Shown: in pieces, positions 1 through 55,876 of the stretch
How the letters are laid out: the number at the start of each line of letters is the position of its first letter
How positions within the stretch are numbered: position 1 is the stretch's first letter
NCBI GenBank assembly: GCA_013360745.1
Contig: JABWBA010000014.1
Span: 1 to 55,876 of the forward strand
Direction: 5' to 3'
Origin: Chthonomonadales bacterium
Lineage (GTDB): Bacteria > Armatimonadota > Chthonomonadetes > Chthonomonadales > CAJBBX01
Length of the DNA: 55,876 nucleotides
Position numbers and translations under genes: made by a program
The notes under the pieces: generated by a model
Seen by the model: the letters and a program-made list of their open reading frames with translations, nothing else
Databases searched by the model: none
Told to the model about the DNA's origin: nothing

Positions 1-1
1 C

Positions 2-1459
2 TGTTGTGTCGGCCTCCATGGCGCAACCCGCACTGAAAACACGGAGGCGATGGTCCTCCGAGATCGATGGGGGAGGGACCTCCGAACCGCAGGTGTCACG
101 CTGGTCGATTGGGAAGGGCATATCGCAAATCCGGCTGTGGAGCTGCTCCTCGATCTCGGCGAGCGCGTGAACCTGCCGGCCCGGGTGGTCCTGACCGCAA
201 ACGGCTGTCGTCTGATGTTCAATCTGTTCAGCGAAGTCGGCCCATCCGGACCAACCAGGGTCCTGCTGTACGAAAGCCACGAACGATCGGCCCGATTTCG
301 CATGGCCGTCGTTCCGGATCGCGCAGGGGGCGATGAAGACTATACGCTGACCGCGAGGCTGACCACCGGTGTCGGAGAGGAGCGTACCGCTCAATGGAGG
401 GTGCGGGTTCTCGACCAGGATCGGCCCGAACCGCCCGCAGCGTTCGTCCATGTGGACTACAGCCAGGATGAGACCGGTTTCTTCCGGGACGCTCGAGCCC
501 GGAGGATCTTCGAACAAGCGGTGGGTGATTGGACCTACTTCCTTGCCGATCAGGGCTTCGAGCCCGTCGAAGCGGGGCGCGAGACGGCGTTCATCAACGA
601 ACCGACCACGTTCGAGCGAGGCCATACAGTTCAGAACGCATCCGCGTACACCGGCTATCTCCTCTACGCGCAGGGCATCCAGGTGCCTGAACGCCGTTCG
701 GGCGGCAGGGCGTCGGACACGGGCGGCCTACAGCGTCGTGATGGTCGAGCGCTGGGCCTCCGACGCTCGGGGACCGTCCTATCAGAGATCACGGGCAACT
801 GGAACGGCCTGGGCTGGTCCATGGAAGAGGACGACGATCGGTGGTGGGTTTCGTCCTGCAGCGCCGGCGAACCCCATGACTACTACTCCGTCGTCCGCCA
901 CGAGATCGGCCATACCCTCCTGTATCACCGTGTCCATCCGGCCTTTGCCAGGCTCATGCGCAACGGTCGGATCCATGCCGACGCGGTCCGGGCCTATCTG
1001 GGCCAGGAGCCGCGGGTCAACGCATCGGAGCATCTCTTCGAGACGGTCGATCCGATCAGCCGCGTCGGGGCCTTTGGCAATGAATACGGCGGGGACATGC
1101 CCAGAAAGCGCTGGCTCCTTACGAAAGTCGACCTTCTCATGCTGCAGGCGGTCGGCTATCGGCTCAGGCCGACAACGTCGCTCGCCCCGCTCGAGATAGA
1201 GGCGCCGCGGATCTGTCGGGGCAGTGTCGGCGAGCGGTTGTCCTGTCCGATCAAGATCGCCGGCGGGATTCCTCCCTACAGGGTTCGGGTCAGCAGGGGG
1301 GCGCTGCCGGAGGGGGTGGAGCTCAACGACCGTACGGGAGAACTAACGGGCATACCGTCTCGCGAAGGGCGCTATGCGATCGGTCTCGAAGTTGAGGACG
1401 GCGACCCTCGCCGCCCTGCCCGACGTGCAGCGCTCCGCCTGATCATTGATCGACCCTGA
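2..1459 (+). CDS. Metallopeptidase-like protein with C-terminal putative Ig domain (5' end outside window)
   Basis: The reading frame is open from base 2 through the ATG at 50 to the stop at 1459. The GGAGG before ATG 50 ends only two or three bases from it, too close for a ribosome site, and no signal peptide follows, so the gene probably starts left of the window. Counting from ATG 50, residues 284-296 read HEIGHTLLYHRVH, a HEXXH zinc-protease signature with two more histidines just downstream; this spacing differs from the strict metzincin HEXXHXXGXXH. Residues about 404-466 (GGIPPYRV...GELTGIP...GRYAIGLEVED) look like a He_PIG/cadherin-like Ig domain, which is common on secreted proteins of carbohydrate-degrading bacteria. 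The likely role is an extracellular metallopeptidase or zinc protein, but the substrate is unknown and family membership was not tested. It is separated by 189 bases without genes from the convergent GH106 gene. Confidence 0.72.
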   Translation, partial: CCVGLHGATRTENTEAMVLRDRWGRDLRTAGVTLVDWEGHIANPAVELLLDLGERVNLPARVVLTANGCRLMFNLFSEVGPSGPTRVLLYESHERSARFRMAVVPDRAGGDEDYTLTARLTTGVGEERTAQWRVRVLDQDRPEPPAAFVHVDYSQDETGFFRDARARRIFEQAVGDWTYFLADQGFEPVEAGRETAFINEPTTFERGHTVQNASAYTGYLLYAQGIQVPERRSGGRASDTGGLQRRDGRALGLRRSGTVLSEITGNWNGLGWSMEEDDDRWWVSSCSAGEPHDYYSVVRHEIGHTLLYHRVHPAFARLMRNGRIHADAVRAYLGQEPRVNASEHLFETVDPISRVGAFGNEYGGDMPRKRWLLTKVDLLMLQAVGYRLRPTTSLAPLEIEAPRICRGSVGERLSCPIKIAGGIPPYRVRVSRGALPEGVELNDRTGELTGIPSREGRYAIGLEVEDGDPRRPARRAALRLIIDRP

Positions 1460-1648
1460 CGTACTGGATTCCATCCCAATCCCATCGTCGTAGCCCGGAT
1501 CTCGATCCCGTGGGGATACGCGAGTACCCGCCCATAATCATTGAACAGGCCGGTTTCCTATTAACGCGGCCGGGATGAGCTGGGATGGGAGCCCCAGCAT
1601 TCGGCCGAGCCGCTCCGACAGGGTAATGCGTTTCGGCGCAGGCTTATA

Positions 1649-4600
1649 TTAGAGGATCGGAATCGGGCGGCTGGATCGGAGGGTGACCGGGCCGAGCAGC
1701 CCGCTTTCGATCGGCTCGTCGTCCTTGCTCCAGAATCTCCAGGTGGTGAAGGTTTTCCGATTCCGCGCGGGGCGTGGTTCGTCGGACCAGACCCAGGCTG
1801 GCCAGGCCGCCAGAGCGGTCCCGCGCCATTCGACGTCCGCTGGCTTATGCTCGTCGCCGATCAATCGGTTCGGCCAGAGATTCGTTACCTTGATCTCGAT
1901 CCGGTTCACCCCCGGCTTCAGGAGCCCCGTGACGTCGAGCCTGTACGGCGCCTTCCAGAGGATGCCCAGGTATCGGCCGTTGAGCGTCACCTCCGCGAAG
2001 TTCTTGACCTGCCCGAGGTCGAGTTCGATGCGGCGCCTCTGACCGGCGAACTCCCGTGAAACCGTCAGGGTGCGGCTGTAGGTGGCCCAGCCCGAAAAAT
2101 ACCGGATCCCCTCCTCCGGGCGGGCGGTCCAGGATACGAGCTTCGGAAAAGTCGCCCGCTCGGGAGCCCCCCAACCGGGTTTGAAGCGCACCGTCCAGGG
2201 GCCGCGAACCGTCATGGCATCGGCATCCTTTTGTGCGATCACGGTACGGCTCTTCCCGCTTCGGGTGCGGAACGTATACTGGCCCCGCTTCCACAGGAGG
2301 ATCGTAGTGCGACCGGACCTGTCCACATCCAGCTGCCAGTCTCTGGGCGCCGCGGTGCGGCTGCCCGGCCCGAGAACGATGGTTCCCCCTTCGGGCTCGG
2401 TGGCGCTGCGCACGGCGCCGTTCAGGGTCCATTCCACACGAAGCCGCTTGACGACGTTGGGCACGGGGTCGCCGAAGATCTCATTCGAAGCCTGGACCTC
2501 CCGGTACCCCTGAGCGATGAGCTCCGCTACTCTGGCGGTGACGTCGGCGCCGCGGCTGCCGTCCTGCGCTTCATAGCGCGCCGAACGAATGACGATGGTC
2601 TCCTTTGGGAGCGGCTTGCCCGAGGCGCCGGCCCGAGTTGCGAGGACAAGATGATCCTTGGTGGCGGGTTTTCGGAATATCACGAACACCGACTCCGCGG
2701 GCTCCAGCCTCAAGGACACGAGCGTACGAGATCGTTCCTCGCGCCACACCGGAGCGGTCTCGATCTTGCCGGTGTCGGCATGCCAGAGCTCCGGCGTCTT
2801 GCCGCTGACTCGGAACTGACAATCGACATCGATGGAGCGATACTCCTGATTCGATACGAAATAGACCTCGACCGCGCCGATGCGACGGTGGATATAGGCA
2901 AGGCGAGCGCCGTGTCGCGCCGCGCGATACTCAAAATCCGGCTTGAGGTTCAGGCGCCTCAGGATCTCCGACATGGGCAAGCCCCAGAAGACCCTCCCCT
3001 TGCCATACGCTCGTTCCTTTACCTTGACGCCGTCGCAGTCCGCCCAGACGGCGGCGCCGATCGCGTCGACCTCCCGATCGCTATCCGGATAACCGGTCAG
3101 ACTCGGCGATCGCTCCGGGCGCGGGCCCACAACGTACGCTCCGTCTCGTACGAGTTCCTGGATCTTCCTGGCGATAGCGGGGGACATATATCGGCTGTCG
3201 GGCAGGACCAGGAGACGATAGCTCATGCCGTCCGGCAGGACGATTCGTCCGTTTCGAACGACCATCCGGTTCAGGAGGACGGTGGCATCGCAGCCGTCGT
3301 AGTCGTAGCCGGTCGGCAGGGTCGGGTGGAGGCCCGCCCGCTCCGGCAGGTCGTTGGGTCCCGCCTCGCCCACGAAGTAACAGACATCAGCCGTGAAGAG
3401 GCCGGATTGTAGGAGGAACTGGCAGCGAGCGATATAGGTGAACCATGCCGATGCCTGATCCCACCATGTGTTCGTCCTCTCCAGATGTGTGCCCCATGGT
3501 CCCATGGTCATGCCGGGGTAGAGGTCCAACCACGGCTGGTGGGCATACCGATGAAAGATATAGCGGTTGATACCCTGAGTGAACACGTAATCCCCGAGGG
3601 CTTTGATGCCGTAGGGCTCCACGAGCCAGCGCCCCCGCGCTTCGTCCGCCGTGAACGACTCGGCGCCGACGATCCTGCGGCCGTTCGTATGGGCCGCCGC
3701 CGCCGCTAGCTTCAGGGTTTGTCCGGCGCCTCCGTTGGGTACCCAGAACTCACCCATGGGGATATCGGCGATTCCTCCGGCCTGGAGGTTATCAAATGTC
3801 CCGTTGCCGTAGGGTTCGGTAGAGAACAGGAGCCCGTTCCGGCGGCAGAGCTCCGCGAAATAGGCGTAGTAGTTCTCGGCCCAGAGGTCGGACACCGTCC
3901 GCCGGAAATCCCAGAGAAACCGTTCCGTTACATCGATATTCGCCACCACGCGGCCGGTCAGCGCAGGGATGTATCGGATCAGATCGTACCCACGCCGACG
4001 GGCGAACTCCTCGCGGAACGCCGGAGTCCAGTTCTGGTAGCCGGTCTCATAGCTATCGATCAGCGCGTTGTTGAGAACGCGAGCGACGTTGGGGCCGGCT
4101 GCCTCGATGACGCGGCCCATAAATCCGGTCCAGAACGCGTCCATGGCCGGACGACTGAGTTTGTCGACCTCGAGCCCCCGTCCGGTAACCGGCGCGGGGG
4201 CGTTCTGCGCCCCGGTGCACGTATGGCCGATGCGAATGAGGGTCCAGCGGCCAGGAGGGGCGTCCCACGCGAGAGATCCGTCCGGTTTCATATGGCCCGT
4301 GATCTCCCGGATCTCGCTCAGGGGCGCACCCGGCGGCGCATCGGCGACGATGTCCGGATCGCGCATCGGAGGCCGATCGAACCCTGCCTTCGCGTGGGCA
4401 TGCCGGATTCGATAGGCCGCAGCGGTCGGCTCTGCAGGGATCGGCATGGCGATGACCGCGATGTCTCGATAATAGCCCTGGCGCGTGGCGGGCTGATCCA
4501 GTCTGATCGAGATCCGTCCGGGCCCCTCGACATCCCGTTCGGTCCAGGTGAGCATCTGCATGGCATGTTCCGGCGTAACCCACGGTCCGCCGCTGCTGGA

Positions 4601-4969
4601 CCATCCGGGGCAGTTGTGGATGCAGACCTCGAGCCCCAGACGGGCGGCTTCCGCGATGGCGTGTCTCGTATGCTCCTGCCATTGCGGGCTCATCACCGGG
4701 ATGGGGCCATCCGGGATCCCGCAATCGACGTTGAAGATCTGCACGCCGCCTATTCCCGCTCGCTTCATGGCTTCGAGGTCGGCGGTGATCCCTTCCTTCG
4801 AGGTGTTTCCGTTCAACCAGTGCCACCACGTATGGGGTTTGGCTCCGGTTGGAGGTCGGCGGAAGCTCGCCTCCAGCGTATCCGTTGTTCCGAGCGCGGC
4901 CCCGAAGGGCAGAGCCAGGAGCGCGGGAATCACGCCGAAACGCGCGGTCATTCGCAGGATCGATCGCAT
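1649..4969 (-). CDS. Secreted glycoside hydrolase family 106-like protein (alpha-L-rhamnosidase family)
   Basis: The predicted exported enzyme has 1106 residues. The frame is open further upstream, but I chose ATG 4969 because a GGAG lies nine bases before it and a typical signal peptide follows at once (MRSILRMTARFGVIPALLALPFGAALG). Residues 48-55 (WWHWLNGN), then KEGITADLEAMKRAGIGGVQIF and CIHNCPGWSSSGGPWV, are the N-terminal TIM-barrel hallmarks of GH106. The C-terminus (about residues 970-1090) carries a beta-sandwich with LDLGQVKNFAEVTLNG and TNLWPNRLIGDE, also usual in GH106. Characterised family members remove alpha-L-rhamnose from pectic rhamnogalacturonan and similar glycans by inversion. 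The length is normal for the family. It is divergent from the ATPase gene at 5211 with 241 bases between them, and convergent with the protein at the left edge. The exact linkage specificity cannot be read from sequence. Confidence 0.9.
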   Translation of the reverse strand: MRSILRMTARFGVIPALLALPFGAALGTTDTLEASFRRPPTGAKPHTWWHWLNGNTSKEGITADLEAMKRAGIGGVQIFNVDCGIPDGPIPVMSPQWQEHTRHAIAEAARLGLEVCIHNCPGWSSSGGPWVTPEHAMQMLTWTERDVEGPGRISIRLDQPATRQGYYRDIAVIAMPIPAEPTAAAYRIRHAHAKAGFDRPPMRDPDIVADAPPGAPLSEIREITGHMKPDGSLAWDAPPGRWTLIRIGHTCTGAQNAPAPVTGRGLEVDKLSRPAMDAFWTGFMGRVIEAAGPNVARVLNNALIDSYETGYQNWTPAFREEFARRRGYDLIRYIPALTGRVVANIDVTERFLWDFRRTVSDLWAENYYAYFAELCRRNGLLFSTEPYGNGTFDNLQAGGIADIPMGEFWVPNGGAGQTLKLAAAAAHTNGRRIVGAESFTADEARGRWLVEPYGIKALGDYVFTQGINRYIFHRYAHQPWLDLYPGMTMGPWGTHLERTNTWWDQASAWFTYIARCQFLLQSGLFTADVCYFVGEAGPNDLPERAGLHPTLPTGYDYDGCDATVLLNRMVVRNGRIVLPDGMSYRLLVLPDSRYMSPAIARKIQELVRDGAYVVGPRPERSPSLTGYPDSDREVDAIGAAVWADCDGVKVKERAYGKGRVFWGLPMSEILRRLNLKPDFEYRAARHGARLAYIHRRIGAVEVYFVSNQEYRSIDVDCQFRVSGKTPELWHADTGKIETAPVWREERSRTLVSLRLEPAESVFVIFRKPATKDHLVLATRAGASGKPLPKETIVIRSARYEAQDGSRGADVTARVAELIAQGYREVQASNEIFGDPVPNVVKRLRVEWTLNGAVRSATEPEGGTIVLGPGSRTAAPRDWQLDVDRSGRTTILLWKRGQYTFRTRSGKSRTVIAQKDADAMTVRGPWTVRFKPGWGAPERATFPKLVSWTARPEEGIRYFSGWATYSRTLTVSREFAGQRRRIELDLGQVKNFAEVTLNGRYLGILWKAPYRLDVTGLLKPGVNRIEIKVTNLWPNRLIGDEHKPADVEWRGTALAAWPAWVWSDEPRPARNRKTFTTWRFWSKDDEPIESGLLGPVTLRSSRPIPIL

Positions 4970-5195
4970 GGGCGTACACTCCATCGGGTCGCCGTCTCGA
5001 TTGGCCGGCCACCGTACCGATAACGCCTTCGACATCGGAAGTCTCAATACCTTCGCCGATCCCCGAGCGATTGCGCTGCGAAGCCGTGTCTTCCCGTGGG
5101 GTGACCCATGGGCGTCGGGCAGACGCGCGAGCTCCGTCCATCCCGACCGCTTATCGAGCACGGCCCCGGTCGGCAGTATCCCGCCCGGCCTGCGG

Positions 5196-5204
5196 TGGTA
5201 CAAT
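5196..5204 (+). promoter_or_regulatory. Extended -10 promoter, predicted leaderless start of ATPase gene
   Basis: TGG followed by TACAAT (-10 at 5199-5204, five of six consensus bases) ends six bases before the ATG at 5211. Transcription would therefore begin at or next to the start codon, giving a leaderless mRNA. There is no Shine-Dalgarno sequence before 5211 and no good -35 box at 17 bases, which suits an extended -10 promoter. The prediction is from sequence only. Confidence 0.55.
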
Positions 5205-5210
5205 CCCGTC

Positions 5211-6341
5211 ATGGTCCGGCGCGTCTATGCCCATAACTTCCGGTGCTTCCAGAATACCGAGATGGATATCGCCGACCGGCGGCATGTGCTCCTGGTTGGG
5301 CGCAATGGTTCGGGTAAGAGTTCTCTTCTCGACATCGTCCAGTCGTTCCGCCTGCTCGCGTTCGGACGCAACCAGGCCGACGAGTTCCTTCCTGATCGGA
5401 GCGTCACGGCTCTGCCGTCCTCGGCGCCGCAACCCCACCCCCAGATCCGTCTGGAGATCGACATGGACATCCCACAATGCGGTGTGGCGTCCTACTCACT
5501 CTCCCTGGAGCAGCCTCCAGCCTTCCGGAAGATGCGCGTGGCCGAGGAGCGGCTGGTCGTCGACGGAGATAATGTGCTCGAGCGAAACCTGGCATCCGTC
5601 CGCTTCGCAGGAGCGGACGGCAAGCGGATCGAGTTCTCGCTCGATTGGCATCTGATCTCGGTGTCGGTGATCGGCGTGCCGACCGATGATCATCCGATCG
5701 AGCGATTTCGGCGCGAACTGCGCAGGCTGGTACTCCTCCGGCCGGTTCCGTCCACGATGGTGGGAGAGGGAGGGGCCCAGGTGGCTGTGCCAGATCCGAG
5801 CTGCCGAGCGTTTGGAGACTGGTTTCGCGAGACGATGAACACCCATCCAGGAGCCTACGAACCGTTCCGTACCTACCTGAAGGAGGCTCTGCCGGGGTTT
5901 GAGGCAGCGGCAAATCGTTCGTCCGGACTGGGGGTCTGGAGCCTCGAGTACGAGTTCCGGAGCAACAGCGGCGGGCCGTACAGCATTTCGTTCGGCGATC
6001 TGTCCGATGGCGAAAAGTGCCTCTCGGTTGCGGCGCTGACGTGCGCCCTCGCCGAAGCCGCGCCACCGATAACGGTATTCTGGGACGAACCGGACAGTTT
6101 CGTCGCTCTACCCGAGATACAGCGCCTTATCGTGGCTCTTCGGCGGGCCGCGCGCAACGATGGGCAGTTCATCGCCACGTCACACGATGCTGAAGCGATA
6201 CGGGCCTTCACGCGGGAGAACACGCTGATCCTCTTTCGGAGCAGCCATTCCGAGCCCTCCCGCCTTCGACCCGCCAACGATCTGGTCGCGCCTTCGGACG
6301 ACCTGGCCGATGCACTGGCACGGGGCGACGATATCGCCTGA
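5211..6341 (+). CDS. OLD/RecF-like AAA family ATPase, first gene of two-gene cassette
   Basis: The product has 376 residues. It opens with MVRRVYAHNFRCFQ, the usual start of ABC-type AAA ATPases of the RecF/SMC/OLD group. Walker A is GRNGSGKS (30-37), an ABC-signature-like LSDGEK lies at 264-269, Walker B with catalytic glutamate is FWDEPD (D292, E293), and a switch histidine is at H325 (ATSHDAEAI). All parts of a working ATPase are present. There is no TOPRIM or nuclease domain after the ATPase core, unlike OLD nucleases; that role may belong to the next gene, which begins six bases after this stop. Such ATPases act as sensors or regulators in defence systems (OLD, PARIS, Gabija-like), where they control a partner effector. 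Start 5211 is supported by the -10 box just upstream; the longer upstream frame overlaps the GH106 promoter region and is not credible. Defence function is inferred. Confidence 0.88.
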   Translation: MVRRVYAHNFRCFQNTEMDIADRRHVLLVGRNGSGKSSLLDIVQSFRLLAFGRNQADEFLPDRSVTALPSSAPQPHPQIRLEIDMDIPQCGVASYSLSLEQPPAFRKMRVAEERLVVDGDNVLERNLASVRFAGADGKRIEFSLDWHLISVSVIGVPTDDHPIERFRRELRRLVLLRPVPSTMVGEGGAQVAVPDPSCRAFGDWFRETMNTHPGAYEPFRTYLKEALPGFEAAANRSSGLGVWSLEYEFRSNSGGPYSISFGDLSDGEKCLSVAALTCALAEAAPPITVFWDEPDSFVALPEIQRLIVALRRAARNDGQFIATSHDAEAIRAFTRENTLILFRSSHSEPSRLRPANDLVAPSDDLADALARGDDIA

Positions 6342-6347
6342 CCTGAG

Positions 6348-6848
6348 ATGGTGAACAAACACCGGCCACACGTGCTGCTTCTGCCCGAGGATGCGGCCAT
6401 CAAAGACGTTGCGATCGGCTTCCTCGATGGTGTGGATCGCCAGCTAGCGATGCACATCGAGCGGTCCGCTGGCGGCTGGGCGAAGGCCAGGGATGCCGTC
6501 GCCACCGATTGCTATCGGCTGGCGGCGTATCCTGAGCGGCGTCTGGTCGTCGTGATCGACTTCGATGGCCACACGGAGCGCGGATCCGACATTGAGATGG
6601 CTTGCCCGGCGGCGATTGCCGATCGCGTGTTCGTGGTTGGGCCGCTGCATGACATCGAGGACTTGCGCAAGGCTCTTCAGAGCGCCGGAGCGATGGACGG
6701 AGACACACTGTCGGCCATTGGCCAGGTGGCTGCCCGCGATTGCAGGGAGGGTACGAGATCTCTGTGGTCGCATGATAAGCTCATACACAACGAGCCGACC
6801 TACAGACGCCTGCTCATGGACGTTCGGCCAATCCTCTTTGAGGATTAG
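6348..6848 (+). CDS. Small protein with PED and DFD motifs, putative TOPRIM-like partner of the ATPase
   Basis: The product has 166 residues and is coupled to the ATPase (gap six bases, weak ribosome site, so translational coupling is likely). Visible blocks are LLLPEDAAIKDVAIGFL (E14, D15), AGGWAKARD (41-49), VVVIDFDGH (D71, D73), RVFVVGPLHDIEDL (93-106), then ARDCREGTRSLWSHDKLIHN near the C-terminus. An acidic residue after a first hydrophobic strand followed by a DxD after a second is the arrangement of TOPRIM catalytic sites, so a divergent metal-dependent nuclease or nucleotidyl-acting fold is plausible. I recall similar PED/DFD proteins beside ATPases in cyanobacteria, annotated only as hypothetical; this is memory, not a search. 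The split ATPase plus TOPRIM-like partner resembles AriA/AriB of PARIS in layout, but the protein is smaller than AriB-type DUF4435 proteins. Function is not established. Confidence 0.8.
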   Translation: MVNKHRPHVLLLPEDAAIKDVAIGFLDGVDRQLAMHIERSAGGWAKARDAVATDCYRLAAYPERRLVVVIDFDGHTERGSDIEMACPAAIADRVFVVGPLHDIEDLRKALQSAGAMDGDTLSAIGQVAARDCREGTRSLWSHDKLIHNEPTYRRLLMDVRPILFED

Positions 6849-6850
6849 GT

Positions 6851-6937
6851 TCTTAACCCTTGGCCTCGGACGAGATTCTGGATCTTCCTGGCGAGAGCGC
6901 ACGACAAGAAGTACGGTCCGGTTCTAATATGAGGCAA
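6851..6937 (-). pseudogene. Decayed GH106-like fragment downstream of the ATPase cassette
   Basis: The minus strand of this gene-free stretch encodes a short piece reading LP...YFLSCALARKIQNLVRG, resembling residues about 590-612 of the GH106 protein at 1649-4969 (LPDSRYMSPAIARKIQELVRDG). At DNA level 6865-6899 matches 3145-3179 at 31 of 35 positions, in the same orientation. Nothing recognisable continues on either side, so this looks like the remnant of a second GH106 gene. It lies in the 314-base interval 6849-7162, which otherwise holds only the pilin promoter. A chance match is possible but unlikely for both DNA and protein. Confidence 0.45.
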
Positions 6938-6980
6938 CGATCCCCCTTCGGTCCGACTCTTAGTGAGGCAATGCGGGTTA

Positions 6981-7009
6981 TTGACGCTCCGACTCTGTCG
7001 TGTTACAAT
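6981..7009 (+). promoter_or_regulatory. Sigma70-type promoter of the pseudopilin gene
   Basis: TTGACG at 6981-6986 (five of six -35 bases) and TACAAT at 7004-7009 (five of six -10 bases) are separated by exactly 17 bases. The predicted transcript starts near 7016 and leaves a leader of about 147 bases before the ATG at 7163. No other gene lies between. The leader contains no structure I could identify as a riboswitch. Confidence 0.6.
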
Positions 7010-7162
7010 GCAACGGTTAGCTTGCCTCAGCAGCACGCTGCATAGCGGTCTGGGTCTGTGGATCATGGATCCGCACGATCCGGTCGGCCAGATGCACCAT
7101 GGCATCGAGCCTGCTGTTCTACCCAATCCACGCGGCGCCTGCGCGCCGCCAAGGAGATACGC

Positions 7163-7972
7163 ATGCCCAATCGTCGACGCGCGTTCACGTTGATCGAGCT
7201 TCTTGTCGTGATCGCCATCATCGCCATCCTCGCGGCGATCCTGTTCCCGGTCTTCGCCCAGGCTCGCGAACAGGCTCGCAAGACCGCCTGTGTTTCCAAC
7301 ACCAAGCAGATTGCGACCGCGGTGATCATGTACACGCAGGACTATGACGAGTTGTTCCCCATGAGCATGTATGTGACGGCGCCCAACATCGGCTTCGCCG
7401 TCTACGATGCGATCGCACCCTACATGAAGAACGTCGACATTCTGCGCTGCCCGAGCTTCGCACCCGGCATCGATTGGCAGGAGCGGTTGGCGCGCGTCGG
7501 GCTCGTGCCGCAGACGTTCCGGTACGTCGGCTACGTGCCCAACCTCGGTCTCTTTGGCGAGAATCTGTGCGGAACGCCGTTCAACAAGAAGACCCCGCCC
7601 ACGGCGCTGCCGGCGGTTCAGCTCCCGGTCGAGACGGTCATGCTCTTCGACGGCTATATGAAGCGAAGCCCGCTGCTCGACTACTACAACTTCCTCGCCA
7701 TGGCCCGGCATACGGAAGGGATCAGCGTCAACTTTACGGACGGGCATTCGAAGTACGTCCGTTACAGCGCCGTCAGCAACATCGGCGGCCTGATCCCCGC
7801 TGGATTTCCTAATGCCGGTCAGCCCTACTACCGCTGGCGAACCAATGAGCCGCTGGCCAACACCGAATCGGCTCTGGAAGCCGTCGCCAGCACGCCCGCT
7901 AACCCGTACAACGACCTGCATGGCGTTCCGGGCACCCGGATCACCGACTCCGAAGATAGCCCCTGCCCGTAG
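7163..7972 (+). CDS. Type II secretion/type IV pilin-like protein with H-X9-DG motif (DUF1559-like)
   Basis: The product has 269 residues. ATG 7163 is preceded by AAGGAG at 7151-7156. The N-terminus is a class III prepilin signal: basic MPNRRRA, cleavage expected between A7 and F8, glutamate +5 (E12), and the hydrophobic helix [19 protein letters not shown]. The C-terminal half contains H183 followed by nine residues and D193-G194 ([12 protein letters not shown]), the H-X9-DG motif of processed prepilin-like proteins. [31 protein letters not shown] is the pattern seen in Armatimonadota. The protein is expected to be cleaved and methylated by a prepilin peptidase and to sit in the envelope as a minor pseudopilin; no pilus or secretion gene is nearby, so it is an orphan. 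It has its own promoter and a hairpin after the stop. Confidence 0.92.
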
Positions 7973-7979
7973 AACTCCC

Positions 7980-8013
7980 GCCGGGGATCGGCATTTCGAC
8001 GCCGATCCCCGGC
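7980..8013 (+). terminator. Strong hairpin after pseudopilin gene
   Basis: A perfect 13-base inverted repeat (arms 7980-7992 and 8001-8013, GC-rich, eight-base loop ATTTCGAC) begins eight bases after the pilin stop. There is no U-tract, so it may terminate with Rho or only protect the transcript 3' end. Confidence 0.65.
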
Positions 8014-8149
8014 TGCACGGCTGCCTCCGGTACACTCGATTGGCGCGGCAACGGCGCTACGATCGCCTCCGGCCCTATTCGCGATGGTCTTGTAGCCACC
8101 CGGGTTGGCGAGCCTGCAGGTAGACTGGACTGGGAAGCGCTCGCGCTTC

Positions 8150-9121
8150 ATGGTGAAGCACTCTATGTCGGACCCGAATCCCGTCTCATCACGGCTGCGC
8201 GTTCCACTCTCCCTCGAGAATGTGACATGCGTCGGGCCGAATGGCCCCGTCCTGACCGATATCAGCCTGACCGTCGACGAAGGTGAGTGGATCACGCTCT
8301 TCGGGCCCTGCGGCTGCGGCAAAACCGCGCTCCTGAGCCTCTGCGCCGGCTCCCTGCGGCCCTCGTCCGGCGCTCGCCTGCAACGGGATCATCTCCGCAT
8401 CGCCCTGGCCTCCGAAACCATCGGGCAAGCATGGCGCGGATCGGCCAGAGGTGAGGTGGTGCGCCGGCTCGCGCGGGCAGGCGTTCCCCAGTCCAGACGT
8501 TTCGCCTATGCCGATGCCGCGCTGGATCTGATGGGTCTGGCGGATCTCGGCGATAGCCTGAGTCGAGAGCTGACCCATGGCCAGCGCGCAGGCCTGGAGA
8601 TCGCCGCGGCGATCGCTTCGCAGCCCGATCTGCTGCTGCTCGACAATCTCGTGTCGGCGATGCCGGAGCCGGTTCGAGCGCGGTTATTTGCCTATCTGGA
8701 CGATCAGCGCGGCGTGGAGGGGATGGCGGTCATCCATGCCACGTGCTCATCGGACGAAGCGGAGCGGGCGGAGCGGGTTCTGATGCTGGATCGGGGGCGG
8801 ATCATCGCTTCGGCAGCGCCGGACGAGCTCCTTGCGTCTCACGCGCCCGACACCGTCACGATCGAGGCCACAGACCCCGCCGCGATCGAGCGAACCCTGA
8901 CCGGCGTCTACGACATCGCGATCACGGAGACGAGGGACGGTCTCCGGTTTACCTCCGCAACGTCTCAGGAGGACGCGGCAAGGGTCCTGCGGCGCCCTCC
9001 CGAGGGGTTCCGCGCTGTGTACATCACCCGAGGCGATTTATGGCGCGCCCATGCGGCGTTGACGGCACGATCTACGGAGCGTCCCTCAGCAGATCGAGAT
9101 ACGCCACCTCGTCCGGACTGA
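8150..9121 (+). CDS. Orphan ABC-type ATP-binding protein with degenerate active site
   Basis: The product has about 323 residues from ATG 8150; ATG 8165 is an equally possible start and TTG 8105 is open too, none with a strong ribosome site. Walker A is intact (GPCGCGKT, 52-59). The signature is LTHGQ (141-145) instead of LSGGQ, and Walker B is LLLLD165-N166, so the catalytic glutamate is replaced by asparagine. The switch histidine (H196, VIHATC) is kept. A C-terminal region of about 110 residues resembles the accessory domain of ABC-2 export ATPases, where drug/lipid exporters of the DrrA type belong. No permease gene is adjacent. It may bind ATP but hydrolyse it slowly, or act as a regulator. 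Its last 50 bases overlap the 3' end of the convergent aldo/keto reductase gene. Confidence 0.82.
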   Translation: MVKHSMSDPNPVSSRLRVPLSLENVTCVGPNGPVLTDISLTVDEGEWITLFGPCGCGKTALLSLCAGSLRPSSGARLQRDHLRIALASETIGQAWRGSARGEVVRRLARAGVPQSRRFAYADAALDLMGLADLGDSLSRELTHGQRAGLEIAAAIASQPDLLLLDNLVSAMPEPVRARLFAYLDDQRGVEGMAVIHATCSSDEAERAERVLMLDRGRIIASAAPDELLASHAPDTVTIEATDPAAIERTLTGVYDIAITETRDGLRFTSATSQEDAARVLRRPPEGFRAVYITRGDLWRAHAALTARSTERPSADRDTPPRPD

Positions 9122-10034
9122 GCACGATCTCCAGCGCTGCAGCGCTCGATGCGAACTCCTCCGGGGTCTGACAGCCGACGAGGGCGAAGACGTTCATCGG
9201 CTGGTTCATCAAGAACGCCATCGCGATCTGCGGCACGTCCGCCCCTTTCGCCGCGGCAAGTTCCCGGACGCGATCGAGACGCTCGAAGCTCTCCTCGGAT
9301 CCATAGCACCGGACGGCTTGTTCCTCGTAGCCCTCAGTCCAGCTTGCCGCGTTCTCCCGGGTGATTCTGCCGGAGAAAAAGCCTGCGCCGAGGCTCGACC
9401 ACGATAGGACCGCGATGCCGCATTCCGCGTAGTATCGACGAGCGTCGGCTCCGCCCGGCCCGCCGATGCTGATGCAGTTGAGCCACGGCTCCTCCCGCTG
9501 GGGCGCGAGCGAATATTGCGGGTTGGTTACGGCGAACGGGATGAGACCATGTTCGGCGGCGTATTCGTTGGCAGCGCGTACTCGTTCGTAACTCCAGTTG
9601 GACCCGCCGAAGGCGCTGATGCGGCCGGCGCGAACGTGCTCGTTCAACGCTTCGACTATCGGACCCACGGGATAATCCGGGTCATCCCGATGCAGTACGT
9701 ACAGATCCACGCTGGGCAGCTGCATCTCTTCGAGCGTTTTATCCAGATCCGCAGCGATGTCCTCGGGCGTCACGCGACGGCGCTCGGCGTTGTGGTGCGC
9801 GCCCTTGGCGAGGATGACGACCTGATCGCGCACGTTCCGGTCCCGAACCCATGAACCGAGGATCCGATCCGTCGAGCCGTACACCCGGGCGGTGTCGAAG
9901 GTGGTGCAGCCCTGCGCCAATACCGCGTCGAGGAGTTTATATCCCTCTTCTTCGCCCCGTCCGGTCGCGACAAGGGAGCCGAATACCAACCGCGAAACCG
10001 GTTTGTCGATACCGGCGATAACCCCGTATTTCAT
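9072..10034 (-). CDS. Aldo/keto reductase
   Basis: The product has 320 residues, the standard size for the family, and is cytoplasmic. The NADPH-dependent (alpha/beta)8 barrel tetrad is complete: D47 and Y52 in FDTARVYG, K77 in ILAKGAHH and H115 in YVLHRDD. The overall pattern (VSRLVFGS at the start, PFAVTNPQYSLAP, MAFLMNQP near the end) is like YdhF-type oxidoreductases. ATG 10034 has GGAGG seven bases upstream and overlaps the stop of the preceding Gfo/Idh/MocA gene in an ATGA, so the two are translationally coupled. Such pairs often interconvert oxidised sugars or inositols. Its 3' end overlaps the convergent ABC gene by 50 bases. Confidence 0.93.
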   Translation of the reverse strand: MKYGVIAGIDKPVSRLVFGSLVATGRGEEEGYKLLDAVLAQGCTTFDTARVYGSTDRILGSWVRDRNVRDQVVILAKGAHHNAERRRVTPEDIAADLDKTLEEMQLPSVDLYVLHRDDPDYPVGPIVEALNEHVRAGRISAFGGSNWSYERVRAANEYAAEHGLIPFAVTNPQYSLAPQREEPWLNCISIGGPGGADARRYYAECGIAVLSWSSLGAGFFSGRITRENAASWTEGYEEQAVRCYGSEESFERLDRVRELAAAKGADVPQIAMAFLMNQPMNVFALVGCQTPEEFASSAAALEIVLSPDEVAYLDLLRDAP

Positions 10035-11020
10035 CCATTGACCTCCATCGGATAGCGGACGCCCCAGAGCGCCCTGAGCTGGTCCATCGTATCCACAATC
10101 GCGACCGTTTCGTCCAGTGGCAGGATAGGGCTTTCGGTGAGCCCGAGGCGAACGCAGCGACAGGCCTCAGCGACCTCGTATTCGAATCCCGATGCCCTCT
10201 TGGGTTCATGGTACTCCGCAGTCGCGCCTCCGCGCCGTACGGTCATCCGCTCGGGAACCCACCACGGCGAGGGGATGCTGATCGAGCCCTCGGTGCCGGA
10301 GACGATCGCCAGATGGGGTGTGGTTACCCGGACGCCGGTGGTAAGGGAGGCAAGCGAACCAGACGGATAGGCGAGCGTGATCGCGGCCGCCTCGTCCACC
10401 CCTGTTTCGCCCAGAACGGCCAATCCCGAGACCCGGTTCGGGGTCCCGAGGAGCATGGACGCGAAGGAGATCGGATAGACGCCGACATCGAGCAGCCCTC
10501 CGCCCGCGAGCTCCGGGCTGAACAGCCTGCTGTCGGCGTTGAAGCCGGCTCGGAAGCCGAAGTCGGCGGTGATCATCTGAATATCGCCGATCTCACCAGT
10601 CTCGACTATCGTACGCAAACGGGCCATCAGAGGGAAGAACCGCGTCCACATGGCTTCCATCAGGAAGACGCCTTTTCTCTTCGCCGCATCGACGACCGTC
10701 TGCGCCTCACGCGCATTGACGGTGAAGGGCTTTTCGCACATCACCCCTTTGCCCGCTTCGATCGCGAGAAGCGCGCAGGGGGCGTGCATCGGATGGGGTG
10801 TGGCGACATAGACAAGGTCGACATCGGGATCGGCAACGAGGTCCTCGTAGCTCCCGTACGCTCGGGGTATGTGCCATTTCTCGGCGAACGCCCGGGCGCG
10901 TTCCGGATCCCGGGAGCCTACCGCGAGGACCTCGGCGTCGGAGGTCGCACGGACGCCGTCGATAAAGTTGCGCGTGATGTTGCCGGGGCCGATGATGCCC
11001 CAGCGGATTGGATCGGCCAT
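10031..11020 (-). CDS. Gfo/Idh/MocA family oxidoreductase (cytoplasmic)
   Basis: The product has 329 residues. The N-terminal Rossmann fold has WGIIGPGNI (G11, G13) and the conserved GVMCEKPFTVN block with E96-K97-P98, in which the lysine is the usual catalytic/cofactor residue. The C-terminal part has the GGGLLDVGVYPISFAS segment typical of trans-dihydrodiol or glucose-fructose oxidoreductase-like members. There is no signal peptide, unlike the paralogue at 50856-52160. ATG 11020 follows an AGGTGA ribosome site. It is the first gene of a two-gene minus-strand operon with the aldo/keto reductase and divergent from the GH172 gene with 250 bases between. Probable role: NAD(P)-dependent oxidation or reduction of a sugar or cyclitol. 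Confidence 0.94.
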   Translation of the reverse strand: MADPIRWGIIGPGNITRNFIDGVRATSDAEVLAVGSRDPERARAFAEKWHIPRAYGSYEDLVADPDVDLVYVATPHPMHAPCALLAIEAGKGVMCEKPFTVNAREAQTVVDAAKRKGVFLMEAMWTRFFPLMARLRTIVETGEIGDIQMITADFGFRAGFNADSRLFSPELAGGGLLDVGVYPISFASMLLGTPNRVSGLAVLGETGVDEAAAITLAYPSGSLASLTTGVRVTTPHLAIVSGTEGSISIPSPWWVPERMTVRRGGATAEYHEPKRASGFEYEVAEACRCVRLGLTESPILPLDETVAIVDTMDQLRALWGVRYPMEVNG

Positions 11021-11270
11021 ATATCACCTGTCGGGTTCAATAGTCCGGGTTCAGGCTCTGCCTGGTCCGTTTCTGAATCGTTCGCCGGATTGGCAGTCCG
11101 ATCCTGCGCAGTTTTGCACGGATGTTGACGACGGATGCAGACAGGCGCACCGCGATCGATGGTTCGACGAATATCGCAGGAGATAACGTCTCGGCGATCG
11201 AATAGAAGCATCATCGGGTGCTGTTGCCTGGCCGGTTCGGCCATCCATATCATCGCACGGAGGTACCACG

Positions 11271-12893
11271 GTGTACCGATTTCTGATCCCAATCATCAGC
11301 GCAATCGTCCTTGCCATCCAACCTGCCAGCGCCGATGACGCTCTGGCCTCGCTCGCACGGCCGCAGGACGGTCGGAGCATGCGGGCGACCTCGAGCTTTC
11401 GCCTCGGCGCCGACGGCAAGTACGATCCCAGGGCCGATCCTCTTGGCGACCGAACCGAGCGGAGCAACTACGACAACTTTCGGGTAGCTCCCGGGGCGAC
11501 GCATACGGTGATGGACGTGAAGGGCCCGGGCATGATCACGCACATGTGGTTCACATTCCTCGGGCCGGAACCGGGCGGATGGGCCGGCGCCGGTTCGGCC
11601 ACTCATCAGGACATGCTGCTGCGGATCTACTGGGACGGCAGCGATCGACCCGGCGTCGAAGCGCCCGTCGGGGATTTCTTCGCCAACTGTTTTGGTAAGC
11701 GCAGTGAGGTCAAGAGCCTGCCCGTCATCGTCGAGGATGCCGACAGTTACAACTGCTTCTGGCGCATGCCCTTTCGAAAGTCAGCCCGAATCGAGATCAT
11801 CAATCAGGGGACCAAGCCGGTCAATCTCCTCTACTACAACGTCGATTGGATCAAGCTCAACAAGCTTGCGAAGGATACGCCCTACTTCTACGCGCAGTAT
11901 CGCCAGGAGTACCCGGTAAAGAGCGGGCAGGACTATGTCGTGCTGGAGACGGAAGGGAAGGGGCATTATGTCGGCACCGTCCTCGCGGTCCGCACTCGGA
12001 GCCCGAGCTGGTTCGGCGAAGGCGATGAGAAGATGTGGATCGACGGCGAGGCCAGGCCGTCCATATGGGGTACGGGCACCGAAGACTACTTCCTGTCGGC
12101 GTGGGGACTGAAGACCACGAGCACGCCCTATTTCGGCGTACCGTACTTCGATCAATGGGGCATTGTCGGCGGTCATACCAGCGCCTATCGATGGCATCTG
12201 GCCGATCCGATCGTCTTCCAGAAGGGCATCCGCGTTGCGTTCGAGCATTGGGGCTGGATCTCGCCCGACGAAAACCCCGAGAAACGCTCCATGAGCTGGA
12301 ACGAACGGGAGGACGATTACTCAAGCGTCGCCTACTGGTATCAGACAGGCACGCCCACATTCCAGGCCAGAGCTCCAGAAGGCAAGGATCGGCGTCTGCC
12401 AAATCTCGACCGTGTGATCGCCTACGCGCGGGACTATAACGATGCGAAGCGCCGCGGAGAGGGCGCCGCGCAAACGCAGCAACTCCCCTTCTTCGAAGGG
12501 CAGCAGCTTCTCTATAAGCCGGAAAAAGAGGCGGGCGCATGGCTGGAGATCCCGTTCCATGTGGAGGTAAAGGAGCCGCTTCGGCTGCTTCTGAATGTTG
12601 CGACGTCGTATGACTTCGGCACCTATCAAGCGTATCTCAACGGAGTCAAGATCGGCGCTCCGATCGATCTCTATTCAGCTGATATCGCCAGCAAGGAAGT
12701 GCATCTCCTGGACTTCTGGCCAGATCCCGGCGACTATACGATCCGCCTTGAGTGCGTCGGCAAGAATCCGGCGTCATCGGGCTGGTATCTCGGCATCGAG
12801 TCGGTACGCCTGCGGGAGCGGCGACCGCGCGTCAAGGAGTGGGGCTTCGAAAAGGATCGCGACTGGAAGAAGGATCCGGTCCTCCACGGGTAG
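11271..12893 (+). CDS. Exported DUF2961 protein (glycoside hydrolase family 172-like)
   Basis: The product has 540 residues. GTG 11271 is chosen because GGAGG ends seven bases before it and a signal peptide follows (MYRFLIPIISAIVLAIQPASA). The core begins with TERSNYDNFRVAPGATHTVMDVKGPGMITHMWFTF and continues with LRIYWDGSDRPGVEAPVGDFF, WRMPFRKSARIEI and GTGTEDYF; these are the recognised blocks of DUF2961, now GH172, whose characterised members hydrolyse difructose anhydride or arabinofuranosyl linkages. A C-terminal beta-sandwich (about residues 420-525: FGTYQAYLNGVKIG...YTIRLECVGKNPASSGWYLGIESV) looks like an added carbohydrate-binding-like module. The gene is divergent from the oxidoreductase operon and starts a plus-strand group with the next two genes. 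Confidence 0.92.
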   Translation: MYRFLIPIISAIVLAIQPASADDALASLARPQDGRSMRATSSFRLGADGKYDPRADPLGDRTERSNYDNFRVAPGATHTVMDVKGPGMITHMWFTFLGPEPGGWAGAGSATHQDMLLRIYWDGSDRPGVEAPVGDFFANCFGKRSEVKSLPVIVEDADSYNCFWRMPFRKSARIEIINQGTKPVNLLYYNVDWIKLNKLAKDTPYFYAQYRQEYPVKSGQDYVVLETEGKGHYVGTVLAVRTRSPSWFGEGDEKMWIDGEARPSIWGTGTEDYFLSAWGLKTTSTPYFGVPYFDQWGIVGGHTSAYRWHLADPIVFQKGIRVAFEHWGWISPDENPEKRSMSWNEREDDYSSVAYWYQTGTPTFQARAPEGKDRRLPNLDRVIAYARDYNDAKRRGEGAAQTQQLPFFEGQQLLYKPEKEAGAWLEIPFHVEVKEPLRLLLNVATSYDFGTYQAYLNGVKIGAPIDLYSADIASKEVHLLDFWPDPGDYTIRLECVGKNPASSGWYLGIESVRLRERRPRVKEWGFEKDRDWKKDPVLHG

Positions 12894-12949
12894 TCGCAAC
12901 ACTGAGCGAACCGAGGAGCGGCAACGATAGGTCCGTTCTACTCCGCGAT

Positions 12950-14635
12950 GTGCTCACAGCCCTTGCGGAGGGCGCAGCCGCCTGCATCTCGCGGCAGATC
13001 GTGGAGGACGGCCCTGATCGTGGGGGGATCGTGCGGCCGGATTGGGGTATCGCCGAGCCGTCCGGGTCTGCCGGATTTCTGGGGCTGGGCGGCGTTCTGT
13101 ACTGCGCGAGGCATCTGCGGCCGGGCGAGACCCCCATCGGGCCTCCCGATGCGGAACTGATCCCCGCCCTGCAGAGGGCCGCGGAGTATCTGCGGCGCGT
13201 CCAGAGACCGTCCGGTTGCATCGACCTCAGGGACTGCAACTACGATTCGGCGCCCGATACGGCCTTCGCCGTACAGGCGCTCTGTCCCGTCCTCGAGCTT
13301 GGCCGTCGAGTGCAGGGGCCTTCGACGGATTGGACGACGCTGATCACGACGATCGCCCAGTTCGTCCAACAGGCCTGCTCAGGTATGGCCAGCGGCGGCT
13401 TCCATACTCCCAATCATCGCTGGGTGATGGCGGCAGCAATGGCCTGGGCGGATCGGCTCCTTCCGAACCTCGACGTCCAGAGCACCGTGGCGTCGTATCT
13501 GGCCGAGGGGTACGACATCGATGCCGATGGGGCTTACATCGAGCGAAGCGCGGGCGTATACGACGGGATCTGCGATCGCTCCTTGCTGATCCTCCACGAG
13601 ACGCTCGGCGATGAGGCGGCCTATCGGGCGGCTCGCGCGAACCTGCGGCTGGACCTCGACCTCCTACACCCGGATGGATCCATCGAAACCGGCCTGTCGC
13701 GACGACAGGACAGGTTCGGCAGAGCGGTTCCGGCTTCGCTGGCGCTGCCGCTTCTCATGGCGCACCGAACCGAGCCCGATCCCGCATTCGAAGGCGCCGC
13801 TGCCCTGATCTGGCGCCGGACCAAGGGCGATGCGGCCGGTCTCGCCTGGCATTTGTTACGCCACGATCTCGACGGGTTCGGGGCTGTCGCCGCCGCGAAG
13901 CTTCCGCCAGTCACGCACCGGTACGGATGTTCCGGTCTCTGGCGCTCGCGCCGAGGCGAGATCAGCGCGACCGCGTACACCGGTTCCACTCGCCTCTTCT
14001 CGCTCGTCTACGGTGAGGCCGAGATCGCGGCCGTCCGGATCAGCCAGAGCTATTTCGGCGTGGGTCAGTTCGTGGCGGACTGTTCTACTGAGGTCGCTGG
14101 CGGTATCGTGCTTCGTTCGGAAGGGAGGCGCGAGGTCCATCGTCCCGGGTACGAGCTTCCCCTCGGGCGTCCCGTGGAAGCGGAGACCTGGTACGAGCGG
14201 CGGGGCGAGCGGGCCTGGCGCGAACTGCCCCGGCCCGTTTCGGAGCTCGACATCATCGAGATGGACGACGGCTTCGAACTTGTGTATCGCACCGTGGGGG
14301 GCATGGACGATGTGACCGCCCAGATCGCCCTGGATTTCCCGGCCGGGGGCATCTGGGAGACCGCCGACACCGCGTTGCGCCCAGAGGCCGGGCAGGCGCT
14401 CTTCCTGAAGCAAGGGTACGCGAGGATGCGCTACGGCGTACGGGCCATCGTGATCGGTCCGGGCGCGGATGCGCACCGGATGTGGGCGATGCGGGACGCC
14501 GAACTGGCCCCGGACTATGTGCGGATCCTCCTTACGTTTGTCACGCCGGTACAACACCGGCTCCGCATTCGGACCGTGTCTGGCCCGGACGTCGAACGCG
14601 ACTGGTGTTCCGAGCCCGCCGGGCCTGAGGACTGA
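12950..14635 (+). CDS. Uncharacterised protein, probable alpha/alpha-barrel (heparinase-like fold suspected)
   Basis: I do not recognise the family. About 561 residues are coded if GTG 12950 is the start; the frame is open back into the GH172 gene, and a GAGGAG at 12913-12918 has no in-frame ATG, GTG or TTG at a good distance, so the start is uncertain. There is no signal peptide. The first half has repeated helix-rich blocks with the signature of toroidal (alpha/alpha)6 enzymes (SAPDTAFAVQALCPVLELG, ASGGFHTPNHRWVMAAAMAWA, SAGVYDGICDRSLLILHETLG, HPDGSIETGLSRRQDRFG); the second half is beta-rich. This order resembles heparinase II/III-type lyases and related unknown proteins, but no catalytic set is clear. 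It overlaps or abuts the beta-propeller/cytochrome gene, suggesting one transcript with GH172. Confidence 0.75.
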   Translation: MLTALAEGAAACISRQIVEDGPDRGGIVRPDWGIAEPSGSAGFLGLGGVLYCARHLRPGETPIGPPDAELIPALQRAAEYLRRVQRPSGCIDLRDCNYDSAPDTAFAVQALCPVLELGRRVQGPSTDWTTLITTIAQFVQQACSGMASGGFHTPNHRWVMAAAMAWADRLLPNLDVQSTVASYLAEGYDIDADGAYIERSAGVYDGICDRSLLILHETLGDEAAYRAARANLRLDLDLLHPDGSIETGLSRRQDRFGRAVPASLALPLLMAHRTEPDPAFEGAAALIWRRTKGDAAGLAWHLLRHDLDGFGAVAAAKLPPVTHRYGCSGLWRSRRGEISATAYTGSTRLFSLVYGEAEIAAVRISQSYFGVGQFVADCSTEVAGGIVLRSEGRREVHRPGYELPLGRPVEAETWYERRGERAWRELPRPVSELDIIEMDDGFELVYRTVGGMDDVTAQIALDFPAGGIWETADTALRPEAGQALFLKQGYARMRYGVRAIVIGPGADAHRMWAMRDAELAPDYVRILLTFVTPVQHRLRIRTVSGPDVERDWCSEPAGPED

Positions 14636-14724
14636 TGAGCGGATCCGCTGCGCAGGAGAAGATCCGTTTGGCAGAGAATCAGCCGACACGGCAGTTCAGT
14701 CGTACCGACCGCATGGAGGCGCCC

Positions 14725-16683
14725 ATGGCCCACATCATCAACCGTCCTCTGCGGAGCCCGTTTCGGAGCCGGCTGCGCGCAGGCTCGGCACGGCTCCTGG
14801 CCGGATTCATCGCCCCGCTGCTGCTCATTGGGGCTGCGGGGCTCTTCGCGAGCGCTCCGCGCGTTACGCGGTCGGCGGTAGACGCGGTCTATACGACGGA
14901 CGGTCGGTTCATCGCCGTCGCCGATCAGACGGGTAACGAGGTGACGATCCTGGAGCCGTCCCGAGGTCGGGTGACCAGACGAATCCCGCTGCGGATGCCG
15001 TGGGGCGTGTGCGCGCTGGACGGGCGAGTGTACGCGACCCTGTACGATACCGACACCGTGGCCGAGATCGACCCTTCGACCGGCCGGGTGGTGCGGCGCC
15101 TGAAGGTCGGCGCGTATCCCAGGGCTATCGCGGCGCTGCAGCGGTCGAAGCGGCTCCTCGTGGCGAATACGGGTACGGGGGATATTTCGGTTATCGACCT
15201 GAAATCAGGCAGGGCTGTGCGCCGTCTGCTCGGGGGCGCGTCGATCGGCGGGATCGGGGCAACGCCCGACGAGACGATGGCCATCGCGCCCGATCTGATC
15301 CCCGTGGGCGACGCCCGGAGAGAGGATCATGCCGCGACCGTCGGACTCTTCGACCTGCGGACCGGCAAGTCGCTGGCTCGCGTCGCCCTGCCGGCAGGAG
15401 CTGTAAATGCCCGCGGCGTCGCGGTTACGCCCGATTCGCGGTGGGCCATGATCGTCCACTCGATCGGCCGCTACAACGTGCCCACGACACAGCTGGACCG
15501 TGGCTGGGTCAACACGAATGCGCTCTCGATCATCGATCTGAAGGCCCGGACATTGTATGCGACCGTCCTACTCGATCAGGCTCAGGACGGCGCTGCCGAC
15601 CCCTGGGGCGTGGCGATGGACCGGCAGGGCAAACGGCTCTGGATTACGCTGTCGGGCGTACACGAACTCGCTGCGATCGATTTCGAGCGGCTCATGCGCT
15701 GGATCGCAGGCGGTCTGCCCGACGATCACCCCCTTGCGAAACCGTCCCCGGAGTGGTCGATCACGACGCGCAACATCTGGCTGGAGATCAAGGAGGATCC
15801 GGAGAGGCGGCGGGACCTCGTGGATGATCTCTCGGCGCTCTATGTCGGCGGTCTCATCAAGCGATATCGCCTTGCCGGGCACGGCCCGCGTGGGCTGTGC
15901 CTGTCGCCGGACGGTCGACGTCTCGCGATCGCGGAGTACTTCAGCGGGAGCGTCAGCCTGATGGACACAATAAGCGGAGCGTTTCGAACGGCGTCCCTGG
16001 GCCCGTCCGGACCGCCCGACGCCGCGCGCAGAGGCGAGCAGCGTTTTCACGACGCCACGTTATCGTTCCAACGCTGGATGAGTTGCGCCACCTGCCACCC
16101 TGATGGGAGGGCGGATGGCCTCAACTGGGATCTCCTGAACGATGGGATGGGCAACCCCAAGAACAACCGATCCCTGCTCAACGCCCATCGGCCCGGACCG
16201 AAGATGGCGCACGGTATACGCGCCACGTTCTCCATCGCGGTGGCCGCGGGGTTCAAGTTCTTCCATCGAACGCCTCAGAAGGGCGAGCAGGAAGACATCG
16301 AAGCCTACATCCGATCCATGCGCCCGTTCCCGAGCCCGCACCGCATCGGACCCGATCGATCCCGCCTGAGCCCGAAGGCGCTGGAGGGTAAGGCGCTCTT
16401 TGAAAGCAAGCGGACGCGCTGCGCCTCCTGCCATTCGGGACCCCTCTTCACCGACGGCCGGATCCATGACACGGGCACTAGGGACGAATACGATACGGCC
16501 GGCACCTTCGTTACCCCGCCGCTCGTCGAGGTATGGCGGACCGCGCCGTACCTGCACGATGGGAGCGCCGTAACGATCATGGACGTCCTGACCGGTTCGA
16601 ACCGGTCCGATCGGCACGGCGTCACCTCCCATCTTAGTAAGAAACAGCTCGAGGCACTGGCCGAGTACGTGCTCTCCCTGTAG
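14725..16683 (+). CDS. YncE-like beta-propeller fused to di-heme cytochrome c domain
   Basis: The product has 652 residues. ATG 14725 is preferred because GGAGG ends five bases before it and an N-terminal export signal follows (basic stretch, then LLAGFIAPLLLIGAAGLFASA); the earlier ATG at 14635 overlaps the preceding stop but has poor signals. Residues about 45-430 hold repeated blades of a YVTN/YncE propeller (VYTTDGRFIAVADQTGNEVTIL, LLVANTGTGDISVIDL, LSPDGRRLAIAEYFSGSVSLMD). The C-terminal third has two heme c sites, C454-A-T-C-H and C566-A-S-C-H, with TAPYLHDGSA after the second, like bacterial cytochrome c peroxidase/MauG-type modules. It is probably a periplasmic electron-transfer or oxidase protein whose propeller serves as a docking or substrate platform. 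The electron partner is unknown. Confidence 0.87.
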   Translation: MAHIINRPLRSPFRSRLRAGSARLLAGFIAPLLLIGAAGLFASAPRVTRSAVDAVYTTDGRFIAVADQTGNEVTILEPSRGRVTRRIPLRMPWGVCALDGRVYATLYDTDTVAEIDPSTGRVVRRLKVGAYPRAIAALQRSKRLLVANTGTGDISVIDLKSGRAVRRLLGGASIGGIGATPDETMAIAPDLIPVGDARREDHAATVGLFDLRTGKSLARVALPAGAVNARGVAVTPDSRWAMIVHSIGRYNVPTTQLDRGWVNTNALSIIDLKARTLYATVLLDQAQDGAADPWGVAMDRQGKRLWITLSGVHELAAIDFERLMRWIAGGLPDDHPLAKPSPEWSITTRNIWLEIKEDPERRRDLVDDLSALYVGGLIKRYRLAGHGPRGLCLSPDGRRLAIAEYFSGSVSLMDTISGAFRTASLGPSGPPDAARRGEQRFHDATLSFQRWMSCATCHPDGRADGLNWDLLNDGMGNPKNNRSLLNAHRPGPKMAHGIRATFSIAVAAGFKFFHRTPQKGEQEDIEAYIRSMRPFPSPHRIGPDRSRLSPKALEGKALFESKRTRCASCHSGPLFTDGRIHDTGTRDEYDTAGTFVTPPLVEVWRTAPYLHDGSAVTIMDVLTGSNRSDRHGVTSHLSKKQLEALAEYVLSL

Positions 16684-16707
16684 CGCCCTTTGTCGTCGCC
16701 AACCCGT

Positions 16708-18150
16708 TCAACGAAACGCCGGCGGCCGCACGTCCTTCGGCAGACTCCGGAGGTAGGCGGCATAGTCGTTATAGAGCTGAATCGCTCTTGGATTGCCGTT
16801 CGGCCGCTTGCTGCGCGGTTGCTGCATAAAGCCGAAAAAGGCGTAGGCGGTCAGGACGTCGACATGCCGCTTCTGGATATCGATCTGCTTCCGCACCCGA
16901 TCGATCGAGGGCGGATACGCATGGCCGTAGCCGTGTGCGCCGTCCATCTCCCATATCTCCAGGTCGGTCCACAGGTGCTTGCCGGTGTCCGCGTGGACCG
17001 CGTTGTAGTCTGAGTAGATTCCCTCGAGCGCAGCGATTCGCTTATTCGGATCCCAGGTGTTCACATACGGCATATAGCCCGACCCGACGGCGTCCTGCGG
17101 CGCGATGATGTCGACCTTGCTGGCGCGGATCGTATCTGCGTTCCATATCGGGGTGCCCGCCGGCGCGATGAGGACGGGCTTCTCGGGCGCTAAGCTCTTG
17201 CAGAACTCCGTCACCGGATTGTAGTAATCGGCCGATCGCGCGAGATCGTTCATCTCATGGGTCAGGTACCAGCCGTAGAAGGAGCGATGGTGGCCGTACC
17301 GCTCCCAGAGCTCCCGGGCGACGTCGGTCGCCACCTTGATCGCGGCCCGGTTCCGATCCGCCCAACCCGGTTTCTCGAACTCCCAGAGCAGATGGAGGTC
17401 GCCGCTCCGTCCCAGGCCGAGGAACACCTTCTGTCCCGTCCGGTCCGCCTCCGCCATGATCGGCTCGATCACGTCAACCTCGCAATCGGCCGCCCGGACG
17501 AGCTTCCTCGAATCCCGATCGTAGAACTCGACCTTGCCCGGATAGAAGAACCGACCGTACCACTCCGCGTACGTGAAGATGAGGATCCGCATGCCGAGTC
17601 GGTTCATGGCTCGGACTGCGGATCGGATCTCGTTCTGGACAGCCGCCGGACCCTGAGCGTCCAATCCCTCCGTCGCGCTCAGACCGTCGAGCCATGCGCC
17701 CTGCAGATAGGGCAGCGCGCGGGTGGGGGCAGCGACCACGTCGAGAGGCCACGAACCCGAATAGGTGCGGCCCGCGCCGACGGCCCTGTAGAGCAGACGT
17801 CTGCGACCCGCCTCACCTGCGGTGGGCCACCAGGCCGATGCGAGGGCGGTTCCGCCCGGCGGCACGGTGATCGTCTGTTCGCCGATGAAACGCTCCGGTA
17901 CCCGGCGATCGGCGTGGAACGTCACCCTGTATGATCGGGGCTGATCCGAGGTGTTCCGGAAACCGAGGCGAAGCTCTACCCGAATACGATCGGTTACCGG
18001 CCCCGGAGGGATCACGAGGAATCCTGATGGAGCGCGGGAATCGGAAGCGGACTTCTCGCCCGCAGCGGCGACCGCGAGGCCGATGGTGACGGCAGTCGCC
18101 AACAACGCGGCGGTCAGGATGGCCGGACATCCTCCGGTGCAGGGTCCCAC
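16708..18150 (-). CDS. Exported DUF4434-type TIM-barrel protein, putative glycoside hydrolase
   Basis: The product has 480 residues with GTG start at 18150, nine bases after the stop of the preceding gene; an AGGG lies upstream. A signal peptide is visible (ILTAALLATAVTIGLAVAAAG). Residues about 40-150 form a beta-sandwich; the rest is a TIM barrel with QGAWLDG, MRILIFTYAEWYGRFFYPG, FYGWYLTHEMND (candidate acid/base glutamate) and HLWTDLEIWEMDG (candidate nucleophile) near the end of late strands. This is the DUF4434 pattern, a clan GH-A-like group with no assigned substrate. It is the last gene of a three-gene minus-strand operon and ends 24 bases from the convergent cytochrome fusion gene. 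Confidence 0.8.
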   Translation of the reverse strand: MGPCTGGCPAILTAALLATAVTIGLAVAAAGEKSASDSRAPSGFLVIPPGPVTDRIRVELRLGFRNTSDQPRSYRVTFHADRRVPERFIGEQTITVPPGGTALASAWWPTAGEAGRRRLLYRAVGAGRTYSGSWPLDVVAAPTRALPYLQGAWLDGLSATEGLDAQGPAAVQNEIRSAVRAMNRLGMRILIFTYAEWYGRFFYPGKVEFYDRDSRKLVRAADCEVDVIEPIMAEADRTGQKVFLGLGRSGDLHLLWEFEKPGWADRNRAAIKVATDVARELWERYGHHRSFYGWYLTHEMNDLARSADYYNPVTEFCKSLAPEKPVLIAPAGTPIWNADTIRASKVDIIAPQDAVGSGYMPYVNTWDPNKRIAALEGIYSDYNAVHADTGKHLWTDLEIWEMDGAHGYGHAYPPSIDRVRKQIDIQKRHVDVLTAYAFFGFMQQPRSKRPNGNPRAIQLYNDYAAYLRSLPKDVRPPAFR

Positions 18151-18159
18151 GCGATCGCC

Positions 18160-19284
18160 CTAGATATCGCCGATGCGAGGGAGCAACTCCAGCGTCCAAC
18201 CTAGCATCCACGCGAGGTTCTCCGGCGGCCTCGGTTCCGATTGGCCCGTGACGGGGTGGTAGCCTCCGGTGGTCGTCACATCCGGGGTCAGGTGCGCAAG
18301 CAGCCATTCCGCACCCTTCTGCGCCTTCGGACGGTAGGTTGCGACATCGCGATCGCTCAGGATGCCCGCGTCTCGGGTCCGGAGATACGAGAGGATCGCG
18401 CCCGCGGTCTGGCCGACCCATCGATCGTCCCTGCCCTTCATGCCGCATGCGCCGTCGTCGAACTGGCATGCGTCGAAGTGCCACCGCATCGAAGCGGCGC
18501 ATTTCGCCGCAATGCCCCTTTGCATCCCCTCACGATCGGTGCGAGGATAGAGCGCGGTCAGAAAATCGATGACGCCGACCGACGAAAACCCCCAGCCCAT
18601 CTCGCAGGAGGGCGTTCCGGAAAAATGCTCGATCTGATCCGCGAGCGTCGGCGCCACGACCCAGGTGCCGAGCGTGGGCGACCAGCAGCCCTTGTACGTC
18701 CCCGGTTCCACATCGGTGAGGTAGTAGAGGGCGAGGCCCTCGGCATCGATAAGGACATCGCGCCGTTCGGAGATCGCGTAGTACGCCGTCAATCCGCGGC
18801 CCATATGACAGTTGTCATCCGAGTTCGCGCAGTCCTCGATCCCCTTGTCAGGGACGCCGTAGCCATTCCTGTAGTAGCTTCCATGTCCCCAGCGCCAGAG
18901 CCCGAGCCATTCGTAGAGTGCGGCGGCCTTGCCGTCGAAGCAAGCCTCCTCAGGATGCCGTTGTCGAAAGGCGCCATAGGCCGTCAGGGCCATGCCGTAC
19001 TCGAAGGGGAATGCCTGGTAATCCCATCGCTGGCGTCCGTTCCACGGGTTGCGCATGGCCGCGATGTAGAACGTCGCGTAACGATCGGCCGCATCTCTGT
19101 AACGGAGGTCCCCCGTCGCGTCATAGGCGGAGTACAGGCCGAGCGCAAGGAAGGTCGGACTGTGGTAATGGGTCGAGATGCAGGGATGTTTGGTTACGAA
19201 CGGACACCGCTCCGGGTCGGGGCGGCCATACGCGGTTTGCCATTCGACGAAAGCATCGGCAAGAAGGGCGATCGTATCATGCAT
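18160..19284 (-). CDS. Uncharacterised cytoplasmic protein, helical-barrel glycosidase-like
   Basis: The product has 374 residues. ATG 19284 has GGAG ten bases upstream; no signal peptide. The sequence alternates helices with loops rich in aromatic, Gly, Asp and His residues (HYHSPTFLALGLYSAYDATGDLRYRDAADRYATF, MALTAYGAF, DDNCHMGRGLTAYYAI, MGWGFSSVGVIDFLTALY), the look of (alpha/alpha)6 barrel enzymes such as unsaturated glucuronyl hydrolases or epimerases. I could not place it in a named family. It lies between the DUF3830-BNR fusion and the DUF4434 gene with short gaps of 58 and 9 bases, so it is probably co-transcribed and works on the same substrate. Confidence 0.78.
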   Translation of the reverse strand: MHDTIALLADAFVEWQTAYGRPDPERCPFVTKHPCISTHYHSPTFLALGLYSAYDATGDLRYRDAADRYATFYIAAMRNPWNGRQRWDYQAFPFEYGMALTAYGAFRQRHPEEACFDGKAAALYEWLGLWRWGHGSYYRNGYGVPDKGIEDCANSDDNCHMGRGLTAYYAISERRDVLIDAEGLALYYLTDVEPGTYKGCWSPTLGTWVVAPTLADQIEHFSGTPSCEMGWGFSSVGVIDFLTALYPRTDREGMQRGIAAKCAASMRWHFDACQFDDGACGMKGRDDRWVGQTAGAILSYLRTRDAGILSDRDVATYRPKAQKGAEWLLAHLTPDVTTTGGYHPVTGQSEPRPPENLAWMLGWTLELLPRIGDI

Positions 19285-19342
19285 GGTCGAGGTTCTCCAT
19301 TGTGGGCAGGTCGTGGCACTAGACGACTGCGCCGCCGGGTCA

Positions 19343-20380
19343 TCAAGCGCGGCCCGTTGGCAGTGGGATGATCAGGAGCGTATCCGGTGTGCGCGCCCCG
19401 ACGGCATGGGCGGCGCAGCAGAGGCGGTTCGGGCCGAGCGATAGAAGGATGGGATGGGCGAGGCCGTGGATCGTCGCGTTCGCGAACGGGTGGATCGGTC
19501 GCAAGTCGGTGACGCTCGAGCCGCAGGCGAACGAGAGGCCGGACTCATCGTCATAGGCAAGGGCCACAACGCCGTTGCCGAGCGCCAGAAGCGACGGTTT
19601 CGTTCCCCGTAGGCCGGTGGGCCGTGCCGAGCTCCAGGTGGCGCCGCCATCATGGCTGAAACTGACGACCAGTTCGTTCGTGCCTCCGACCGATAGAACC
19701 GCGGCTAACCCGTCTTCCACCAGGGCCAGATCGGCGCTGCCGATGGTCCAGCCTCCACCGACGACCTCGCCGCTGAGGAACCACGACCCGTTCGGATACC
19801 GTCGTCTCAGCAGTCGGCAGCCCCCTGTGGCCGCATCGGGCGCCAGCCGGACGGCCCCGTCGCCGGTAACGACCTCGTGCGCCGTGATCGGGGCTTCGTT
19901 GGCCGGGTCGTAATAGGGCACGACCACGGCGTCTCGTTCGTCGGAGGCGGATTCCGCGAGGAGGCAGGTTACGCCGGAGCGGCGCATCGCCCGGGATCGG
20001 CGGAAGAACGCCTCCGTATCGCCGGTGAACCGGGCGAAAAGGCTAACAGGCGCGGGCCCCTCGTGCATGGACGGGCGGGCATCCTGATCATAAAACCAGC
20101 AGATCTCCGAAAACGCCTGCACAACGCCGTAGGCGCTGCCCGCGGCGAACCACGTATAGCCCACATCGCCCGGACGAACCTCCGCCGTGGCGTTTTCCGG
20201 CGGTACGCAGACAAGCTCCGGGAGAATCACTACCCCCTCGCTGCCGGAATAGGACGCATGGTGGCAAACGCTTGCGACGGGCAACGCCGCTGTGATCGCC
20301 CGGCAGGTCTCAGGCGCTTCGTTCTCTCGCAGCATTGCGATCGCGGTCTCGCCCGTATGGAGGAAGGTGAAGCGAATCAT
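19343..20380 (-). CDS. DUF3830 cyclophilin-like domain fused to a BNR/sialidase-like domain
   Basis: The product has 345 residues from ATG 20380 (MIRFTFLHTGETAIAML). There is no ribosome site, but a -10-like TATTCT ends seven bases before the ATG, so a leaderless mRNA is plausible. Residues 1 to about 145 match the DUF3830 cyclophilin-like pattern (SYSGSEGVVILPE, PENATAEVRPGDVGYTWF, WFYDQDARP...FARFTGD). From about 160 on there is a different, beta-rich part with an Asp-box (SHDGGATW) and related blade-like repeats (SADLALVEDGLAAVLSVGGTNELVVSF, PSLLALGNGVVALAYDDES), as in BNR/sialidase propellers, though only about three blades fit. No signal peptide. The role is unknown; the operon suggests glycan catabolism. 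It is first in the minus-strand operon and divergent from the permease gene. Confidence 0.78.
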   Translation of the reverse strand: MIRFTFLHTGETAIAMLRENEAPETCRAITAALPVASVCHHASYSGSEGVVILPELVCVPPENATAEVRPGDVGYTWFAAGSAYGVVQAFSEICWFYDQDARPSMHEGPAPVSLFARFTGDTEAFFRRSRAMRRSGVTCLLAESASDERDAVVVPYYDPANEAPITAHEVVTGDGAVRLAPDAATGGCRLLRRRYPNGSWFLSGEVVGGGWTIGSADLALVEDGLAAVLSVGGTNELVVSFSHDGGATWSSARPTGLRGTKPSLLALGNGVVALAYDDESGLSFACGSSVTDLRPIHPFANATIHGLAHPILLSLGPNRLCCAAHAVGARTPDTLLIIPLPTGRA

Positions 20381-20387
20381 GTTGCTA

Positions 20388-20393
20388 AGAATA
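20388..20393 (-). promoter_or_regulatory. -10-like box, predicted leaderless start of DUF3830-BNR gene
   Basis: On the minus strand TATTCT is followed by seven bases and the ATG at 20380, with no Shine-Dalgarno sequence. A TTGTCA lies 21 bases upstream, on the same bases as the plus-strand TTGACA, which is longer than ideal spacing. Low confidence. Confidence 0.35.
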
Positions 20394-20413
20394 GGATTTT
20401 GCCCGTCAGGTCC

Positions 20414-20442
20414 TTGACAACGGGCAACATGTAGCATAACAT
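20414..20442 (+). promoter_or_regulatory. Sigma70-type promoter driving the DUF6785 permease operon
   Basis: A perfect TTGACA (20414-20419) and TAACAT (20437-20442, four of six) are spaced by 17 bases. Transcription would begin near 20449, just before the inverted repeat at 20457-20470. The surrounding stretch is AT-richer than its neighbourhood. It faces the permease start at 20487. Confidence 0.65.
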
Positions 20443-20456
20443 AAAGCTCTGCGGAA

Positions 20457-20470
20457 TGCAAGCGTTTGCA
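20457..20470. promoter_or_regulatory. LacI-family-like operator
   Basis: TGCAAGCGTTTGCA is a near-perfect palindrome with the central CG and flanking TGCAA/TTGCA half-sites typical of LacI/GalR-family (and CcpA cre) operators. It sits about 8-21 bases downstream of the predicted transcription start of the permease operon, a position where a bound repressor would block transcription. No LacI gene is in the window, so the regulator would be encoded elsewhere. Its effect on the divergent DUF3830 gene is unclear. Confidence 0.6.
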
Positions 20471-20486
20471 TGAACGATCGGACCCA

Positions 20487-22523
20487 ATGATAGAGCTAGA
20501 TACGAACCAATCCCGTCGCGACCACCCTCAACCAACCGGCCCTGCCAAACCCATGATGCCGGTTGAGCAGCGGCTCACCATCGGACGAATCCTCGCCGCG
20601 CTGGCGGTCGGCCTGATCCTGATGGGCATGACCAGCCTGGCCATCCGATATACCGAGATGGTCACTGGGCGATATGTCAGCCATGGCGTCCCGCCACTGC
20701 CCGCCTTCGCCTCGTTGCTCTTACTCAGCCTGCTCCGTCCCGTGCTGAGGAAGTACGCCCCGCGGCTCGCGATGACGAACGTCCAGATGCTGATGATCTA
20801 TACCATGGTCGCCGTATCCACGGTCATCAGCAGCCCATACGAGATCCGGGCATTTCTGCCCCATCTGGTGTCCATGCAGTACCAGGGGCGGACGGACCCG
20901 GCGATGGCGGAGTACGCGCGGCACCTGCCGACCTGGCTCGCTCCGCGTGATCCCGCCGTTATCGAGGCCTACTATGAGGGCGCACCGGGCAAGCCCTTCC
21001 CGTGGCGGTTCTGGATCGGCCCGTTATTCTGGTGGTACACGTTCCTCAGTGCGCTCTTTATCGGGGCGTTCAGCATCGTCACACTGGTGAAAAAGCGTTG
21101 GATCCAGGAGGAGCGGCTTACGTTTCCGCTGCTCGCGGTGCCCCTTGCAGTTACCTCGGACGACTGGCGCAGCTACGGTTCTGCGGCGAGCCGCCGAACG
21201 ATCTTTATGCTCGGCTTCGGTGTCGCGGCGGCCTATAACGGGATCAACATCCTCCACACGGTCTATCCGCCTGCGCCTTCGATCAGTTTCTTCATCCCAC
21301 TGCAACAGTACTTTGTCGATCGGCCCTGGACGCCCTTCGGCTCCGCGTTCATCATCTTCTTCCTCGAGGCGATCGGCATCGGCTATTTCGTGCCGCTTGA
21401 GATCACCTTCTCGATATGGTTCTTCTACTTGCTCAACCGAATCTTCGCCGTGGCGGGCACCGCCATGGGTTACGATACGCCTGGCTTCCCCTTCACGCAG
21501 GAGCAATCGGCCGGCGGCTACATCGCGATGGGGCTCGTGCTGCTGTGGGGGCTCCGGACGACGCTCCGCAAGAGCCTGAAGCGGGCGTTCAGTCGGATCC
21601 CTCGCGGATCCGAGGCGGCGGACGAGCGCTGGGCGTGGATCGGTCTCATCGCATCGGCCCTCTTTGTCGTCGGATTCCTGACGGCAGCCGGTATGGCGAT
21701 CTGGATGACCCTGGGTTTCTTCGGCATTTTGCTGATCTTCGTGATCGTCGTGGCGCGGATTCGCGGAGAGACCGGCGTGCCTCTCGGGTTCGTCTATCCG
21801 TACGGCATGCCCCGGGAGATGCTCCTCAACATCGTCGGCATTCCTCAGACGATTGCATGGGGCGGAACCGGCTCGTTCGTCCTCCTGTCGAGTCTGTCCT
21901 GGCTGTCGCGCCACCATTTCGTTCAGGAGCACGCGGCGTATCAGCTCGATGGCGCGAGGATCGCCCACGATACGCGAACCCCCTATCGGACGCTGGTTCT
22001 CTTCGTCGGGATCGCGTTCGCTGTGGGGCTTGTCGCCGCCTTCTGGATCCATCTGAACGCCTACTATTCCATCGGCAGCAACATGGCGGGCGGCGGGGGC
22101 GGTTCCGGAGAGTTCCGAGCCATGGTTGCGGGCCAGGAGTATCAGCAGATGGCCTCGAGGCTCGCGGCCCCGCCGCTCCGGAGCATCCCCAAACTCGTAG
22201 CCAACGGTGGCGGTTTCCTCGTGGTTCTCGCGTTGAGCGTGGCCCGCTCCTACTTCCTGAAGTTGCCGCTCCATCCGCTGGGCTTTGTCATCGCGACGGC
22301 CTACGGCGAATCCCTCAACGCCTGGTTCGCGATCTTCATGGCCTGGCTGCTGAAGGCGCTGATCCTCCGGTTCGGCGGGTTGCCCCTGTACCGCAGGGGG
22401 ATCCCGTTCTTTCTCGGGCTCACCATCGGGCATTTCCTCCTCGCGGGCGTGGTGTGGCCGATCCTGAGCCTGTTCATCGCCCCGGAGGCGAGCCAGTCCT
22501 ACCCGATCTACTTCGCGGGATAG
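20487..22523 (+). CDS. DUF6785/DUF6784-type polytopic membrane protein (OPT-like permease)
   Basis: The product has 678 residues from ATG 20487; TTG 20466 and ATG 20553 are in-frame alternatives, and 20466 would lie inside the operator. At least a dozen hydrophobic segments are visible, beginning with ILAALAVGLILMGMTSLAI and LPAFASLLLLSLLRPVL. Conserved blocks include NVQMLMIYTMVAVSTVISS, KKRWIQEERLTFPLLAVPLAV, ARIRGETGVPLGFVYPYG and a C-terminal GFVIATAYGESLNAWFAIFMAW, as in the DUF6785/DUF6784 proteins seen in Armatimonadota and Planctomycetota, distantly like OPT transporters. The likely role is uptake of an oligosaccharide or glycan-derived compound; the substrate is not known. It is the first gene of a plus-strand group under the LacI-like operator. 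The paralogue is at 43000-44898. Confidence 0.85.
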   Translation: MIELDTNQSRRDHPQPTGPAKPMMPVEQRLTIGRILAALAVGLILMGMTSLAIRYTEMVTGRYVSHGVPPLPAFASLLLLSLLRPVLRKYAPRLAMTNVQMLMIYTMVAVSTVISSPYEIRAFLPHLVSMQYQGRTDPAMAEYARHLPTWLAPRDPAVIEAYYEGAPGKPFPWRFWIGPLFWWYTFLSALFIGAFSIVTLVKKRWIQEERLTFPLLAVPLAVTSDDWRSYGSAASRRTIFMLGFGVAAAYNGINILHTVYPPAPSISFFIPLQQYFVDRPWTPFGSAFIIFFLEAIGIGYFVPLEITFSIWFFYLLNRIFAVAGTAMGYDTPGFPFTQEQSAGGYIAMGLVLLWGLRTTLRKSLKRAFSRIPRGSEAADERWAWIGLIASALFVVGFLTAAGMAIWMTLGFFGILLIFVIVVARIRGETGVPLGFVYPYGMPREMLLNIVGIPQTIAWGGTGSFVLLSSLSWLSRHHFVQEHAAYQLDGARIAHDTRTPYRTLVLFVGIAFAVGLVAAFWIHLNAYYSIGSNMAGGGGGSGEFRAMVAGQEYQQMASRLAAPPLRSIPKLVANGGGFLVVLALSVARSYFLKLPLHPLGFVIATAYGESLNAWFAIFMAWLLKALILRFGGLPLYRRGIPFFLGLTIGHFLLAGVVWPILSLFIAPEASQSYPIYFAG

Positions 22524-22562
22524 TCCGATCGGTCGGAGCGCCGATGGTTGGACCGATCGGAC
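22523..22562 (+). terminator. Hairpin after the permease gene
   Basis: A perfect 12-base inverted repeat (arms 22523-22534 and 22551-22562, loop 16 bases) begins at the last base of the permease stop codon. It has no U-tract. It could end or attenuate the transcript before the next gene, or set different levels of permease and hydrolase. Confidence 0.55.
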
Positions 22563-22622
22563 CTCTGCGCGGCCTGGTGACCAATAGGCTCGGGCAGGAT
22601 CGCGCGGCAGGAATCGCGAACG

Positions 22623-25163
22623 ATGGTTGCGAGTTCGCCGATGTCCATGCCCGCCTTCCGATTGATGACCGTGGTTGCGCTGATCGCCCTGCGGGCGGTC
22701 TCCGCGGTTGCACTGCCGCGCGGGGTGGAGGTCCGATCTGCGGCTGGTCTGACGGTCTACTCCGGAGACTCGGCGACGGCAGCCTTCCTGATCGTCAATC
22801 ACGAGACCGCCCCTCGGACCGTGACGCTGACGTTGACCTGTGATCGGGGAACGGTCACGCCGCAGCGGCAATCGGTGGATCTCGACGCACAGGGCTGGAG
22901 GCCGATTCTCGTGCACGCGACGCTGGAGGAGGCCGCCGGCCAAGCTCGGATCACGGCATCGGTCGGCGCCTCCAGCGCCTCCATTGATCTCGTGCGGGGA
23001 ATCGACCTCACCCGCCTGACATGGAAACAGCTGTTCGTCCCGCCGACTGAGGAGGACACCGCCTATGCCGCACCGTCCCTGGACGATCGCGGATGGATGG
23101 ACCTGCATATCCCTGCGCTGTGGAATGACAACCGTGCCGCATGGTGTCGCGTCGGCGTTCGGATTCCCGCCGCATGGAAGGGGATGCCCCTTCGGGTTGA
23201 GCTCCGGGCGGTGGACGACAACGACATTACCTTCGTCAACGGGAAGGCGATCGGACGCACCAACGGATGGGATACGCCCCGGTCCTACACGGTCCCGCAG
23301 GAGGTCGTCCGCTGGGGAGAGGTGAACACGATCGCGGTTCGCGTGGATAACCCCACCTTTGGAGGAGGCATCCATCGCGCACCGGTTCTGCTCATCGCTG
23401 GGAATGAGGCAGAGCCGGTCGGTAACGAGAAGGAACCGCCCGTCGCAGGCGTGGCGCGGCCAGCCCCGGGCGTCATCGGTCAGCCGCGCCCGCTCCGCCC
23501 GCTCCATGTGGATCGGGGCGTGCTCCGCTATCCCGAAGGGTCGGAGGTGGCCCTGTGGGGCGTAAACATCTACCCGCAGAGCTGGCATCAGTTCGAGAAC
23601 ATGCGCCGTCTGAAGCTCAACATCAAGAACACCCTGATGACCGATCTCGACCATCTGCAGCAGATGGGCGTAGAGGCGATTCGGATGCATATCTTCGATC
23701 GGGAGATCACCGACGGCGAGGGGCGCATCCTGGAGAACGAGCATCTGGATATCCTCGATTTCCTCGTGTCCGAATGCACTCGGCGCGGTCTGTATCTCTA
23801 TCTAACCCCGATCGCCTGGTGGGGCGGCCCGAACGAGAATCCTGCCTCGTTCTCGGCCCAGACGAGCAAGCCCGGTATGGTGTTTGTCCCGTCCAGCGTT
23901 AGGGCCGCGGCCCACTATCTGACGGCGTTCCTCAACCGGAGGAATCCGTATACGAACCGGGCCTACAGGGATGAACCGTCCCTTTGCGTCCTGGAGGTGA
24001 TGAACGAACCGGCCTATTTCCTGTATGGAGACATCGAAGGGTCCGGCTATCCTCCTCAGGGGGAGTCCGAGGCCGTTCTGGCTCGCGATCGGGCCGAGTT
24101 CCGACGCCAGTGGTTGCAATGGTGCGCCGCGATGGGCGCCGAACCCGAACCCGGCCTGTTCTCGCTCTTTCGGTACGATCAAATGCGCCGCTACATCCGG
24201 GCGATGGTGGGTGCGATCCGTGCTGCCGGCGCTCGACAGCCCATCGCCCTTTCGTTCTTCGGTTCGAATGGCGACGATATCGTCCAGGCGATCGCCGATT
24301 CCGAATGTGACGCCGTGACGGTCAGCGCCTATCCGGGAGGATGGGAGAGGGTCAATGACGGCCACAACCTGATGCGCCACGCGGCCCCTATGGTCCTGGA
24401 TGCCCGCTTCAACGACAAGGCACGACTGGCTTATGAGTTCGACACACCCGCAACCAACACGAGCTGCTATCTCTTCCCCGCCTTGGCTGCGCATTTCCGG
24501 GCCGGTGACGTGCAAATCGCCTGTCAGTTTCAGTACGACAGCAGCGGTACCGCACGCTGGAACCTCGACTGGGAGCCGCACTGGTTGAACTGGCTGTACA
24601 CCCCTGCCAAAGCGGTGAGCTACATGATCGGCGGCGAGACCTTTCGTCATACCCCGCGAGGCGTACGGTATGACGTGGGTACGTGGGAATCCCCGGCCCG
24701 TGAGCTGCGAATCGGCGCCATGGCCACGTCGTTCACTGCCAATAACGGAGTGTTCATCACGAACGATACGGCGCTCTATGCCCGCTCTCTTAGCTGGGAG
24801 AAGGGCGGATGGATGCCGTCGAGGCTCCCTGTCGATCCTCGGCGCATCGTGGGGACCGGATCATCACCCTGGGTCGACTACGGCGGTCTGGGCGCCTACG
24901 TGCTCACGCGAACCTCGGCGCACCGGATGCGGCTTCTGCTCAACCCGGACGCCCGGCTGGTTGGCAACTCCATCGCCGGCGGGCTCTCCGCGCCGGTCGC
25001 GGAGCTGGAGAGCCGACCCCACCTATTCCGCTTGAGCTTGCCGGGCTGGCAGGCGGCGGAGTGTCGGCCCGCGCTCGGCGGCCAACCGATACCGCGCACC
25101 TCGGGCGGGTGGCTTCTGATGCCGGGGGAATATGAGATCACCAGAAAGGCGCCGAAGTCCTGA
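22623..25163 (+). CDS. Exported clan GH-A glycoside hydrolase (GH5/GH2-like) with N-terminal beta-sandwich
   Basis: The product has 846 residues. ATG 22623 has AGGAA nine bases upstream; a signal peptide follows (FRLMTVVALIALRAVSAVA). Residues about 30-120 form an Ig-like fold, about 120-260 a jelly-roll sugar-binding-like domain (LRVELRAVDDNDITFVNGKAIG, EVNTIAVRVDNPTFGGG), and about 290-700 the TIM barrel. Catalytic residues expected for retaining clan GH-A enzymes are seen: acid/base E462 after Asn (EVMNEPAYF) and nucleophile E605 (LAYEFDTP). WGVNIYPQSWHQFENMRRLK and MGVEAIRMHI are typical early-strand motifs. It resembles mannanase or beta-galactosidase-like GH5/GH2/GH42 relatives, but I cannot fix the family. 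It is 99 bases after the permease, which supports joint hydrolysis and uptake. Confidence 0.83.
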   Translation: MVASSPMSMPAFRLMTVVALIALRAVSAVALPRGVEVRSAAGLTVYSGDSATAAFLIVNHETAPRTVTLTLTCDRGTVTPQRQSVDLDAQGWRPILVHATLEEAAGQARITASVGASSASIDLVRGIDLTRLTWKQLFVPPTEEDTAYAAPSLDDRGWMDLHIPALWNDNRAAWCRVGVRIPAAWKGMPLRVELRAVDDNDITFVNGKAIGRTNGWDTPRSYTVPQEVVRWGEVNTIAVRVDNPTFGGGIHRAPVLLIAGNEAEPVGNEKEPPVAGVARPAPGVIGQPRPLRPLHVDRGVLRYPEGSEVALWGVNIYPQSWHQFENMRRLKLNIKNTLMTDLDHLQQMGVEAIRMHIFDREITDGEGRILENEHLDILDFLVSECTRRGLYLYLTPIAWWGGPNENPASFSAQTSKPGMVFVPSSVRAAAHYLTAFLNRRNPYTNRAYRDEPSLCVLEVMNEPAYFLYGDIEGSGYPPQGESEAVLARDRAEFRRQWLQWCAAMGAEPEPGLFSLFRYDQMRRYIRAMVGAIRAAGARQPIALSFFGSNGDDIVQAIADSECDAVTVSAYPGGWERVNDGHNLMRHAAPMVLDARFNDKARLAYEFDTPATNTSCYLFPALAAHFRAGDVQIACQFQYDSSGTARWNLDWEPHWLNWLYTPAKAVSYMIGGETFRHTPRGVRYDVGTWESPARELRIGAMATSFTANNGVFITNDTALYARSLSWEKGGWMPSRLPVDPRRIVGTGSSPWVDYGGLGAYVLTRTSAHRMRLLLNPDARLVGNSIAGGLSAPVAELESRPHLFRLSLPGWQAAECRPALGGQPIPRTSGGWLLMPGEYEITRKAPKS

Positions 25164-25265
25164 CCACCGCCTGTCCTGTATCTTGATCGTCCGAACATCC
25201 GAAGCGCGGCTCCTGATACTGTGTTTCTTCGATATCATAGGGAGGATGCCGTAGGGGAGCGTTCG

Positions 25266-28200
25266 ATGAGGATCGTGAAACGAAGTACATGGATGTTTGC
25301 AGTCGCGTTGGCGATGGCTGGCGCTTCGGGGAGGACCGGGAGATTGGAGCAACCGACGGTGGATCGTTACTACGCCCATACAGCCGTTCGAGACGCCGAC
25401 GGCATTCTTGCGCCCTGGTATTCCGGCCAGAACGGCCAGGTGGATTGGAGAGTGCGCATCGCTGCCGAGACCATGAAGCGCTATCCCTGGACAGAGAACC
25501 CCACGAAGGCTCCCCACTTTGTCTACAACGGGACATGGCGGATCGCGCAGGACGGCACGATAACGGTGCCGCGGCTGAACGATTGGGATAACGGCGATCT
25601 GGGGCAGCGCGCTGCCTACATCCTCACGGCCCTTGTCGATTACTACCGCTACACCGGCGATCCTGCCGCCATCGCCCAGATATCGTTGACTGTGGACGGG
25701 ATACTGGACCATTGTCTGACAGGGAAGAACCACCCGTGGCCAGGCGTCTTGATCAGCGTACCCATCAAGGGCGTTCCGTACGGCAAAGCCGATCCGAAGG
25801 GTCTCATCCAGCTCGACATCGTCGCTGAGGTCGGCATCGGCCTAGTGCGGGCCTATCAAATGGTGGGGAATGAACGCTGGTGGACGACAGCGAAACGCTG
25901 GGCGGATCTGTTTGCTCGTCACGCCCGCAAGGACCCGCATCTATCGCCCTGGCCCCGGTACGCCAACCCCGAGGATGCGCTCTGGGAGGATCTGCAGACC
26001 GGCGGAGTCGTCTTCATCCTGGAGTTCCTTGACGAGGTGATGCGCCTCGGTTATACCGGTGCGAAGGGTGATCTGGCGGCCGTGCGGGATATGGGCCGTC
26101 GGTACCTGCGAGATGTCCTGCTGCCTCGCTGGACGGTGGATGACACCTGGGGGCGCAACTACTGGGACTGGAATGATCCGGTGCAGGCCGAGAACGTGCT
26201 CGAGTTCGTCGCCCGGTACCTGATGGCGCACCCGAAGGTGTATCCCAACTGGCGCCAGGACGTGCGAAACATCCTTACCCTGTTTCTCAATCGAACCTCG
26301 GTGGATCCCGCATCGAGCGGCGGCGTCTTCAGCGGCGCCTGGGCCTATCCCGAGTCCTCCGCGTGCTGCGGCCGCTCCCTCTGGTATGGTCCGATGGAAC
26401 TGGCTCCGGTTTACGCGGAACTGGGCAATCGGACGGGGGATCGGTGGGCCCTTGAGATCGCTCGACGGATGATGATCCTGGCGACCTACGATGCTCATGA
26501 GACCGGAGTCGTAGAGGACAACATCGACGGCGGAGCGATCGTGGCCGACGGCTGGTTCAAAATCGCCCATCCGATGGCGCTGAAGCATTGCCTCAACGCG
26601 ATCGGGCAGCAGCCCGAGCTGTTTGGAGCCGCGCGCGAGAGCCATCTGGTTGCGACCAGCCATGTCGTTTCCGACGTCACCTACGCCCCGGGGCGGATCG
26701 AGTACCGGACCCATCCGGCGGCTGGCCCGACGACCGACGTATTGAGAATGTCCTTTCGGCCTGCGAGGATTACCGTGGACGGCAAGCCATGGACGATCGG
26801 CAGAATCTCGGGCGGGCACGGCGCGACGGTGAAGGGCCTCCCATCGGGAGACTGCATCGTCACCGTCCGGCGCGATGGGACCCGATCCGTGGTCATCGAA
26901 GGACCCGATCCCGACACGGCCGTGATCCGTTATGAGGGAGCCGGTCCGCTTCGCTTCAACGGGAATCAGGTGCGGATCGTCGGCGAAGTCGGCCCCGATG
27001 GCGGACTGGCTGAGGTCGTCGTAGATGGCGAAGTCCAGCGGACGCTCGTGGATTGCTGGGCTCCAATGCGGCGCCGCGGACAGACGCTGTATTATCGCAA
27101 CGGACTTGCGAATGGCGAACATCGCCTCGAGCTGCGGCCCCTCGGCAAGGGCAATCCTGTGTCGAACGGCGCTCTGGTGAAGGTGTCGGAGATCCATACG
27201 TCGTCGGCGATCCCGAGGGCCGCCGCGGCCCCGTCGACCTCGTGCCTAACGGCGCCCGCCCCGCAGCGGGTGATCTTCGGCTATACCGGCAGAAGGGATT
27301 ACCGTGCGTCGGACGGGACCCACTGGCGACCGGCCACCGAGTGGATCGCTCGGCTGGGCTTTCAGGCGGATATCGTCGCGGCGGCGTGGCGGACCCAGCC
27401 CCTGCAAGCGACGATTTCAGGAACGAAGGATCCGGAACTCTATCGGTATGGCGCCCACGCGCCGGACCTCACCGCCTTCTTCACCGTCGCGCCCGGCGAC
27501 TACACGGTCCGGCTGCATTTCGCGGAATACCGCCGTGTGCCGCCCGATCAGCGCGCGCTCAATATTACGATCAACGGCGAGGTAGTTGCCGAAAGGGTTG
27601 ATCTGGCGGCCTCAGCAGGGGGCGTGAATCGGGCGCTGGTCCTCGCCTATCCCGGGGTTCGGGCTCGGAGCGGGACGGTTGCGGTCCGGCTCAAAGGGCA
27701 TCTCGGGGCCGAGGCCATCGTTCATGCCATCGAGATCCTCCCCGGACGCGTCGGCGCTCGAGCGCGGCCCATCTCCCTTCCCGAGTCGTCCGGCGGCGTC
27801 GGGAATCTGCTGCATAACGGAGGGTTCGAGGAGACCGTAGCCGGTTACACCGGCAGCCTCGGCAGTCGAGCCAATGCCTACGGCTGGACCTATCTGTTCG
27901 CCTCGCCGATCCGCTCGTACATCTGGGCTGAAACCGATTACATCCGGCATCCCGAAATCGGCCTGCCCGAGATACGGACCGGCCAACAGGCGCTTCGGAC
28001 CCATACGGACGGCTACGGACATACGATGATCTATCAGGATGTCCGCGTGGACCCCGGTAGGGATTATCAGGCCGAGGTCTGGGTGCGGGCCGCGGACATT
28101 CACGGCCGGGGATTCGGCAAGAATGCGGGCGATCGGGCCGGGCTCGTTCTGCAGGAGTGTTCCGAGGACGGCTCCATGGTTCGGGAGCACAGGGGACCGA

Positions 28201-28361
28201 GTCTGACGGACGCCGGCGACTATCGTCGGTTGGAGATGCGGTTCCGTACTGCGGATGGAACGCACCGAGTACGGTTCATCCTCGAAGCGGTGCAGCAGGC
28301 CGATTACAAGGAGAGTCACGTTACGTTCGACGATGCTGCGCTGAGGCTGATCGGACCCTGA
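25266..28361 (+). CDS. Large exported multidomain protein: helical-barrel, malectin-like and CBM-like domains
   Basis: The product has 1031 residues. ATG 25266 is chosen for GGGGAG seven bases upstream and the following signal peptide (RSTWMFAVALAMAGASG). Residues about 40-470 are helix-rich with toroid-barrel features (DWDNGDLGQRAAYILTALVDYYRYTGD, LIQLDIVAEVGIGLVRAYQMVG, SACCGRSLWYGPMELAPVYAELG), like GH127/GH88/GH105-type folds. About 470-680 are beta-sandwich. About 690-820 match a malectin-like domain (LTAFFTVAPGDYTVRLHFAEY, ALNITINGEVV), and about 845-1031 a CBM4/9/22-like module (LLHNGGFEE, YGHTMIYQDVRVDPGRDYQAEVWVRA). It probably binds and hydrolyses a complex glycan at the cell surface; the catalytic family is unassigned. 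It is the last gene of the plus-strand group, facing the restriction endonuclease gene across 146 bases. Confidence 0.82.
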   Translation: MRIVKRSTWMFAVALAMAGASGRTGRLEQPTVDRYYAHTAVRDADGILAPWYSGQNGQVDWRVRIAAETMKRYPWTENPTKAPHFVYNGTWRIAQDGTITVPRLNDWDNGDLGQRAAYILTALVDYYRYTGDPAAIAQISLTVDGILDHCLTGKNHPWPGVLISVPIKGVPYGKADPKGLIQLDIVAEVGIGLVRAYQMVGNERWWTTAKRWADLFARHARKDPHLSPWPRYANPEDALWEDLQTGGVVFILEFLDEVMRLGYTGAKGDLAAVRDMGRRYLRDVLLPRWTVDDTWGRNYWDWNDPVQAENVLEFVARYLMAHPKVYPNWRQDVRNILTLFLNRTSVDPASSGGVFSGAWAYPESSACCGRSLWYGPMELAPVYAELGNRTGDRWALEIARRMMILATYDAHETGVVEDNIDGGAIVADGWFKIAHPMALKHCLNAIGQQPELFGAARESHLVATSHVVSDVTYAPGRIEYRTHPAAGPTTDVLRMSFRPARITVDGKPWTIGRISGGHGATVKGLPSGDCIVTVRRDGTRSVVIEGPDPDTAVIRYEGAGPLRFNGNQVRIVGEVGPDGGLAEVVVDGEVQRTLVDCWAPMRRRGQTLYYRNGLANGEHRLELRPLGKGNPVSNGALVKVSEIHTSSAIPRAAAAPSTSCLTAPAPQRVIFGYTGRRDYRASDGTHWRPATEWIARLGFQADIVAAAWRTQPLQATISGTKDPELYRYGAHAPDLTAFFTVAPGDYTVRLHFAEYRRVPPDQRALNITINGEVVAERVDLAASAGGVNRALVLAYPGVRARSGTVAVRLKGHLGAEAIVHAIEILPGRVGARARPISLPESSGGVGNLLHNGGFEETVAGYTGSLGSRANAYGWTYLFASPIRSYIWAETDYIRHPEIGLPEIRTGQQALRTHTDGYGHTMIYQDVRVDPGRDYQAEVWVRAADIHGRGFGKNAGDRAGLVLQECSEDGSMVREHRGPSLTDAGDYRRLEMRFRTADGTHRVRFILEAVQQADYKESHVTFDDAALRLIGP

Positions 28362-28507
28362 CCCGGATCAATCGAGGATACTGAATGCGTACGACGCCGG
28401 TTAGCTGGTGTCGGCTATCGCGCCTCGTGCCGATTAGTGCTCGTTATGAGCCCGGTCCAGGCCGCGTGCCGGGGTCGGTGTTGTGTACTTTTGGAGGCTT
28501 AGCGCTT

Positions 28508-29053
28508 CTACCAGTTCCGGATAATCTCGTACGCTGAAGCCAGAGCGCCTCCGCATGATGATAGCCATTCGTGCGGATTATCTGGATCGACCGTTAACCA
28601 AAAGGTGTCCGAACCAGCCTTACCCTTATGTTGAGGTGTTTTGCCGATCACGTGCCTTCTGAGTACGTCCTTAGAGAGTACCCAGCAGTGTGCATCAAAG
28701 GGGGAGATACCAAGACATACCGCGTAATCATAGTCCTGATCTCGGATCTGTTGGAACATGTAGATGCCGGTTTTCCAGCGTGTCGAGGTCTTGATCTCGA
28801 CTCGTTTACCGTTTATAACGCGATCGGCCTGAGTGTCGCCACTTGGGATCACGGTCAGTCCTTTCTCGGTGCACCAGCGGGCGACAAGTTGGGCTCCGAT
28901 CTTACCGATCTGACCGGAGCGAAGACAACGGATCCAATCGAACGGACTATCCGTCCATGGATCATCACCCTCGACGCGGAGATAGTCGGCCTTGAGCTCG
29001 TGCGTGTATGATGCGAGCAAGCGCACCTCAATGTCGATATTGCGATCGCACAT
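28508..29053 (-). CDS. PD-(D/E)XK restriction endonuclease-like protein
   Basis: The product has 181 residues from ATG 29053, which has GGAG ten bases upstream; a TTG at 29086 overlapping the methyltransferase end is an alternative that adds 11 residues. The nuclease core is visible as D77 (DTQADRV) and E86-I-K88 (KRVEIKTS), the PD-(D/E)XK pattern, with a preceding helix carrying GKIGAQLVARWC. No other domain is present. The size and position right after a DNA methyltransferase make a type II restriction enzyme the natural reading. The recognition site is unknown. It probably cleaves unmodified foreign DNA recognised at the same site that the neighbour methylates. Confidence 0.8.
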   Translation of the reverse strand: MCDRNIDIEVRLLASYTHELKADYLRVEGDDPWTDSPFDWIRCLRSGQIGKIGAQLVARWCTEKGLTVIPSGDTQADRVINGKRVEIKTSTRWKTGIYMFQQIRDQDYDYAVCLGISPFDAHCWVLSKDVLRRHVIGKTPQHKGKAGSDTFWLTVDPDNPHEWLSSCGGALASAYEIIRNW

Positions 29054-29075
29054 CCAGGTTGTTCTCCATGGAGAT

Positions 29076-29993
29076 CTATTGCGCAAATAGCCCTCGCCCC
29101 ATCCTCGGGTTCAGGTGCGAGGATGGATCGAACCCGACCCAGTCCAGCCTCTCAACCCCCTCGAATCGACGCGCCATTACCGCGAGGGCTTCCGGGTTGT
29201 TGTCGATCAAGACGAAGCGCCGTCCAAGTTCCAGTGAGGCCGCACCGGTCGTACCGCTTCCCGCGAAAAAGTCGAGTACCGTGGATCCCGGATGAGAGGA
29301 CGCCCGTACTATTCGCCGCAGGATACCGAGGGGCTTCTGCGTGGGATATCCGGTTTTTTCCGAACCGTTCGTCGCTACGATCGTATGCCACCAGGTGTCC
29401 GTCGGCAGCTTTCCGCGCGCAGGTTTTTCGGGTCCGACCAGGGACGGCGCCATGTACGGGATGCGGTCAATCTCCTCCGCGTTGAAGATGTAGTCGGAGG
29501 GATCTTTGGCGTAGAGGAGGATGTTGTCGTGCTTTGGCGGCCACCGATTGTTCGGTCTCCCGCCGTAATCGTATGCCCAGATGATCTCGTTCAGGAACGC
29601 CTCACGACCAAAGATGGCATCCAACAGCACCTTGCAGTAATGCACCTCGCGATAGTCGATATGGAAGTAGAGCGAGCCGTTCGCTGCGAGCAGGCGATGG
29701 GCCTCTCGGAGGCGCGGTTCAAGGTAAGCCAGATAGTCGTCAAATACATCGCTGAACTGCTGCTGTCCTATGACAACGCTCTCGTACCGCTGTCCCTGGA
29801 AACCGGTACGATCGCCGTCAGGAGAGCGAACCGTCCTAATCTGGGTCCGGCGCTGCACTTTCCCGGTGTTGAACGGAGGATCAATATAGATGAGATCCAC
29901 CGATTCCGATGGCATCCCACGGAGGATCGCAAGGTTGTCGGCGAAGTAGATCCTGCCGATGATGCCGACGTCCAGTAGATCGCTGGTCTTCAT
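29076..29993 (-). CDS. Site-specific DNA methyltransferase, beta-class N6-adenine or N4-cytosine
   Basis: The product has 305 residues. The catalytic motif IV is DPPF (38-41, IYIDPPFNTG) near the N-terminus, and the SAM-binding motif I (FAGSGTTG, about 243-250, preceded by TVLD) is near the C-terminus, with GYPTQKP (motif X) just before it. The order IV...X...I is beta-class. DPPF leaves N6-adenine or N4-cytosine methylation open. It sits directly before the PD-(D/E)XK gene with a gap of 22 bases, so the pair is a compact type II system. ATG 29993 has only a weak GGAA upstream. It lies downstream of the ceramidase-like gene on the same strand with a 119-base gap. Confidence 0.92.
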   Translation of the reverse strand: MKTSDLLDVGIIGRIYFADNLAILRGMPSESVDLIYIDPPFNTGKVQRRTQIRTVRSPDGDRTGFQGQRYESVVIGQQQFSDVFDDYLAYLEPRLREAHRLLAANGSLYFHIDYREVHYCKVLLDAIFGREAFLNEIIWAYDYGGRPNNRWPPKHDNILLYAKDPSDYIFNAEEIDRIPYMAPSLVGPEKPARGKLPTDTWWHTIVATNGSEKTGYPTQKPLGILRRIVRASSHPGSTVLDFFAGSGTTGAASLELGRRFVLIDNNPEALAVMARRFEGVERLDWVGFDPSSHLNPRMGRGLFAQ

Positions 29994-30112
29994 ATCCGGA
30001 GTTCCAAAACCTCCTCGCGCGACGGAGCGGCCTTTCCGATCACAGGCCCGGTTCCATCCGCACTGGAGAAGGGCGCACGCTTCCGGCCTCCCGGACCTGG
30101 AGCGTCTGTCAC

Positions 30113-31453
30113 CTACAAGCTATAGGGCGTCAGGTCGGGCTTATCGACGCCGAGCATATCGTAGACGGCGTTCCGGACGATGGATTCGCACTCGGCTGTA
30201 TACATCAGGCTATCGTAGTACCGATGCGCCTGCTCCACCTCGTACCCGCCCAGGGGGTAATCGGCTGCCGTGGGCAGGTAGTTCAACGCCCCGTTGGTGC
30301 AGCCCAGGGTAAACACGGGCTGATCGGTCTGGATGTCGAAGTCGAGTGCGTACTGAACGAAGACCTCCGCCGGCAGTCCGACGAACTTGGCTCCGGCGAT
30401 ACTCAGAACTTGAATGGGAAACTGGCCATGCCACGCATCGGGGCCCGCTTCGGCCATGGCGCGCTCGGTGCGACAATAGGCCACCATGCCCTGGGCGTGG
30501 AGAAGGGCTCCCATGTTGTTTGTCGTCTCGAACTCCGCCGCCTTCCTCTCCCAATCCTTGATCTCCGCATCGACGACGCCGATCTCGCGCGGGGGCAGGA
30601 ACGGCAGCTCCACCGTTCGTTCGGCGAAGCTCAGAGGCTCATCATCGTATAGGGCCGTCGCATCGCGCCACGCGTGGAGGGCTGCCTCGCCCAGGATGCG
30701 CCCGTTGTAGGCCGCAGAAATGTATGTGCTTCGGCGGAGCGGGTTGATATTGCCGCAGCAACCCTGCAGGAACAGGGGCGTCAGGCCCATCTTCCCTTCA
30801 CTCCGGACGTGATCGGCGGCATAGCCGCAGAAGTCCGCTGTAATGCGCAGGTTATCGCCCCCCAACGTCGTGCCGTGGCAGGCGTGGGAGAATAGGAGCC
30901 CGAACGCTCCGCCTGACGGCTGTGCCATGCTCAGGACGTCGATGTACGGAGCCACCGGTCCGGCGTAGTTTTCCCCGAGTACCGTTGCACCCGTGGAGTT
31001 GAGCGTTTGACGCCGATTCACCCCGATCTGAACGGGCGCCCGCCCATAGGCCAGCTGGGCTGGCTTCATCGTCTCGGCCGCCTGACGGGTCATTCCGACG
31101 AGCTTGCGGACAAGGACATCGACATAGGCCTCGTCTCGGGAGCCCATCGACGTGTACAGGCCAAGGTTCGGTCCGCCATGGGTGTGCGAACAGTTGAGCA
31201 TAATTGCCTTCGGATCGAGCCCGATGGCAGAGGCGATCCCTTCGCGGATCCGCGCGACGAGGTCGTTGGGGAGAGCGATGAGGTCCATCGCCAGAATGGC
31301 GACTGCGCATGAGCCGTCGTTGAAGACCGCCGCGCGAGCGTGAAGCTCATCGTGAACGTGGGTGCATCCCCGGGGTCGAAAGGCGTAGCCGGCCATCCAG
31401 ACGCCCTGCGGCGGGGTGATGTTCGTCTCGCATACACCTGCGTAGAGAGGCAT
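30113..31453 (-). CDS. Neutral/alkaline non-lysosomal ceramidase-like protein
   Basis: The product has 446 residues. ATG 31453 is chosen because AGGAG ends six bases before it; ATG 31459 touches the same AGGAG and cannot use it. The sequence begins LYAGVCETNITPPQGVWMAGY and contains NCSHTHGGPN, with zinc-ligand histidines, plus FSHACHGTTLGGDN and LQGCCGNINP; these are the hallmark blocks of the alkaline ceramidase N-terminal domain (PF04734). Characterised enzymes hydrolyse N-acyl-sphingosine, but the many bacterial relatives without a signal peptide, like this one, may act on other amides or are uncharacterised. It lies 93 bases after the serine hydrolase gene on the same strand. Confidence 0.87.
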   Translation of the reverse strand: MPLYAGVCETNITPPQGVWMAGYAFRPRGCTHVHDELHARAAVFNDGSCAVAILAMDLIALPNDLVARIREGIASAIGLDPKAIMLNCSHTHGGPNLGLYTSMGSRDEAYVDVLVRKLVGMTRQAAETMKPAQLAYGRAPVQIGVNRRQTLNSTGATVLGENYAGPVAPYIDVLSMAQPSGGAFGLLFSHACHGTTLGGDNLRITADFCGYAADHVRSEGKMGLTPLFLQGCCGNINPLRRSTYISAAYNGRILGEAALHAWRDATALYDDEPLSFAERTVELPFLPPREIGVVDAEIKDWERKAAEFETTNNMGALLHAQGMVAYCRTERAMAEAGPDAWHGQFPIQVLSIAGAKFVGLPAEVFVQYALDFDIQTDQPVFTLGCTNGALNYLPTAADYPLGGYEVEQAHRYYDSLMYTAECESIVRNAVYDMLGVDKPDLTPYSL

Positions 31454-31464
31454 CGACATCTCCT

Positions 31465-31510
31465 ATCAGAACTCGATCGGCCCTGTGCTGTCCGTAAGGC
31501 CGAGTCTGAT
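31465..31510 (-). terminator. Imperfect hairpin between serine hydrolase and ceramidase genes
   Basis: ATCAGA (31465-31470) pairs with TCTGAT (31505-31510), and CTCG (31472-31475) with CGAG (31501-31504), with a bulge and a further partial GGCC pairing. It lies just after the end of the GH38-GH4-hydrolase operon and just before the ceramidase start. It is weak, without a U-tract; a possible intergenic terminator or spacer structure only. Confidence 0.25.
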
Positions 31511-31546
31511 GGAGTGGATTGTACCCGACCAGATCGACGCCGATCA

Positions 31547-33076
31547 CTAGAGACGCGTCCCGACCAGAGTCGGCCCCTCGGTAGGCCCGAATCCCACGTT
31601 CTCTGCCCAGGAAAGCGTCAACCGGTCGTCGTCGAAGACTGCGACGATCGTACGGATGAAGGGCGTTTCGTAGAAGCAGGCTTTGATGGTCAACGTCTGG
31701 GGGGATGTCCAGGCGGCCATCGCCGCCACCGGCGTCGGCGCGCTTCCGCCATACCGCGTTCGGCCGCGGACCCAATCGGTCAAACCGCAGACAAGGGGCG
31801 GGGTGTGCTCATCATCGACCAGCGTCAGCGTGACCCTGCTGGGCGTTGCGGCGAACGCAGCGGTCCGGATCCCCGCGCTGTTCCTGGCAATGCGATACAC
31901 CGTCCCACCTAGTCTGGAGGCTATCGGGCTCGTAGCCGCGCCGGCTGGCGGTGGCACGCGTTGACGGCCTGAGGTCTGGCGGAGTTTCGCGTCTGCTTCG
32001 GCAGTTCCCGCATCTTCGGAGCGCATCGCCGGGAGCAGATCGTTCCACACAGCGTTCAGGATAGCGCCCATGTCGGCGACGCCGCTCGTGATGGCGATCA
32101 CCGCGTCCTGCGCCGGCAGGACGATGCAGTACTGGCCGAAGGCTCCGTCACCCCGGTACGCTCCATGGCGGCTGCGCCAGAACTGGTAGCCGTAACCCTG
32201 GGTCCAGTCGTTGTTCGGGTCGTCTCCGTTGCTCACCTGTCGGCTGGTCGCGGCGTCAACCCAGTCGCCCGAGATGAGCTGGCGGCCCTCCCATACCCCT
32301 CGCTGGAGGTAGAGCTGCCCGAAGCGGGCGATGTCCTCGGTCGTGATGCTCAGGCCCCAACCCCCCGTGTTGATCCCTTTCGGACACCTTTCCCACGTCA
32401 TGCCCCGAATGCCGAGGGGCTCGAAGATCCGCGGGGTAAGGTATCGGAGAAGCGTCTCACCGGTCGACTTCTGCAGGATCGCCGAGAGCATATAGGTGGC
32501 GCCGCTGTTATAGACGAACCGGCTGCCGGGCGCGTGTTCGACCGGCAGAGAGAGGAAGGTCCGTACCCAGTCGCCTTCGGTGGTCCGTACGGTGCGGCCC
32601 AGTGTGTCTTCAGCGTGCCCGGTATTCATGGTAAGAAGGTGCCGGATCGTCATCGCCTTGAGGTTGGCGCTCGGCGTCGGCGGAGCTTCCTCTGGGAAGA
32701 ACGACAGGACACGGTCCTCGAGACCCAACCTCCCTTCGGTGACGGCGAGCCCGATCCCGGTCGACGTAAAGCTCTTGCTCAGGGAGAACAGCATGTGGGG
32801 GCGATGCGCTTCATACGGGGCCCACCATGCTTCAGCGGCGACCCTGCCATGGCGGAGGAGCATGAAGCTGTGCAGGCCGCCGACATCGGCGTTCACACGG
32901 TCCAGAAAACGGAGAACGCGCTCCGAGTTGATCCCAACCTCCCGGGGCGCGCATCGCGCCAGCCTGTGCGAACGCCCATGATTCGATGCCATCGTTTCCT
33001 CCCCGATGAGACATACCGCGGCGATGCCCGTGAGCGATCGCAGCGCGTCCCGCCGTGTTACAGGCCCCCGTATCAT
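31547..33076 (-). CDS. Exported beta-lactamase-fold serine hydrolase (class C/esterase type)
   Basis: The product has 509 residues. ATG 33076 overlaps the GH4 stop as ATGA. The N-terminus has TRRDALRSLTGIAAVCLIG, a Tat-like signal with twin arginines. The active-site motif S98-L-S-K101 (LFSLSKSFTSTG) and YNS (FVYNSGATYML) are the SxxK and YxN pairs of PBP/class C beta-lactamase-fold enzymes. A second domain of about 140 residues at the C-terminus, rich in beta strands, follows PPPAGA and resembles the extra domain on peptidase/esterase relatives. It may be a carboxylesterase that removes acyl groups from glycans or a D-amino-acid peptidase. It is coupled to GH4 and GH38, which suggests a deacylation role in the same pathway; antibiotic resistance is unlikely. 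Confidence 0.88.
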   Translation of the reverse strand: MIRGPVTRRDALRSLTGIAAVCLIGEETMASNHGRSHRLARCAPREVGINSERVLRFLDRVNADVGGLHSFMLLRHGRVAAEAWWAPYEAHRPHMLFSLSKSFTSTGIGLAVTEGRLGLEDRVLSFFPEEAPPTPSANLKAMTIRHLLTMNTGHAEDTLGRTVRTTEGDWVRTFLSLPVEHAPGSRFVYNSGATYMLSAILQKSTGETLLRYLTPRIFEPLGIRGMTWERCPKGINTGGWGLSITTEDIARFGQLYLQRGVWEGRQLISGDWVDAATSRQVSNGDDPNNDWTQGYGYQFWRSRHGAYRGDGAFGQYCIVLPAQDAVIAITSGVADMGAILNAVWNDLLPAMRSEDAGTAEADAKLRQTSGRQRVPPPAGAATSPIASRLGGTVYRIARNSAGIRTAAFAATPSRVTLTLVDDEHTPPLVCGLTDWVRGRTRYGGSAPTPVAAMAAWTSPQTLTIKACFYETPFIRTIVAVFDDDRLTLSWAENVGFGPTEGPTLVGTRL

Positions 33077-34410
33077 CGCAGCGTCGGGAGCGAGCCCGCC
33101 TGAAGCCCGAGCATCTCATCCATCATCGCCACCGCCCCGCGATAGGAATGGACCGTCGGCTCGAGAAGGATCGCCTGCAGCAGCTTGGCTCTGGAACCCT
33201 CATCGAACGCCTCGACGAGAAGCCGATGGATGCTCCCCTGTGTGCGCAGCAGGGCGGCAATCCCTTCGGGCAGCGGCTCCATACTGCTCGCCCGGATCCC
33301 GGAGCCATCCGCGTCAGCCGGAACCTCGACGACCATGTCGTCGGGCAGATTCGGGATCGCGCCGCGGTTGGGAACGTTGACCGCCTCGATCTTCCGGGCG
33401 ATGCCGCAGCCCAGCGCCTCCATGATGGGTACAGCAAGTTCGCCCGAAGGCCGAACAGGCCCGTCGAGATCCTCGTGGACTTCAGGCGGCGGGCGCATCC
33501 ATGGGCGGGTTGTCTTATCCCCGCTGAGCGAATAGACGAACTCCGGGATGCGCCCCGTCTCCCACGGCTCTCCCTCTTCCGGATCGTAGTAGAAATGCAT
33601 CTCACTGGCGACGAACTCGTCCGCCCAGCCTAGGTACTCTCCGTAGTGGTTGGCGGCCGGCGATGGCCACAGCCCGTACCGCCGGAAGAGCATGCGCCCC
33701 AGCGCCAGATCATGCCAATCGGTGAGAGGATCTCCGGCCGCTTCTGCCTCCCGAAGACGCGGATACAGGTCCTCGCCCGTCTGACGATCGCGGATGCTCT
33801 GGAACCATGTGAAATGGTTGATGCCGCAGGCCGGGCCGTCAATCCGTTCCGGTTCGATGTCCAGGATCCGGGCGATCTGATGGAGCCCCATGAAATAGCC
33901 ATGGCACAGGCCGTAGACCTTGATCGACGTAAGGCGGCTGACGGCCTCGCAGAGCTTGTGCTCGGGGTTCGTGAAGCTCAACAGGGGCGCATCGGGGCAG
34001 AGCTGCTCCATCGTCCGCGCGATCTCGACCGTCGGTCCCATGTTCCGAAGGGCGTGGAAGAGCGACCCAGGGCCGCCGTTCTCCCCGAACACCTGTCGAA
34101 ACCCATAGCGCCGCGGTATATGGAAGTCCTGGGACCAGCGCAGAAACCGGTCGACCTCGATCGCTTTGACGACGAAATCCGCCCCGTCGAGCGCTTCCTC
34201 GAGACGGGTCGTTGCAGTCAATCGGGGCGATCTTCCGAGACGTTCGCCGACGCGACGCGCATACGCCTCCGCGCCTGCCAGAGGATCGTCGAGCCGGTCC
34301 ATCACCCTCAGGGTGAGCCCGGAGTCCCATAGCGGCTGGCTCAACAGGACGTCGCGGATGATGGAACGTCCGAAGGAGCGACTGCCCGCACCGATGATGG
34401 CTACGTTCAT
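33073..34410 (-). CDS. Glycoside hydrolase family 4 (NAD+/divalent-metal-dependent glycosidase)
   Basis: The product has 445 residues, the typical GH4 length, and is cytoplasmic. The N-terminal Rossmann motif is AIIGAGS (G7, G9). Metal-binding C-H (YGLCHGYFMG) and N-H (GINHFTWFQ) pairs are present, as is SFTNPEHKLCEA. GH4 enzymes cleave alpha- or beta-glycosides or glucuronides by an oxidation-elimination mechanism using NAD+ and Mn2+; the CHGYF variant rather than CHSV is closer to alpha-galactosidase/glucuronidase-like groups but specificity cannot be called. Start and stop overlap the neighbours as ATGA on both sides (GH38 upstream, serine hydrolase downstream), giving a strictly coupled trio. 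Confidence 0.93.
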   Translation of the reverse strand: MNVAIIGAGSRSFGRSIIRDVLLSQPLWDSGLTLRVMDRLDDPLAGAEAYARRVGERLGRSPRLTATTRLEEALDGADFVVKAIEVDRFLRWSQDFHIPRRYGFRQVFGENGGPGSLFHALRNMGPTVEIARTMEQLCPDAPLLSFTNPEHKLCEAVSRLTSIKVYGLCHGYFMGLHQIARILDIEPERIDGPACGINHFTWFQSIRDRQTGEDLYPRLREAEAAGDPLTDWHDLALGRMLFRRYGLWPSPAANHYGEYLGWADEFVASEMHFYYDPEEGEPWETGRIPEFVYSLSGDKTTRPWMRPPPEVHEDLDGPVRPSGELAVPIMEALGCGIARKIEAVNVPNRGAIPNLPDDMVVEVPADADGSGIRASSMEPLPEGIAALLRTQGSIHRLLVEAFDEGSRAKLLQAILLEPTVHSYRGAVAMMDEMLGLQAGSLPTLR

Positions 34411-37400
34411 GCGTCGGATCTGAGCTCAGCGAGATAGGTGCGGACCTCCCACGGCCGGAGGCTGAGGTCCACCGCATCGCCATCGATCACGACCTGCCCC
34501 TGCGGCTCCTCGATGATGCTCGCCGTCCATGCTGCGCGCACGCCGGGCAGCCAGAGTCGGGCGTGGGCGACGTGGCGTCCGGCGGTTTCGTTGACGCGAA
34601 TGACGATATGGCGGCGGTCCGCAGCCGCTGGCTTCAGGCATGTGATCATGGCCGATTGGGGATTGGAGAGCCGGGGAGCGGCTCTGGGCAGCCTCGACTG
34701 GGCGCCGGATCGGGCGATGAGCGGTTGGTTGAAGCCCGCCGCCTGCGCCGGGATGCTCGCGTCCCGCCAATCGCCTGGATGGGGCACGAACGCGTAGCGG
34801 AAGACGTGCGTGCCGATATCGGAGATGGCGTCCGGGTCATACGCGCTTCGTATCAACGTCAGCCGCAGCCTGCAGCCCATGGCGTCATAGCCGTATTTGC
34901 AGTCGTTCAGGAGTGCGAAACCGTAGGTTGGACCACCCACATCCGCCCATCGAAGCGCCGGAACCTCCTGTCCGTCGGACGGGCGCTGGACTGCGGCAAA
35001 GGGGGTCTCATACCAGGCTTCGCATTCGGGCATCCGCCCCGTAAAGGCGACTTTGAGGCCGGGAACCCCCGTCTGCGGATCGCCGAGCTCGTTCCATTCG
35101 ACCGTGGTCTCGAAATCGATCCGGGCCAACCGGCGGTAGAAGATGATCCGCTGAACGATCCGGCTCTTGCGGACGGCGCGCTCGACCTCAATGACGCATC
35201 GGACCGGGCCGGTTTCGACGATCCGGGTCTGGGCTCCTGTGATCAGGTTGTGTACTGCCGAAAGCTCCTGAACCTCCCATGCGGTCATGGCATGGGGCAG
35301 CTCCTCGGTGATCTGGAACACGTTGAGCCCGAGATCGGGGCGGGCTGTGTCCATATAGTCGCTCGGGCGGCGCATACCGAAACCTACGAGCTCACGATGA
35401 GCTCGTTTGTCGTAGAAGCCGACGAGGACGCCGCAGTCCCTCCGCAGATAAGCCAGGTAGTGATGCGTGTCGATGCGGAGGTAGGGCGCCGCCGCCGCGG
35501 CCTCGGGCGTATCGGCCTGACGACCGTCCGCAGGCGCATACGCGGGCTCAGGCGTCAGGTCGGCCTCGGGAGCTGCGGCCGGCTCGAGGATTCGATAGAC
35601 CGCCGTCTCATAGGCCGGTACCTCGGCGATGAAACCCAGACCGCCGTCGACGTACTGCGCCGGAACCGTCCGCCCCTGAGCGTCCGCCAACGTAATGGAG
35701 CCCTCGCCGTTAAGGTCAGCGGCGATGACCCAGTCTTCCCGGTGCAGGCCAAGAGGGTTGACGACGACGATATCGCCGGGGGAAGCCGGGCTGATCAGCG
35801 CCTCCAGCGCCGTGCCGGATATCTTCTCGGCAGTCGCGCGTACGGCCTCGTAATCCTCCCGGTTCCTGTTATAGACCTCGTGGATCGCGGATCCGTCGAA
35901 GATATCGTGGAACTGGTTGAAACAGACCGCACGCCACGCCTCGCGCACCTCGTCCATCGCGCCGTGACCGCTCATCGCCATGAGCGCCTCCGCCGTGGTC
36001 AAGAGGTTCTCGCCGTGACGGTTGTACCGTTTCGTGTCCGCGTGGGTGGTATAGCATCCTTCGAAGATCGTCGAGGATTCGCCCCGATGCACCGGCAACG
36101 CCACCCCTGACGCAAGGAGCTCCCGGGTATACGCCTCGGTTGTACTGCATCGAGCCGCGGGAAGGAGAGGAGTCCCTTGGAAGCGTCGCAAGGCCTCGAG
36201 GTTCTGGCGGGACGGGCCGCCGCCGTGGTCGCCGATGCCGTGAAAATGGACCGCACAGGGGTGCCCGGCGTGGAACGCGCGGACGACGGCTCGGGCCAGG
36301 TCCGACGCGTGGATGTCACCGTTGTAGCTGGGTGTCGAAAAGGCGAGGATCCGGGTGCCGTCCTGCCCCTCCCACCAATAGGCGGGCCATGCGTCCGGTC
36401 CGCCAGGGTTGGCCCGGTGGTGATAGTAGCGCTGGGCTCCGGCGGATACGGCGAGCTGGGGCAGATTGCCTGCATGTCCGAAGGTGTCCGGAGCATGGAA
36501 CGTCGACGGCCTGTAGCCCAGAACGTCGCGGGTATAGGCGCATCCCTCCAGAAGCTGCCGCGCATGGGCTTCCCCGGAGGCCATGTTGACGTCGCCTTCC
36601 ACCCAGGTCATGCTGATCGGCTCCCAGCGGCCTTCGCGGATTCGCTGCAGGACTCGCTCGAAGAGGTCAGGCTCTTCCTTCCGAACCACGTCGTAACTGG
36701 CGGGCTGGCTATGAGAGAACATCAGCTCGGGGAACTCTTCCATCAATGCGAGCACGCTCCTGAAGTCCCGTTTGATCACCTCGACCGTGTCGGGCCATGT
36801 CCAGAGCCAGTTCAGGTCGATGTGCGAATGCCCGATACAGTGGACGGTCATCGCCTTCGCCCGAGTCTCCAACGGCGACAGCGCAGCGCTGAGCTGATTC
36901 AGGAGGGGGATTAGAGCGCTCTCATCCTCGGGCAGGGCCTCGGGCACGGCGGCTGCGGCCTCCTCAACGATCTTCCGCTCGTCGGGAGTCATGGCGATCG
37001 CTGAGGCGTAATAGAGCTGGGACCACGCAATGTCCAGCGCCTCGAATCGCGCCCGGAGGGCCGCAGTCGTGAAGGTCAACTGGAACCAGGGAGTCGTCTG
37101 GTTGTCGGGGATCCGGAGCGTCATCCGGAGCGTGCCATTGGAGCCGGGCATCAGCGAGGGTATCACCGTGAAGAGACACGGGCCCGCCGCCACGGGCACC
37201 CCTTCGACCCGATAGGCGGGTTGACCGTTCCACTCGATCTCCACCGGGTACAGCGTGAAGAGCGTAGCCTCCAGCTCGTCCCCGCCGACCGGGACACCGA
37301 CGATCCGATCGGGCACGAAAAGGCTGCACTCGAGGGTGAGGTCCTGAGCTGGGGCCAGGGTTAAGCCGTGAAACCCGCCGGCGCCGTCCTGCTTGAGGGT

Positions 37401-37514
37401 CTCCGGGCCGGGACCGCTGACTCGAGTCCATTCGATCTCGGGGAATGCGTGATGGGCGCGATCGGCGGCCCTGCGCAATCGGGCCAGGCCGTTGTGTACG
37501 GCGTTTGAGGACAT
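34407..37514 (-). CDS. Glycoside hydrolase family 38 alpha-mannosidase
   Basis: The product has 1035 residues, normal for bacterial GH38. ATG 37514 has GGGAG seven bases upstream; there is no signal peptide. The catalytic domain has GHSHIDLNWLWTW (zinc-binding His and Asp), FSHSQPASYD, and STFHAPDTFGHAGNLPQL with the nucleophile Asp. The central and C-terminal beta domains follow (VVNPLGLHREDWVI, RRLARIDFETTVEWNE, PWEVRTYLAELR). GH38 enzymes remove terminal alpha-mannose with retention using zinc. It starts the coupled GH38-GH4-serine hydrolase operon and lies 87 bases after the helicase gene. Confidence 0.95.
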   Translation of the reverse strand: MSSNAVHNGLARLRRAADRAHHAFPEIEWTRVSGPGPETLKQDGAGGFHGLTLAPAQDLTLECSLFVPDRIVGVPVGGDELEATLFTLYPVEIEWNGQPAYRVEGVPVAAGPCLFTVIPSLMPGSNGTLRMTLRIPDNQTTPWFQLTFTTAALRARFEALDIAWSQLYYASAIAMTPDERKIVEEAAAAVPEALPEDESALIPLLNQLSAALSPLETRAKAMTVHCIGHSHIDLNWLWTWPDTVEVIKRDFRSVLALMEEFPELMFSHSQPASYDVVRKEEPDLFERVLQRIREGRWEPISMTWVEGDVNMASGEAHARQLLEGCAYTRDVLGYRPSTFHAPDTFGHAGNLPQLAVSAGAQRYYHHRANPGGPDAWPAYWWEGQDGTRILAFSTPSYNGDIHASDLARAVVRAFHAGHPCAVHFHGIGDHGGGPSRQNLEALRRFQGTPLLPAARCSTTEAYTRELLASGVALPVHRGESSTIFEGCYTTHADTKRYNRHGENLLTTAEALMAMSGHGAMDEVREAWRAVCFNQFHDIFDGSAIHEVYNRNREDYEAVRATAEKISGTALEALISPASPGDIVVVNPLGLHREDWVIAADLNGEGSITLADAQGRTVPAQYVDGGLGFIAEVPAYETAVYRILEPAAAPEADLTPEPAYAPADGRQADTPEAAAAAPYLRIDTHHYLAYLRRDCGVLVGFYDKRAHRELVGFGMRRPSDYMDTARPDLGLNVFQITEELPHAMTAWEVQELSAVHNLITGAQTRIVETGPVRCVIEVERAVRKSRIVQRIIFYRRLARIDFETTVEWNELGDPQTGVPGLKVAFTGRMPECEAWYETPFAAVQRPSDGQEVPALRWADVGGPTYGFALLNDCKYGYDAMGCRLRLTLIRSAYDPDAISDIGTHVFRYAFVPHPGDWRDASIPAQAAGFNQPLIARSGAQSRLPRAAPRLSNPQSAMITCLKPAAADRRHIVIRVNETAGRHVAHARLWLPGVRAAWTASIIEEPQGQVVIDGDAVDLSLRPWEVRTYLAELRSDA

Positions 37515-37601
37515 GAGGGTCTCCCGGGTACGAATATCGATCTGCTGTTCGCGATTAGAGGCCGCTCTTCCTGCCTTGAGGATTCGGCTTCAGGGGCCTG
37601 T

Positions 37602-40600
37602 TCAGCGAAAGGAGGACGGCCTCCTGAAGACGATGCCCCGAGAGCCCGACGCATGCCCCAACGTCTCGGCAACGTGGGAGATCGGGTGGTCGACCGCCGG
37701 GCCATCATTGACCGTGCCGAGGATCAACGGATCCAACCGCTCATCCCGAATCGCATGATCGACTGCGGAAGCAACGAGTTTCCGAACCTCGTCGGTCTCT
37801 GCGAACAGGATCAGCCTCCGCTCGGCAACGCTCAGCCACGCCATGGGACGTCCGTCCGAGATGCATATATAGCTCCCCGCCGAGCGCGTCGGACGGCGTA
37901 GGGTCGGAGCGTCAGGCCATGGCAGAGCTGCGCCGAAGGGATTGGCCGGGTCCGTTGCTGCGAGGACGACTGCGTCGCTCCGACTCTCGTCCGGCACGGG
38001 ATCGAGGCGATACCGTCGGAGCATCTCGACCGCTTCAGGCGCGGCAAACTGCGTGGCGCCGAGCCCTTCGATGAAGTAACCGCGACGGAGCCGACCCGAG
38101 GTCTCCATGGCGTCGAGGATCGGATACAGTCCGCTGAAGCCGCCTTCGATCCCTTCTGCCAGCGCCGTCTCTCGTGTCAGAACCCCGTAACGGTCCACCA
38201 GCTGGCCGACCCAGGCGGCCAGACGATCCTCCCGCCGGAGTTCGGTCCGGCCGCCATCGATGGCGGACCATCGGCCCTGAGCGGTCGCTGGTATTGGCCT
38301 CCCGCCCAGTACGCCTGCCGGCGGCCGCGAACGGTACGATCCCGGTCGGCGGCGGTCCATACGCTCGGTTCGTCGCACCGGTTGAGGGTGCACCAGGCTG
38401 CGGAGGGGCGCGAGCGTATCGTTGGTCACCAGGCCCTTCCATACGAGCTCCCAGAGGGCGTTCAGGACCTCTGGCTGAAATCCTCGTACGCCCTGTACGA
38501 TCGCCGCGAAAAACGAAGCGCCGGCGTCGTTGAGATAGCCGTAGACGCTCCGCTCGAGGCCGTCGAGTTCGGGCGGCTCCGTTGCAGGCCCGTGGGAGAG
38601 GAATGGGGCATCATCGGCAAACAATAGTCGGATACGGCCGTCCCGGTCGCCGACGCGGCCGTCGCCGGTCCAGAGCAGCCCTCCCGATGCGAGCATCAGG
38701 TCCAGGTCGCGCCGGTCATACCCGGGAATCCGCACCTTCAGGATGTCCTTCTCGAGATGGGAGGCGACGAGGGGCGCGCCCTGCAGTCGCCGAACGGCGG
38801 CCTCCAGCAGCTCCTCTGGGTTTCGGACGCTCGGGCTCATGCCGATTCCATGCCATTCGAGCAGAAAGCGTACGAATGTAGCGTGATCCACGGGTTCGAT
38901 CTGCCGACGCAGGCGCGCCAGCGAACGGGTGCGAAGCGACTGGAGGACCTCCGCCGCGCACCATTCCACCCCAGCCCCTCCGGGGCGGAACTCCCCTTCG
39001 ACGATTCGCCCATCCGCCGCCAGGCTGCGCAGCGCGGTGCGAACCGGAGCTTCGCCCATCGCGAACCGATCGGCGACCTCCGAAGACGTGAAGGGGCCAT
39101 GGGTGCGGGCGTATCGGACGATCAGGTCACCGAGCGGGTCGTGAACCGCTTCCTGAAACGACGCGTGCAGATCAGAAGGCAGTGCGACCCCTATGGCGTC
39201 CCGATAGCGGGACGCGTCCTCCACAGCGATCCACCGTTCCTCGCCGCCGAGTCGTATCGATCGCGCTCGGCCTTCCGCCGCGAGTAGCCGGAGCCATTCG
39301 GATGTTCGGTCCGGCTCCTCGGCGGTTCGCTCGATGATTTCATCTGTGGTGAGGTCTCCGAGCCGGAGAAGGAGGTCATGGATCCCGTCTTTGCCGCGCG
39401 GTCGTCGGTCGCCCAGGGCTTGAAGGTTGGCTTCGACCTCGGCCACGGCTTCGGCATCGAGCAGATCCCGCAGCTCACCCTCTCCGAGAAGCTCTCGAAG
39501 CCGAACGGGATCCAGCGTCAGCGCCTGAGCGCGACGCTCGGCCATCGGCGCGTCGCCTTCATACATAAAGTTGGCGATGTAGCTGAAGAGGAGGGACGAA
39601 GCGAAGGGAGAGGGCGCCAGGGTGTCGGCGGTAACGACGGAGATCTCGCCTGACGAGATCCGTTCGAGCAGGCTGGTCAGTGCGGACATATCAAAGACGT
39701 CCTGAAGGCACTCGCGAACGGTCTCGAGAACGATGGGGAAATCCTGATACCGGGCGACGATGTGCAGCAGGTCCGCCGCGCGCTTCCGCGTTAGCCACAG
39801 AGGCGAGCGCTTTCCCGGCCGCCGCTGAGGGAGGAGAAGCGCACGGCCGGCGGCCTCGCGGAAATGGCTGGCGAACAGCGCGGTCACCGGTGCGCCGTGG
39901 CTCATCTGCCGTGATGCGCCGCCGCCGAAGGCCAGCTGGCGGATGACAAGATCTCGGACGAGGGCTGGATCGGGCAGGAGCCACTCGGTCGGAGGCGGCT
40001 GCTCGGCGTCGGGAGCGCGAACGACGATACCGTTTTCGGTCCACATGACATCAGTTTCGACGCCGGTTCGGTCCCGCAGCGTGGCGCCGATTGCCATCGC
40101 CCACGGTGCGTGCACCCGACTCCCATATGGGGTCAGGATGCACACCCGCCATTCGCCGATCTCGTCCCGATGCCGCTCGACGACGATCGTCCGGTCATCC
40201 GGTACCGATCCCGCCGCCTGCCGTTGCCGATCGAGATACTCGAGCATCTCCACCGCCGCCTCCGGCGTCAGTGCGTGCTGATCCTCCAGAAACCGTCGCG
40301 CGTCCTCCTGCGGCATCGAGCCCACCGTGCGGATCAGCGATCCGATCGCCTCGCCGAACTCCGCCGGCCGGCCCGGGTTGTCGCCATGCCAGAACGGCAT
40401 CCGCCCGGGAACGCCCGGCGCCGGCGCCACGATCACTCGATCGGGCGTAATGTCGAGGATCCGCCAGCCGGTCGCCCCAAGGAGGAATACGTCCCCGATC
40501 TTGCTTTCGAAGACCATGATCTCCTCCAGCTCACCGACGCGGCCGAGGGCAGGCGGCACACCGTGGAGGAAGACGCCGTACTGGCCCCGGTTCGGGATGG

Positions 40601-42119
40601 TCCCTCCGCTGCCGATGGCCGTCCTCCGCGCTCCGTCCCTGGGAGTGAGGAGGCCCGCCTGCCGATCCCAGGTGATTCGGGGCCGGAGGTCCGAAAAGTC
40701 GCTGGAGGGATATCGACCCGAGAGCATGTCCAGGACGCTATGCAGGGCGCTTTCGGCGAGATCGTGATAGGGCGCGGCGCGGCGGATGAGGCGATACAGG
40801 TCCGCGACGGTCCAGGCGTCCATGGAGACCATGGCGACAATCTGCTGGGCAAGGACATCGAGCGGATTCCGCGCATACCGCATCCGTTCCACCGCTCCCG
40901 ACCGCATCCGTTCCACGGCTGCGGCACATGCCGGCAGGTCGGACGGGTGCTTGGGGATGATGATCCCCTTGCTGGGCGTGTCGACCTGGTGACCGGAGCG
41001 GCCGATCCGCTGCATGGCCGCGGAGACACTGGGCGGCGCTTCGATCTGAATGACCAGATCGATGGCCCCCATGTCGATCCCGAGCTCCAGCGAAGAGGTG
41101 GCCACCAGGGCTGGCAAGCGTCCGGCCTTGAGGTTCTCTTCGATCATTAGCCGTTGCTCGCGGGAGACCGAACCATGGTGCGCTGCGACGATCTCCTCAC
41201 CTGCAAGCTCGTTGAGCGCGCCGGCGAGCCGCTCCGCCAGCCGTCGGCTGTTTACGAAGATCAGCGTCGATCGGTGGGCTCGGATCTGCTCCAGCAGCGT
41301 TTCATGGATCGCGGTCCACGTCGGCCCGTCCCGCTCGCCCGGTTCGGATCGGCGGATCACGGGCCGCTGCGGAGCCGTGACCGCCAGGTCGAGCCGCTTC
41401 CGGCTGCCGGCGTCGGCTATGACGACCTCGCGCTGATCGCCGTTGGACTCGAATCCTCCCAGAAATCGGGCGATCTCATCGAGCGGTCGTTGGGTTGCGG
41501 AGAGGCCGATACGCTGGAAGGGCGCGTGATCGGTCGCTTCCTGCAGGGCCTCGAGCCGTTCGAGGGTCAGAGCGAGATGGGTCCCCCGCTTTGTGCCGAC
41601 GACGGCGTGGATCTCGTCAAGGATTACCCATCGAACGCTCCGAAGGGCTTCCCTGGCGCCGCTCGTGAGGACCAGATAGAGGGATTCGGGCGTGGTGATC
41701 AGGATATCGGTCGGACGTCGTGCGAAACGCTGTCGCTCTCGGCCGGGCGTATCGCCCGTACGCACCGCGATCTCCGGACGCCGAAACGGGACGTCCATGG
41801 CGGTCGCCTCGTCGGCGATCCTCTCGATGGGCTGCCGCAGGTTCCGCTCGATGTCTACTGCGAGGGCTTTCAATGGCGAAATGTAGAGGACGCGGCATCG
41901 TTCCGATCGGGAAGGCTCGCCGTCGAACATCGTGTGGTCGATCGCGCATAGGAATGCGGCGAGGGTCTTCCCCGATCCGGTCGGGGCGAGGACCAGAGTG
42001 TGATGCCCGGAGGCGATGGCGTTCCAGGCTAGCTCTTGAGCCCTTGTGGGCGCTCCCAACGCCGAACGGAACCAGCGGCGCACCGGCTCCCGAAAGAGCG
42101 AGAGAGAAGCGGGGTTCAC
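37602..42119 (-). CDS. lhr: Lhr-family ATP-dependent DNA helicase
   Basis: The product has 1505 residues, the usual length of full-size Lhr. GTG 42119 overlaps the TGA of the upstream TIM-barrel gene (GTGA). Superfamily 2 motifs are present: Walker A APTGSGKT (45-52), DEIH box (168-171), SAT in IGLSATQRPL, and QRIGRSGH for motif VI. The long Lhr-specific C-terminal part (winged helix, beta-barrel and Lhr-CTD) includes FLLEWHGI and ends GHASGSRGIVFRRP. Lhr is a 3'-5' DNA and RNA:DNA helicase linked to DNA repair. About 430 residues in, an in-frame 24-base repeat gives AVERMRSG AVERMRYA. Its place in a sugar-degradation gene run looks accidental or due to shared transcription. Confidence 0.95.
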   Translation of the reverse strand: MNPASLSLFREPVRRWFRSALGAPTRAQELAWNAIASGHHTLVLAPTGSGKTLAAFLCAIDHTMFDGEPSRSERCRVLYISPLKALAVDIERNLRQPIERIADEATAMDVPFRRPEIAVRTGDTPGRERQRFARRPTDILITTPESLYLVLTSGAREALRSVRWVILDEIHAVVGTKRGTHLALTLERLEALQEATDHAPFQRIGLSATQRPLDEIARFLGGFESNGDQREVVIADAGSRKRLDLAVTAPQRPVIRRSEPGERDGPTWTAIHETLLEQIRAHRSTLIFVNSRRLAERLAGALNELAGEEIVAAHHGSVSREQRLMIEENLKAGRLPALVATSSLELGIDMGAIDLVIQIEAPPSVSAAMQRIGRSGHQVDTPSKGIIIPKHPSDLPACAAAVERMRSGAVERMRYARNPLDVLAQQIVAMVSMDAWTVADLYRLIRRAAPYHDLAESALHSVLDMLSGRYPSSDFSDLRPRITWDRQAGLLTPRDGARRTAIGSGGTIPNRGQYGVFLHGVPPALGRVGELEEIMVFESKIGDVFLLGATGWRILDITPDRVIVAPAPGVPGRMPFWHGDNPGRPAEFGEAIGSLIRTVGSMPQEDARRFLEDQHALTPEAAVEMLEYLDRQRQAAGSVPDDRTIVVERHRDEIGEWRVCILTPYGSRVHAPWAMAIGATLRDRTGVETDVMWTENGIVVRAPDAEQPPPTEWLLPDPALVRDLVIRQLAFGGGASRQMSHGAPVTALFASHFREAAGRALLLPQRRPGKRSPLWLTRKRAADLLHIVARYQDFPIVLETVRECLQDVFDMSALTSLLERISSGEISVVTADTLAPSPFASSLLFSYIANFMYEGDAPMAERRAQALTLDPVRLRELLGEGELRDLLDAEAVAEVEANLQALGDRRPRGKDGIHDLLLRLGDLTTDEIIERTAEEPDRTSEWLRLLAAEGRARSIRLGGEERWIAVEDASRYRDAIGVALPSDLHASFQEAVHDPLGDLIVRYARTHGPFTSSEVADRFAMGEAPVRTALRSLAADGRIVEGEFRPGGAGVEWCAAEVLQSLRTRSLARLRRQIEPVDHATFVRFLLEWHGIGMSPSVRNPEELLEAAVRRLQGAPLVASHLEKDILKVRIPGYDRRDLDLMLASGGLLWTGDGRVGDRDGRIRLLFADDAPFLSHGPATEPPELDGLERSVYGYLNDAGASFFAAIVQGVRGFQPEVLNALWELVWKGLVTNDTLAPLRSLVHPQPVRRTERMDRRRPGSYRSRPPAGVLGGRPIPATAQGRWSAIDGGRTELRREDRLAAWVGQLVDRYGVLTRETALAEGIEGGFSGLYPILDAMETSGRLRRGYFIEGLGATQFAAPEAVEMLRRYRLDPVPDESRSDAVVLAATDPANPFGAALPWPDAPTLRRPTRSAGSYICISDGRPMAWLSVAERRLILFAETDEVRKLVASAVDHAIRDERLDPLILGTVNDGPAVDHPISHVAETLGHASGSRGIVFRRPSSFR

Positions 42120-42919
42120 GGACCACTCTGGGCCGAGAGCGCGCGAAGATAGGCGAGGCTTTCGGAGGCGGCAGCCGGGCCTAACGACCACTCCCGGACG
42201 TCCATGGGGCCAAAGCGTTCGACAAGGCCACGGAACGGCTGGACTCCGCCCTTGGGGACGGCGTGGGTCGACTCCGGTCCGACGGCGCCGAGGTGGATGG
42301 CCCGAACACGGTAGGCGAAGGCGTCGAACAGCTGCTCGACGGCCGGGTCCCGCAGGCGCACAGCCGAGGCGCTCCAGCCAAGGTGGACAAGATCATCCCG
42401 TACAAGCGGCGCGAGGACTTCGATCGCGCCGGGATCGAGGTCGTCGCTCAGTATGCAAAGATTGCAGCGTCCAGCCGTCAGCCCAGCCAGACGCAGTAGG
42501 TCCTTCCCAAGGTCGTGGCGCATGGCGGCGTCGACCGCTTCCGGCAGCGCTCCCTGCACACCCAGAGCGCGATCGAGCGGCGGCCCGAGATGGACATGCA
42601 GCGACACCGCTCCAGCGCGTTCGGCCGCGTTCAGCAGCCGCCCGTAGTAGGTGAGAACGGCGGCGCGGAGCTCGGGCGGGCCTGAGCGAAGGGATGCGGA
42701 TATTGGGCCGCGGAGCGAAAGACCGATCCCCAGGGACGTGGCGTGGGCCGCGATGCCATCGAGCTCATCTCCGGTCATGCGGTCGAGGGAGAAGTGGGGC
42801 AGTTCTGCCGGAATCAGGGCTCCGCCAAATCCGAGTGCGTGGGCTTTCGTCAGAGCTTCCGAGATCGAAGCCTCCCCCGCAGCGTCAAGGATCGCGCCCT
42901 TCAGAACTTCGTCTAGCAT
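42116..42919 (-). CDS. Xylose isomerase-like TIM-barrel protein (sugar isomerase/epimerase-like)
   Basis: The product has 267 residues from ATG 42919, with GGGAGG ten bases upstream; a longer frame exists but has no better signals. Segments match the AP endonuclease 2/xylose isomerase-like TIM barrel (ALTKAHALGFGGALIPAE, SLHVHLGP, DLVHLGWSASAVRL, VRAIHLGAVGPE). The usual metal-binding glutamates and aspartates of sugar isomerases are only partly visible, so activity is uncertain. It is cytoplasmic and overlaps the helicase start by four bases. Located after a permease, it may process the imported sugar. Confidence 0.72.
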   Translation of the reverse strand: MLDEVLKGAILDAAGEASISEALTKAHALGFGGALIPAELPHFSLDRMTGDELDGIAAHATSLGIGLSLRGPISASLRSGPPELRAAVLTYYGRLLNAAERAGAVSLHVHLGPPLDRALGVQGALPEAVDAAMRHDLGKDLLRLAGLTAGRCNLCILSDDLDPGAIEVLAPLVRDDLVHLGWSASAVRLRDPAVEQLFDAFAYRVRAIHLGAVGPESTHAVPKGGVQPFRGLVERFGPMDVREWSLGPAAASESLAYLRALSAQSGP

Positions 42920-42999
42920 TGCGTGTCCGCCTCCCGGGATGTCCCGTACCGCGCAGGCATGATACCGCCTGCCCCGCCGTGCCGTCCCTGTCGGCCCGT

Positions 43000-44898
43000 C
43001 TAGCTGAAGTGGATTTGATAGCTCTGTACGGCGGGATGGCCGGTCATCCCCAATAGCCCCCAGACGATGCCCGTAAAGAGGTAACGGCCCATGGCGATAC
43101 CCAGAAAGAGGGGCATCATCCGCATATAGGCTCCGTGACCGCCCATGCGCAGGATCAGCGATTTGGCAATCCAGGCGAGCAAGAACGGGAACCACAGGTG
43201 ATATCCGTAGGCGGAGGTCATCGCGAAGCCGACGGGATGGAAGGGAAACCAGAGGACCTTCTGCCGCATCCAGTTGAGGGTGAAGGCGATCAGGCCGCCG
43301 ATGCAGGTCTGCATCACCAGCGCGGGCCGAGGCAGATCGGGCGAGGCGAGGCGAGCGGCCACGACGCCATACTGCTGTCGCATCACCGCCAGCTGATATC
43401 CGCCGCCGATGTTATCGGCCCCATGGCGGTAGCAGACCGCCAGGTAGAGCGTCCCGCCAAGGAGCAATCCGACGACGACCCCGAACAGGTACCGGCCCAT
43501 CAGGTGTCGCTGCCGGGCGCCGGTCTGGGCCGCGAGACTCATCCCCTCGGCGCTGTAGGCCGCGATCTCGGGCAGTACGCCGCGTGACAATCCTCCCACC
43601 GCGGCGAGCGCGACCAGCCCCTGACCGCTGGAACCGGCCAGCGCCTGCGAGCCCCACAGGTTGGTGAGCAAGGACTGCTGCTGCCAGAACGGAAACAGGT
43701 ACACCGACGGGGTCCCGGTTTCGCAGCGGATCCTCGCGTAGACGATGGCTACCGAGAGCAGCAGTCCCAGATGGACCGCTGCAACCCACAGCGGCATCCC
43801 CAGCGCTCGGAGCCACAGCACCATGAACAACGGTCCAAGGAGCGCCAGCGCCCACGCCACGCGGAACGGCATCGGCTCATCAACATCGTCCTGGTCCCTC
43901 CGAAACGCCAGACGCCACGTCCGGCGGAGTTCCGGCCACGCACGGAAGATCAGCAGCGCGAACAGGCACAGAAAAGCGCCCATGCCCATCTCTTGATAAT
44001 CGTAAGCGGTCGAGAGGACCGGTGAACCTGCCGCCGCTCGGGCAACGGAACTGAGGCGCAGGAGGAGGTACGAGAGCCACGCTGTCAGAAGCACATCGCC
44101 CGGCATCAAGAACGCGAGGCCGAGGATCTCAGGACGGTAGGATACCCATAGGGGAGCCAGCGACGACCACGGCGGCGACGTAAACCATGCGCCGATGTCG
44201 ATGCCGGCGCCAAGCGCGGGTGTCGAAGGGTAGAACGCCCGGAGCATGTTCAGCCCATCCAGACAGGCCGTGATCCCGAAGCCGATCCAGAACAATGGCG
44301 CCGTTCGGCTGCGCCCACCCTCGGCGGCGGTGAGGATGCGCATGGGTATCTGGACCATGGGGTAGGCGAGCCGCTCGTGTTCCATCCAGGATCGACGCAC
44401 GAGGGATAGGGCGGCGGCCAGGGTCGTCAGCAGCGTGATCAGAAGGACACCCCAGCTCAACGCCGGACGCAGCCACAGGCTCCACGGGATCGATCCGCCG
44501 GGCGAACCCTCCAGAAACGCCTTCAGACCCACACCGGCCGGAGGGCCGATCCAGTTCGGTACCATGGAGGCGATCCCCGACATGCCCGGGAGTTCGTTCT
44601 GCGATTGGGCAGCCGTCATCTGGCCGAAGAGATAGACCATGGACGGGGTCGAGGCGATGGCCGAGGCGACCGCCGCAGCCGCGTAGGCTCCGGCGACCGT
44701 CCGTCGGGATTCCTGTGTGGACCGGCGCACCACTCGAAGCGCCGCAGCCAGGACTAATAATCCGGCCAGCGCCGGGATCGCGGGCAGGGCGCTCCCGAGC
44801 TGAATGCTGGCGTAACGGTACTCGGCCTGGATCACCCAGGCGACGGCGACCCCACACAGGACCGCAGCGAGCAGACATCCGCCGAAACGGACGTTCAA
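43000..44898 (-). CDS. DUF6785/DUF6784-type polytopic membrane protein, paralogue of 20487-22523
   Basis: The product has 632 residues with a TTG start at 44898 (no ATG fits; ribosome site weak). More than ten membrane segments are visible. Conserved blocks shared with the first permease are SLVRRSWMEHERLAYPMVQIP, ARIRCETGTPSVYLFPF, GGGYQLAVMRQQYG and HPVGFAMTSAYGYHLWFPFLLAW, with the same order and spacing as ARIRGETGVPL and HPLGFVIATAYGESLNAWFAIFMAW. It is therefore a diverged paralogue. The likely role is uptake of a glycan-derived substrate. It sits between a large exported GH-A-like protein (47 bases upstream) and the TIM-barrel gene (80 bases downstream). Confidence 0.85.
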   Translation of the reverse strand: MNVRFGGCLLAAVLCGVAVAWVIQAEYRYASIQLGSALPAIPALAGLLVLAAALRVVRRSTQESRRTVAGAYAAAAVASAIASTPSMVYLFGQMTAAQSQNELPGMSGIASMVPNWIGPPAGVGLKAFLEGSPGGSIPWSLWLRPALSWGVLLITLLTTLAAALSLVRRSWMEHERLAYPMVQIPMRILTAAEGGRSRTAPLFWIGFGITACLDGLNMLRAFYPSTPALGAGIDIGAWFTSPPWSSLAPLWVSYRPEILGLAFLMPGDVLLTAWLSYLLLRLSSVARAAAGSPVLSTAYDYQEMGMGAFLCLFALLIFRAWPELRRTWRLAFRRDQDDVDEPMPFRVAWALALLGPLFMVLWLRALGMPLWVAAVHLGLLLSVAIVYARIRCETGTPSVYLFPFWQQQSLLTNLWGSQALAGSSGQGLVALAAVGGLSRGVLPEIAAYSAEGMSLAAQTGARQRHLMGRYLFGVVVGLLLGGTLYLAVCYRHGADNIGGGYQLAVMRQQYGVVAARLASPDLPRPALVMQTCIGGLIAFTLNWMRQKVLWFPFHPVGFAMTSAYGYHLWFPFLLAWIAKSLILRMGGHGAYMRMMPLFLGIAMGRYLFTGIVWGLLGMTGHPAVQSYQIHFS

Positions 44899-44945
44899 TG
44901 CGAGGCAGCGTGCCCGTCAGGGAGCCGGAGCGGCAGCGGGTGGTT

Positions 44946-47900
44946 TCATTGCCGTCGCAGGAGGATCCGTCGTACCTCCCCGAACAGGCCGATCCCACGC
45001 GCTTCGAGCGTGATGCTCCACTCCGTCTCACGGTCCGGCGGGGGCAGATTCAACTCGATATCGTCGGACGCACCCAGTCGCGGCACGCGATTCGATAGCT
45101 CCGCTCGAAGGACCTGACCTGTCCGCGCTTCACGGGCGAGGAGGGCAACGGCTCCCCGGTCGGCGCCGGCGGTCCAGTCTTCGTAGCCGTTGTTGCCCGC
45201 CCGGACTCGGATGCGGACAGCCGCGCCGCTCTTCACGGTGACCGGTCCTTCCGGATAGGGGACACCGGTCCATCCTCCAGCGGCGTTGCCGACGAGGACG
45301 GAGTCGAACTCCCCGTTCCATTCCTTGAGCGGCCCGACGCCGGCATACGGTACGTTACCGACTCCCAGCAGCGAGTCGGCTGCGTGGTCCCGCCGCAGGC
45401 CAGGGTTCTTGCCGGCCTCGATGAGCGCCCAGAACTCCTTGCCGACCTCCGTATAGATTCCGAAGAGGCCATCGGGGTGTCGATCTCGATCCACCGTGAG
45501 CCATACATCGGGATCCGCGGGGCGGTGGCGGTTCTTGAACTTGTCGGCGTATTCCCGTACGATCCGGGATAGGGTCCTCCAGGTCCCATCCGGGTTGATG
45601 ATGCCGAAGTCGCTGTTCTCACCGTATCGGAATCCGCCCGGATACCACCAGCAGACGGTGCCGGCGGATCCGCTCTTGAGGGCCATCTCGTAGAAGGCCC
45701 GGTAGAACTCCTCGGTGAAGGTCAGCGTCTGTGGCGGATAGTTTCGTCGATCAAACCGATCGGCGAAGGTCAGGCCGGGTTCCGCGTCGGTCGGCATCCC
45801 TTTGCTCCAGAGCGTGTAGCCGAACTCGGCCCAGAGAACCGGCTTCTCCGGCGCCTGCATATGCGCATAGGCTGCTGTGAACCACCCTGGTTTCACCCGT
45901 TCCCAATCGCCGATGCGCCCGTATCCCTCGGGCGACATGAAGTCCATGCTCCGTGCGAGTCCCGCGAAGTCGTACGGCATCGCTTGCGGTCCAACCGTGG
46001 GATCACCGGCATGGGCCATGCGAAACGATATCAGATGCCGCCGATCCCGACTCCGGATCTTCTGGCGGGCTTCCATATGGGTCCGGCTCAGCAGGTCATC
46101 CAGAAAGCGCCGATAGGCCGCGACGACCTTTGGCCGCTGACTGGTGGACTGCACGTCGGCATCGTTCGGGCCGACGACCTTCCCTGCCTCCCGCGGTATC
46201 GACTCGCCCAGGGTCCGTTCGGCCGCGTCGACGCTTCCGTAACGCTCAACCAGCCACGCCTCCCAGGCGGCATCCCACCGTTGCCGATACCTGCGTTCGC
46301 GCCACATCGGCTCCCATGCGAGGTCGTACGCGAATACCGTCGGATCTTCGGCAAGACGGTTCGCCGTGATGATGTCCCCGATGCCGGGCCAATGGAAATC
46401 GAGCGGGGTGCCGGGACGCAGTGATAGGTTCACGCGGAGCCCATGCGCTTCGCAGCGGTTCAGCAGGTCGATGAGGTTTCGGTTGTACGTCGATTCGATG
46501 TAAATAAAGACGCTGACGTTATCGAGGCCCATCGCGGCGATTCGGCTCAGGTCCCGCTCGATGACAATGGGGTCGTACGATTCACTCGACAGCCATTGCT
46601 CGAAGTAATGGCCGTTCTCGGCAGCGATACCGCTCGAGGGCATGTAGTTGACGCCGTGGGGATACCAGGGCTTGCCGTCGACGACGAACTGTCCGTCGCG
46701 CGTTGTGACGAAGCCTGTGAATCGGCCGTTGCCGCCCGGCGTTCGGACTGTGAATTCGTGCTGAATCTCGTCGATCGGCTTGCCCTTGGCGAGGAGGACA
46801 ATGCGGACCTGATAACGCGCGTCCACAAGCCGACCGCCGGTCCACGGGATCGCGGCCTGCCGGCCGGTGGCCGAGCCCGTCATCGCTACGGTCCTATCGA
46901 TGATGGCACGGGCGCCTGGTCGGTTCGGGCGAACGGTGCAGCGGACCGATAGGCCCTTTGCTCCGCCGACGGCCCGGGCCATGATTTTTGGCACATCGTC
47001 GGGGAAGTAGCCGAAGTACTGCGAGCCCGCTTCGCTGAGCATCTCCGGTCGGAGCATCCTCTGGATGCACGCGACCACGTACGCGCCGACGTCGTTCCTC
47101 AGATACCAGGCGCGGCCGGGTACGGTGAACGACGCCCACCGGCCCCCTGCATACGAGCCCGAGGTATGACAGATAAGGGTCGCGATCGTGCCGGCTACGC
47201 CCTGTTTGCCGTGGACCTCCAGCAGGGGAATCCAGCGATACCGCTTGTCCTTGTCGAACCCGCTTCCCTGTGGGCGAGGATGCGTCGAGAGGAGCTCCCC
47301 AGGCAGCGCAGGGGGTGTGGCGCCGATGAGGACTCGGGAGGCGGAGCCCTTGATGGACGTGCCGCCCCGTATCGGGTACAGCTTATAGGCGGGCGAGATG
47401 GTTTCGAGGATCGGCGCGTGGAAGGCGGTGATCTCCGGACCGTGGGCGCTGCCCAGATCGCTGAACTCATAGTCATGCTTGCCGCCGGGTACGCTGGTGT
47501 GGGTGAAAGCGAGGCCGATCGCCACCCGTTCGATCGCCTGGAGGTTGACCTTGTCGCCGATGCCGTTCCGGCCCGATGTCCCGTCGGGATCCCACAGGGC
47601 GAACGCCGAGGCCGGTAGCGCCAGTCGGCGCCATTGAGACGTCAGCCGGGCGACGCCGATCCATCGTGAGCCATCCTGTTCACGAAGCTCGATGGCGATG
47701 CTGGTCGTATGGGCGCTGCCCTTAGCCCGGAGGGTGATCATGTTGTCGCCCGGGGCCGCCGATCGATCCAGCCTCGTCTCAATCGTATCCCATCCGGAAA
47801 GGTTCGCGATCTGATGCCGGAGCGCCGGACCTGAGGGGCCGGGCTCGGCGCTCCACGTCGTCGGAGGTTTCATATCGTTACTGGAACGGGTCCATCGTGC

Positions 47901-48743
47901 CGGCGCCATCGATGTTGGATCGAGCAACGACCGGGTCGCGGGGATGGCGTTGATCCGTTTGGCGATTTGCTGGTCATCGATCCATTCGGAGCCGAGCCGG
48001 CGGACCAGACGGTCGAAGGCCGGCGCGCCAAGGGCGACAAGATGCCCGCCCGATCGGAGATAGGCGTCGAGCGTCGGCACCGCAAGGCCGGGATAGGTCT
48101 CTGCCTCCGGTATCACGAGGAGACGGATGTAGTCCGGATGCAGGATGCGGCGGGATACCAGAAGGTCCGGGCCCAGGAGCGTCACGGTCATGCCTGATTT
48201 CCGGAGGCGTCGCGCGAGGCCGTCGGCGAGTCCGGCGCTCCGGCCTGCCCAGCCGCCGGACACGATGCCCACGATGGGGCGGCCCTTTACGAGGTTCAGT
48301 TTCCGCCGCAGCGCCTCCGCGCGACGATCCGATTCCTCCGCCTGGGCGCGCTCCTGTACGGTGTAGACCCGAACCTGATCGGTATGGAGGATCGGCGCCC
48401 GTGGGGAACGCCAATCCTCGCCGAACCAGATCGCGACGACCAGAACCCCTGGGAACTTGCCCGCGGGAATCGGGATCGCAAACTCGGCCCGCCCCCTACC
48501 GACCACCGTACGGCTCTCGCGGACGTGGACGACGTTGGCGGTGTCGTTGACCTCGGCGTTCAGGTGAACCGATTCCGGAGCCTCGTATGCAACGGTGAAC
48601 CGGAGTGCGCTGCCCTCTACGACGTAGTCGGGCAGTCCGATCACGGTATGCTTCCACTGGGCCGAGGCTTCCCCGGCTGTAGCCAGCAGCCAGAGGCAGG
48701 CGGCCAGAAAGGCAACGTACCGTTGAATACGTGATGGCGGCAT
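44946..48743 (-). CDS. Large exported GH-A-like glycosidase with GATase-like and CBM-like domains
   Basis: The product has 1265 residues. ATG 48743 precedes a clear signal peptide (PPSRIQRYVAFLAACLWLLATAGEASA); ATG 48803, which overlaps the previous stop, would put 20 extra residues before it. Order: Ig-like sandwich (30-130), a GATase1-like segment (about 150-280, KGRPIVGIVSGGWAGRSAGLADGLARRL, LLVIPEAETYPG), beta-sandwich CBM-like stretch (about 320-460), then TIM barrel from about 690. The barrel begins DGQFVVDGKPWYPHGVNYMP; candidate acid/base is E811 (LAWEPMW) and nucleophile E973 (LWAEFGYTLW). A final beta domain closes it. This suits beta-mannanase/galactosidase-like clan GH-A enzymes, family not fixed. 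It lies between the HEAT gene and the permease, same strand. Confidence 0.8.
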   Translation of the reverse strand: MPPSRIQRYVAFLAACLWLLATAGEASAQWKHTVIGLPDYVVEGSALRFTVAYEAPESVHLNAEVNDTANVVHVRESRTVVGRGRAEFAIPIPAGKFPGVLVVAIWFGEDWRSPRAPILHTDQVRVYTVQERAQAEESDRRAEALRRKLNLVKGRPIVGIVSGGWAGRSAGLADGLARRLRKSGMTVTLLGPDLLVSRRILHPDYIRLLVIPEAETYPGLAVPTLDAYLRSGGHLVALGAPAFDRLVRRLGSEWIDDQQIAKRINAIPATRSLLDPTSMAPARWTRSSNDMKPPTTWSAEPGPSGPALRHQIANLSGWDTIETRLDRSAAPGDNMITLRAKGSAHTTSIAIELREQDGSRWIGVARLTSQWRRLALPASAFALWDPDGTSGRNGIGDKVNLQAIERVAIGLAFTHTSVPGGKHDYEFSDLGSAHGPEITAFHAPILETISPAYKLYPIRGGTSIKGSASRVLIGATPPALPGELLSTHPRPQGSGFDKDKRYRWIPLLEVHGKQGVAGTIATLICHTSGSYAGGRWASFTVPGRAWYLRNDVGAYVVACIQRMLRPEMLSEAGSQYFGYFPDDVPKIMARAVGGAKGLSVRCTVRPNRPGARAIIDRTVAMTGSATGRQAAIPWTGGRLVDARYQVRIVLLAKGKPIDEIQHEFTVRTPGGNGRFTGFVTTRDGQFVVDGKPWYPHGVNYMPSSGIAAENGHYFEQWLSSESYDPIVIERDLSRIAAMGLDNVSVFIYIESTYNRNLIDLLNRCEAHGLRVNLSLRPGTPLDFHWPGIGDIITANRLAEDPTVFAYDLAWEPMWRERRYRQRWDAAWEAWLVERYGSVDAAERTLGESIPREAGKVVGPNDADVQSTSQRPKVVAAYRRFLDDLLSRTHMEARQKIRSRDRRHLISFRMAHAGDPTVGPQAMPYDFAGLARSMDFMSPEGYGRIGDWERVKPGWFTAAYAHMQAPEKPVLWAEFGYTLWSKGMPTDAEPGLTFADRFDRRNYPPQTLTFTEEFYRAFYEMALKSGSAGTVCWWYPGGFRYGENSDFGIINPDGTWRTLSRIVREYADKFKNRHRPADPDVWLTVDRDRHPDGLFGIYTEVGKEFWALIEAGKNPGLRRDHAADSLLGVGNVPYAGVGPLKEWNGEFDSVLVGNAAGGWTGVPYPEGPVTVKSGAAVRIRVRAGNNGYEDWTAGADRGAVALLAREARTGQVLRAELSNRVPRLGASDDIELNLPPPDRETEWSITLEARGIGLFGEVRRILLRRQ

Positions 48744-48799
48744 GGCGGCTTTCCCTTTCTCGATCGGTGACGCCCGCAGCCTATCGGCGCCCGCGGCCG

Positions 48800-50836
48800 T
48801 CATGATCCCTGCTGCCTGATCCTGCGGGCCCTTGTCTTCAACGCTTCGTCCTTCGCCGTGTCGATGATCCGGTCCAGCGCGGCGGACACCCCCTGCCCGG
48901 TGACGGCAGGCAGATCCCGGTCATAGCGTCGCTGCTTGGCCGCGAGGTCGAGGATAGCCTCCGCGGCGTCATGGCTCAGAGCCGCGTCGCCGAGACGTTG
49001 GGCCAGAACCGTAACCGCCGTCTCGGTACGGCAATCCCGCAAGGCAGCGATCGCCTGTTTTTGCTCCTCCGGACGCTCAGCGATCCGGAGGGCTTCGGCC
49101 AGCTTGGCCGCTTTCGCCTCCGGCGCGGCGCCGCCGTCCTGGGCCACGAGGCGGATGTAGCCCCGTAGGGCCAGGATTCGGGCGGTCCGATCGTTTCCTC
49201 TGGTGGCCAGGCCGAACAGTACGGGGATTCCGCTCGAATCGGCCCAGGTTACCGCGAGTCCCTGGAGCGCCGCTCGCTGGACCGAGGGGTCTCCGGTATC
49301 CGACGCAGCCGCCTCCAGCGCTCGCAGGGCCCGCTCACCTCCTAGCTCCGCGAGGACGCCCAGGATGGCGATTCTGGAATCCGCCGAGGCCGCGGGCAGC
49401 GCGTCGGCAACGAGATCGACGGCTGCTGGGCGGCTGTTCGTACGCTGGGCGGTGGCGATGAGCGCCCGGGCCGCGCCGTCACGAACCGACGACTCGGTTG
49501 CCGATATCAAGACCCGTCCGATCTCATCCACATCGGCGGCTCGTGCCACCGTTCGAAGGGAGTCCAGCGCCGCGAGGGCTACCTTGTGGTCCCCATCCGA
49601 AGCGCCCTTGAGCAGAGCCGTCATGGAGGCCGAGCCGGGCCGCTCCGCAAGGGCCGTCATCGCGACGGCCCGAATGCCCGGTTGCGGGTTCCGGGCCAGG
49701 TTCAGGACCGCGGCGGCAGCGCCCGGACCCGAGAGGGTCGCCAGCGCATCCTGTGCGACGCCCGCACCGTTCGCGGCCAGTTCGGCGAGCGGCAGGGTCA
49801 TTCGGGCTCCTCCGCAGCGGGCTGCGGCGCGGACTGCCGCCGCCTGGAGGGCTGGCGGACCGGTCCGCGCTGTCGTAATCGCGAGCTCTGCCGCAGGCTG
49901 GTACCTGCGGTCGGCCCATCCCTCGAGGAGGACCCGACGGGAGTCCGCCGGAAGTCGATCGAATGCCCTGAACACCCGTTGAGTGAGCGAGGCGTCGCCC
50001 CGATCGGTGACGACGCGGGCTGCGCCGCTATGAACGAGCGAGTTCCGATCGGCCAGCGCGGTCAGGGCGACCGCTGCGAACGCCGGTGCGTGGAGCTCGG
50101 CCAGCGCCTTAAGCGAGGCCACCCGGGCCGCAGGAGCGGCGGCGGGTTGCACGAGCGCTGCGAAGACAGGGATCGCGACGCCGGCCTGTCCTTCCCTGGC
50201 CAATAGTTGAGCACAGCGGATTCGGGCCTGCCAGACGTCCCGCTCGCGCGATGATAGGGGAGCCAGGACCGACAGCGCCGAACGGGTGCCGATCCGCCCG
50301 AGGGCACGGATCGCCGCAGCCCGGACCCCGGCGTCACGGGCACGAAGGAGCCTCTTGAGAAGGCTCACGGATTGCGGATCTCGTCGTACCCCAAGGCTGT
50401 TGATGGCTCCGATCTGCTTGAGCCCTGTACTCCGAGAGGCTGCGAGCCGGAGCGCTCGGGACGCTTCGGGTGCGTTGATCCTCTCGAGCGCGTAACGGGC
50501 CGCATTCGCCTTTCTGAGGTCCGAATCGAGCAGTCGGGCGAGCGGGGCAACGCTCCGTTGGGAGCCGATGAGACCGAGCAAACGGCACGTCTCCTGCAGG
50601 CCCGCGAAATCGGCATCGGGCAGAACACGGAGCAGGGCCGTTTCGATCTCGGCGAGGCGTTGGGCGTCTCTGGCCGCCGCGGTGATCCGCCTCTCAATCG
50701 CGTGGATGGCGGACCGATTCTGAAGGTCGTAGGATCTGAGCGCATCGAATGGGTCGGTCTGGGCGCGGCACGCGATTGGGGCGCAATGGACGAATGCGAT
50801 CGCAGCGGTGATGACGGAGTACCGTAGGCTTTTCAT
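48800..50836 (-). CDS. Exported HEAT-repeat protein
   Basis: The product has 678 residues. ATG 50836 has GAGG before it, and a signal peptide follows (SLRYSVITAAIAFVHCAPIACRA). From about residue 60 on there are many helical HEAT-like repeats, for example LLRARDAGVRAAAIRALGRIGT, ARNPQPGIRAVAMTALAERPG, SATESSVRDGAARALIATA and ASDTGDPSVQRAALQGLA. No catalytic domain is seen. It probably acts as a periplasmic scaffold or binding protein. It is 19 bases after the Gfo/Idh/MocA gene and 56 bases before the large glycosidase. Confidence 0.85.
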   Translation of the reverse strand: MKSLRYSVITAAIAFVHCAPIACRAQTDPFDALRSYDLQNRSAIHAIERRITAAARDAQRLAEIETALLRVLPDADFAGLQETCRLLGLIGSQRSVAPLARLLDSDLRKANAARYALERINAPEASRALRLAASRSTGLKQIGAINSLGVRRDPQSVSLLKRLLRARDAGVRAAAIRALGRIGTRSALSVLAPLSSRERDVWQARIRCAQLLAREGQAGVAIPVFAALVQPAAAPAARVASLKALAELHAPAFAAVALTALADRNSLVHSGAARVVTDRGDASLTQRVFRAFDRLPADSRRVLLEGWADRRYQPAAELAITTARTGPPALQAAAVRAAARCGGARMTLPLAELAANGAGVAQDALATLSGPGAAAAVLNLARNPQPGIRAVAMTALAERPGSASMTALLKGASDGDHKVALAALDSLRTVARAADVDEIGRVLISATESSVRDGAARALIATAQRTNSRPAAVDLVADALPAASADSRIAILGVLAELGGERALRALEAAASDTGDPSVQRAALQGLAVTWADSSGIPVLFGLATRGNDRTARILALRGYIRLVAQDGGAAPEAKAAKLAEALRIAERPEEQKQAIAALRDCRTETAVTVLAQRLGDAALSHDAAEAILDLAAKQRRYDRDLPAVTGQGVSAALDRIIDTAKDEALKTRARRIRQQGS

Positions 50837-50855
50837 GATGGCCTCTCTCTATGCC

Positions 50856-52160
50856 CTACAAGCGCCATGGAGCGCGCATGGGGGTCGAGAGCATGCGCGT
50901 CGCCGTCGGATCTCCGGCGAAGGTCTCCGTCGTCGGGTTCCATCGGAGTTTGCGCCCGAGGAGCATGGCGATCTGACCGAGGTGCCCGATCGACGCCGAA
51001 CGATGGGCCGTCTCGGCTGGCGTGATGGTTTGCCGGCGTGACCGTACGCAATCGAGGAACTCCCGATGATGGCCCGGACTCCGGAACAGTTGAACCTCGT
51101 CGGGGCCGATCCGCTCGTTCAGGATGTCGGGGGAACTGGCTTCGAGGCCACCCCGATCGACCCAGACCCAGCGTCCATCTTCGCCGATCCAACGGGTTCC
51201 GCTCCTTACGTTTCGGTTGCCGCCGTTCGCGACATGCATCTCTACGCCTCCCCTGTACCTCGCCACGAAGTAGTAGGTGGTCGCCGCGTCCCAGATGCCG
51301 TGATCGGGATATTCGCCCGTCCCTTCGATCTCCTCTGGACCTGTATGGTCCCAGCCCATGCCCCAGTGCGCGATGTCGCCATGGTGGCCGATCCAGTCCA
51401 TCATCTGGCCTCCGCCGAAATCGAGCTGCCATCGCCAGTGCCAGTGCGTTCGCTGGTCACAGTAGGGCATCCATCGGGATGGGCCGATCCAGAAATCGTA
51501 GTCCAGCTGGGGCGGCGGATCCTTGAACTGCGTCGGGCCGCACGGGCTGCCGGTCGGCAGTCCGACCTCGATGCGCGTCACCTTGCCGATCCTGCCGTTG
51601 CGGACGAGTTCGCAGGCGTAGCGGAAATGGCTCTGGGAACGTTGCCAGCTGCCCGTCTGCCAGATCCGTCCGTACCTCTTCTGGGCGTCGGCCATCGCTC
51701 GCCCCTCCATCAGACAATGGGAGATCGGCTTCTCCCCGTAGACGTCGAGCCCCGCTTCAAGGGCCATGACGGCAGGGACGGCATGCCAGTGGTCTGGCGT
51801 GGCGAGGGACAGCACATCGAGATCCGTACGGGCCAGTAGATCGCGGAAATCCTTATAGGCCGAACAGCCGCGATCGCCGTATCGTTGATGGACCGTGTTC
51901 TGTGCGTTCTTGAGGTGTTCCTGATCGACATCGCACACGGCCACGACCTGCGTGTCGGGCTGATCAAGGAACGCTTGCATGTTGCCCGAGCCCATTCCGC
52001 CCATCCCGATGCAGCCGATCGTAATCCGGTTGCTCGGGGGCGGCTTCTGTCCCCGTCCCAGCGCCGAGGCCGGGATGATCGAGAACACGCCGATCCCTGC
52101 CCCCGCACGCGCTATGGCTCCGATGAGCTCTCTCCGTTTCATCCCCTCGTCCCTGTACAT
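50856..52160 (-). CDS. Tat-exported Gfo/Idh/MocA family oxidoreductase
   Basis: The product has 434 residues. ATG 52160 has GGGAGG seven bases upstream; the internal ATG 52142 lacks this. The N-terminus has KRRELIGAIARAGAGIGVFSI, a Tat signal with twin Arg, so the enzyme is folded with its NAD(P) before export. The Rossmann motif is IGCIGMGGMGSGN, followed by the conserved GLDVYGEKPISH with the EKP motif and the C-terminal block WQLDFGGGQMMDWIGHHGDIAHWGM. This is the secreted branch of the family common in Planctomycetota and relatives, and close in type to bacterial enzymes that act on carbohydrate oxidation by a retained NAD. It heads the twelve-gene minus-strand run and is divergent from the ADP-ribosylglycohydrolase-family gene. 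Confidence 0.92.
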   Translation of the reverse strand: MYRDEGMKRRELIGAIARAGAGIGVFSIIPASALGRGQKPPPSNRITIGCIGMGGMGSGNMQAFLDQPDTQVVAVCDVDQEHLKNAQNTVHQRYGDRGCSAYKDFRDLLARTDLDVLSLATPDHWHAVPAVMALEAGLDVYGEKPISHCLMEGRAMADAQKRYGRIWQTGSWQRSQSHFRYACELVRNGRIGKVTRIEVGLPTGSPCGPTQFKDPPPQLDYDFWIGPSRWMPYCDQRTHWHWRWQLDFGGGQMMDWIGHHGDIAHWGMGWDHTGPEEIEGTGEYPDHGIWDAATTYYFVARYRGGVEMHVANGGNRNVRSGTRWIGEDGRWVWVDRGGLEASSPDILNERIGPDEVQLFRSPGHHREFLDCVRSRRQTITPAETAHRSASIGHLGQIAMLLGRKLRWNPTTETFAGDPTATRMLSTPMRAPWRL

Positions 52161-52356
52161 CGATCTGCCTCCCTAACCGACGACGCGGCCACTCGTGAAG
52201 CGTCCAGCCGCACCGCAGGCCCTCCTGAGCTTCGCCATCCAGAGGATCGGCTCCTGCCTGCGGGATGTCGATGGGGCAGGAGAAGAGATGCAGGTCGTCG
52301 AAAAACACCGGTGCAATACTCAGGTCCGGATCGGGCCTTTGGGAGGTGAAGCCCCG

Positions 52357-54027
52357 ATGCGTATGTCCCTTCGATGGATGATCGTTCTGACGTTGGCCGT
52401 GTGCTCGATAGGATCAGCCATCGGCGTCGAGTACAGGGAGCTCCCGCTGAGCGTCTATCGCGATAAGATGAGGGCCGCGTGGATCGGTCAGATGGCCGGT
52501 GTCGCGTGGGGCGCCCCGACGGAGTTCCGGTGGCAGGACAAGATCATTCCCGAGGCCGACATGCCGGCGTGGAAGCCATCCCTGATCAATGACGCGTTCG
52601 GCCAGGACGATCTGTACGTCGAGATGACCTTCCTCCGAACGATGGAGATGCACGGCCTGAACTGCTCGATTCGACAGGCGGGGATCGACTTCGCCAATAG
52701 CGGCTATCCTCTGTGGTGCGCCAACAACGCGGGCCGGACTAACCTGCGGAACGGCATCGCGCCGCCCGATTCCAGTCATCCGAAGTTCAACAAATGCCCC
52801 AACGATATCGACTACCAGATTGAGGCGGATTACTCCGGCATCATCGCGCCCGGCATGCCGAACTGGCCCATCCGTCTCGGCGAGAAGTTCGGGCGGCTCA
52901 TGAACTACGGCGATGGCATGTACGCGGGGCAGTTCATCGGAGCTATGTATGCGACGGCCTTTTTTGAGAGCCACATCCCGACGATCATCGCCACCGCCCT
53001 CAAGGCGATCCCCGAGGGGAGTCAGTACGCCGAAATGGTCCGCGATCTGCTAGCGTGGTTCCGCGAGAATCCCGACGATTGGGAGGCCACATGGCATCGG
53101 ATCCAGCGCAAATACCGGGAAGATCCGGAGTATCAGAAGGCATCCAACGGCGGCATCGACTGTAAGATCAACGGCGCCTATGTGCTCCTAGGGCTTCTCT
53201 ACGGCAAGGGCGACCCGGACCGTACGATCATCATCGCAACGCGGGCCGGTATGGATTCCGACTGTAATCCGTCGTCAGCCGCGGGCGTTCTGTTCACCAC
53301 GATGGGCATCGGGCGCGTTCCCGCGCGGTTCACTGCAGTCCTGGACGAGACGCAGAAGTTCAGTCATACGGCCTATAACGTTCCCGAGCTTACCGCAGTC
53401 TGCGAGAAGCTGATGCGGGAGATCCTCAGCAAATCGGGCGGGCGTGTCGTACGTCGCAACGGCGAGGAGATCCTCAGGATACCCGTGGAGACCGTTCGAC
53501 CCAGCGCCCTGGAGTTGAGCTGGGATCCGGGCCCCACGGCGGGCAGCAAGTTCACCAGGAGCGAGATGAGGCGGATCAAGTTTCCGGATTTCGCGGGGCA
53601 GATGCAGCGGGCGGTCAGCCGTTTCGCGCCCGGATGGCGCATCGCTCGGTGCGGACCCGACATGCAGCCGGGCCTCCTGCCGGAGTGGCGCGGCAGGACC
53701 AACGTATTGCTCACCCATCCGCTCACTCAGGGCGTGGGCTGCGTCCTCTCCCGCTCGCTCAGGTTGCCGGCTGGCGGTCATCCGCAGCTCCGGCTGGTCG
53801 TCGGCCATTATCCGCAAGGGGACTGGGATCTGATCATCAGGGTGGACGGTAAGGAGATCCTGCGGCGAACCGTCGGTGCGGCCACGACAACCGAAGGCTG
53901 GATGGATGTGCAGGCCGACCTTGCGCCCTACGCGGGCCGGAAGATCCTTCTGGAACTGATCAACGAGCCCACGGGCTGGAGCTTTGAGGCGGCGTACTGG
54001 GCGGCGATCACGGTGCAGACGCGATGA
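52357..54027 (+). CDS. Exported ADP-ribosylglycohydrolase-family protein with C-terminal beta domain
   Basis: The product has 556 residues. ATG 52357 has GGGAGGTGA seven to ten bases upstream and a signal peptide follows (SLRWMIVLTLAVCSIGSAIG). The ADP-ribosylglycohydrolase (DraG/PF03747) metal motifs are visible: GQDD (82-85), ATRAGMDSDCNPSSAAG with D300 and D302, and VAWGAPTEF near the start, matching the family's GxxxGxxxG/DDT/DxDT arrangement. The last 140 residues form a jelly-roll-like domain (LRLVVGHYPQGDWDLIIRVDGKEIL). Cytosolic relatives cleave ADP-ribose from proteins; an exported, CBM-like version suggests another substrate, perhaps a carbohydrate. It is divergent from the Tat oxidoreductase and followed by the beta-helix gene 38 bases later. 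Confidence 0.87.
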   Translation: MRMSLRWMIVLTLAVCSIGSAIGVEYRELPLSVYRDKMRAAWIGQMAGVAWGAPTEFRWQDKIIPEADMPAWKPSLINDAFGQDDLYVEMTFLRTMEMHGLNCSIRQAGIDFANSGYPLWCANNAGRTNLRNGIAPPDSSHPKFNKCPNDIDYQIEADYSGIIAPGMPNWPIRLGEKFGRLMNYGDGMYAGQFIGAMYATAFFESHIPTIIATALKAIPEGSQYAEMVRDLLAWFRENPDDWEATWHRIQRKYREDPEYQKASNGGIDCKINGAYVLLGLLYGKGDPDRTIIIATRAGMDSDCNPSSAAGVLFTTMGIGRVPARFTAVLDETQKFSHTAYNVPELTAVCEKLMREILSKSGGRVVRRNGEEILRIPVETVRPSALELSWDPGPTAGSKFTRSEMRRIKFPDFAGQMQRAVSRFAPGWRIARCGPDMQPGLLPEWRGRTNVLLTHPLTQGVGCVLSRSLRLPAGGHPQLRLVVGHYPQGDWDLIIRVDGKEILRRTVGAATTTEGWMDVQADLAPYAGRKILLELINEPTGWSFEAAYWAAITVQTR

Positions 54028-54065
54028 GGGGCGCCGCTCTACGATTGGGTCGATGTCGTCCAGCG

Positions 54066-55876
54066 ATGGCTCTGCACAATATCGTCTGTCTGAGGCTCTC
54101 GCTGACCCTCGTCCTGGCCATGACTGCCGTCTGCCTGACCGGGCCGATCGGAGCGCAGATGCCGGGCGAATGGAACGTGGTGACGGCGGGCGCGCTGGCC
54201 GATGGCGCGACCGATTGCACCAAGGTCTTTCAGACCGCCCTCGACGAAGCGGGCAAGGCCGGCGGCGGGATCGTCCATGTCCCGGCCGGACGGTATGCAA
54301 TCAAGGGAACCCTGACGGTTCCGGCCAACGTCACGCTGCGGGGCACCTACACGATGCCCCCTACGATCCATCGGCCGGTCGCGTCCGAGATCGGCGGCAG
54401 CGTCCTGCTGGCCTACGCGGGTCGGGGGAATATGGACGGACCGCCCTTCATCCGACTCGGGGGCAACTGCGCCGCGGTCGAGGGATTGGTCATCCTGTAT
54501 CCGGAATGGAAACAGACCGATGTCCCGCCAATCCCGTATCCGCCGTGCATCCAGTCGGAAAACACCGAGAACGTTGCCGTCCAGAACTGCCTGCTAGTGA
54601 ATCCCTACGAGGCCATCAAGTTCGTCCTCGCCCATCGCCATCTAATCCGAAACGTCACCGGCTATCCGATCAAGCGTGGAATCTACGTAGATCAGTGCTA
54701 TGACATCGGCCATATCGAGAACGTCCACTTCTGGCCCTTCGGGGTGAACTATAAACCGGACGATCCGTACTGTCTGTGGATCAACACCAGAGGGGTGGCC
54801 TTCGAGCTGGCGCGAGCCGATTGGCATTACGTCTCCAATACATTCTGCTTCGGGTATGGAGTCGGCTACAAGTTCAGCGAAACGAAATCCGGCAGCGCGA
54901 ACGGCAACTTCCTGGGCCTCGGAGCCGACTCCTGTCGCCGAGCGGTGCTCGTGGAGCAGGCCCAGGATCCGGGCCTGTTGATCACCAATGGCGAGTTCGT
55001 CGGCCGGTGGGGCAGTACGGATTCGGTCTGCGTTGAGGTTGGGCCGAAAGCCGTCGGCAAAGTCAGCCTGGTGAACTGCTCGTTCTGGGGTCCCATCAAC
55101 CGCTGCGTATGGATGCGGAGCGACCACGGCAGCTTCAGCGCCAGCGCCTGCCACTTCGTCCAGTGGAACAACATGGGCGCCGGCGCCCCGGCCCTCGACA
55201 TCGACGGCGGTTCAGCGATTGTCCAGGGCTGTACGTTTGGCAGCATGGGCGTCCATGTTGATGTAGGGCCCAGGGTTCGCTCTGCGATCATCATGGGCAA
55301 TCAAGCGTCGGATGGGATCATCGTCCGCAACAGCGCCGGCAAGCGAACGCAGATGCTGGCCAACGAGGAAGACCCTGTCGTCTGGACCGACGAAGCGCGG
55401 CTGCACTATACGCTTACGATCGGAGACGACGGGGATACCCGTATGATCGAGGGTATGCATGGCCGGGAAAAGCCGACGGTGAACGGCAGGATCAAGCCGC
55501 ACCGGTGGACCATGGGCGAAGGCAAACTCATCCTTCCCATCCGCCCGGGCCGTGCCTACACCCTGACGCTGACGATCACGGCGCCGGAGGCCTCGATCGC
55601 ACCCGACTCCGGTGTCTACCTCGGGAAGGATCGGCTCGCGACGATCGACAAAGCCGGGCCGAAGACCTTGCGGATCTCGATACCGCCCCAGCGGGGCACG
55701 GAGCTTACGCTTCGCGTTAAAGCCAGGGAATGGGTGCCAAGCCTGGTTCTGTCGGGCAGCGGGGATCGACGTACGCTCGGTGTGCAGGTCCATTCGGTGA
55801 CGATGCGGGCGGCCGGTGCGTCAGGCCGGGTGTTCGATGGGAACCGGGGGACGTTCGGATCTGCGGCGGTCGAGAA
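54066..55876 (+). CDS. Exported pectate-lyase-superfamily beta-helix protein (3' end outside window)
   Basis: The frame is open from ATG 54066 to the right edge, so 603 codons are seen and the gene is cut there. The start is chosen for its signal peptide (MALHNIVCLRLSLTLVLAMTAVCLTGPIGA), although the ribosome site is weak. Residues about 37-90 (WNVVTAGALADGATDCTKVFQTALDEAGKAGGGIVHVPAGRY) are the classic beginning of the pectate_lyase_3/right-handed beta-helix family, including phage tail-spike and pectinase relatives. Coil repeats with Asn/Val/Ile ladders continue to about residue 440 (ENTENVAVQNCLLVNPYEAIK, VSLVNCSFWGPINRCVWMRS), and a beta-sandwich follows from about 470. It is likely an exported lyase or glycan-binding protein. 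The 38 bases between it and the previous gene hold no promoter I can see. Confidence 0.85.
   Translation, partial: MALHNIVCLRLSLTLVLAMTAVCLTGPIGAQMPGEWNVVTAGALADGATDCTKVFQTALDEAGKAGGGIVHVPAGRYAIKGTLTVPANVTLRGTYTMPPTIHRPVASEIGGSVLLAYAGRGNMDGPPFIRLGGNCAAVEGLVILYPEWKQTDVPPIPYPPCIQSENTENVAVQNCLLVNPYEAIKFVLAHRHLIRNVTGYPIKRGIYVDQCYDIGHIENVHFWPFGVNYKPDDPYCLWINTRGVAFELARADWHYVSNTFCFGYGVGYKFSETKSGSANGNFLGLGADSCRRAVLVEQAQDPGLLITNGEFVGRWGSTDSVCVEVGPKAVGKVSLVNCSFWGPINRCVWMRSDHGSFSASACHFVQWNNMGAGAPALDIDGGSAIVQGCTFGSMGVHVDVGPRVRSAIIMGNQASDGIIVRNSAGKRTQMLANEEDPVVWTDEARLHYTLTIGDDGDTRMIEGMHGREKPTVNGRIKPHRWTMGEGKLILPIRPGRAYTLTLTITAPEASIAPDSGVYLGKDRLATIDKAGPKTLRISIPPQRGTELTLRVKAREWVPSLVLSGSGDRRTLGVQVHSVTMRAAGASGRVFDGNRGTFGSAAVE

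Follow-up and report, generated by a model that had tools for sequence, protein, structure and literature searches.

A probable LacI-type operator in a divergent DUF6785/DUF3830 promoter region of a Chthonomonadales bacterium points to a regulon of scattered uptake and breakdown genes

In the E. coli lac operon the main operator lies just downstream of the transcription start and an auxiliary operator is located inside a coding sequence. A similar layout, with one site (O1) downstream of a predicted transcription start and a second one (O2) within a coding sequence, is seen in a Chthonomonadales bacterium, in the stretch of 55,876 nucleotides that was analyzed as a whole and is called the window here. 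Unlike in lac, the sites belong to a divergent gene pair, the regulator is encoded elsewhere, looping is putative and the O1-O2 distance of 194 bp (centre to centre) does not clearly correspond to an integral number of helical turns. The locus also resembles the local sugar regulons of the LacI family described by Ravcheev et al. (2014, PMC4052901) with respect to the even CG-centred palindrome, the proposed autoregulation of the repressor, the targets from transport and catabolism and the divergent arrangement, but its targets are scattered over unlinked loci and include families without an assigned function. The Armatimonadota, the phylum of this bacterium, are not mentioned in the text of that work. 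The switch itself is ordinary, textbook LacI-type repressor logic; what appears new, and is well supported by the sequence comparisons, is a LacI regulon linking several families of obscure function. A single LacI-type repressor of scattered uptake and breakdown genes very probably docks at O1, and we assign a probability of roughly 0.8 to the reading that O1 is the operator of LacI_C106, which would jointly repress the DUF6785 gene and the divergent operon until released by an effector. One operator would tie DUF6785/DUF6784, DUF3830, DUF4434, the protein 18163 and the pseudopilin-like DUF1559 into one regulated pathway, and a named candidate regulator together with few loci gives an experimental handle on uncharacterized genes in a phylum that has received little study. 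For DUF3830 and DUF6785 no mention was found in the open-access papers searched. The features of the region are as follows.

16708 to 18150, minus strand: DUF4434 protein of 480 aa, last of the three genes in the divergent operon (Pfam; same gene order in the relative G007)
18160 to 19284, minus strand: protein 18163, 374 aa, without Pfam family, predicted (alpha/alpha)6 barrel sugar enzyme
19343 to 20380, minus strand: DUF3830 protein of 345 aa, with which the divergent operon begins (Pfam; orthologues aligned)
20263 to 20276, minus strand: O2, putative auxiliary operator CGCAAGCGTTTGCC within the DUF3830 reading frame (copy of the core, matrix rank 2; moderate support)
20388 to 20393, minus strand: weak -10-like box TATTCT (4/6 matches), 7 nt before the DUF3830 ATG
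20414 to 20442, plus strand: promoter TTGACA-N17-TAACAT of the DUF6785 gene (promoter scan)
20457 to 20470, plus strand: O1, putative main operator TGCAAGCGTTTGCA (layout conserved in two relatives; top matrix match in the window)
20487 to 22523, plus strand: DUF6785/DUF6784 membrane protein, 678 aa (Pfam, AlphaFold2 model, Foldseek; start set at ATG 20487)
22623 to 25163, plus strand: protein with weak GH2 N-terminal-like and GH5-like matches, 846 aa, directly 3' of DUF6785

The preliminary description had placed the palindrome just after TTGACA-N17-TAACAT, and it was found at exactly this position: TTGACA (20414-20419) and TAACAT (20437-20442) are separated by a spacer of 17 nt and followed by 14 nt before the palindrome begins. 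A promoter scan of 20200-20700 returned this promoter as the sole sigma-70-like one, with 10/12 matches. O1 consists of the halves TGCAAGC and GTTTGCA, an even palindrome with a central CG step and at least 6/7 complementary pairs, which is conserved as TGYAAGCGTTTGCA. Its centre is located at about +14 of the predicted promoter and the palindrome spans about +8 to +21, which is the classical repressor position, and repression rather than activation is suggested because the operator lies downstream of the transcription start. ATG 20487, an uncertain choice of start codon for DUF6785, follows 17 bp after the end of O1. Short frames are present at the operator, as an ATG at 20470 begins a six-codon frame whose TGA overlaps ATG 20487 (20470-20489), and in G007 and G010 (L112 about 7794; L113 about 3292) ATGTAA at the operator forms a start-stop; these frames are possibly a by-product of the palindrome only.

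Absence of the palindrome upstream of orthologues had been named as the finding that would speak against the operator, and it is present at the two closest DUF6785 orthologues, those of G007 (76% identity) and G010 (73%). Both keep the promoter and operator layout, with TTGACA-N17-TAAGAT in G007 and TTGACA-N17-TATGAT in G010, each followed by 14 nt and then TGTAAGCGTTTGCA. Together with three promoters of LacI operons, the DUF6785 promoters of the window, G007 and G010 make up six promoters from three genomes with one layout: TTGACA, 17 nt, the -10 box, 12-15 nt and the operator. Both relatives also possess the proposed regulator LacI_C106, and where a genome lacks a LacI_C106 orthologue of at least 59% identity, no operator was detected in front of its DUF6785 orthologues (best matrix score at most 10.2). 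The evidence for conserved sites comes from only two relatives, G007 and G010, of one genus. A weight matrix trained only on sites of these two, leaving out the genome of the window, ranked the site at 20457 first in the window with 23.0 bits and the site at 20263 second with 15.4 bits; 60 random 56-kb windows contained 0 matches of at least 18 bits, and at 15 bits or more 0.15 matches are expected per window. A search for further copies of the palindrome, as had been proposed, was rewarded as well: within the 3.3 Mb assembly the exact core GCAAACGYTTGC is confined to three places, namely O1, O2 and a site before the gene of another LacI protein, LacI_C68. Most other genome sites with one or two mismatches lie inside coding frames and none was accepted as a target.

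The divergent side is less clear-cut. O2, which is absent from the preliminary description, reads GGCAAACGCTTGCG at 20263-20276 and has the same 12-bp core as O1 in opposite orientation. As it encodes the conserved residues PVASVCHH, it is only moderately supported, and in G007 it is not found at the same codons. The divergent promoter region had been described with a second promoter-like box reading toward a leaderless DUF3830 gene, and this picture is partly confirmed: the operator and the forward promoter hold and the TATTCT box exists, but a full reverse promoter does not emerge, as a properly spaced -35 is missing and the scan of 20200-20700 detected none. The distance of 7 nt between TATTCT and the ATG fits a message that is probably leaderless, with the start codon at 20380 and not at 20381. 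It is thus conceivable, though we consider it rather improbable, that O1 controls the DUF6785 promoter only and that the DUF3830 operon is transcribed independently, its divergence being incidental. The weak reverse promoter, the moderate standing of O2 and the distance of about 77 bp by which O1 precedes the DUF3830 start would fit such a separation. In G007, however, the DUF3830-18163-DUF4434 operon is located on another contig than DUF6785 and nevertheless has its own operator TGTAAACGCTTGCA, which overlaps the -35 box of TTGCAT-N17-TATGCT (read by eye), and the ATG follows at so short a distance that the transcript would have almost no leader. G010 has no gene for 18163.

Separate control is also at odds with the more distant genomes G004 and G011, where the genes cluster. 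In both genomes at one locus, and in G009 in pieces on two contigs, a LacI gene 48-50% identical to LacI_C106 is found together with DUF6785, the pseudopilin-like protein, a DegT aminotransferase, an isochorismatase-like protein, a kinase, a Gfo/Idh/MocA dehydrogenase, 18163 and DUF4434; a second kinase, an aldolase and DUF3830 are present in the G004 and G011 clusters. This clustering does not depend on the motif and points to a single pathway. The recognition helices of the cluster LacI proteins read MATAS or TATAS vs I/VATVS, and the upstream sequences differ too. At the cluster LacI genes G004 has only the degenerate copy GCTAATCGTTTGCC, and the promoters of G009 and G011 are without AAnCGnTT, so the operator motif appears to have drifted in these genomes. 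The earlier proposal that one regulator acts on both sides thereby gains from two directions, from the unlinked sides in G007 each having an operator and from the clusters with a related LacI in G004, G009 and G011; such common control is well supported by these comparisons, and it is reasonable to assume that one substrate links both sides. A pseudopilin-like protein (N_methyl plus DUF1559/SBP_bac_10) adjoins the LacI gene in the genome of the window (L036 7592-8482) and is also located beside a LacI gene in G004, G007, G009, G010 and G011.

LacI genes had been suggested as a further search target, and their absence would have spoken against the proposal; four were found in the genome, none of them in the window. 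LacI_C106 (G000:C106:26139-27152, minus strand; G000 is the genome of the window) combines a PF00356 HTH with a PF13377 sugar-binding domain of the periplasmic-binding-like type. It has slightly degenerate operators, with TTTAAGCGTTTGCA at the start of its gene and TGCAAGCGATTGCA at a distance of 1.34 kb, and its orthologues in G007 (61% identity) and G010 (59%) carry TGTAAGCGTTTGCA at both equivalent places, except that one copy reads CGTAAGCGTTTGCA; the operator pairs are 1.26 and 1.28 kb apart. Its recognition helix SIATVSRVLN is similar to the helices of GalR and CcpA, whose half-sites are of the TGTAAnCG type. The operon of LacI_C106 encodes the pseudopilin-like protein, the LacI protein itself, an FG-GAP protein, a DegT aminotransferase, an isochorismatase-like protein and a kinase, and kinase-aldolase-dehydrogenase genes adjoin it divergently. 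The regulon aldolase passes the cut-off of the GntG-family PLP aldolases, and the dehydrogenase comes closest to inositol and UDP-GlcNAc dehydrogenases but stays far below their cut-offs.

That LacI_C68 binds the window sites, alone or in competition with LacI_C106, is unlikely. Its gene is preceded by the third exact core site and there by the similar palindrome TGCAAACGTTTGCG, and SATVSRVLN, its recognition helix, differs little from that of LacI_C106. In G007 and G010, however, the operators are kept without a close LacI_C68 orthologue (best 43%, which is the LacI_C104 orthologue, and 33%), and the LacI_C106 orthologues bear the identical operator at their own genes. Because these relatives keep the operators without LacI_C68, LacI_C106 is strongly preferred as the best candidate for the cognate regulator. 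LacI_C10 and LacI_C104 were rejected, as the matrix found no strong matching site near either. In G004 a different LacI paralogue has the exact TGCAAGCGTTTGCA upstream (L118 5010-5023, G004:C28), which means that the motif alone cannot identify the regulator.

A CcpA-like global catabolite regulator acting on a generic cre box is highly improbable, even if LacI_C106 has CcpA among its best PDB matches and the operator of the relatives, TGTAAGCGTTTGCA, fits the Bacillus cre consensus TGWAARCGYTWNCW. In contrast to CcpA/cre, the sites are few, as only four genome sites agree with TGYAAGCGTTTGCA when up to one mismatch is allowed, three of them at the regulon and one inside a Cse1 gene, and the regulator gene is grouped with targets of its own, the usual pattern of local regulators. 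The near-match in the Cse1 gene (type I-E CRISPR; L005 1075-2481, G000:C47) is taken as chance. That the palindrome as such is a functionless chance match has a next to negligible probability. Its one-mismatch copies over 12 genomes do not exceed the reversed control (31 vs 43), which would fit a chance match, so that the evidence is the location and conservation of the copies and not their number, but the same position behind the same promoter in three genomes, the second copy 194 bp away and the copies at a LacI gene and at the unlinked DUF3830 operon all contradict it.

For LacI_C106 as the common repressor we infer the following scheme. Without effector, LacI_C106 would bind O1 just downstream of the strong 20414-20442 promoter and block transcription of DUF6785, and from O1, perhaps also from O2, it would hold down the DUF3830-18163-DUF4434 operon. 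O2 might serve looping across the DUF3830 promoter or act as a roadblock. Its own operon would be controlled via the two operators about 1.3 kb apart, and control of the divergent kinase-aldolase-dehydrogenase genes is suggested by their position. Once a substrate-derived effector is present, LacI_C106 would be released, whereby uptake and catabolism would be switched on together.

The target list suggests uptake and catabolism. The model of the DUF6785 protein (pLDDT 79.6) matched barley Yellow Stripe 1 over its whole length in Foldseek (E 1.5e-8, TM 0.59/0.65), and the predicted fold suggests a transporter like those of the OPT/YSL type (barley YS1, PDB 7wst, 7wsr). Unlike YS1, to which it is 14% identical, the protein has no Pfam OPT match; Pfam yields DUF6785/DUF6784 alone and no meaningful PDB profile match was obtained. 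For 18163 the model (pLDDT 74.9) shows an (alpha/alpha)6 barrel that resembles cellobiose 2-epimerases as well as GH76 and GH105 (best Foldseek E 1.5e-5), suggesting a sugar enzyme with the AGE/cellobiose 2-epimerase or GH76/GH105 fold, and no sequence match was found in Pfam, NCBIfam or PDB. An NCBIfam search with four window proteins gave no matches. The GH2/GH5-like gene at 22623..25163 could be co-transcribed with DUF6785, and it was not found beside DUF6785 in G007 or G010. No strong operator was found near the GH106, GH4 and GH38 genes elsewhere in the window, which for this reason do not count as evidence on the substrate. Members of the DUF6785/DUF6784 family occur with 3 to 28 copies per genome in 39/41 related genomes searched. 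Tentatively, DUF6785/DUF6784 might represent an unrecognised importer family with OPT fold, here as part of an uptake-and-catabolism system of a novel type. If this was true, the DUF6785 importer would work with the pseudopilin-like protein, DUF3830, the (alpha/alpha)6 enzyme and an aldolase/aminotransferase/kinase pathway in a type of system without earlier description, and our guess for its substrate would be an amino-sugar-like or glycoconjugate compound.

Further observations concern the window and its genome. A second DUF6785/DUF6784 protein is encoded at 43003-44898 (minus strand) without an operator, and the family, with 15 matches here and as many as 28 in relatives, shows a large expansion. 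At 28508-29993 (minus strand) the window encodes an N6/N4 DNA methyltransferase (PF01555) overlapped by a gene for 192 aa without Pfam family, and the two may form a small restriction-modification pair. A repeat-like stretch elsewhere in the genome (L014, G000:C125 about 1558) translates into repeats of GFNPHRPRRAGEP/CFNPHRPRRAGEP and is a possible CRISPR array.
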